From the NCBI GenBank assembly GCA_947478005.1, contig CANJVG010000024.1, positions 1-35,626 on the forward strand: a stretch of DNA of 35,626 nt, written 5' to 3'. The position numbers and the translations under genes are program-made. The notes beneath the pieces were generated by a model. It was not told the origin of the DNA. It did no database searches and saw only the letters and a list, made by a program, of their open reading frames with translations. Source of the DNA: Bacteroidota bacterium. GTDB taxonomy: Bacteria; Bacteroidota; Bacteroidia; Chitinophagales; LD1. Shown piece after piece: positions 1 through 35,626 of this stretch (positions within the stretch are counted from its first letter, which is position 1; every line of letters begins with the position of its first letter).

Positions 1-1
1 C

Positions 2-124
2 ATGAATGAGTATCACTTTCGTTTCAACAGAAGACAAAATAGAAAAGCCATTTTTGATTCCTTAATCACCAACTTGGTGGCGGCTGTCCCTTTCTTCATA
101 ACCCTTAAAGAACTAAGCGCCTAA
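2..124 (+). CDS. C-terminal end of an IS1595-family (ISXO2-like) transposase, partial
   Basis: An open frame enters from the left edge and stops at TAA 122-124. It reads NEYHFRFNRRQNRKAIFDSL and then about 20 more residues ending in LKELSA. The [EF]-[YF]-x-F-R-[FY]-N-R-R block followed by a short helix is what I know from the extreme C-terminus of ISXO2/IS1595-type DDE transposases, where it follows the last catalytic acidic residue. No catalytic residue is visible because the rest lies outside the window. An ATG at 2 exists but is probably internal. I cannot identify a terminal inverted repeat to the right without the left end of the element. The match rests on one motif and about 40 residues, so a different family is possible. 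Confidence 0.55.
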   Translation: MNEYHFRFNRRQNRKAIFDSLITNLVAAVPFFITLKELSA

Positions 125-232
125 TCCTATTGATTGTTTACATATATCCATTGCTTTTCCATACGATTGTTTTTTTATTTTTTGGTTGTTGAATAAGAAA
201 AAGAGATGACAGAATGGAGAAGAGCCGCATCG

Positions 233-484
233 GTCGAATCTTCGAATTGCCCTACCGGAGGCTTCGCGCTCCCTGTCGGAGATTCGAATCGCGGTGCCGA
301 AGCTTTTGTATTGAAGGTCGAAGATTCGACCTGCTCTGCCAAAGCCTTTGCCCACCAGGTTGAAACTTCGACTTGCAGTGCTGGGGCCTTCGCGCCCAAG
401 GTCGAATTGTCGACCTGCTGTACCCACGCTTTTTTCGGCCAATTCGAAGATGCGACTTGCTCTGCCGAAACTTCACCGACTAAA
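233..484. repeat. Six-copy 42-bp tandem repeat array open in four reading frames
   Basis: Six 42-base units run without spacers: 233-274, 275-316, 317-358, 359-400, 401-442 and 443-484. On the plus strand each reads as a 14-residue unit close to V-E-D-S-T-C-S-A-K-A-F-A-H-Q, inside an open frame from ATG 206 to 562. On the minus strand all three frames are also largely open: 516-175 from a GTG gives Q-V-E-S-S-T-x-x-A-K-A-x-A units, 442-113 gives F-D-L-x-x-x-G-x-G-x-A-x-R units, and 476-252 is the third. A TAnnTTTG-like element on the minus strand (554-561, TACTTTTG) could serve the 516-175 frame, but no TTTG lies at the right distance upstream. The remaining bases between the transposase end and base 646 hold no other gene I can support. 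Whether any frame is translated cannot be decided from sequence. Confidence 0.85.
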
Positions 485-574
485 TCGGCCTCTTTTATTT
501 GGTTAAAACGGGTCACTTGTACCTTCGATTTTGTTGTTGTTCGAAATCGTGGGCAAAAGTAAGGGCCTTAAAAT

Positions 575-609
575 TTTGGAGGTAATACAAAAATAGAACC
601 GTATATTAG
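575..609 (+). promoter_or_regulatory. Possible Bacteroidota promoter for the small XRE regulator
   Basis: TTTG at 575-578 and TATATTAG at 602-609 (one mismatch to TAnnTTTG) lie upstream of the regulator at 647. The 23-base spacer is longer than the usual 19-21, so this is weak. Confidence 0.25.
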
Positions 610-646
610 CTTCACGTTACCGATTAGAAACTAAACCATATAAGCT

Positions 647-1003
647 ATGCAAGGTCTCCAATTCAAAATGAGTGAATACACCTATGGCGAAGGTGTGAAC
701 ATGAAATACTACCGCCTGATGCTGGGATTAACGCAAAAAGAACTGGCCTATAAAGCGGGCTGCCACAAATCATTTGTAAGCGCCATGGAGCGCGGCAAAG
801 ACATCAACAAAATAACCGAGCTTAAAATCTGCTTTGCCTTAGGCAAGGAGCCCTGGCAGCTTTGCAAAATAAACACCAACTGGAAAAAGCGCAAGCAGCT
901 TGCCGCCAAAATTCAGATAGCATTTACAAAGAAAAAGGCTGACGAACGCAAAGAAGCGCGTGAAAGAAAAAAGAAACGCAAAGATAAAAGTGCCACGGAT
1001 TAG
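647..1003 (+). CDS. Small XRE-family helix-turn-helix regulator with a basic tail
   Basis: A 118-residue protein. Residues about 20-75 form a Cro/C1-type (XRE) helix-turn-helix: YYRLMLGLTQKELAYKAG is the first part and KSFVSAMERGKD contains the recognition helix. Residues about 78-118 are a highly basic tail (repeated KK, RK and ERK runs), probably disordered and able to bind nucleic acid. ATG 647 gives the longest frame, but ATG 668 and ATG 701 keep the whole domain, and 701 (MKYYRLML) fits the usual family start best. It is a lone gene between the 42-bp array and the respiratory operon, transcribed the same way but separated from actA by its own terminator and a new promoter. The DNA target is unknown. 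There is no partner toxin or methylase next to it. Confidence 0.75.
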   Translation: MQGLQFKMSEYTYGEGVNMKYYRLMLGLTQKELAYKAGCHKSFVSAMERGKDINKITELKICFALGKEPWQLCKINTNWKKRKQLAAKIQIAFTKKKADERKEARERKKKRKDKSATD

Positions 1004-1021
1004 TGCGTGGCATGATTTTTT
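991..1021 (+). terminator. Intrinsic terminator overlapping the end of the XRE gene
   Basis: A 7-bp perfect stem TGCCACG (991-997) / CGTGGCA (1006-1012) is followed by TGATTTTTT. The 8-base loop contains the TAG stop codon (1001-1003), so the last codons of the gene form the left arm. Bases 1022-1241 hold nothing else I can identify. Confidence 0.7.
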
Positions 1022-1241
1022 GGCGAGGTGCTAAAGTCAAACTCCCCCATTTATTCGCGTTTCGAAAGGTGTATAGCTTTATAATCACCGTCCAATCGTC
1101 CGTTTCTTATTCACATTTCAACAATACAGGTTTTATTCTATGTTTTTCACTTTGCTGAAACCCGCGTAAACATTATAGGTTCAGGGGTTGTTTATACTGT
1201 TTCCAAACAATGAAAGTTAATGAAATTTTCCTTCACAAATT

Positions 1242-1272
1242 TTTGTTTTTCACGGGTGCATTCACATATTTG
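1242..1272 (+). promoter_or_regulatory. Bacteroidota-type promoter of the act-cox operon
   Basis: TTTG at 1242-1245, a 19-base spacer, then CATATTTG at 1265-1272. This matches the TTTG-N19-TAnnTTTG consensus of the primary sigma factor in this phylum with one mismatch. Transcription would start near 1278, leaving a leader of about 15 bases before ATG 1293. It is the only clear promoter before the 14-kb respiratory run. Confidence 0.7.
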
Positions 1273-1292
1273 CGCGCAATTTTTACAATTCT

Positions 1293-2585
1293 ATGACAAT
1301 TCCCTTCTACATGAAGTCAGAACATAATCAACGGTCAATCAAAAGCTATTCATTCAAAGCCTTTTTTGCTACCCTTTTAGTTGTATCGTCACTCTTTGCT
1401 TCGGCACAAGATGATAAACCGCAATGGGAAGAGGGGAAGTCTTTATTTAAAAGTAACTGCGCTGCTTGCCACAATCCGAAAGCTGATGGAACAGGTCCTG
1501 CGTTGGCTGGTGTAACTGCACGATGGGAAGCTTCGGGTGAGTTTAAAGGAAAATCCGGAACACAGTGGTTGCGTGTGTGGATTAAAAACTGGAATAATGC
1601 GGTAGCATCAGGCAATAAATATGCGGTGGAAATGGCCAACAGCCGCCCTGCAGCCATGAACGTGTTTGTGACACTTAAAGATGAAGACGTTGACAAGATA
1701 CTATTATATGTAGAGAATGCCGATAAGTACAACAAAGTGGCTCCTGTTGCAGCCGCTGCTACTGATGCTGTGGCTACCGAAGATAAAGGACCTGGTGCTT
1801 CTCTTTATATTTTTGTTAGCTTCTTGGTGCTTTTGGTTATCATATTAATAGTAGTAACTAACAAGCTGGACACTATTGTAGCTAAGTCGAAAGGTGAAGT
1901 GCTGACAGTAAAAACTCCTTTTTATAAAACAACCAATTTTAAAGCGGCTGTTTTATTGGCAGCTATTGTTTATGGAGGTTACAAAACGGTGGATGTAGTT
2001 ACTCACTTTGGTCGTCAGCAGGGATATTCACCTGCGCAGCCTATTCGTTTCTCTCATGCGTTGCACTCGGGCACTCATAAAATTGATTGCCAGTATTGCC
2101 ATCAAACAGCTAATAAAGGAAAGAACTCCAATATACCTTCTCTTAACACCTGTATGAACTGCCACAAGCAGGTAAGCAAAGGGCCTAAATACGGCACCGA
2201 AGAAATTGCAAAGATATATGCAGCCGTAGGTTGGGATGCTTACAACAAAACTTATGAAGATGGAAAAGCAAAGCCCGTGGAGTGGGTGCGTATCCACAAC
2301 CTGCCAGACCACGTTGCTTTTAACCACGCTACACACGTAAATGCCGGTAAAGTAAAATGTCAAACCTGTCACGGTCCGGTTGAAACCATGGAAACAGTTT
2401 ATCAATACTCGCCTCTATCGATGGGATGGTGTATTAACTGCCACCGCAATACGGAGGTGCAGTTTGCCTCAAACAACTACTACAGTGTTTATGCAAAGAT
2501 TCACGAAGATCTAAAGAATAAGAAGATCGATAAAGTAACCGTGGCTACTGTAGGAGGTACTGAATGTCAAAGATGTCATTACTAA
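1293..2585 (+). CDS. actA: ActA, multihaem cytochrome c subunit of Alternative Complex III
   Basis: ActA is a multihaem subunit of ACIII, which oxidises menaquinol and passes electrons to periplasmic carriers or an oxidase. The protein has 430 residues. A signal or anchor lies at about residues 14-39. A single-haem cytochrome c domain follows (CAACH at 56-60, probable distal ligand Met within residues 114-123). A membrane helix spans about 170-189 and a second hydrophobic stretch 217-230. The C-terminal pentahaem part has CxxCH at 266-270, 287-291, 356-360, 380-384 and 425-429. That makes six haem motifs, one more than the classical pentahaem ActA, because of the fused N-terminal domain. Starts at 1293 and 1311 are both possible; the later one shortens the signal region only slightly. 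First gene of the operon, 45 bases before actB. Confidence 0.93.
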   Translation: MTIPFYMKSEHNQRSIKSYSFKAFFATLLVVSSLFASAQDDKPQWEEGKSLFKSNCAACHNPKADGTGPALAGVTARWEASGEFKGKSGTQWLRVWIKNWNNAVASGNKYAVEMANSRPAAMNVFVTLKDEDVDKILLYVENADKYNKVAPVAAAATDAVATEDKGPGASLYIFVSFLVLLVIILIVVTNKLDTIVAKSKGEVLTVKTPFYKTTNFKAAVLLAAIVYGGYKTVDVVTHFGRQQGYSPAQPIRFSHALHSGTHKIDCQYCHQTANKGKNSNIPSLNTCMNCHKQVSKGPKYGTEEIAKIYAAVGWDAYNKTYEDGKAKPVEWVRIHNLPDHVAFNHATHVNAGKVKCQTCHGPVETMETVYQYSPLSMGWCINCHRNTEVQFASNNYYSVYAKIHEDLKNKKIDKVTVATVGGTECQRCHY

Positions 2586-2630
2586 GAAAGTTTTAACACC
2601 AATAGCTAATCCAAGAATTCAATTAAAGAT

Positions 2631-5600
2631 ATGTCAGAAAAAATATACTGGAAGGGGATAGAAGAAAAAGAACAATTAGAAGGCTACCGCGCCATTGCTG
2701 AAAAGGAATTTGCTGAAGAACTTCCGGTTCTTGGTTCTATTACCGAAGCCATTACCACCGAAAAGTCGAGCAGAAAGGATTTTTTGAAGATGCTCGGATT
2801 CAGTACCACAGCAGCGGTAATAGCGGCCAGTTGCGAAATGCCGGTTCGTAAATCTATTCCTTATATATGGAGACCGGAGGAGATTGCTCCTGGTATAGCT
2901 AATTTCTATGCAACTACCTTCTATCAGGGTGGTGACTATGGTGCAGTATTAGTAAAGACAAGAGAAGGTCGCCCTATCAAAATTGAAGGAAGAGCAGCTA
3001 AGAATGCAAGAGTTACCAAGGGTGGAACCAGCGCACGTGCACAAGCCTCTGTTCTTAGTTTATATGATGGTGCTCGTTTCCGCAATCCAAAGAAAGGGAA
3101 AGAGAATATTACTTGGGATGTAGCTGATAAGGAAATAGGAGAGAAATTGAAAGGCGCTGCGGCATCGGGTAAAGTAGTTTTTTTTTCATCGTCTATTATT
3201 TCACCTTCCACCAAGGCTGTAATTGCTGAATTTGGAACTTCATTAGGTGCCGGAAAGTTTGAGCACTTAGTACATGATGGAATATCATACTCCGGTATCT
3301 TGGATGCTAACGAGAAATCGTTCGGCAAGCGTTTGGTTCCATCTTACAACTTTGGCGCTGCTAAGGTCATTGTTGGTGTGGGTGCAGATTTCTTGGGTAC
3401 CTGGTTATCTCCGGTTGAATTTGCTAAAGATTATTCAGTAAACAGGAAAGTAAGCAAGGCTGAGAGCGACATGAGTCGCCATATTCAAATTGAATCGGTT
3501 CCAACTATTACCGGTTACAAGGCTGACACCCGAATTTCGGTTAAGCCATCAGAGGAATTAACATCGCTGGTTGACTTATATAATATCGTTTCCGGCAGCG
3601 GTTCTTCGAAAAATGCCAAGATAAACAAAGCGGGTAAGGAATTGCTCGAAGCCAAAGGTGCTTCGCTGGTAGTGACCGGTTCTAATGATGTAAACGCGCA
3701 ATTGGTAGCCAATGCCATCAACAATGCGTTAGGTAACTATGGAACAACTATCACATGGGACAGACCATACAATACCAAGCAAGGTTCTGATAAAGCAATT
3801 GCTTCTTTGATAGAGGGGCTGAATGCCGGAACTATAAAGGGGGTGCTTTTCTACGAATCAAATCCTGTGTTCACTTCTCCCGTAAAAGGATTGGCTGATG
3901 CCTTGAAGAAGGCAGATGTATCGGTATCATTCGCAAATCGTGTTGATGAAACCTCTATTGCTTGTTCTTATATTCTTCCGGACAATCACTGGTTAGAGAG
4001 TTGGAACGATGCAGAGCCTAAGGCCGGAATATTAAATACAACTCAACCAACTATTTCGAAACTGTTCGATACCCGTCAGGTACAGGATACATTATTGAAA
4101 TGGGCAGGTAAAGAAGGCAGTTACTACGAATTCATTCAAAAATATTGGGAGTCTAATTTCTACGGAAAGCAATCCACATACAGCGGGTTCTTATCGTTTT
4201 GGGATAATGCAGTAGCCGATGGTGAGGTGGAATTGCCTGCATCAGGCACGGCTTCTTTCAATGCAGCAAATGTTTCAGGTGCTGTATCGGCTCTTTCTAC
4301 CACAGCTTCTTCATTGGGCGATGTACAGGTGAAATTGTATGAATCAATTGCCATTGGCGATGGATATTGGGGCGATAATCCTTTCTTACAGGAATTACCG
4401 GATCCTGTTTCTAAAGTTACCTGGGGCAACTATATTATTGCTAATCCACGTTGGCTGAACAAGAATGGTTACAACATCGACCCTGATTTTAAAACAAAAG
4501 AATATGCTGTTGCAAAATTGACGGTAAATGGTGCAAGTGTTGAATTACCTGTAGTGGGTGTCCCTGGGACTCCTGACGGTGTTTTCGGTATTGCCTTGGG
4601 TTATGGCCGCGAAGCAGTTGCTCACCCTGAATTGGGTGTAGGTAAAAGTGCATTCGCCTTGCTTACCTCTAAAGATGGAAATGTTACAGATGTAGCTAAA
4701 GCTACTATCGAAAAAACCGGTAAGGTTGAAAAGGTGGCGATTACGCAAACTCACTTCAATATTACGCTGAAAGATTTAGGTGGTATTAAAACCAGAAAAA
4801 CGGTTAAAGAAACTACTCTTCATGAATACAAGAAAGATCCTGCTGCCGGCAACGAAGACCGCAAGGAGATTTTGGAAGAAATGGTGACTCTTTACTATGA
4901 GCACGATTACCCGGGTCATCACTGGAGTATGGTGGTTGACTTAAACAGTTGCACCGGTTGTGGAGCTTGTGTTACGGCTTGTAATGTAGAAAATAACGTT
5001 CCGGTTGTAGGAAAGGATCAGGTTACCCGTAGCCGCGAAATGCACTGGATGCGTATTGATCGTTATTACACAGGTGAAGCCGATAATCCGGATGTAGTGT
5101 TCCAACCAATGCTTTGTCAGCATTGCGACAATGCCCCTTGTGAAAACGTTTGTCCGGTTGCGGCAACGAACCATAGCAGTGAAGGTTTAAATCAGATGGC
5201 TTATAACCGTTGTATCGGAACTAGATATTGTGCTAATAACTGTCCTTATAAGGTTAGAAGATTTAACTGGTACGATTATCAGCAAGCGGATGCTTTTGAT
5301 AAGAAATACGGCACGAGCAACGATATGAATGTTGCTTCTGAAACATTGGGCTTGCATGAACCATTGACAAGAATGGTATTGAACCCGGATGTAACCGTTC
5401 GTTCACGTGGTGTAATGGAAAAATGTTCTTTCTGTGTTCAGCGTTTGCAAGGGGGTAAACTGAACGCTAAGAAAGAAAACAGAGTGTTGAATGATTCTGA
5501 TATTGTAGTGGCTTGTCAATCTGCTTGTCCTGCTGATGCTATCACTTTCGGTGATAGAAACAACAAGGAAAGTGCGGTGACCAAACTACTCCATGATGAA

Positions 5601-5723
5601 AGAGCCTTTGGTGTAATTGAAGAAACGCATTCTATGCCGAACGTGCTGTATTTGACTCAGGTTCGAAACAGAGAAGAAGAGAAGAAATATGACGTGATTG
5701 ACTACTATCACGAGAAAGTATAA
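2631..5723 (+). CDS. actB: ActB, fused molybdopterin-like and iron-sulfur subunit of Alternative Complex III
   Basis: A 1030-residue fusion of a molybdopterin-oxidoreductase-like domain (about 70-720) and a CISM-type ferredoxin domain (about 765-1010). In ACIII the large domain is known to lack the molybdenum cofactor, so it is a structural relic. The ferredoxin part carries cysteine groups beginning at C774 (CTGCGACVTAC), C829 (CQHCDNAPCENVC), C861 (CIGTRYCANNC), C932 (CSFC) and C962 (CQSAC), enough for three 4Fe-4S clusters and one 3Fe-4S cluster. The N-terminus has a Tat-like SRKDFLK (47-53) and a hydrophobic stretch ending AAS-C68, which looks like a lipobox. This predicts a folded, lipid-anchored periplasmic subunit. 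The 46-residue segment before the Tat motif is the usual extension in this family. Confidence 0.94.
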   Translation: MSEKIYWKGIEEKEQLEGYRAIAEKEFAEELPVLGSITEAITTEKSSRKDFLKMLGFSTTAAVIAASCEMPVRKSIPYIWRPEEIAPGIANFYATTFYQGGDYGAVLVKTREGRPIKIEGRAAKNARVTKGGTSARAQASVLSLYDGARFRNPKKGKENITWDVADKEIGEKLKGAAASGKVVFFSSSIISPSTKAVIAEFGTSLGAGKFEHLVHDGISYSGILDANEKSFGKRLVPSYNFGAAKVIVGVGADFLGTWLSPVEFAKDYSVNRKVSKAESDMSRHIQIESVPTITGYKADTRISVKPSEELTSLVDLYNIVSGSGSSKNAKINKAGKELLEAKGASLVVTGSNDVNAQLVANAINNALGNYGTTITWDRPYNTKQGSDKAIASLIEGLNAGTIKGVLFYESNPVFTSPVKGLADALKKADVSVSFANRVDETSIACSYILPDNHWLESWNDAEPKAGILNTTQPTISKLFDTRQVQDTLLKWAGKEGSYYEFIQKYWESNFYGKQSTYSGFLSFWDNAVADGEVELPASGTASFNAANVSGAVSALSTTASSLGDVQVKLYESIAIGDGYWGDNPFLQELPDPVSKVTWGNYIIANPRWLNKNGYNIDPDFKTKEYAVAKLTVNGASVELPVVGVPGTPDGVFGIALGYGREAVAHPELGVGKSAFALLTSKDGNVTDVAKATIEKTGKVEKVAITQTHFNITLKDLGGIKTRKTVKETTLHEYKKDPAAGNEDRKEILEEMVTLYYEHDYPGHHWSMVVDLNSCTGCGACVTACNVENNVPVVGKDQVTRSREMHWMRIDRYYTGEADNPDVVFQPMLCQHCDNAPCENVCPVAATNHSSEGLNQMAYNRCIGTRYCANNCPYKVRRFNWYDYQQADAFDKKYGTSNDMNVASETLGLHEPLTRMVLNPDVTVRSRGVMEKCSFCVQRLQGGKLNAKKENRVLNDSDIVVACQSACPADAITFGDRNNKESAVTKLLHDERAFGVIEETHSMPNVLYLTQVRNREEEKKYDVIDYYHEKV

Positions 5724-5774
5724 GGATTATAAACTGAATAACTGAATTTCTAATTAACTGATTAATTTTTTAAA

Positions 5775-7226
5775 ATGCACGCATACGAATCAGAATTTCG
5801 AGAGCCGCTCATCAATGGTTTAGATAAAACCTATACCAAAATTACGGATGACTTAGTTGCTCCTACTGAAAGAAACTCAACCATGTGGTGGATTGCTGTC
5901 CTCTTAACAGGGGCCGGAGCCGCCTTCTTTGTATTTTGTTTAGGCTGGACCGTTTGGTTTGGTATCGGAACATGGGGATTGAACAAAACAGTGGGATGGG
6001 CATGGGATATTACCAATTTCGTTTGGTGGATTGGTATCGGTCACGCGGGAACTTTGATTTCAGCGATTCTTTTATTGTTCCGTCAGCGTTATAGAACAGG
6101 TATTAACCGAGCGGCAGAGGCAATGACCATTTTTGCGGTAATTTGTGCGGGTATGTTTCCTATCTTCCACATGGGAAGAGTTTGGGATGCAGGCTTTATC
6201 TTTCCTCTACCAAATACAAGAGGTCCTCTTTGGGTAAACTTTAACTCACCGCTTCTTTGGGACGTATTCGCGATATCGACTTATTTCTCTGTTTCATTAT
6301 TATTCTGGTACTCCGGCTTAATGCCTGACTTCGGAACTATCCGTGACCGTTCAAAGGGAAAGGTCAGAAAATACATTTACAACCTCCTTTCATTCGGATG
6401 GCAGGGATCGGCCAAACAATGGCAGCGTTTTGAGTCACTTTCATTAGTACTAGCAGGTCTTTCAACCCCACTTGTATTGTCAGTTCATACTATCGTATCC
6501 TTTGACTTTGCCACTTCAGTTATTCCCGGTTGGCATACGACTATCTTTCCTCCATATTTTGTGGCAGGAGCTATCTTCTCAGGCTTTGCGATGGTTGAAA
6601 CCTTGATGTTGATTTCAAGAAAATTGTTCAGTTTGGAAGATTACATTACAGTCAATCACATCGAGTCAATGAATAAAATCATTGTGCTTACAGGTTCGAT
6701 CGTAGGTATTGCGTATTTAACGGAGTTGTTTATTGCTTGGTATTCAGGGGCGATGTATGAGCAGTTTGCTTTCTACAATCGTATCTTTGGTAAATATCTT
6801 TGGGCCTATGCAATGATGATGAGTTGCAATGTTTTGTCTCCTCAGCTGTATTGGTTCAAGAGCATGCGCAGAAATCTTTGGGTAACATTTATCCTTTCTA
6901 TTTTCGTCAATATTGGTATGTGGTTCGAACGCTTTGTAATCATTGTTACTTCGTTGGCTGATGATTACTTGCCTTCAAGTTGGGCCTATTTCTCACCTAC
7001 TTGGGTAGATATCGGAATTTATACAGGATCAATGTCTGTATTCTTATTTCTGTTCTTATTGTTCTCTCGTTTCTTCCCGACAATTGCAATTGCAGAAGTG
7101 AAGGCAATTTTCAGAATTTCTTCAGAAGCGGCAAAGGCAGAAAGAGCGAAGGCATCTAATGCAACACACGGGGGATATGTAGGAGCATACAAAGTGGGTC
7201 CATTAGATAAAGATTCAAGAGGATAA
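5775..7226 (+). CDS. actC: ActC, NrfD/PsrC-like membrane subunit of Alternative Complex III
   Basis: A 483-residue polytopic protein of the NrfD/PsrC family. It has about ten hydrophobic segments, beginning near residue 38 (WWIAVLLTGAGAAFFVF) and ending near residue 430 (SVFLFLFLLFSRFF). In ACIII this subunit holds the quinol site facing the ActB iron-sulfur chain. Its C-terminal 50 residues are a cytoplasmic tail rich in Ala and Lys. The start at 5775 (MHAYESEF) sits 51 bases after actB and is the only ATG that keeps the conserved N-terminal 'EPLINGLDKTY' segment. It is paired with actF, which is a second member of the same superfamily. Confidence 0.94.
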   Translation: MHAYESEFREPLINGLDKTYTKITDDLVAPTERNSTMWWIAVLLTGAGAAFFVFCLGWTVWFGIGTWGLNKTVGWAWDITNFVWWIGIGHAGTLISAILLLFRQRYRTGINRAAEAMTIFAVICAGMFPIFHMGRVWDAGFIFPLPNTRGPLWVNFNSPLLWDVFAISTYFSVSLLFWYSGLMPDFGTIRDRSKGKVRKYIYNLLSFGWQGSAKQWQRFESLSLVLAGLSTPLVLSVHTIVSFDFATSVIPGWHTTIFPPYFVAGAIFSGFAMVETLMLISRKLFSLEDYITVNHIESMNKIIVLTGSIVGIAYLTELFIAWYSGAMYEQFAFYNRIFGKYLWAYAMMMSCNVLSPQLYWFKSMRRNLWVTFILSIFVNIGMWFERFVIIVTSLADDYLPSSWAYFSPTWVDIGIYTGSMSVFLFLFLLFSRFFPTIAIAEVKAIFRISSEAAKAERAKASNATHGGYVGAYKVGPLDKDSRG

Positions 7227-7256
7227 TTAATTAAGAAAATAGTAACTAAAAAATAC

Positions 7257-7814
7257 ATGAGCGCAGCTTCAACTACTTCAAATAAATTCGTGGTAGGTCT
7301 TTGGGACCACGAGGAAGTTTATCTTCATGCCATCGAGCATATTCGCCATAAAGGCATAGATATTTATGATAGCTTAACTCCATTTCCGGTTCACGGATTG
7401 GAAGATGCTCTTGGTTACAAAGAAAGCAGATTGCATACTGCCGGTTTCTTCTTTGGTGCAACGGGAATGACATTGGCTCTTACCTTTATGAGTTGGGTAA
7501 TGACAACTAACTATCCTATTAATTTCGGGGGTAAACCTTATTGGCCGGTTCCTTCGTTCATTCCTATCACTTTTGAGTTGACAGTTCTCTTCTCTGCATG
7601 GGGGATGACCTTGACCTATCTGGTTAGAAATAAATTGTGGCCGGGAAGAGTTCCAAGAATTTATGACAAGAGAACTACAGATGATCGTTTTGCCTTGGTT
7701 TTTGATGCAGCAAAACTATCAGATGCCGATATTAGTTCAATCAAAGATGTATGCAAAAAAGAAGGCGCAGTTGAAGTGAAGGATAAAGTGTTTGCAGAAA
7801 ACGAAGGTTTATAA
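7257..7814 (+). CDS. actD: ActD, DUF3341 membrane subunit of Alternative Complex III
   Basis: A 185-residue DUF3341 protein with two membrane helices (about 61-82, GFFFGATGMTLALTFMSW, and about 100-122, FELTVLFSAWGMTLTYLV). Soluble segments flank both helices. Family knowledge places ActD as an accessory subunit packed against ActC. Its N-terminal KFVVGLWDHEEVYLHAIEHI segment is typical of the family. Start ATG 7257 lies 30 bases after actC. Length and order match other Bacteroidota clusters. Confidence 0.92.
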   Translation: MSAASTTSNKFVVGLWDHEEVYLHAIEHIRHKGIDIYDSLTPFPVHGLEDALGYKESRLHTAGFFFGATGMTLALTFMSWVMTTNYPINFGGKPYWPVPSFIPITFELTVLFSAWGMTLTYLVRNKLWPGRVPRIYDKRTTDDRFALVFDAAKLSDADISSIKDVCKKEGAVEVKDKVFAENEGL

Positions 7815-7839
7815 ATAAAAGAAATTGAATCATTCTAAG

Positions 7840-8538
7840 ATGAGAAAGCAAATTGTAAAGTTGATTCCTATTGTAGCCGTTGCGGTTATGTTCGCCTCTT
7901 GCGATCGTGCAGGCGGAGAAAATCCTGGCAGAATTTATATGCCTGATATGACTTACTCCAATGCGTATGAAACTTACGCAGAGAGCCCGATTGCAACTCC
8001 AGAAGGAGTTAATATGTCGGCTCGTAAGCCGGTAGACGGAACAATTCCTTACGGTTATATCCCAAATGATGAAAAGATTAAAACGAATCAATCATTGTTG
8101 ATGAGTTACGTAATTAAGAATCACTACTCCCATGATCCAGCTAAGCAAGACGCTGAGCGAGTTAGGGCGGGCAATGAAATCAGTGACCCATTAGAGCATT
8201 CAGCAGATAATTTAGCAGAGGGAAAGAGATTGTATGATATTAACTGTACCCCTTGTCACGGTGAAAAGGGAGAAGGAAATGGACAGCTAATTGAATTACC
8301 AGGTGGAGGTGATGGTCCTTTTACTTCCAGACCAATGCCATATAAGACCTTACTTCCCCCACTGAAGGACGGAGCTGTTTTCTATAGCGTAAGTTACGGG
8401 AAGAACATGATGGGTGGTTATGGCTTTCAATTGAATGTAAAAGAAAGATGGCAAGTAATTCACTACATCAAGAGTTTGGCCGGAATTCAGCCGGGTACAA
8501 CTCCTGTAGTAACTGAAGTGTTAACAGCTAAGAAATAG
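7840..8538 (+). CDS. actE: ActE, monohaem cytochrome c lipoprotein of Alternative Complex III
   Basis: A 232-residue lipoprotein. The N-terminus MRKQIVKLIPIVAVAVMFAS-C is a classical signal with a lipobox cysteine at residue 21, followed by DRAGGENP. One haem site, CTPCH, lies about two thirds along (near residue 140), and a Met-rich stretch (GKNMMGGYGF, near 190) is the likely source of the sixth ligand. I chose ATG 7840 because it places the signal peptide at the N-terminus; an in-frame TTG at 7825 would add MNHSK and has no supporting signal. ActE is one of the candidate electron exits of the complex toward the oxidase encoded downstream. Spacing to actD is 25 bases. Confidence 0.92.
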   Translation: MRKQIVKLIPIVAVAVMFASCDRAGGENPGRIYMPDMTYSNAYETYAESPIATPEGVNMSARKPVDGTIPYGYIPNDEKIKTNQSLLMSYVIKNHYSHDPAKQDAERVRAGNEISDPLEHSADNLAEGKRLYDINCTPCHGEKGEGNGQLIELPGGGDGPFTSRPMPYKTLLPPLKDGAVFYSVSYGKNMMGGYGFQLNVKERWQVIHYIKSLAGIQPGTTPVVTEVLTAKK

Positions 8539-8560
8539 TAAATTAAGAAAACAATAAGAG

Positions 8561-10006
8561 ATGACAGACAATTTTGAATTTACCGACAAACTGAAGAAAA
8601 ATTTATTCATCATGATGGGCATTGGATTGCTCGGATTGGTTTATGTTTTTCTTCTTTATCCAGAAAACAGCCACGCGCGTTTATGGTCAAATATTTTGGC
8701 AAATACATACTACTTCACTGGTATTGGTTTGTTCGGAATGTTTGCCGTTGCAGCAGGGACTTTGGCCTATGGCGGATGGCATATTCTCGTAAAAAGAATC
8801 TTCCTTTCTCTATCAGGGTTTTTACGCGTAGGTGGTTTTATTTTAGCTGCTATTGTGGTTTTGGGCCTGTTAAATGTTCATACTTTATATGATGGTGTAA
8901 AGCATATTATTCACGAACCGGTAGTTACACCGAATCATACAACTAAGGTTATTTTCTTTGCTCCGGTTTTTTGGGTAAGCCGTGTGTTTGTGTATGCTTT
9001 TCTTTGGTTAGGATTCTCTTGGTATATGAATAAGTTCTTTGCTCGTACTGACCAAACTGACCCTAAGGTTTACAAACACTCTAAATTGTTAGCTGCTGCC
9101 TTCATTGTAATGTTTGCTTTGACCGAATCAGCAGCAAGCTGGGATTTAATAATGAGTATGGATCCGCATTGGTATTCAACCCTTTTTGGCTGGTATAATT
9201 TTGCGAGCTATGGTTGCGCAGCTTGGGCGATGACCATACTTTTAGTTATTTATTTAAAATCGTTGGGCTACTTACCTAAGGTAAATGAAAACCATGTGCA
9301 CGACTTAGGAAAGTTGCTTTTCGGGTTCTCTATATTTTGGACTTATCTCTGGTTTGACCAATTCATGTTGCAGTGGTTTGCAAATATTCCGGAGGAAACT
9401 TCATTCTGGGTTAAGCGATTTGGTCATGGGTATTTCAAGTTCACTATATTCTTGGCGTTAATTGTAAACTTCCTTTTTCCTTTGATTTTCCTAATTAAGA
9501 GAGGTAATAAACGTAATTTTAAGATTGTTGGATTCGGTTCAGCTTTATTAATCTTCGGACATTATGTAGATTTTTTTAACTACACTTTTGTTGAACCGAA
9601 TTGGAATAAAGTAGCAGTTGAAGAGGCTAGAGAAGCAAAAGAACATGCTCTTAACAAATCTGAAACAGTAGTTTTATATGCACAAGCCGCAGAAAAAAAG
9701 GAAGAAGTAGCTGGTGTTACCGATGCTACCCCTGTAGTTGAAAATAGGGAAGCCGTAGCTACTGAAGTGAAAAAAACAGAAGGTGAATCGAAAGGCGAAG
9801 CGATTGAAGGGGAAAAGACAGATGGCGAGGAGGAAGCACCAGTTTTGAATTACGCATCAATTAACATAGGAGAAGTGTTGGTGTTTATTGGATTTTTGGG
9901 AGCATTTCTATTTGCTTTTTTCAATAATTTGGCAAAGCATCCAATTACACCTGAAAGCGACCCATATTTGAAAGAATGTGAAAAGTTAACCGTAACATAT
10001 TCGTAA
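8561..10006 (+). CDS. actF: ActF, second NrfD-like membrane subunit of Alternative Complex III
   Basis: A 481-residue polytopic protein, distantly related to ActC, with about ten membrane helices beginning at residue 15 (NLFIMMGIGLLGLVYVFLLY). Between about residues 365 and 440 a charged, low-complexity stretch (many Glu, Lys and Ala) is inserted. The last helix (NIGEVLVFIGFLGAFLFAFF, about 443-463) follows it, then a short tail. The family name 'quinol:cytochrome c oxidoreductase membrane protein' applies. Quinol binding is generally assigned to ActC, and ActF is considered a structural or proton-path subunit. The acidic insert looks lineage-specific and is probably a flexible loop. Last of the six act genes, 34 bases before coxB. 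Confidence 0.92.
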   Translation: MTDNFEFTDKLKKNLFIMMGIGLLGLVYVFLLYPENSHARLWSNILANTYYFTGIGLFGMFAVAAGTLAYGGWHILVKRIFLSLSGFLRVGGFILAAIVVLGLLNVHTLYDGVKHIIHEPVVTPNHTTKVIFFAPVFWVSRVFVYAFLWLGFSWYMNKFFARTDQTDPKVYKHSKLLAAAFIVMFALTESAASWDLIMSMDPHWYSTLFGWYNFASYGCAAWAMTILLVIYLKSLGYLPKVNENHVHDLGKLLFGFSIFWTYLWFDQFMLQWFANIPEETSFWVKRFGHGYFKFTIFLALIVNFLFPLIFLIKRGNKRNFKIVGFGSALLIFGHYVDFFNYTFVEPNWNKVAVEEAREAKEHALNKSETVVLYAQAAEKKEEVAGVTDATPVVENREAVATEVKKTEGESKGEAIEGEKTDGEEEAPVLNYASINIGEVLVFIGFLGAFLFAFFNNLAKHPITPESDPYLKECEKLTVTYS

Positions 10007-10040
10007 TTGAATTAGATAAACTGAAAGAAATAAAAAGATC

Positions 10041-11147
10041 ATGGTAGCATTTTTAACTTTTGCGATAGTTGTGTTGTTGTTTGTTGTTCTTGTATTGATT
10101 GCAAGGGCGCAGGAACTAACGGCTGATTTGAAAGATGGTAAGGTTAGTTTTCATAACCAAAGTAAGTGGAATGGTTATTTTTTGTTAGGTTTTTTGGTTT
10201 TTATGTTTGTAGGCTCAGCCATGTGTTTTAAGATACTCGGGCCTGTAATGTTACCAATAGCTGCTTCTGAGCATGGGGTAAAAACTGACTTTCTTTTCAA
10301 TACAACTATGTTAATCATCGGAATTGTATTCGTGCTCACTCAAATTGCTCTTTTCTATTTTGCTTATCGTTACAATGAAAGCAAAGGTCATGAGGCTTAT
10401 TACTATCCGCACAATAATACCCTTGAAGTTGTTTGGACGGTAATTCCGACCATTGTACTAACTGGTTTAATTGCCATGGGTATGTATGAATGGATGCATA
10501 TTTTTGACCCTGAAGCAAGAAATAAGAAGATGATGGTGATTGAGGCTACCGGCAAGCAATTTAACTGGATGATTCGTTATAGCGGTAAGGATGGAAAGTT
10601 TGGTGAAAGAATAATTGATCAGGCGCATGTTTCCCCAACTAATGAGTTAGGTATAAATTGGGAAGACCCCAAGAGCCATGATGATTTTATGGCTGATAAA
10701 CTTTATTTGGTTAAAAACAAACCGGTTCTTATGAAATTGGGAGCTCAGGACGTATTGCATAGTTTCTTTTTGCCTCACTTCCGAGTTAAAATGGATTGTG
10801 TTCCTGGCATACCTACTGAGTTCTATTTTACTCCTACAAAAACAACTGAGGAAATGCGTACTTATTTAAGTACACAACCATGGTGGCAAACTATTAATCC
10901 TGAAACAGGTCAACCGCGTTGGCAAACCTTTAAGTATGAATTGGCTTGCGCTGAATTGTGTGGTAAGTCACACTTTGGTATGCAACGTGATGTTGTCGTT
11001 GTAGAGCAAAAGGAATATGACGAGTGGTTGGCTAAACAGACCCCTATTTATGTAGCACCTGCTGCTGAAGCCACTTCGGTGGAAGTAACCACAGATTCAA
11101 CTAATACAGAAGTTAAGAAACCAACTGCAATGTTGGGCAAAAAATAA
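10041..11147 (+). CDS. coxB: Cytochrome c oxidase subunit II with CuA site
   Basis: The 368-residue subunit takes electrons into the oxidase through a binuclear CuA centre. The CuA motif is CAELCGKSHFGM near residues 303-314, with the partner histidine in VLHSFFLPHFRV (about 237-248). There are four N-terminal hydrophobic segments (about 2-20, 46-68, 88-110 and 135-153) rather than the textbook two. No CxxCH is present, so there is no fused cytochrome c domain as in caa3-type subunit II. The last 35 residues are low complexity (Thr, Val, Ala). It follows actF by 34 bases, consistent with a physical ACIII-oxidase supercomplex. Confidence 0.94.
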   Translation: MVAFLTFAIVVLLFVVLVLIARAQELTADLKDGKVSFHNQSKWNGYFLLGFLVFMFVGSAMCFKILGPVMLPIAASEHGVKTDFLFNTTMLIIGIVFVLTQIALFYFAYRYNESKGHEAYYYPHNNTLEVVWTVIPTIVLTGLIAMGMYEWMHIFDPEARNKKMMVIEATGKQFNWMIRYSGKDGKFGERIIDQAHVSPTNELGINWEDPKSHDDFMADKLYLVKNKPVLMKLGAQDVLHSFFLPHFRVKMDCVPGIPTEFYFTPTKTTEEMRTYLSTQPWWQTINPETGQPRWQTFKYELACAELCGKSHFGMQRDVVVVEQKEYDEWLAKQTPIYVAPAAEATSVEVTTDSTNTEVKKPTAMLGKK

Positions 11148-11173
11148 ATCAAGAAAGAAATAAATCAAGAGAT

Positions 11174-13000
11174 ATGGAAACCGCTACAGCAGCACACACC
11201 GAACATCATCCAGATATACATGGTCATGAGGAGCATCATGAAGAAACGTTCTTGACGAAATATATTTTCAGTCAGGATCACAAGATGATTAGCAAGCAAT
11301 TCCTGATTACAGGAATTTTTTGGGGAATTGTTGGTGGATTTCTTTCTGTACTTTTTCGTTTGCAATTAGGTTGGCCGAATGAGACTTTCCCATTTTTGGA
11401 GTCCTTGTTAGGAAAATGGGCTGAAGGAGGTAAGATAAGCCAGGAATTTTACTATGCTCTTGTTACAATGCATGGTACTATTTTGGTGTTTTTTGTATTA
11501 ACAGGGGGATTGAGCGGAACATTTGCTAATCTTTTAATCCCTTATCAGATTGGAGCACGTGATATGGCTTCACCATTCATTAACATGCTTTCGTATTGGT
11601 TCTTCCTTACTGCTGGTATTGTTATGTTTTTTTCTTTCTTTATTCAAACAGGTCCCGCTTCTGGTGGATGGACAGCTTATCCGCCTCTTAATGGTTTGAG
11701 AGATACTTCGGTTAACTTAGGCTCTGGTCTTGGATTTGATATGTGGATTTTGGGCATGTCGTTGTTTATTGTTTCCTCTTTGTTAGGAGGCTTGAATTAT
11801 ATAGCCACTGTATTGAATATGAGAACAAAAGGAATGAATATGTTCCGCTTGCCTTTAACTATATGGGCATTAATGTTTACTGCCGTTATTGGGGTTTTAT
11901 CTTTCCCTGCACTTTTAGCGGGTTGTGTGCTTTTGGAATTTGATCGTTTGCTGGATACAAGTTTCTATCTGAACAATATTATAATAAACGGAAACCTATT
12001 AGGGTATAAAGGAGGTTCACCAATTTTGTTCCAGCACTTATTCTGGTTTTTGGGACACCCGGAGGTTTATATTATTATTCTTCCTGCCATGGGTTTAGTT
12101 TCTGAAGTTTTGTCTACACACTCACGTAAACCAGTTTTTGGATACAAGGCAATGATTTTTTCTATACTTGCTATTCTGGTTTTATCATTTATTGTTTGGG
12201 CACATCACATGTTTGTTACAGGTTTGAATCCAAACTTAGGAGCCGTGTTCACTTTATTCACCTTATTGATTGCGATTCCATCTGCTATTAAGGTGTTTAA
12301 CTGGATAGGAACAATTTGGCGAGGAAAGGTTCGCTTAAGTTCAGCGAATCTTTTTGCAATCGGATTTGTTTCAATGTTTATTTCCGGTGGTCTTACAGGA
12401 ATTATACTTGGAAATTCAGCTATTGATATTCAACTACATGATACCATGTTTGTGGTAGCACACTTCCATATAGTAATGGGAGTATCTGCTTTCTTCGGAA
12501 TGTTTGCAGGGGTTTATAATTGGTTCCCTCGTTTGTATGGGAAATACATGAACGAAACTTTAGGACAAATTCACTTCTATGGCACCTTAATTGGTGCTTA
12601 CGCCATTTTCTTTCCGATGCACTTTATGACTGGGTTGCCGAGGAGATACTATACCTACGCGAATTTCGAAACGTTCAATAACTTCAATTTTTTAGCTGAA
12701 TTCATCAGCATTGCAGCGATTATAGTTTTCTTGGTTCAAATAGTATTTGTTGTTAACTTCTTCTACAGCATTTTCAAAGGTAGAAATGTGGAGGTTCAGA
12801 AAACTGTGGACGGCCATGCTTATGGAAATCCATGGGGAACCACGACAATGGAATGGACATCTCCTATTGAAAGATTACACGGAAATTGGCCGGGAGATAT
12901 TCCTACAATTCATAGATGGCCTTATGATTATAGTGTGAATGGAAGGGAATATATTCCGCAGACTGAGCCATTGAAACCTGGTGAAGTTCCGCACGAATAG
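11174..13000 (+). CDS. coxA: Cytochrome c oxidase subunit I (haem-copper, A1-like)
   Basis: A 608-residue catalytic subunit that reduces oxygen and pumps protons. A low-spin haem ligand lies in TMHGTILVFFVL. The CuB and cross-linked Tyr motif GHPEVYIIILPAMG contains the Glu that marks A1-type enzymes with a D-channel. The two further CuB histidines are in WAHHMFVTGL, and the haem a3 and haem a ligands are in VAHFHIVMG. Length is normal, with a His-rich N-terminal tail (about residues 8-24: HTEHHPDIHGHEEHHEE) that is common in Bacteroidota homologues. It lies 26 bases after coxB. Confidence 0.96.
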   Translation: METATAAHTEHHPDIHGHEEHHEETFLTKYIFSQDHKMISKQFLITGIFWGIVGGFLSVLFRLQLGWPNETFPFLESLLGKWAEGGKISQEFYYALVTMHGTILVFFVLTGGLSGTFANLLIPYQIGARDMASPFINMLSYWFFLTAGIVMFFSFFIQTGPASGGWTAYPPLNGLRDTSVNLGSGLGFDMWILGMSLFIVSSLLGGLNYIATVLNMRTKGMNMFRLPLTIWALMFTAVIGVLSFPALLAGCVLLEFDRLLDTSFYLNNIIINGNLLGYKGGSPILFQHLFWFLGHPEVYIIILPAMGLVSEVLSTHSRKPVFGYKAMIFSILAILVLSFIVWAHHMFVTGLNPNLGAVFTLFTLLIAIPSAIKVFNWIGTIWRGKVRLSSANLFAIGFVSMFISGGLTGIILGNSAIDIQLHDTMFVVAHFHIVMGVSAFFGMFAGVYNWFPRLYGKYMNETLGQIHFYGTLIGAYAIFFPMHFMTGLPRRYYTYANFETFNNFNFLAEFISIAAIIVFLVQIVFVVNFFYSIFKGRNVEVQKTVDGHAYGNPWGTTTMEWTSPIERLHGNWPGDIPTIHRWPYDYSVNGREYIPQTEPLKPGEVPHE

Positions 13001-13036
13001 TTCTAAACAAAATATAATTGTTCTCAAATTAAAGAC

Positions 13037-13936
13037 GTGGCAGAGGAAAAGACTATATCAATAAACACTACTCAGCTTTTTAAACAAAAGGTGGGTGATT
13101 ATGCTATGTTAGCTAAGTTTCGTCTTAGTTTTCTCGTAGTTTTTTCTGCGGTTATTGGTTATTTATTTGCTGGTCGTGTAGCTATTAACTTCACCCATAT
13201 TTTTCTTCTTTCTATTGGAGGAATGCTAGTTACTAGTGCTTCCAATGCGATTAATCAAATATTGGAAAGGGATATTGATGGTTTAATGAAACGAACTCAG
13301 AATCGCCCATTGCCCACTGAGAGGATGAATATTCTTGAGGCGATTATGGCGGCTGGTGCTATGGGAATTTCAGGCATTATCATTCTTACCTATTTCTTTA
13401 ATCCAACTGCCGGGGTGCTTTCTGCGATTTCATTGTTGAGTTATGCGTTTGTCTATACTCCCTTGAAGCGAGTGACTCCGTTTGCCGTTTTTGTGGGTGC
13501 TATTCCTGGTGCCTTACCTCCAATGATTGGTTATGTATGTGCTACAGGTGAAATTGACTTCATAGCTTTGTTGCTGTTCAGCACTCAGTTCCTTTGGCAG
13601 TTTCCTCACTTCTGGGCTATTGCTTGGGTGCAATTTGACGATTATAAAAGAGCAGGAATTATGTTATTACCATCGGAAGGTGGTAAAACAAGAACAAGTG
13701 CTATTCAGAATGTTATTTACTGTACAATGCTTTTGGTTATTTCGATGATTCCTTATTTTTTCAATATGGTTAACTTGATTGGGAGTGCTGTTATCGCTGG
13801 CGCTGGAGTAATTTTTTTATGGATGGCTTTTCAGCATTATAAAAAGTGTGAGGACAAAACGGCTCGTATTTTGATGTTTGGATCGTTTTTGTATTTGCCG
13901 GTGATGCAACTGGCTATGTTATTTGGAAAAATTTGA
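13037..13936 (+). CDS. ctaB: Protohaem IX farnesyltransferase (haem O synthase)
   Basis: Transfers a farnesyl group to haem B to give haem O, the precursor of haem A for the oxidase encoded on both sides. A 299-residue membrane protein of the UbiA prenyltransferase superfamily. The first Asp-rich motif is NQILERDIDGLMKRTQNRPL and the second polar loop is FDDYKRAGIMLLPSEGG. About eight or nine hydrophobic segments are visible. The start is GTG 13037; the next ATG (codon 23) would remove the conserved N-terminal segment. No haem A synthase (ctaA) is in the window. Confidence 0.94.
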   Translation: MAEEKTISINTTQLFKQKVGDYAMLAKFRLSFLVVFSAVIGYLFAGRVAINFTHIFLLSIGGMLVTSASNAINQILERDIDGLMKRTQNRPLPTERMNILEAIMAAGAMGISGIIILTYFFNPTAGVLSAISLLSYAFVYTPLKRVTPFAVFVGAIPGALPPMIGYVCATGEIDFIALLLFSTQFLWQFPHFWAIAWVQFDDYKRAGIMLLPSEGGKTRTSAIQNVIYCTMLLVISMIPYFFNMVNLIGSAVIAGAGVIFLWMAFQHYKKCEDKTARILMFGSFLYLPVMQLAMLFGKI

Positions 13937-13961
13937 CTGTACTTGTAGTTTATAAATTGCA

Positions 13962-14588
13962 ATGAGCGTTACTTTGACAGAACAGGATATTTTAAAAGAG
14001 AAGACGGAATATACCGGAGTACATCCCCAAAAATTTGGTTTATGGATAGGGATGGCTTCAATGAGTATGTTTTTTGCCGCCTTGACAAGTGCATTGTTGG
14101 TTAAGAAAGGGGATTACCGTAGTTGGGAAGCTTTTCGATTGCCAACAGTATTTCTTTTAAGTACGATAACAGTAATTAGTTTAAGTTGTTGTATTCATGC
14201 GGCTCTTATCAGTTATCGAAAATCGAAGTTTTCTCAGTTTCGTTGGCTGATGTTCTTTTCTTTTTTGCTCGGGTGCTTGTTTCTAGGCTTTCAACTTATG
14301 GGTTGGAGTGTTTTACAGGCAGGTGGTATGACATTGACAGAAAATCTTTCGGGGTCTTTCATTTATGTTATTACTGCTGCACACGGACTTCATATTGTGG
14401 TCGGTCTTTTTGTGATGCTTGTGTTCATTGTAAATGCTTTTCGCAATCGCAAAGACCCTATTTATGAACTGCGCGATATTATCAACCCGAAGCGACAACT
14501 TAATTTGGAATTGCTGGTAAGTTACTGGCATTACGTAGATGCTGTATGGGTTTATTTGTATTTGTTCTTTTATCTCAATTATCAATAG
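13962..14588 (+). CDS. Cytochrome c oxidase subunit III, first copy
   Basis: A 208-residue subunit III family protein with five clear hydrophobic segments. The family ends are visible: HPQKFGLWIGMASMSMFFAA at about 21-40 and SYWHYVDAVWVYLYLFFYL at the C-terminus, plus a central AAHGLHIVVGL. It is shorter than mitochondrial-type subunit III because the first two helices are missing, as usual in bacteria of this group. It sits 25 bases after ctaB and 41 bases before a second, divergent subunit III gene. One of the two probably packs as an accessory subunit; sequence alone does not say which. Confidence 0.88.
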   Translation: MSVTLTEQDILKEKTEYTGVHPQKFGLWIGMASMSMFFAALTSALLVKKGDYRSWEAFRLPTVFLLSTITVISLSCCIHAALISYRKSKFSQFRWLMFFSFLLGCLFLGFQLMGWSVLQAGGMTLTENLSGSFIYVITAAHGLHIVVGLFVMLVFIVNAFRNRKDPIYELRDIINPKRQLNLELLVSYWHYVDAVWVYLYLFFYLNYQ

Positions 14589-14629
14589 CGATTTTATTAC
14601 TAATAAATATTAACGATTAACTTAAGAAT

Positions 14630-15316
14630 ATGTCTTCAGCAACAACAGTACATCATGAAGAGGAAAGTGTAAAGCAACTTTGGGATGGCGGAGCTTCGCC
14701 TTTTAAAGTGGGTTACGGAAAAGTAATGATGTGGTATTTCCTCATCTCCGATACATTTACCTTTGCTTCATTTCTTATTGCTTATGCATCTTTGCGTTTT
14801 GCACAATCAACTTATTGGCCTAAACCGGCCGAGGTTTTTTCTTCTATTCCAGTACATGGGTTAGAGCATTTGAAACTGCCATTGGTATTTGTGAGTTTCA
14901 TGACTTTCCTTTTGATTTTAAGCTCATGGACTATGGTTCGTGCGGTACAAGAAGGATACAGAATGAACAAAGATGGTGTAGTGAAATTCCTTATTCCTAC
15001 GATTCTTTGCGGCATTGGTTTCTTAGGCTGTCAATACTTAGAGTGGACGCACTTGATAAGTGAAGGAATGACCACTACTACGGCAGCAGCTACAACTAAA
15101 ATCACCAATTTCGGGCAGTTGTTTTTTGTGATTACAGGTTTTCACGGTATGCACGTTTTGGGTGGTGTGGTGCTGAACATTTGGTTAGCTGTGTCAGCTG
15201 CCAATGGCAAGTTTGATAAAACCGGCCATTATGAGATGGTAGAAAAGATCGGTCTCTATTGGCACTTTGTCGATTTAGTTTGGGTATATGTATTCCTTTG
15301 CTTCTATCTTCTTTGA
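14630..15316 (+). CDS. coxC: Cytochrome c oxidase subunit III, second copy
   Basis: A 228-residue subunit III paralogue. FKVGYGKVMMWYFLISDTFT (about 26-45) opens the first helix. FHGMHVLGGVVLNIWLAV and YWHFVDLVWVYVFLCFYLL close the protein, matching the family ends. It is distinct from the preceding gene: it has a longer loop between helices (a Thr/Ala-rich stretch EGMTTTTAAATTKITNFG) and different N-terminal sequence. It is the better match to the canonical subunit III, so I give it the symbol. 47 bases precede the subunit IV gene. Confidence 0.9.
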   Translation: MSSATTVHHEEESVKQLWDGGASPFKVGYGKVMMWYFLISDTFTFASFLIAYASLRFAQSTYWPKPAEVFSSIPVHGLEHLKLPLVFVSFMTFLLILSSWTMVRAVQEGYRMNKDGVVKFLIPTILCGIGFLGCQYLEWTHLISEGMTTTTAAATTKITNFGQLFFVITGFHGMHVLGGVVLNIWLAVSAANGKFDKTGHYEMVEKIGLYWHFVDLVWVYVFLCFYLL

Positions 15317-15363
15317 TCCAAATCATTAAAAACAATTAATTACTCACTATAAATTTATAGATT

Positions 15364-15738
15364 ATGAACTTTGACGAACCGGTACAAGGACATTTACATT
15401 GGACAGAAGGCGAATACAATGACAGCAAGAAAGATGTGATGAAAACTATCATCATTCTATCTTTGGTAACTATTGGTGAGGTGGGTATTGCCATAGGTTA
15501 TGATCATTTTATGGGCGATAAAGGCACCGGTAAACTTTTCATTAACCTGATAATGGCTGTTGCCTCTATCATTAAAGTGTATTTCATCATGGGAACCTTC
15601 ATGCACTTAAAGCATGAGAAAAAGTGGTTCATCATTACGGTGTTTGCACCTTTCTCTTTTTTAATATGGGCAATTATTGCCTTTAGCGTTGAAGGTTCAA
15701 GTTGGCAAGCAATGCGTGGTTGGATGAATTTGTTTTAA
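15364..15738 (+). CDS. Cytochrome c oxidase subunit IV-type small membrane protein
   Basis: A 124-residue protein with three hydrophobic segments (about 25-42, 54-78 and 88-108). The central stretch AVASIIKVYFIMGTFMHLKHEKKW is the signature of the bacterial subunit IV/CtaF-like family that stabilises the CuB region. Last gene of the respiratory run, directly before the strong terminator at 15758. Clusters of this type often continue with SCO1 and DUF420 genes; here they do not. Confidence 0.85.
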   Translation: MNFDEPVQGHLHWTEGEYNDSKKDVMKTIIILSLVTIGEVGIAIGYDHFMGDKGTGKLFINLIMAVASIIKVYFIMGTFMHLKHEKKWFIITVFAPFSFLIWAIIAFSVEGSSWQAMRGWMNLF

Positions 15739-15757
15739 ATCATTACACATACATTAT

Positions 15758-15798
15758 AAACAGGAACGCCTCGAAAATTTTCGGGGCGTTCCTGTTTT
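15758..15798. terminator. Long bidirectional terminator closing the act-cox operon
   Basis: AAACAGGAACGCC (15758-15770) pairs perfectly with GGCGTTCCTGTTT (15785-15797). Inside, after one T-G wobble, CGAAAA/TTTTCG extends the stem almost to its centre. Flanking A-runs and T-runs on both sides make it usable in either direction. It lies between the plus-strand oxidase operon and the minus-strand M23 gene, which end facing each other. Confidence 0.88.
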
Positions 15799-15813
15799 CG
15801 TTTGACGGGTAAT

Positions 15814-17226
15814 CTACTTTTGAATCACCACTTTTCTCGTTAATCTTCCTTTTTCATTTTCGATAGAGACAAGGTAGATTCCGTTGCAGAAAAGTTCCGC
15901 TTCCAGTTGGTTGTTTTTAGCTTGTAATTGAATTACCGCAACTGTTCTTCCCGCAATATCGGTTACTGTAGCATTCTTACCAAGCAAAGTTTCGTTTATG
16001 TTGAGGGTGGTTGTGGTCCTAGCAGGATTTGGGGAGATGGCGAAATCAACATCATCGCTTATCTGAGGAACCTCGGTGGCAGTCACTATTTCAAAATTGG
16101 TGGAGCATTCGGTACCGTTGTAAGCAGCTTTAAAAGTATAAGTGCCAGCGGTTGTTGGTAGTAGTTTGGACCAGCCTTTATAACTGGTTTTGTAATTGAC
16201 GGTGCTTGTGTAGGTCCAACTATTGAATACAGAGCCATTCGGATTAAGTATGCTTAGGTTGACATTGATACCTGGCGTATCGTTTTGAATGAAAATATAG
16301 AATTTGGCGAAGCCAGCGGGCAGACCTGCACCCTGAAACGGGACTTGGAAGGAATGGCTTTCGTTAGGTGTTTCGGTGGTCGGGCAACCGGGCACTACAA
16401 TGTCGGTGGTGTTGACAGATACTTTAACCACCGCTGTTTTTTTATACGGTTTTTGTGAAGCCCACCAGGTACCTGCATTCAGGTTATTGCAGGAACCGGA
16501 AAAAGGGTCAATGCGGGTGGCACTGGTGCTACCGCTCCACACTTCGAAATGAAGGTGAGGGCCTGATGAATTTCCGGAACTTCCTACAATGCCTAAGTAT
16601 TCTCCTGCAATTACCGTTTGACCAACGGCCTTGGTAGTTACTGAGTTTTTCTTCAAGTGCCAGTAATTGGCTTGCGAGCCATCCGCATGCCGGATGATAA
16701 TGTAGTTCGCGGTGTCGGTGTTGGTGGCGCAGTTTCTATCAAAATGACCATCACTTTTATAAAGAATAGTGCCCGGGGCAGCAGCCACCACTTCTACTAA
16801 ATCATTATCCATTTTGTGAAAATTATATGGCCAAATAGAAAGGTCATTGCCACCGTGGCCATCGTAAGTAATGGTACCGCAGTTATAATCCTTTATCGCC
16901 CCGTTTGTGGCGTTGTGGTCAACCCCAGCGCTTAGGTAGGCATAGTCGCAATCGAGCAAAGCTGTTGCGGGTCTTAGCGGCCACCCGAGGGTGGTGGAGT
17001 TGGCGCTGCGCGACCGAGTAATGTCTAACCCAAGCAGGCGTATGTTTTCGGCACAGCGTTTTTCTATTTCTTCATATTCACTGGTGGTAATGCAAGGATG
17101 GTTGGCATCGTTTAATTCCACAGGATAAGCGCTACTTTGATTTTCAGTTTCGACACTTTGCGCAAAACCGGTTATTCTCAATAGGCAAAAACTGGCGAGA
17201 AGCAGCGGGGTAAATATTTTGTTCAT
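15814..17226 (-). CDS. Secreted M23 metallopeptidase with T9SS sorting tail
   Basis: A 470-residue exported protein. Signal peptide about 1-22 (ends ITGFAQ). The LytM/M23 peptidase domain spans about 85-250, with zinc-site motifs H124-G-G-N-D128 and H224-L-H226 in GPHLHFEVW and further histidines at 180 and 190. M23 enzymes cut glycyl or peptidoglycan cross-link peptides. A beta-rich middle part (about 260-385) follows. The last ~75 residues form a type A T9SS (Por) sorting domain: it starts FAISPNPARTTTTLNI, has the TDIAGRTV turn, and ends ENEKGRLTRKVVIQK. It should cross the outer membrane by T9SS and be released or attached by A-LPS. Its zinc ligands look complete, so it is predicted active. 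The tail is very similar to that of the next gene. Confidence 0.9.
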   Translation of the reverse strand: MNKIFTPLLLASFCLLRITGFAQSVETENQSSAYPVELNDANHPCITTSEYEEIEKRCAENIRLLGLDITRSRSANSTTLGWPLRPATALLDCDYAYLSAGVDHNATNGAIKDYNCGTITYDGHGGNDLSIWPYNFHKMDNDLVEVVAAAPGTILYKSDGHFDRNCATNTDTANYIIIRHADGSQANYWHLKKNSVTTKAVGQTVIAGEYLGIVGSSGNSSGPHLHFEVWSGSTSATRIDPFSGSCNNLNAGTWWASQKPYKKTAVVKVSVNTTDIVVPGCPTTETPNESHSFQVPFQGAGLPAGFAKFYIFIQNDTPGINVNLSILNPNGSVFNSWTYTSTVNYKTSYKGWSKLLPTTAGTYTFKAAYNGTECSTNFEIVTATEVPQISDDVDFAISPNPARTTTTLNINETLLGKNATVTDIAGRTVAVIQLQAKNNQLEAELFCNGIYLVSIENEKGRLTRKVVIQK

Positions 17227-17264
17227 TGCTGTATTTTATATTTAATCAGATACGGCAAATGAAT

Positions 17265-17293
17265 AAATAGTTGGCTAGGTACCCTAACTATTT
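17265..17293 (-). terminator. Possible terminator between the Kazal gene and the M23 gene
   Basis: AAATAGTTGG (17265-17274) pairs with CCTAACTATTT (17283-17293), with one G-T wobble. Read on the minus strand it is followed by an AT-rich ATTCATTT stretch rather than a clean T-run, so activity is uncertain. It would separate the two minus-strand genes. Confidence 0.4.
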
Positions 17294-17325
17294 AAGATTG
17301 AAACTTACCCGTTCAGCGTGCTATT

Positions 17326-18621
17326 TTACTTTTGAATCACCAACCTTTTAGTGGTTCTTCCTTTTTCATTTTCGAGGGTGACGAAGTACACTCCGTTGTT
17401 GAAATTATCCGTTTGAAGGTTTACGTTTTTACTATGCAGTTGAATCGCCAATACTCTTCTTCCGGTCATATCGTATATGACGGCTTTGCCGTGCATCATG
17501 GTTTCATTGGAGATTATGCTGAATACATTGGCGGCAGGGTTAGGAAGTATACTGAAACCTGAAGTGCTCATATCGTTGTTATGGATGCCGGTTTCGGTTT
17601 TGAAGTATTGAATGGTATTGCACACCATGGCAAAGCAGCCGGTGCTTGTGTTGTAAACGCTTACGCACGGGTTATAAACGCCTGTGCTGTCATAAATGCA
17701 GCCGGGGTTGCTTACTCCGGTGCTGTCATTGGTATATCCTCCGGCTACAGTGCCGTTTCCGAAGCTCCAGATAACGATGGTGTTGGAGTCGCGAATACCC
17801 GGTGTATTGTTGGTGAACAGGACAGAGTCATTGCTGTATGTCCACCCGAAATCGACTGTGCAAGGATTGGTGTAGCTATACAACAGCTCGCAATATTGGT
17901 TGGTGCAGGCAGTAGCTGTGTCGGTAACGGTCAGGCAAACGGTGTAGTTGCCCGAGGCAGAGTCGGCATAGGTATGCACAGGATTGATATCGGTGGAGGT
18001 ATTGCCATCGCCAAAATCCCAAAGCAGCGAAGTGAACGGACTGTTCGAATTAGTATTTGGTCCGCCAGCCGGAGCCCCGTTTATGGTTCCGTTGGCTGAA
18101 ATACTGTAAGAGGAATACATGAATGAAACCACCCTTCCGGTAGAATCAAAAGTATAATAAAAATAGTGCGGGTAACACTCCGGATTGCTGCCGCAAGCAC
18201 CAAGGGTAAAGTTGGTGATGCCGTGGGCTAAAGCAATACATTCGTTATCGTAAGTAACCGAATTGCAACCGCACACCGGTTCAAAAACGGTGGGACAAAT
18301 GGCTGCAGGATTAATAAGGTTAGAATCTATACAATCATTTATCCCTGTATTGGCGCTATCACCAGGGTTGGTATTGGTACTGTCACAAGCTCCGGGCATA
18401 TAGATGGTTACTCCGTGCGCCTGAGCTTCGCAGTCGTTGCCATAGGTGATTCCATCGCAACCGCAAACTGGCGCATAGACGGCAGGGCAAACGGCACCGG
18501 GGTTAATTAAGCTGGTGTCAATGCAATTATTGCTATTGGCAGGATTGTCATCGGCATACAACGCATTCGTTGAAAGGAAAATACTGGTGCCAAGAATTAG
18601 TAAATGTAGTTTTGCTTTCAT
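17326..18621 (-). CDS. Secreted protein with two Kazal domains, a PKD domain and a T9SS tail
   Basis: A 431-residue exported protein. Signal peptide about 1-23. Two Kazal-type serine protease inhibitor domains lie at about 33-79 (core PVCGCDGITYGNDC) and 97-143 (core PVCGCNSVTYDNEC), each with the expected six-cysteine pattern. They share the flanking CID[ST]xLINP[GA]A sequence, so they look like an internal duplication. A PKD domain follows (about 190-245, LLWDFGDGNTSTDINPVHTY), then a second Ig-like part with several cysteines. The C-terminal T9SS sorting domain starts FSILPNPAANVFSI and ends ENEKGRTTKRLVIQK. The role may be to block host, prey or competitor proteases, or to guard the cell's own secreted enzymes; the target is unknown. 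Same orientation as the M23 gene and 99 bases upstream of it. Confidence 0.87.
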   Translation of the reverse strand: MKAKLHLLILGTSIFLSTNALYADDNPANSNNCIDTSLINPGAVCPAVYAPVCGCDGITYGNDCEAQAHGVTIYMPGACDSTNTNPGDSANTGINDCIDSNLINPAAICPTVFEPVCGCNSVTYDNECIALAHGITNFTLGACGSNPECYPHYFYYTFDSTGRVVSFMYSSYSISANGTINGAPAGGPNTNSNSPFTSLLWDFGDGNTSTDINPVHTYADSASGNYTVCLTVTDTATACTNQYCELLYSYTNPCTVDFGWTYSNDSVLFTNNTPGIRDSNTIVIWSFGNGTVAGGYTNDSTGVSNPGCIYDSTGVYNPCVSVYNTSTGCFAMVCNTIQYFKTETGIHNNDMSTSGFSILPNPAANVFSIISNETMMHGKAVIYDMTGRRVLAIQLHSKNVNLQTDNFNNGVYFVTLENEKGRTTKRLVIQK

Positions 18622-18903
18622 AGCGTTTGGCTTTTGGATTCTGCATTAAAACGTTGCAAAGGGATAAAGGGTTGCCGCAAAGAAAAAAGCCAAAGTAATA
18701 GTAGTTCCCTGGCGAATGAAATCAGAGATGTTACGAGTTAGGGTATTTTAGTTACAAGTTGGAATGACGACCACGCAAATTGTAATAAGGTGGTATTATG
18801 TAAAAAATTAAGCCAAATGAAAGCAGGAAGGGCCTTTAGTAATAAAACCCTCATGCAAACATGTTATTGGGGTTTGGTATAGTTAGATAAACGACTTAAA
18901 AAA

Positions 18904-20046
18904 TTAATGAAGTTCTACCCAACCCGCTTTATCAATATAAATCCTCAAATACATATCCTCGTTGGTCAGTAAACTGGAGTTCTGATAAGCTTGCCCATTG
19001 CTGTAAGGGTCGGAACCGTTGGTGTAGGTAGAAAAACTGAAACCATTGCCGGTACTGAAACGGAGAGTATAAAAAGAATTGCTGACAACCGGAAAAGGAG
19101 TGCTAAGCGTGATAACCGTTTCGCAATTAGAATTGGTACAGTTGGTATAGTTAAAGTTGTCGGAGTAAAGCACCGCACCGGCTGTGCCGTCACCAGCCAG
19201 TATATCAAGGGTACCGGTAGCGCTGGCCGTATTGTCAGTAATGATAACTACCCTCGAAATATTGCCGCTGGTGCCGGCTCTGAAACTCTGGTGCATGACC
19301 CAAAAACCTCCACCGACAATAGAGCGCGGAATGGTAGTAGCACCGGTATCTATTTCGCGGTCCAAATCGCTGGAAATCGTATAGCCTTCAAATTTGTGTT
19401 TTTGCTTGTTGTAAATCATCATGCCTTCGCTGGGGCTAAGCGCATTGCGTTCGGTGGTGGTCAGACGGGGTAATAAAAGAGCCCCAGTACTGGACGTAAT
19501 ATCCAAAGATGCAGAAGGCGCAGGGGTGGCGGTTCCGATAGCTACTGCGCTTCCGTTATCATAAATAAGTGAACTACCTAAATGGCTTTTGTCTATATAC
19601 TTAGCTACATAATTGGTGTCACCAATTACACTGGATGTAGTAGCCGAACTAAGCGCATAAGGTACACTCATCATTCGCGAAGTGCCCATGTCGGTATAAG
19701 CCGTTCCTCCAGCGGGGTCAAATTCTACCTGCAAAAGCTTCGTTCCGCTGCCCCAGTTTATTTCTTCAAAATTACCTTGCACCATAGAGCCGCCTCCTAT
19801 AACTACCGTAAATATGCCTAGAGCATTGGTCGTGGTGGTTCCTGTCTCCTGATAGCGGATTATACCGGTAGGAGAACCTTCGTGAATAGTAAACCGAACA
19901 CTGACAGCCTGATTAATCAGTGCTGTACCTGCATTATTGCGTGCCACCGCTTGATAATTAAGCCCCTGTGACTGAGCATTAGATACCGCCAATAGCAGAC
20001 AAAAAACAATGGAAAAACTGAAAGGATGTAAAATATACTTCTTCAT
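18904..20046 (-). CDS. Exported Bacteroidota surface-type protein of unknown function
   Basis: A 380-residue protein with a signal peptide (about 1-27, ends SNAQSQ). The N-terminal module (about 29-135), beginning GLNYQAVARNNAGTALINQ and including a GTSRMMSVPYALSS segment, is very common in Bacteroidota secreted proteins but has no known biochemical role. Residues about 165-225 (ASLDITSSTGALLLPRL then SEGMMIYNK) resemble the stem of phage-tail-like or adhesin proteins. The C-terminal ~150 residues look like a beta-sandwich ending in YIDKAGWVELH. No T9SS tail is present, unlike its two neighbours, so its final location is uncertain. It is divergent from the phosphodiesterase gene and preceded (on its own strand) by TACTTTCG, a one-mismatch -7 element without a clear -33. 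Confidence 0.72.
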   Translation of the reverse strand: MKKYILHPFSFSIVFCLLLAVSNAQSQGLNYQAVARNNAGTALINQAVSVRFTIHEGSPTGIIRYQETGTTTTNALGIFTVVIGGGSMVQGNFEEINWGSGTKLLQVEFDPAGGTAYTDMGTSRMMSVPYALSSATTSSVIGDTNYVAKYIDKSHLGSSLIYDNGSAVAIGTATPAPSASLDITSSTGALLLPRLTTTERNALSPSEGMMIYNKQKHKFEGYTISSDLDREIDTGATTIPRSIVGGGFWVMHQSFRAGTSGNISRVVIITDNTASATGTLDILAGDGTAGAVLYSDNFNYTNCTNSNCETVITLSTPFPVVSNSFYTLRFSTGNGFSFSTYTNGSDPYSNGQAYQNSSLLTNEDMYLRIYIDKAGWVELH

Positions 20047-20118
20047 AAGCCAATTACTGTTTGATGTGTGGGCGAAAGTAAAAACGGAAATGGAATCAGG
20101 GAGTTAACGGAAAAAAGA

Positions 20119-20154
20119 AAACCTCCTGATAGCTTTTAGGAAATAAGGAGGTTT
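20119..20154. promoter_or_regulatory. Perfect 9-bp inverted repeat between divergent genes
   Basis: AAACCTCCT (20119-20127) and AGGAGGTTT (20146-20154) form a perfect stem with an 18-base loop. On the minus strand it is followed by TTTTCTTTTTT, giving a terminator shape, but no minus-strand gene lies to its right. It may insulate the divergent promoters, act as an attenuator in the leader of the minus-strand gene, or be a protein-binding site. Confidence 0.4.
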
Positions 20155-20235
20155 GAAAAATACTCTAGGTTAGCTATTCAAATGTTGTTGTTCATTCTCA
20201 ACCCAAAAACAGGTACCGTTTTTTATTTTCACCGC

Positions 20236-20745
20236 ATGCTCCGCATCGGCCTCATAAGCGACACCCATAGCTATCTCGACAGCAAAGTTTTCAAGGTATT
20301 TAAAGATGTTGACGAAATATGGCATGCGGGTGATTTGGGAACCATTGGGCTGTGTGATGAGTTGAAAAATTTCAAACCCTTCTTTGCCGTTTACGGAAAC
20401 ATTGACAACAAAGATATTCGCCTCGATTATCCGCAGAATTTAGTGCTGGAGCGTGAGGGTTTTAAGATTTTGATGACACATATTGGCGGCTATCCAGGTA
20501 ACTATGAGCCAAAGGCACGAAGGAAGATTGAGGAGGAGGTGCCTGATATTTTTATTTGCGGCCACTCGCACATTTTGAAAGTGATGCGCGATGCGAAATA
20601 CAATAATATGGTGGTGATGAACCCCGGTGCTGCGGGGGTGCAGGGTTTTCATCAGGTGAAGACCGTACTGCGGTTTACGCTCAACAATAAGCGGATTGAG
20701 AACCTGGAGGTGGTAGAGTTGGGCAAGCGCGGAGAAATAATTTAA
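20236..20745 (+). CDS. YfcE/MJ0936-type metallophosphoesterase
   Basis: A 169-residue calcineurin-fold phosphodiesterase. All metal-binding motifs are present in order: D9-T-H11 in LISDTHSYLD, GD in WHAGDLG, GNID in VYGNIDN, H in MTHIGGYPG, and GHSH in FICGHSH. Family members hydrolyse phosphodiester bonds of small substrates; the physiological substrate is often unknown. I start at ATG 20236 (MLRIGLISDTHS) because the first beta strand begins there; an ATG at 20182 would add 18 residues not conserved in the family. It ends 12 bases before the transketolase gene, so it may share transcription with the glycan set. Confidence 0.87.
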   Translation: MLRIGLISDTHSYLDSKVFKVFKDVDEIWHAGDLGTIGLCDELKNFKPFFAVYGNIDNKDIRLDYPQNLVLEREGFKILMTHIGGYPGNYEPKARRKIEEEVPDIFICGHSHILKVMRDAKYNNMVVMNPGAAGVQGFHQVKTVLRFTLNNKRIENLEVVELGKRGEII

Positions 20746-20757
20746 TATTGCGCGCTA

Positions 20758-21579
20758 ATGGATAAGGCTACACATAGAATGCTCCTTTACGGGGCGCTGA
20801 ACATTAAGAATCGTTTTCTGGGCATGTACAAACAGGCGAATGCAGGTCATGTAGGCTGCTCGCTAAGCGTAGCGGAGATATTGACCTTTGTGCGCTTTGG
20901 CTGGATGAAGGAGGACGATGAAATTATTTTGAGCAAAGGCCATGCAGCAGCAGCACTTTATTCGATGCTTGCCGAAGACGGCACCTTAAGCGATGATGAC
21001 ATTAAGACCTTTTACAAAAACGATACTTACCTCGCAGCTCATCCACCGGTTAATAAAATTAAGCGCATTCCTTTTGCTACGGGCAGCCTGGGTCATGGGC
21101 TTTCGATAGCCGCAGGTTTAGGTCTTGCTCAAAAACTAAAGAAGACAGATAAGAATGTTTTCTGCGTGACCAGCGATGGAGAAATAAATGAAGGCAGCAC
21201 CTGGGAGGCGGCACTGTTTATTGCGCATCATCATCTTACTAATGTGATTTGGTTAATTGACAGAAATAAATTGCAAGGCTACGGAAGAACGGAAGATGTG
21301 ATGAAACTTGAACCGCTAGACAAGAAACTTGAAGCCTTTGGATTTAACGTGTTGATAGCGGACGGACACAACTTTGAATCCTTGAACGATGCTAAACTTC
21401 AGGCATCCGACTTCGGACATCCGATTGCTATCATTTGCAACACTACAAAAGGGCACGGCTGGAAGACTTATGAGGACAAGTTAGATTGCCATTATTTGCC
21501 GATGAAGGATGATCAATACAGTTTGATTGTGGAGGAAGTAAAATACGATTTCGAAAAAAGAATTACTGCCATAGAATGA
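20758..21579 (+). CDS. Transketolase N-terminal subunit (TPP-binding half)
   Basis: A 273-residue protein, the thiamine-diphosphate-binding half of a split transketolase. Visible motifs: LSKGHAAAALYSML, TGSLGHGLSIAAGLGLA, and the TPP-magnesium motif SDGEINEGSTWEAA followed about 20 residues later by WLIDRNKLQGYG. The first residue of the GDG motif is Ser here, a variant seen in split forms. Its stop overlaps the start of the C-terminal subunit by four bases (ATGA at 21576-21579), so the two are translationally coupled. Split transketolases of this type are often found in surface-polysaccharide clusters, where they may add a two-carbon unit to a sugar or supply a ketose. Together with the next gene it makes one enzyme. 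Confidence 0.9.
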   Translation: MDKATHRMLLYGALNIKNRFLGMYKQANAGHVGCSLSVAEILTFVRFGWMKEDDEIILSKGHAAAALYSMLAEDGTLSDDDIKTFYKNDTYLAAHPPVNKIKRIPFATGSLGHGLSIAAGLGLAQKLKKTDKNVFCVTSDGEINEGSTWEAALFIAHHHLTNVIWLIDRNKLQGYGRTEDVMKLEPLDKKLEAFGFNVLIADGHNFESLNDAKLQASDFGHPIAIICNTTKGHGWKTYEDKLDCHYLPMKDDQYSLIVEEVKYDFEKRITAIE

Positions 21580-22472
21580 GAGTAGAGTTTGCGCAAAGTA
21601 TGATTAATGCCTTTGATAAAAACGACAATCTCGTTTTTATAACTGGTGATTTGGGTTATATGGCTTTGGAAAAAGTACAGGAGAAGTTTGGCGAAAGATT
21701 TATTAATGCCGGAGTAGCCGAACAAAACATGGTGACCGTGTCAGCTTCTTTGGCTCATGAAGGGTTCATTCCCTGGATATACAGCATTTCGCCTTTTGTA
21801 ACCTTGAGACCTTATGAGCAGATTAGAAACGATGTCTGTTTGCACAATTTACCAGTAAAGATTGTAGGCAATGGTGGAGGCTACGGCTATGGAATTATGG
21901 GAGCCACACACCACAATATTGAAGACATTGGCGCGATGCGCATTTTGCAAAACATGCGCGTCTATGTTCCTTTTACCACTAGCGATGTGGAGCAGGCAGT
22001 AGAGCAAATGATTGCGGACAAAAGTCCGAACTATCTTCGATTGAACATGGGCGGGAAAATAAATCATCCTGTAGCGCCTTTTGCGCAATGGAGAAAAATA
22101 AAAGACGGAACTAAAGGAGTGGTTGTGGGCACAGGACCGGTGACAGAAAATATTCTGAACTCGGAACTTGCAGATGATTTAGAAGTTTGGGTCGTGAGTG
22201 TTTTTCCGATTGTTGAATTGCCGGGTGAATTAATTTCCTCAGTAAATGCAACGCAAAAGCTAGTTACGATTGAAGAGCATAATGGTGAATGCGGTTTGCG
22301 CGAAACGCTTTCGTATCATTTAATGAATCACCTTACTTCCAATATAAAAATCCTTGCACTCGCGGCATCGGGTTACCCGACTGGCAAATACGGAGACCAG
22401 AAGTTTCATCAAGCCGAAAATAATTTGGGTGGAGAAGGTTTGCAGCAAGAACTAAACGCTTTCATAGGCTAA
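21576..22472 (+). CDS. Transketolase C-terminal subunit (pyrimidine-binding half)
   Basis: A 298-residue partner of the preceding protein. It holds the pyrimidine-binding domain (about 1-160), with the catalytic Glu in NAGVAEQNMVTVS and the aromatic pocket in YSISPFVTLRPYEQIR, and the C-terminal transketolase domain (about 180-298, VVVGTGPVTENIL to GEGLQQELNAF). The motif GGYGYGIMGATHHNIEDIG is typical of split transketolases and of DXS-like pyrimidine domains. It starts inside the stop codon of the N-terminal subunit. The next gene follows after 37 bases. Confidence 0.9.
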   Translation: MRVEFAQSMINAFDKNDNLVFITGDLGYMALEKVQEKFGERFINAGVAEQNMVTVSASLAHEGFIPWIYSISPFVTLRPYEQIRNDVCLHNLPVKIVGNGGGYGYGIMGATHHNIEDIGAMRILQNMRVYVPFTTSDVEQAVEQMIADKSPNYLRLNMGGKINHPVAPFAQWRKIKDGTKGVVVGTGPVTENILNSELADDLEVWVVSVFPIVELPGELISSVNATQKLVTIEEHNGECGLRETLSYHLMNHLTSNIKILALAASGYPTGKYGDQKFHQAENNLGGEGLQQELNAFIG

Positions 22473-22509
22473 GATTTCGGAGTCTGCGTAATTTCAGCAT
22501 ATTTACACC

Positions 22510-24441
22510 ATGTCTTTACAGGATAAGATTCAGGCGGAAGTTCTCAAATTAGAGGGGCCGATTGTGATTTTTGGTGCCGGTGGTTTCATTGGCTCAAATC
22601 TGGTTCGCACTATTCTCGAGCATAGGCAGGATGTTTTTGCGGTTACCAGCAAGCCGTTTATTCCCTGGCGACTGGATGACATCAATCCGAAACATATTCT
22701 TCATTGCAACATCATTAAGAAAAATCAGATTGAGGAACTTTTTAAAGAACATCGCTTTAAAACCATTTTCGACTTAGCGGCTTACGGAGCTTATAGCAAG
22801 CAGGCGGATGTTGACTTGATTTATGAAACCAATTTTATTGGGCTGTTGAATCTGTTAGAGATTTCTTCGCAGTTTGCCATCAAAGCATTTGTTCATGCCG
22901 GCAGTTCTTCGGAATATGGATTGAATGCTTCGGCACCTAAAGAAGACGACCCGCTTCAACCGAACTCACATTATGCAGTTACCAAAGCAGGTGCTGCGCA
23001 CATGATAAAGTTCTATGGAACTATTAAAGAAGTTCCGGTCGCGAATTTACGTTACTACTCTATTTACGGAGCATTTGAAGAACCGGATAGATTGATTCCA
23101 CAACTGATTGATAAAGGAATGAAAGGGACTTATCCTCCGTTGGTGCAGCCCGATATCTCTCGTGATTTCGTTTACATAGATGACGCAGTGCTTGCAACCC
23201 TGCTTTCTGCTACCAACATTCAAAACTTAAGAGGTAAGTCGTTGAACATTGCGAGCAATCGTAAAACGACTATTCGGGATATAGCATCTGCTATTAAGGA
23301 GATATTCAGTATTGAAAAGAATCCGGATTGGGGTGATATGCCCAATAGAAAGTGGGATTTAAAAGAATGGTATGGCGATGCTTCGCTGGCAAAAGAATTG
23401 ATTGGTTGGCAGAATGAAACTCCGCTTAAATACGGTTTGAGTAAAAATGCAGAGTGGCAGAAGAACTATTCGATGCCGCTGTATGAAAAGAAGTTAGTGC
23501 AGGATAAAATCCGCCATAAGTTGACAGCAGTTATTGCTTGCTATAAGGATGAACAGGCAATTCCGTATATGTATGAACGTCTATCTAAGACCTTTCAAAA
23601 GATTGGAGTTGACTATGAAATAATTTTTGTGAACGATTGCTCGCCTGACAACACCAACGAAGTGTTGCAGAAGTTAGCGGATGAAGATGACCATGTAATT
23701 GCTGTTGAACATTCACGCAACTTTGGTTCACAGGCTGCTTTTCTTTCGGGCATGGAAATATCGACCGGTGATGGAGTCATTCTGCTGGATGGAGATTTAC
23801 AAGACCCACCTGAGTTGATTGAACAATTCTATCAGGAATATCAGAAAGGATTTGATGTGGTGTATGGAAGAAGAGTAGCACGTGAGGGAAATCAGACATT
23901 GGTTTCGTTTTATAAAATGTTTTATCGTTTGTTCCGCAGTGTAAGTTATGTTCCGATTCCATTAGATGCGGGTGACTTTAGTTTGATGGACAGAAAAGTG
24001 GTGAACGAATTAGTTAAGCTACCGGAGACGGACCAGTTTATGCGCGGCTTGCGGGCATGGGTGGGATTCAAGCAAACCGGAGTAGATTACACACGTCCAG
24101 AGAGAATGTTTGGGGTAACAACCAATAACATGCGTAAGAATCTGGCTTGGGCGCGCAAGGCTATTTTCAGCTTCAGTTTTGTTCCTTTGGAATTGATGAC
24201 TTATCTCGGTTGGTCACTTACCTTGTTTTCATTTGTTGCTATCATCATTCAAATCATTCTCTACTTTGCGATGCCGGGCAATCCGCATGGAGTAACCACC
24301 ATTATTGTCCTGATACTATTTTTCGGAGGCTTGCAGATGTTGGGCATTTCAGTGCTCGGAGAATATCAAGCGAAGATTTTAGAGGAGACCAAACGCAGAC
24401 CGAAGTTTATCAGAAGAAATATTTACCGTAAAGTTTACTAA
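22510..24441 (+). CDS. Fusion of a sugar-nucleotide epimerase/dehydratase and a GT2 polyprenyl-phosphate-type glycosyltransferase
   Basis: A 643-residue two-part protein. Residues 1 to about 325 are an extended SDR enzyme: NAD(P) loop GAGGFIGSN (about 22-30), SSSEYG, and the catalytic Tyr-Lys pair in HYAVTKAGAAHM, so both catalytic residues are present. From about 338 (LTAVIACYKDEQAIP) to the end is a DPM1/GtrB-like glycosyltransferase 2. It has VNDCSPDNTNEVL, the metal-binding LLDGDLQDPPELI, and two C-terminal membrane helices (about 555-580 and 590-615). This half should move a sugar onto a polyprenyl phosphate. The first half could make or modify the sugar nucleotide that the second half transfers. 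No frameshift or stop separates the halves. It overlaps the following methyltransferase by one base. Confidence 0.88.
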   Translation: MSLQDKIQAEVLKLEGPIVIFGAGGFIGSNLVRTILEHRQDVFAVTSKPFIPWRLDDINPKHILHCNIIKKNQIEELFKEHRFKTIFDLAAYGAYSKQADVDLIYETNFIGLLNLLEISSQFAIKAFVHAGSSSEYGLNASAPKEDDPLQPNSHYAVTKAGAAHMIKFYGTIKEVPVANLRYYSIYGAFEEPDRLIPQLIDKGMKGTYPPLVQPDISRDFVYIDDAVLATLLSATNIQNLRGKSLNIASNRKTTIRDIASAIKEIFSIEKNPDWGDMPNRKWDLKEWYGDASLAKELIGWQNETPLKYGLSKNAEWQKNYSMPLYEKKLVQDKIRHKLTAVIACYKDEQAIPYMYERLSKTFQKIGVDYEIIFVNDCSPDNTNEVLQKLADEDDHVIAVEHSRNFGSQAAFLSGMEISTGDGVILLDGDLQDPPELIEQFYQEYQKGFDVVYGRRVAREGNQTLVSFYKMFYRLFRSVSYVPIPLDAGDFSLMDRKVVNELVKLPETDQFMRGLRAWVGFKQTGVDYTRPERMFGVTTNNMRKNLAWARKAIFSFSFVPLELMTYLGWSLTLFSFVAIIIQIILYFAMPGNPHGVTTIIVLILFFGGLQMLGISVLGEYQAKILEETKRRPKFIRRNIYRKVY

Positions 24442-25181
24442 TGGCAGAAGGTTTCCGTCCAGTCAATCATACTCCCCCCACTTCATTTTCCGGAAAGATT
24501 AAATTCTACGGAAGGATGCTTTTGGATTTGCAGATACTAACGATATACAGAGATATTACAAAAACGATTCCCGCATTTAAGGGAAATGTTTTGGATGTAG
24601 GTTGCGGTCAATCGCCTTACAAGTTTTTGCTGGATGCTTCTCAAACAAAGTATTTCGGAGTTGATATTGTGGATGCAGAGAAGTTCGATTATGACAATTC
24701 AAATATCACACCGTTTGATGGTGAGAACATTCCATTTGAAGACGGTAAGTTTGATGGACTGATTTGCACGGAGGTATTGGAGCATGTTCAGAATTATCAG
24801 AAGCTGATCGATGAAATGCACCGCGTGATGAAGACTGGTGGATCCGGAATTGTTACCATTCCTTGGAGCGCGAGGTATCATTACATTCCTTATGATTTCT
24901 TTCGCTACACACCCAGCAGTTTAAAAACTATGTTCAGTAAATTCAGCGAAGCAAAAATCACCAATCGCGGAACTGACATCGCCAACATAGCCAATAAGGT
25001 AATTGTGCTTTGGTTTCGCAATCTTCTCCCATCGCAAATCTGGAAATGGATTTTTGTTCCGGTATGGGTTGCACTATCACCTATTCTTATCACTGTAGTT
25101 ATCCTGGCTCATCTTTCCCTGCTTTTAAATTTTGGAAGCGATGAAGATCCGCTTGGCTATACCATCCTAGTAAAAAAGTAA
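24441..25181 (+). CDS. SAM-dependent methyltransferase with a C-terminal membrane anchor
   Basis: A 246-residue class I methyltransferase. The SAM motif is VLDVGCGQSPYKFLLDAS (about 51-68) with the acidic residue of motif II in YFGVDIVDAEK, and the post-motif ICTEVLEHVQNYQKLIDEM. The C-terminal ~50 residues hold a hydrophobic anchor (about 205-232, FVPVWVALSPILITVVILAH). Together with the neighbours this suggests a membrane-associated step on a lipid-linked sugar. Its start (24441) shares one base with the stop of the fusion gene, and its stop abuts the next ATG (25182). Confidence 0.8.
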   Translation: MAEGFRPVNHTPPTSFSGKIKFYGRMLLDLQILTIYRDITKTIPAFKGNVLDVGCGQSPYKFLLDASQTKYFGVDIVDAEKFDYDNSNITPFDGENIPFEDGKFDGLICTEVLEHVQNYQKLIDEMHRVMKTGGSGIVTIPWSARYHYIPYDFFRYTPSSLKTMFSKFSEAKITNRGTDIANIANKVIVLWFRNLLPSQIWKWIFVPVWVALSPILITVVILAHLSLLLNFGSDEDPLGYTILVKK

Positions 25182-25889
25182 ATGGCAAATATTAAAGACG
25201 ATAGAGGTTTTAATCAGGTTTGGGGCGACAGCAAATCTACGCGAGTGCGTGCTGAACGCAGATGTGAATACATGATTTCGCAAATGACGGTGGCTTCTAA
25301 TAAATCGGTGATGGAAATTGGTTGTGGTGTTGGCAAGAACGCATTTATGTTGGCCAAGAAGACCGGTATGAATGTTTTAGGAACGGACTTATGTGTTCCT
25401 TTTTTGGAAGAGGCTAGAAAGAACTTTCCATTGACTAATCTTCGTTATGACATTCTCGATTTCAATAAAGCTGATCAGTTTAAGGGAGAGAAGTTTGACT
25501 ACATTATTGGGAATGGAATATTACATCACTTGTATCATCACCTCGATGATGTATTTGTAAATATGAAGGCATTGCTGAAACCTAAGGGGAAGATTATTTT
25601 CCTGGAGCCGAACATTCAAAATCCTTATGTCTATTTAATCTTCTCTTATGCTGCGCTTCGCAAAGCAACGCATCTTGAGCCCGATGAGATGGCTTTCTCT
25701 AAGAGTTTTATCTCAGAAAAATTATCGAAGGCAGGTTACAACAATATTAAGGTTGAGTATAAAGACTTCCTCCTACCAGGTGTACCTGATTTTTTAATTA
25801 CACCTTCGGTGTTGATTGGCGATGTGCTGGAAAAAATCCCTTTGGTGAAGAATGTTGCTCAGTCTATCTTTATTTCTGCGCAGATTTAA
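25182..25889 (+). CDS. SAM-dependent methyltransferase
   Basis: A 235-residue class I methyltransferase, different from the previous one. Motif I is VMEIGCGVGKNAFMLAKKTG (about 46-65), motif II NVLGTDLCVPFLEEA, and motif IV YIIGNGILHHLYHH. No membrane helix. The C-terminal 80 residues may form a lid. It begins immediately after the stop of the anchored methyltransferase with no gap, so the last three genes read as one transcript. It is the end of the plus-strand set: the convergent guaB gene begins its 3' end 11 bases later. The substrate is unknown. Confidence 0.78.
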   Translation: MANIKDDRGFNQVWGDSKSTRVRAERRCEYMISQMTVASNKSVMEIGCGVGKNAFMLAKKTGMNVLGTDLCVPFLEEARKNFPLTNLRYDILDFNKADQFKGEKFDYIIGNGILHHLYHHLDDVFVNMKALLKPKGKIIFLEPNIQNPYVYLIFSYAALRKATHLEPDEMAFSKSFISEKLSKAGYNNIKVEYKDFLLPGVPDFLITPSVLIGDVLEKIPLVKNVAQSIFISAQI

Positions 25890-25900
25890 TTCTACCCCTT

Positions 25901-27403
<1,503 letters not shown>

Positions 27404-27466
27404 TTAAAGTTTGTAGCGGATACGGTTTGGTCATAATCAATTATGTTCGCGGTCTCAAAATAATTT

Positions 27467-28402
27467 ATGAAAAAAGTCCTTGGTGTTCTCTTTGCGCTGC
27501 TTGTAATTCTACTCTTGATACCGGTATTGTTTTATTTTTTGCAATCCAATCACATTGTGTCTAAGCAACAGGCGAAGCAGGATTTATCTTCTCCCAATTC
27601 TCATTTCCTCAACTGGAAAGGAGCGGAAATCCATTATGTAGATGAAGGCAGCGGATTCCCGGTATTAATGATTCATGGATTCGGAGGTGCCTATACAAAC
27701 TTCTCCAAGCTTTCTGATTTGATGAAAAACGATTACCGCGTTATTCGTATTGATTTACCGGGCTTCGGACTTTCTGATTTCCCTCCGGTGAAAGAAGGCG
27801 AGAATTATCTGGGTGATTATGCTGAATACATTTCCTTTATCCTCGACACGCTGCATTTAGATTCGGTGTATGTGATTGGAAATTCTATGGGCGGTGCCGT
27901 TACCTGGATGAGTGCCGTGAATCATCCGGAGAAGGTGAAGAAGATTGTGCTGTTGGACCCTGCGGGCTACGACTCCGAGCAGATTGCCAACAAACTCGCA
28001 ATGTTCAAATTCAAATCGGTTCGTAATATTTTCGGCAAAGGAATGCCTTTGTTTATGAGCTGGCAGGGAATAAGAACCGCTTATTACAGAGACAACGAGA
28101 TAAAGGAAGAGAACGTAATTCGCAACAACGAATTCACTAACCGCGAAGGAAACATCACCCACATGCTCAATCTTGCGCTGTCTAAGCAGTTTCCCGACAC
28201 GGCCTTAATTCAGCAGGTGCATACGCCAACATTAATTGTTTGGGGAACAGAAGACGAAATTATTCCGCTCTCTCATGCCGAACGTTTTCATCGCGATATC
28301 AAGGGAAGCGAACTCGCCTTGATTGACAGCTGCGGCCATTGCCCGATGATGGAAGACGCAGAAAAAACGAAAGATTTAGTTGAGAAGTTCTTCAGAGAAT
28401 AA
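27467..28402 (+). CDS. Alpha/beta-fold hydrolase with N-terminal membrane anchor
   Basis: A 311-residue hydrolase. Residues about 5-25 are a hydrophobic signal anchor. The oxyanion region is MIHGFGGAYTNF (about 68-79). The catalytic triad reads S140 in GNSMGGA, D263 in WGTEDEIIPL, and H291 in DSCGHCPMME. A cap domain of about 100 residues sits between the nucleophile and the acid. The family includes esterases, haloperoxidase-like and epoxide-type hydrolases, so the substrate is not predictable. It ends exactly where the convergent parE begins its stop codon (28403), with no bases between. Confidence 0.85.
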   Translation: MKKVLGVLFALLVILLLIPVLFYFLQSNHIVSKQQAKQDLSSPNSHFLNWKGAEIHYVDEGSGFPVLMIHGFGGAYTNFSKLSDLMKNDYRVIRIDLPGFGLSDFPPVKEGENYLGDYAEYISFILDTLHLDSVYVIGNSMGGAVTWMSAVNHPEKVKKIVLLDPAGYDSEQIANKLAMFKFKSVRNIFGKGMPLFMSWQGIRTAYYRDNEIKEENVIRNNEFTNREGNITHMLNLALSKQFPDTALIQQVHTPTLIVWGTEDEIIPLSHAERFHRDIKGSELALIDSCGHCPMMEDAEKTKDLVEKFFRE

Positions 28403-30286
28403 TTACACAATCTCCACCAACGAATCAATCGCCTGCACCTCATCTTTCTCTATTCGCAGATTTTCGATGATGAACTTCTGACGGTCTTCCGAGTTCTTGC
28501 CCATGTAGTAGGCTAACAGCGTTTCCAGCTTTATTCTGTCTTCTACTATCACTGGCCGCACACGCATATCTTCTCCAATAAAACCTTCAAACTCCTCAGG
28601 CGATATTTCTCCCAAACCTTTAAAGCGCGTTATCTCCGGATTGCCCTTCAACTCCTTCACAGCCTTTTGCTTTTCATCTTCGTTGTAGCAGTAGATAGTC
28701 TTCTGCTTGTTGCGCACACGGAACAATGGAGTTTCGAGAATCTTCACATGCCCGTTGCGCACCACATCAGGGAAAAACTGAAGAAAGAAAGTAAGCAACA
28801 GCAAGCGAATGTGCATTCCATCCACATCGGCATCGGTCGCTACTATAATGTTGTTGTAGCGCAGGTCATCAATACTGTCTTCTATGTTCAAGGCATGCTG
28901 CAACAGGTTGAACTCTTCGTTTTCATACACCACCTTCTTCGTCATGCCGAAACAGTTCAAAGGCTTACCGCGCAAACTGAACACCGCCTGCAAATCAGGA
29001 TTACGGCTCTTCGTTATCGAACCGCTGGCCGAATCACCTTCGGTAATAAACAAGGTGGTCAACAAACGGTCGGTAGCCTTTTCATCATTAAAATGTCTGC
29101 GGCAATCGCGCAGCTTCTTGTTGTGTATGTTCGCTTTCTTCGCGCGCTCATTCGCCAGCTTCTTTATACCCGCTATTTCCTTGCGCTCTCTTTCGCTCTG
29201 CAATATCCGCTTCAACAATGCCTCTGCCGTTTGCGAATTCTTATGCAGGTAATTATCGAGGTTCTCCTTCACAAACTCCAGCAAAAACTGCTTCATCGTT
29301 TTGTCCTCACCATGCAGCTTATCTGTGCCGAGTTTTGTTTTCGTTTGGCTTTCAAACACCGGCTCCTGAATCCGCACCGACACCGCGCCCACTATCGCCT
29401 CGCGAATATCCACCGCATCAAAATCCTTCTTATAAAACTCCCGCACCGTCTTCACGATTGCTTCGCGAAAAGCCAGCAAGTGCGTTCCGCCCTGCACGGT
29501 GTATTGTCCGTTTACAAACGAATAAAACTCCTCCCCGTATTGATGATTATGCGTCAGCGCTATTTCAATATCCTCACTCACCAGGTGAATAATCGGATAC
29601 ACTAAATCCGCATTCTCTTTCTTCTTCGACAGCAAATCATACAAACCCTTTTGCGAAATGTAGCGGTTGCCGTTGTAGTAAAACGCCAGACCCGTGTTCA
29701 GGTAACTGTAGTTCTGAATCATCAACTCTACATACTCGTGCATGTAGTGGTAATTCTTAAAAATCTTATTGTCGGGCAGGAACTCGATATACGTTCCGTT
29801 CGGCTCATCGGTCTTCTCCAGCTTATGCTCCTTCGTCAGTTTGCCGCAATCAAACTCTGCCGTTTTCATCTGCCCTTCGCGCACAGCCGATGCCTTAAAA
29901 TAAACCGACAGCGCGTTCACTGCCTTCGTTCCCACCCCGTTCAACCCCACCGACTTCTTAAACGCCTTCGAATCATACTTCGCCCCCGTGTTTATCTGGC
30001 TCACACAATCCACCAGTTTCCCCAGCGGAATCCCGCGCCCGTAATCGCGCACCGTCACCTTCTCCTTCGTCACGGTTATGTCCACCTTCTTGCCGTAACC
30101 CATCTGGTATTCGTCAATGCAGTTATCAATCACCTCCTTCAGCAAAATATAAATACCATCATCCATCGATGACCCATCGCCCGTTTTGCCTATATACATC
30201 CCCGGCCTAATCCGGATATGCTCCAGCCAGTCGAGGGTTTTCACTTCATCTTCCGTGTACCTTGCTTCTACTTGTTCTTTTGCCAT
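28403..30286 (-). CDS. parE: DNA topoisomerase IV subunit B
   Basis: A 627-residue ATPase subunit of topoisomerase IV, which decatenates daughter chromosomes. The GHKL ATPase domain has E51-x-x-x-N55 in [19 protein letters not shown] and [12 protein letters not shown]. The TOPRIM domain has TEGDSASGS (about residue 415) and [10 protein letters not shown]. The opening [22 protein letters not shown] and the DGSSMDDG insertion identify ParE rather than GyrB in Bacteroidota. In many relatives parC follows; here a convergent hydrolase abuts the stop, so parC must lie elsewhere. Start ATG 30286 ([13 protein letters not shown]). Confidence 0.95.
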
Positions 30287-30964
30287 GCTGCAATTATCTA
30301 TTAGTTCTGCGCAACCTATCTGCGCTTCAAAAAAAATCCCGGGTGAAATTAGCGAGGCGCGAATCTAGAATTGCCTTAGAAATCAACAACTGCACTTTGT
30401 TGATAAAAAACAAGACAATGAAAATTATTTGAGCCTGTCCCGACCGAATGTTTAAATGAGGACGGGAGGGTTCCGCGAGGCGCGGGCGGGCTATCCGTTC
30501 CCGCTCTTTTTTTGCTGTATTTTGTCCTCCGCTGGCGGAGGTGGTCCCGCAGCTTTGTGCGGGAACGGAGGTGGTTGTATTTCCTCTTCACTCACAGCAA
30601 AAAAAGGAGCTCCACTACTATCCCTAACCCAACAGCCGCCCTTCACTTTGCATTTTTCCCCTCTACAGAGGGTTGGCAAAATTCCGCTTTGGGAATTTTG
30701 ACGGGGTGTGTTGCATTTCAATCCGTAATCCAAAATCCGAATTCCGCAATCTTCATTCAGTCCCATCAGGACGCCCTATTGATAGAAATAAACGCCTCCC
30801 ATAAAGTTCATTGTATCGCACCCCAGCGGGGTGCCAGCTTTGCAGCAAAACCATAACCAAACAAACCCCGACCCCAGCGGGGTCAAATTTTGGTAGAAAT
30901 TATTGTTGACCTTTTCTTCAAATCCCATCGGGATGGTCTTTTGTTTTTAGCGCGATTAGATAGA
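30287..30964. repeat. Gene-free stretch packed with short perfect hairpins
   Basis: Eight perfect mini-palindromes are visible: 30526-30541 (CCTCCGC-TG-GCGGAGG), 30545-30564 (TCCCGCA-GCTTTG-TGCGGGA), 30659-30672 (CCCTCT-AC-AGAGGG), 30677-30700 (CAAAATTCC-GCTTTG-GGAATTTTG), 30760-30772 (GTCC-CATCA-GGAC), 30818-30834 (GCACCCC-AGC-GGGGTGC), 30870-30884 (GACCCC-AGC-GGGGTC) and 30922-30934 (ATCCC-ATC-GGGAT). Two share the GCTTTG loop; two or three share a trinucleotide loop with C-rich/G-rich arms whose outer bases differ but still pair. This looks like a dispersed REP-like repeat family. Short open frames here on both strands run through the palindromes and are not believable genes. The first 240 bases after parE hold its promoter region, in which I see no clear consensus. 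Confidence 0.75.
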
Positions 30965-31399
30965 CTACAATACTAACTTCAGCAGGAGCGAGAAATCGCT
31001 TTGAAACTTTTCGAGGTCGAAATCTGTAATGCTTTTTATCGTTCTGATTTTCTCGGTAGAAGCTAGAAGAGTATTTAAAATTTCTCTTTTAAACTCAATT
31101 TTATCCAATCCACGCATTCTATCATAATTAAGCTTAACGTCATATTCTAGTGCATTCTCTACTTCTATTGTAATATCATGACCAACAATTTTCCTTTTTC
31201 CATGATAATATTTAGGCTTTCTCTCCTTTAAAAAAAAATCGAACCTAGTTTCCACGCAAATAATCCCTAAGATTAAATCTTTTAAATTTTCACCATAGTG
31301 CATCTCTTCAAAATACTTCTTTAATAAGGTAGAAATTTCTTCTATCCAACTAGACCTTTCAATATCTAAGTTAGTCGTTAGTGCTATTCCTATTTTCAT
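30965..31399 (-). CDS. Small protein resembling bacterial immunity proteins
   Basis: A 144-residue soluble protein starting MKIGIALTTNLDIERSSWIE. It is rich in Lys, Glu, Ile and Leu with a predicted mix of helices and strands and no signal or membrane segment. Size, isolated position and composition are like Imm-type (polymorphic toxin) immunity proteins, and I have a weak memory of Imm44-like sequences opening similarly; treat the name as a guess. No toxin gene is next to it. Its AT-rich coding sequence (many AAA, ATT and GAA codons) contrasts with the C-rich neighbours, which suggests recent acquisition. It lies between two groups of hairpins. Confidence 0.55.
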   Translation of the reverse strand: MKIGIALTTNLDIERSSWIEEISTLLKKYFEEMHYGENLKDLILGIICVETRFDFFLKERKPKYYHGKRKIVGHDITIEVENALEYDVKLNYDRMRGLDKIEFKREILNTLLASTEKIRTIKSITDFDLEKFQSDFSLLLKLVL

Positions 31400-31515
31400 A
31401 TTATCTGAATATTTTATTGCTTTGCCGTTGGTGTTTTAGCATCGCCTCTACAATGCGTCACTAACAATTATTTCCAAATCTAACCTTCCCTTTGTATTTC
31501 CCTCGGCCTTGTGAA

Positions 31516-31653
31516 TTTTGGCGTTAAAAAAATTGTTCTGATTACCGTTAAGAACTGCGCACTGTTTGAGCGCTACACAAACTTCACAATTATGACAAAT
31601 CGTAGCGCGCGAGTTTGCGCAGTTTAGGTAGTCAGAACAATTTTTAGCCAAAA
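31516..31653. repeat. About 138-nt imperfect fold-back (inverted repeat) element
   Basis: Long arms pair across a ~25-base centre: TTTTGGC (31516-31522) with GCCAAAA (31647-31653), ATTGTTCTGATTACC (31532-31546) with GGTAGTCAGAACAAT (31627-31641, one mismatch), CTGCGCA (31555-31561) with TGCGCAG (31616-31622), and GCGCTAC (31570-31576) with GTAGCGC (31602-31608). Small bulges separate the blocks. A 67-residue minus-strand frame over it (31651-31448) with CxxC pairs follows from the palindrome and I do not call it a gene. It could be a MITE-like element, a REP-type element or a structured RNA. Confidence 0.7.
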
Positions 31654-31675
31654 GTCACACAGCCTTGAACTTTTG

Positions 31676-31701
31676 TTTCTTTTGGTTCAAGCCAAAAGAA
31701 A
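31676..31701. repeat. Perfect 10-bp hairpin beside the fold-back element
   Basis: TTTCTTTTGG (31676-31685) pairs with CCAAAAGAAA (31692-31701) around the loop TTCAAG. An overlapping alternative pairing CTTGAAC (31664-31670) / GTTCAAG (31685-31691) shares the loop bases, so the two structures exclude each other. Confidence 0.6.
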
Positions 31702-31725
31702 AAGATAGCATGGAAGACAAAGGTT

Positions 31726-31794
31726 CCACCCCGCTGGGGTGGTAAGCGCACAGCATTCTAAATATACTACCAAGCTCTCACCCCTCTGGGGTGA
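31726..31794. repeat. Two further CCCC-triplet-GGGG hairpins
   Basis: CCACCCC-GCT-GGGGTGG (31726-31742) and TCACCCC-TCT-GGGGTGA (31778-31794) belong to the same shape class as those at 30818, 30870 and 30922. The rest of the stretch up to 31951 is A- and C-rich with no gene I can see; it should contain the promoter of the next gene. Confidence 0.7.
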
Positions 31795-31951
31795 AAACAA
31801 ACACCCTCCTACTCAAAAACTCTCCCTTTTCCCCTCAAAAATATTTCCCCCACCAACCCTTGCACAAAAAAAAACTTTTTATTTCTTTTACACTACAATT
31901 TAAGCAAACAACAATTTCATAACTCACTCTTCTGGTTCTAAACAAAAACCA

Positions 31952-32713
31952 ATGACTGAATTAGAAGGGCTAAAAATCTTCGAAATGGAAACAGGACACG
32001 CAAAAAATGTAGCCAACTTAGGCAAAGCAAAAATCAACATCACAGGTTACGGAGCCAGCTATCAGCCCTCCAATCCCAAACTCGCGATCAGCGCCATCGG
32101 CAGCAAATACACCAACAGCGATGTGGCCGTCAAAGCCGTAGAGCCGTTCCGTGTGCCGTACAAAAATTTCATTGATGGTCGCAAGGTAATCTTCGCTGGG
32201 GTCAACAAACTTTTCACCAGCGCATTCAAAAACCTCAAATCCAGCGATGGCGTTCCCAAAACAACTGTAAATGATGCCTTCACCATCCTCAAAAAAATCA
32301 AAGGCACCAACAAGCCGCCCAAACTAAAAGAAGGCGAGCCCGTTCCCGGTGCCCATTCCACCTCTCAGCAAAGCTACGACATGCGCCTCGCCAATGTAAA
32401 CGAACTCATCGCCCTCTTGGCCAACACCACCCAATACAACCCCACCGAAACCGATATTCAGGTTTTAGCCCTCAAAGCCTTTGCCGAAGACCTTCAAAAA
32501 GCCAACGACAAAGTAGCCGAAACCTACCAACCCTTCTCCGAAGCCCTCAAAAACCGCGACATCGAACTCTATTACCCCGAAACCGGCCTCTACGACATAG
32601 CTGCCAAACTCAAACTCTATGTCTCCAGCATCACAGCCCTTTCCGCCACCGACAAAAAGCTCATCACCTCCCTCAAATTCACCAAACCGTCCAAAAAGTT
32701 CCTGCACTTCTAA
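31952..32713 (+). CDS. Unrecognised 253-residue protein, C-rich coding strand
   Basis: A soluble protein without signal peptide or membrane segment. It starts MTELEGLKIFEMETGHAKNV and ends KFTKPSKKFLHF. The middle has a Lys-rich turn (KKIKGTNKPPKLKEGEPVPG), and the C-terminal half is mostly predicted helix (ETDIQVLALKAFAEDLQKAN, then YDIAAKLKLYVSSITALSA). Similar length, Lys-rich, helical hypothetical proteins are common in Bacteroidota, but I know no function. Codon use is unusual: 32401-32460 on the coding strand has 26 C against 6 G. It is monocistronic, with hairpins upstream and a strong terminator 22 bases after its stop. Confidence 0.75.
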   Translation: MTELEGLKIFEMETGHAKNVANLGKAKINITGYGASYQPSNPKLAISAIGSKYTNSDVAVKAVEPFRVPYKNFIDGRKVIFAGVNKLFTSAFKNLKSSDGVPKTTVNDAFTILKKIKGTNKPPKLKEGEPVPGAHSTSQQSYDMRLANVNELIALLANTTQYNPTETDIQVLALKAFAEDLQKANDKVAETYQPFSEALKNRDIELYYPETGLYDIAAKLKLYVSSITALSATDKKLITSLKFTKPSKKFLHF

Positions 32714-32734
32714 TCTGTCCTTTATTTTTCCAAC

Positions 32735-32769
32735 AATAAAAAATGCCCCATTTTGGGGCATTTTTTATT
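32735..32769 (+). terminator. Strong intrinsic terminator with a 16-bp perfect stem
   Basis: AATAAAAAATGCCCCA (32735-32750) pairs perfectly with TGGGGCATTTTTTATT (32754-32769) around a TTT loop. Its A-tract and T-tract make it symmetrical, so it can also stop transcripts from the right. Confidence 0.9.
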
Positions 32770-32791
32770 AAAAACTGATTACTTGACCCAC

Positions 32792-33043
32792 AAACCAAAA
32801 TCAATCACCCTCAAACTGAAATCAAACACCCTCTAACCAAAGTCAATCACCATCAAACTGAAATCAATCCCCCTCAAACCAAAGTCAATCACCATCAAAC
32901 TGAAATCAAACACCCTCTAACCAAAGTCAATCACCCTCAAACTAAAATCAAACACCTTCAAACCAAAGTCAATCAACCATAAACCAAAGTCAACCCACCT
33001 CAAACCGCTCTCAAACCACCTCAAACCAAACTCAACCACCCCC
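32792..33043. repeat. Twelve-copy 21-bp tandem array with 42-bp alternation
   Basis: Twelve uninterrupted 21-base units. Types close to AAACCAAAGTCAATCACCCTC and AAACTGAAATCAAACACCCTC tend to alternate in the first eight copies, giving a 42-bp higher-order period; the last three are more degenerate. On the minus strand the frame reads as heptads such as V-I-D-F-G-L-R and G-I-D-F-S-L-M but with scattered stops. There are no spacers, so it is not a CRISPR. It fills the gap between the terminator and the 3' end of the serine hydrolase gene, stopping six bases short of that stop codon. Plus-strand G is nearly absent (3 G and 20 C in 32881-32940). Confidence 0.9.
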
Positions 33044-33049
33044 ACTTCA

Positions 33050-34186
33050 CTACCTCACCATCTTCAATACCTCTTCCACAATAGTATGGTAATCCTTCGA
33101 GTGCTTATCGTCACTCACTCCGAGTTTATGGCGACCCAGCCGCACCACAACCGTATGGTATTCGGGTAGACTGATAATATATTGACCAAGAATGCCGCGT
33201 TGGTAAAACACCCGGGTGCCATGCGAGCTATCAAGCCAAAATGAATAACCATAATAGGGAGCCAAAGCGCCCTTAGTGGCCATCTGCACAAACCCACTAT
33301 CCAGCAATTGCACCCCATTCCAGTTTCCTTCATGCAGCATCAGTTTTCCAAATCGCGCAAAGTCGCGCGCGTTCGAGTTAAAGCAGCAAAAAGCCAGCTC
33401 CGTTCCCTTTTCATCCGTATGCCATTTGGCGGCATGTTCCGCCTGCATCGGCTTCCAAAGCCATTCGCTCGCCAACTCCGCCAACGATTTGCCACTGGCT
33501 TTCATCACACACATGCCAAGCAGTTGCGTAGAGCCGCTTTGATAATTATAGAACGTCCCCGGAGTATCCACAATAGGCAATCGCAGCATCAATTTGTTTT
33601 CATCTTCCGTATAGTACGCCTCGGCACTCACCGCAAACGGATTGCTATACGATTCGTTCCATTCCATACCCGAACTCATCGTGCTCAGATGCCAAAGCTC
33701 CAGTTCGCTCGCGTGTTTGCCTTTTAGTTCGGGCAGAATGCTGTTCACTTTCTGATGCCAGTCTTTCAATATTCCTTTCTGAATAGCTATTTGCGCCAGC
33801 ATGGTCGTTATACTTTTCGCCATCGAAAACGAATTTGACTGACTGCTGTCCGAATAATTCTCCCAATACTTTTCGGCCACTACACTATCGTTCTGAATAA
33901 CCAAAAAGGCCACGCTGTTCGTTTGTGTCAATACCGATTCAAGAGGAGAGGAGAGGGTCACTTTATCATAGCGTTCGCTCACAGGCCATTGCCACACCTG
34001 TTGGGCAGCTTCTATCGGGTGACTGTCAAAATATTTGGCATCATCAATCGTAGCTGAATTGTTACCATGCAGATAACAGGCCCAAAGTCCTTTCAGCAAA
34101 TAGTTGTCGCCTTTAATTTTAATAACTAAAACAAGAAGGACCAATGTCAATGCCACACCGGCCAATATTTTTCCTAATCTTTTCAT
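33050..34186 (-). CDS. Serine hydrolase of the class C beta-lactamase fold
   Basis: A 378-residue membrane-anchored hydrolase. Residues about 5-24 are a signal anchor. The nucleophile motif S121-M-A-K124 fits SxxK. The second motif lies in TFYNYQSGSTQ (Tyr213-Tyr215), Y-x-S in place of the Y-x-N of true class C beta-lactamases, as in NylB-like amide hydrolases and related esterases. The third, KTG-like position seems to be HGT (SSHGTRVFYQRG). The changes argue against a beta-lactam resistance role; an esterase, amidase or D-amino-acid peptidase is more likely. The protein would face the periplasm. The gene stop lies six bases from the tandem array. It is divergent from rsmE, 108 bases away. 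Confidence 0.83.
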   Translation of the reverse strand: MKRLGKILAGVALTLVLLVLVIKIKGDNYLLKGLWACYLHGNNSATIDDAKYFDSHPIEAAQQVWQWPVSERYDKVTLSSPLESVLTQTNSVAFLVIQNDSVVAEKYWENYSDSSQSNSFSMAKSITTMLAQIAIQKGILKDWHQKVNSILPELKGKHASELELWHLSTMSSGMEWNESYSNPFAVSAEAYYTEDENKLMLRLPIVDTPGTFYNYQSGSTQLLGMCVMKASGKSLAELASEWLWKPMQAEHAAKWHTDEKGTELAFCCFNSNARDFARFGKLMLHEGNWNGVQLLDSGFVQMATKGALAPYYGYSFWLDSSHGTRVFYQRGILGQYIISLPEYHTVVVRLGRHKLGVSDDKHSKDYHTIVEEVLKMVR

Positions 34187-34258
34187 GGGTAGATAAATGA
34201 GTTAGAACGAATGTAAACCAAAACCAATTACAAAATACAAACACAACCTGCCAAAGCC

Positions 34259-34289
34259 TTTGCGAGTGCTGCGTCATAATCTTATTTTG
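34259..34289 (+). promoter_or_regulatory. Bacteroidota-type promoter of rsmE
   Basis: TTTG at 34259-34262, a 19-base spacer, and TTATTTTG at 34282-34289 (one mismatch to TAnnTTTG). The start codon at 34295 lies only five bases after the -7 element, so transcription would begin at or next to the GTG and the mRNA would be leaderless. Confidence 0.5.
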
Positions 34290-34294
34290 CACCC

Positions 34295-35002
34295 GTGAAC
34301 ATCTTCTATTGTCCCCTCGCCATTCTCAATGAATACTGTGTGCTCGATGAAACCGAATCGCGCCACATAGCCAACGTCATGCGCAAGCGCGATGGCGAAG
34401 AACTCTTTGTGTTCGATGGCAAAGGAAATCTGTTCGATGCACGCATTCAAAGCATTGGTAAAAAAGAAGTAACCGTGCATGTGGTGCGCTTAATGCAGAT
34501 AGAAGATGCCACCCTGCCCCGCTTGCACATAGCCATTGCCCCTCCCAAAAACATCGAGCGCTTCGAATGGTTTGCCGAAAAAGTTACCGAGATAGGCGTG
34601 GCCGAAATAACACCCCTGCTGTGCAAGCATTCCGAACGAAAGGAGTTACGGATAGATAGAATGGAAAAGATTTTACTCGGAGCCTGCAAGCAAAGTCTCA
34701 AACTCAGCATTCCGAAGATGAACCCGATGATAAAGTTGGAAGACTTTGTAACCAAGAATCAGGATAAGGCTTTGAAGTATATTGCTTACTGCGATGAAAA
34801 ATCCACTCACTTAAAGAATACTTACAAAGGAAACTTTGATGCCGTAATAATGATTGGCCCCGAAGGCGATTTTACCAAAGAAGAAGTCTTATTGGCCGAT
34901 AAGAACGAATATCAAACAGTTTCGCTGGGCAAAAGCCGCTTGCGTTTGGAAACAGCAGGTATATTTGCAGCCACCGTTTTTAATTTGGCGAACGAACAAT
35001 AG
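34295..35002 (+). CDS. rsmE: 16S rRNA (uracil-1498-N3)-methyltransferase RsmE
   Basis: Methylates U1498 of 16S rRNA in the assembled 30S subunit with SAM. A 235-residue SPOUT-class enzyme of normal length. The N-terminal PUA-like part has ESRHIANVMRKRDGEELFVF. The trefoil knot carries MIGPEGDFTKEE and SLGKSRLRLETAGIFA, the SAM and dimer signature. The start is GTG 34295 (MNIFYCPLAIL); later ATGs would remove conserved N-terminal sequence. Its stop is 12 bases before the next gene, so they probably share a transcript. Confidence 0.94.
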   Translation: MNIFYCPLAILNEYCVLDETESRHIANVMRKRDGEELFVFDGKGNLFDARIQSIGKKEVTVHVVRLMQIEDATLPRLHIAIAPPKNIERFEWFAEKVTEIGVAEITPLLCKHSERKELRIDRMEKILLGACKQSLKLSIPKMNPMIKLEDFVTKNQDKALKYIAYCDEKSTHLKNTYKGNFDAVIMIGPEGDFTKEEVLLADKNEYQTVSLGKSRLRLETAGIFAATVFNLANEQ

Positions 35003-35014
35003 ATTCATTTTTAG

Positions 35015-35626
35015 ATGCAGAAAATAATTGTCCTTCTTTCTCTTTTTGTTTTCACCACTTCGTTTACTCCGGTTGACAAACCGTTGAAGATTGCATTGCT
35101 AAAATACAATGGTGGAGGCGATTGGTATGCCAATCCTACCTCATTGCCCAATCTGGCCAAGTACTGCAATCAGAATTTAACGATGAATATTGAAACAGAT
35201 ATTCCAACGGTAGAAGTGGGCAGTGCCGATTTGTTCAATTATCCTTTCGTGCACATGACCGGTCACGGAAATGTGGTTTTCAATGAACAAGAGTTAGATA
35301 ATCTTCGCGCCTATTTAATTGGCGGAGGCTTCCTTCATGCCGATGATAACTATGGTATGGATAAATTCATTCGCCCGCAGTTAGACAGACTCTTTCCGGG
35401 GAGTAAATTGGTAGAACTACCGTTTTCGCATCCCATCTTTCATCAAAAATTTGATTTCACCAATGGTCTGCCCAAGATTCATGAGCACGATGGCACGGCA
35501 CCGCAGGCCTATGGATTATTCTATGAAGGAAGATTAGTAGCACTCTATACTTACGAATGCGATTTGGGCGATGGTTGGGAAGATCAGAGCGTTCATAAAG
35601 ACCCAACTGATGTTCGTGAGAAAGCC
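35015..35626 (+). CDS. DUF4159 domain protein, cut by the window end
   Basis: A frame of 204 codons runs from ATG 35015 to the last base without a stop. Signal peptide about 1-17 (MQKIIVLLSLFVFTTSF). The visible domain fits DUF4159: KIALLKYNGGGDWYANPTSL, VHMTGHGNVVFNEQEL, GGGFLHADDNYGMDKFIRPQ and the C-terminal DLGDGWEDQSVHKDP. The domain has a flavodoxin or class I glutamine amidotransferase-like fold by family description, and no enzymatic activity is established. It is exported and probably cotranscribed with rsmE. Only the last ~10-20 residues should be missing. Confidence 0.88.
   Translation, partial: MQKIIVLLSLFVFTTSFTPVDKPLKIALLKYNGGGDWYANPTSLPNLAKYCNQNLTMNIETDIPTVEVGSADLFNYPFVHMTGHGNVVFNEQELDNLRAYLIGGGFLHADDNYGMDKFIRPQLDRLFPGSKLVELPFSHPIFHQKFDFTNGLPKIHEHDGTAPQAYGLFYEGRLVALYTYECDLGDGWEDQSVHKDPTDVREKA

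Follow-up and report, generated by a model that had tools for sequence, protein, structure and literature searches.

The repeat island and its families

This locus raises the question of whether the small palindromes crowded around an orphan gene belong to one structured family and, beyond that, what kind of element they represent. The window analysed here (35,626 nucleotides) spans one entire contig of G000, a draft genome of 4.0 Mb, and the region in question, 30456-31800, lies between a gene for a type II topoisomerase subunit (28403-30286, minus strand) and an uncharacterised gene (31952-32713, plus strand). The first-pass annotation had claimed at least ten perfect palindromes within 1.3 kb, among them hairpins with the triplet loops AGC, AGC, ATC, GCT and TCT under paired outer bases and two hairpins with a GCTTTG loop. 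With a criterion of stem at least 6 and loop 3-8, and counting two further hairpins with 5-bp stems, we located about ten (Table 1), the triplet loops as described and the GCTTTG loops at 30545-30564 and 30677-30700; the hairpin at 31074-31093 consists of A and T only and lies within the orphan gene. GC hairpins (stem at least 5, loop 3-5) number 6 in 30526-31794 compared with 0.2 in dinucleotide shuffles, whereas the window outside 30400-32000 shows no comparable excess (9 versus 6.9).

The same annotation had treated the palindromes as a single family. Judged by flanking sequence and by copies elsewhere, they instead belong to four or more unrelated families crowded together in a single intergenic repeat island, and we therefore dropped that reading. 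In the window the triplet-loop family is restricted to 30760-30936 and 31726-31794, two arrays of opposite orientation that do enclose the orphan gene, as had been proposed. Just past the end of the right-hand gene (32713), a perfect 16-bp hairpin with a triplet loop and A/T-rich arms (32735-32769) resembles a terminator.

Table 1. Features of the repeat island, in window coordinates
Feature	Position	Strand	Remarks
Perfect hairpins	30526-30541, 30545-30564, 30677-30700, 30818-30834, 30870-30884, 31074-31093, 31676-31701, 31726-31742, 31778-31794		
5-bp-stem hairpins	30659-30672, 30922-30934		
Flavo-1 RNA candidate (RF01705)	30480..30633	-	39.8 bits, curated cut-off 42
F2 hairpin-pair repeat	30516..30582	+	inside Flavo-1 loop; hairpins 30526-30541, 30545-30564
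Second F2 copy	30649..30718	+	hairpins 30659-30672, 30677-30700 (loop GCTTTG)
Four-hairpin array	30760..30936	+	hairpins ~30760-30772 (decayed), 30818-30834, 30870-30884, 30922-30934
GTAG	30893..30896	+	between third and fourth hairpin of the array
Orphan gene, 144 aa	30965..31399	-	between two oppositely oriented arrays
F4 hairpin, TTGTTAGTGACGCAT...GATGCTAAAACACCAAC	31421..31492	-	elsewhere before unrelated ORFs
F3, ~200-nt structured element	31499..31704	-	hairpin 31676-31701, long covarying arms, conserved internal loop
F3 conserved core, AAACTCGCGC ... GCGCTCAAACA	31563..31616	-	
Inverted hairpin doublet	31726..31794	-	hairpins 31778-31794 and 31726-31742; R1 52.3 bits

Triplet-loop hairpins form doublets around GTAG

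The triplet-loop hairpins are organised as doublets of about 68 nt, in which hairpin 1 is followed by 7-9 nt, GTAG(A/T)A, about 20 nt and hairpin 2, with stems of 5-7 bp and loops of 3-4 nt. Hairpins of the plus-strand array are spaced by about 59, 51 and 51 nt; the last gap holds the GTAG, while the earlier gaps hold GATAG near 30781 and GCAG near 30842. The minus-strand doublet has its GTAG as CTAC at 31767-31770 on the plus strand. R1, a covariance model built on the doublet, matches the plus array at 30758-30834 (20.8 bits), 30869-30936 and 30818-30885. Spacing and intervening GTAG together define the unit better than a lone hairpin does.

A check of genome-wide frequency, suggested by the first-pass annotation, bore the motif out. 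The sequence ACCCCNNNGGGGT has 7 sites in the 4.0 Mb genome (reversed control 0), 4 of them in the window; six of the seven are paired at 51-52 nt, in the window and at a second locus. For TCCCNNNGGGA we counted 26 genome sites versus 9 in the control. R1 finds 16 matches in the genome when filtered strictly and 17 when the filters are relaxed; counting this genome, 41 of 60 have at least one match, and R1 counts are highest in G010 (at least 80) and G030 (at least 79), with up to 85 candidates scored. It is next to impossible that the hairpins are chance palindromes. In favour of chance, several genomes have no excess of a loose TTCTAC pattern over the control (6 versus 9 in G006, 2 versus 6 in G023), but the counts of ACCCCNNNGGGGT, TCCCNNNGGGA and GC hairpins exceed theirs, and on these grounds, together with the doublet counts, we excluded it.

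The covariation claimed for the stems was also found. In 26 aligned doublets, mostly picked by a hairpin finder and so biased toward pairing, both-side changes numbered 53 where shuffles gave 15.3 ± 3.9; of the stem cells, 86.8% were paired, compared with 40-53% when partners were slid. Coarser measures stayed near the shuffles (8 versus 6.4 pairs with both-side changes; 18 versus 17.3 further pair types). Two rows of alignment A1, G013b and C22, were omitted from alignment A2. The positional bias that the annotation had proposed to look for is pronounced: doublets avoid genes, and of the 17 copies in the window's genome 5 fall within mechanical ORFs of at least 100 aa, compared with 3483 of 4000 random intervals.

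Such a distribution would also be expected of RNA signals, whether terminators, stabilisers of 3' ends or sites of processing, selected at gene ends without any transposition, the more so as small-loop GC hairpins are stable as RNA and covariation is as compatible with RNA as with single-stranded DNA. We regard this as decidedly unlikely, since a spacing of 49-53 nt with a central GTAG, the use of both orientations and the association with one transposase clade described below are unexpected for terminators, and since no T run directly follows the triplet-loop hairpins in the window.

Doublets adjoin Y1 transposase genes of subclass 1.2

Matches to a loose doublet pattern adjoin five genes of the Y1 transposase family PF01797, which has matches in 48 of the 60 genomes, own included. 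The genus has 61 PF01797 matches, of which we examined 37, for the most part high-scoring ones plus these five, which were noticed first. After the catalytic Tyr region, 31 of these loci carry Q..HH and five carry NP, and one (L237) has a frame broken by N and was left out of the 31 genes. The 31 loci fit subclass 1.2 of TnpA_Y1 (Y---Q--HH, about 148 aa).

Within 400 bp of the 31 subclass-1.2-like genes lie 89 GC hairpins, where shuffles give 6.6 ± 2.5 and never more than 13; at least one is present at 26 of the loci, and 16 have them on both sides. Removal of the five first-noticed loci leaves 64 GC hairpins and at least one at 21 of 26 loci, a count set against no new shuffle. By contrast, the five NP-type (subclass-2.6-like) loci have 0 versus 0.6 in shuffles, and 20 arbitrary stretches of the genus have 11 versus 11.4. 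Among the gaps between neighbouring hairpins at Y1 loci, 49-53 nt forms the largest cluster (12 of 52).

Across genomes, doublets and transposases tend to go together. Taking at least 60 bits, our own cut, as a strong Y1 hit and tallying genomes by hand, we found at least three doublets in 24 of 33 genomes with such a hit and in 6 of 27 without (Fisher p = 2e-4, kinship among genomes ignored), while 9 of the 33 have a strong hit and fewer than three doublets. The window's own genome has two strong Y1 genes, L205 and L206. Hairpins beside L205 have an 8-bp stem and a TAAA loop and no R1 match, and those beside L206 have 5-nt loops and R1 matches of 19-34 bits, four in the scan of the loci against five on the tree label. 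Because both sets differ somewhat from the window's hairpins, the cognate enzyme of its exact units may be absent from the genome.

One transposase clade carries the doublet

We ran R1 over the genus Y1 loci, eight Y1 loci of other genera and 20 arbitrary stretches. When the 31 proteins are placed in a tree, one clade (split support 0.926) has R1 matches at 13 of its 14 loci, and the 17 loci outside it have none; the clade locus lacking a match, L232, is at a contig end. Seven of the 14 clade loci contributed training rows to R1, and 6 of the 7 that were absent from training match. There was no match in the 20 arbitrary stretches or at the five NP-type loci. Other clades bear different hairpins, for instance 8-bp stems with TAAA loops. 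In other genera R1 matches 5 of the 8 Y1 loci (L331, L332, L340, L341 and L344), or 4 of 7 without the training locus L341, and lacks a match at L339, L342 and L343.

The upstream doublet closest to the gene start is no more than about 120 nt away from it at 13 clade loci, in the orientation of the gene at 8 and opposite to it at 5. R1 matches flank both sides of 10 of the 13 genes within the stretch fetched, and at 6 of the 13 a same-orientation upstream doublet is combined with an inverted downstream one, as in the window.

These arrangements bear on whether doublets and transposase genes merely co-occupy intergenic repeat islands, with something else moving the doublets. Several repeat families do lie side by side in such islands, and six genomes have at least three doublets yet no strong Y1 hit (G012, G017, G029, G053, G055 and G057). 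Shared occupancy is nevertheless very unlikely in view of the closeness of the upstream doublet to the gene start at the clade loci and the absence of R1 from the NP-type and out-of-clade loci. We conclude that the triplet-loop hairpins are probably REP-like, non-autonomous doublets for which a subclass-1.2 transposase of the Y1 (HUH) type does the copying in trans.

By analogy with the biochemistry of IS200/IS605 and RAYT enzymes, we infer hairpin binding by the transposase, cleavage in the vicinity of GTAG and movement of the unit. Replication would leave a strand single, the hairpins would fold in this single-stranded DNA, the Y1 enzyme would bind them and cut near GTAG, and the doublet would leave as single-stranded DNA and be joined at another site. 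The one pair of orthologous sites compared, in G014 and G015, has a doublet in both genomes, and neither an empty site nor an excision turned up. For the window itself the G004 orthologue of the right neighbour has a different insert upstream, with the left flank unmatched in that stretch, so that this site tells neither way.

Relation to REPs, RAYTs and IS200/IS605

The first-pass annotation had suggested REP-like elements moved by a RAYT-type transposase. What stood is the REP-like part: triplet-loop doublets flank Y1 genes, follow one clade, covary and avoid genes. What differs is the enzyme class and the layout, and the other palindromes are separate families. As in REPIN/RAYT systems, going by the portions of PMC3116915 and PMC3733652 available to us, there are short hairpins, a doublet unit, a GTAG and extragenic dispersal, with copies beside a Y1 transposase gene and a hairpin type that tracks transposase lineage. 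Many short, palindromic, extragenic copies are present, and copies flank a Y1 transposase gene. Canonical REPs, however, have GT[AG]G 0-2 nt from the hairpin foot, whereas here it comes 7-9 nt after hairpin 1, between two hairpins and about 20 nt ahead of hairpin 2. Compared with REPINs, the doublets have short stems (5-7 bp) and loops of 3-4 nt. Classical RAYTs, moreover, belong to class 2 (Y...NP), whereas the 31 genes here are of subclass 1.2 with Q..HH.

Subclass 1.2 (Y..NQ.EHH) is described in the accessible part of PMC6006769 as occurring mostly in Cyanobacteria and Bacteroidetes and as related closely to IS200 while lacking both IS properties and REPs, and the table of that paper enters REPs for it as 'no'. 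Our genes resemble this description in their WQ and Y..NQ.EHH motifs, a mostly DH.H motif, a length of about 150 aa and their occurrence in Bacteroidetes; they differ from that entry, as far as the accessible part goes, by the GC hairpins near 26 of 31 genes. With IS200/IS605, as generally known and as treated in PMC6006769, they share hairpin ends acting in single-stranded form, a Y1 transposase and class 1 membership. Most units here are gene-free, and any left and right end pair around a mobile gene would be putative. Two further reports concern the same phylum. The GUCCY-hairpin motif, listed in a table of PMC2864571, has a name and a Bacteroidetes taxon that suggest GTCCC-NNN-GGGAC hairpins, which makes it a lead to a possible relation. 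PMC11194056 describes RayT genes close to abeS in Chryseobacterium, with no repeats mentioned in the text available.

What is new here is that, in Bacteroidota, a hairpin doublet centred on GTAG goes with transposases of subclass 1.2. It gives this subclass a testable substrate, one clade being linked to a defined doublet, and adds another layout to the REP-type repeats of the phylum. A further implication may be that mobile DNA accounts for some of the phylum's 'structured RNA' hairpins.

The orphan gene between the arrays

The orphan gene has a GC content of 31%, compared with 48-49% in its neighbours, and was probably acquired. It has no Pfam or NCBIfam match, and no relatives were found in the 59 other genomes searched or in phages. 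The sole relative found (L381; 35.9% identity, E 2e-22) is on a mobilizable plasmid of Chryseobacterium shandongense, where it starts 2 nt behind a gene overlapping an RHS-core gene. Given this Rhs region, the orphan gene may perhaps be an Rhs-associated immunity gene.

A low-GC gene enclosed by inverted arrays, in an arrangement that matches 6 of 13 clade Y1 genes, invites the explanation that arrays and gene form one composite transposon that brought the gene in. We find this unlikely: the arrangement is absent at the other 7 of the 13 Y1 loci, F3 and F4 intervene between one array and the gene, a second array is not demonstrated at other F3- or F4-linked ORFs, and the comparisons in G004, G014 and G015 turned up no empty site. 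Arrays of REP-like doublets on either side of a probably acquired gene, amid other repeats, remain our preferred reading.

F3, a structured element with a conserved core

Next to the minus-strand doublet lies F3, a structured element whose conserved internal loop is AAACTCGC/GCTCAAACA. When the 401 nt surrounding it were compared with the window's genome by blast, 36 pieces that cover F3 and adjacent sequence matched at E up to 1, and 27 of these reached 2.1e-4 or lower. The same region has matches in 23 of the 60 genomes, some only to the first hairpin. In 32 aligned copies (of 45 rows), pairs 5-30, 14-21 and 43-210 covary. RNAalifold on alignment A3 missed the middle helices, and we therefore tested the arms of each copy with their own and with foreign partners. 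In 42 of the 45 copies (three lacked clear anchors, and some retained arms were shortened by the anchor rule), own arms paired at -9.9 and -7.3 kcal/mol compared with -3.5 and -2.9 for foreign ones, the own partner being better in 40/42 and 41/42. The loop CTTGAA is predicted to be able to pair with a downstream TTCAAG in a possible pseudoknot; inspected by eye, L134 and L149 alter both sides and keep the pair, and L174 has one kept and one broken.

A scan of 84,980 species for the core AAACTCGCGC...GCGCTCAAACA returned 87 stretches; among the 80 listed, 33 are from Chryseobacterium, and some, such as L124 and L125, look like chance. An outer stem of at least 7 contiguous pairs is present in 47 of 58 Bacteroidetes-type copies and 9 of 38 others among 96 distinct copies, those 9 including Burkholderiales, Endomicrobium and the Magasanikbacteria copy L150. 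The full form is common to the window's genus and Chryseobacterium, and the core with other pairing stems is found in Burkholderiales, in a Magasanikbacteria genome and in Endomicrobium, whose five copies differ in their inner stems. Lachnospiraceae copies have an outer stem of 2-4, and, judged by eye, it is mainly the inner stem that pairs. A looser pattern gave 20 matches in 13 of 18 genomes (control 0), and in the five genomes it missed the known copies have inserts longer than the pattern allows. Among 18 copies that come from neither the window's genus nor Chryseobacterium, a mechanical ORF of at least 100 aa encloses 8 but not the other 10, and a neighbouring ORF is common to close relatives only.

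We favour reading F3 as mobile structured DNA or RNA; that it constitutes a new cross-phylum class of such elements is possible, and we put this forward tentatively. Rfam gave no match at cut-off over F3, in searches of the window and 15 loci (two matches fell elsewhere in the loci), and we found no description of F3 in Rfam or among the papers listed by searches of open-access PMC. The scanned F3 loci had no match to Y1 genes with HMMs that work on controls, and a single Chryseobacterium query found F3 on no plasmid or phage except for a 28-nt match in one phage record. By eye, inserts of about 50-90 nt are nested in the F3 copies L028, L029, L030, L034, L036 and L056, ending in ...GTGAATGCGAGGCGCATTT or a long-stem variant, and degenerate tandem arrays of about 22-25 nt lie directly upstream of the copies L025, L027, L029 and L030.

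An interrupted Flavo-1 candidate and the F2 and F4 repeats

The leftmost hairpins of the island coincide with a candidate Flavo-1 RNA, a full-length model match that falls 2.2 bits under the cut-off and whose apical loop holds a 79-nt insertion. The F2 copy inside this loop has TGTATTT at both ends and the second copy TGCATTT, the ends being set by eye. In a partly alignable stretch, again judged by eye, an F2-like repeat (L325, L326) stands at different places in G014 and G015, which suggests mobility from sequence comparison. The part of PMC9723704 available to us reports that Flavo-1 hits in Flavobacterium psychrophilum are sense or antisense without distinction, many of them outside transcribed regions. 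F3 and the interrupted Flavo-1 copy point toward mobile DNA without proving it. Rfam matches to mir-737 (25.3, cut-off 60) and D12-methyl (18.1, cut-off 57) we took as chance.

F4 hairpins of the form TTGTTGGTGACGCAT...ATGCTAAAACACCAACAA were seen upstream of unrelated ORFs at L078, L079, L247, L253, L256 and L260-L262. A reading of the ORFs behind F3 and F4 as integron-type gene cassettes was set aside after a survey of 19 F4-type sites. An ORF of at least 45 aa begins within about 160 nt downstream at 12 of the 19, so that F4 looks like another repeat that is often upstream of genes; by eye, the linked ORFs include one protease-like and one transposase-like ORF.
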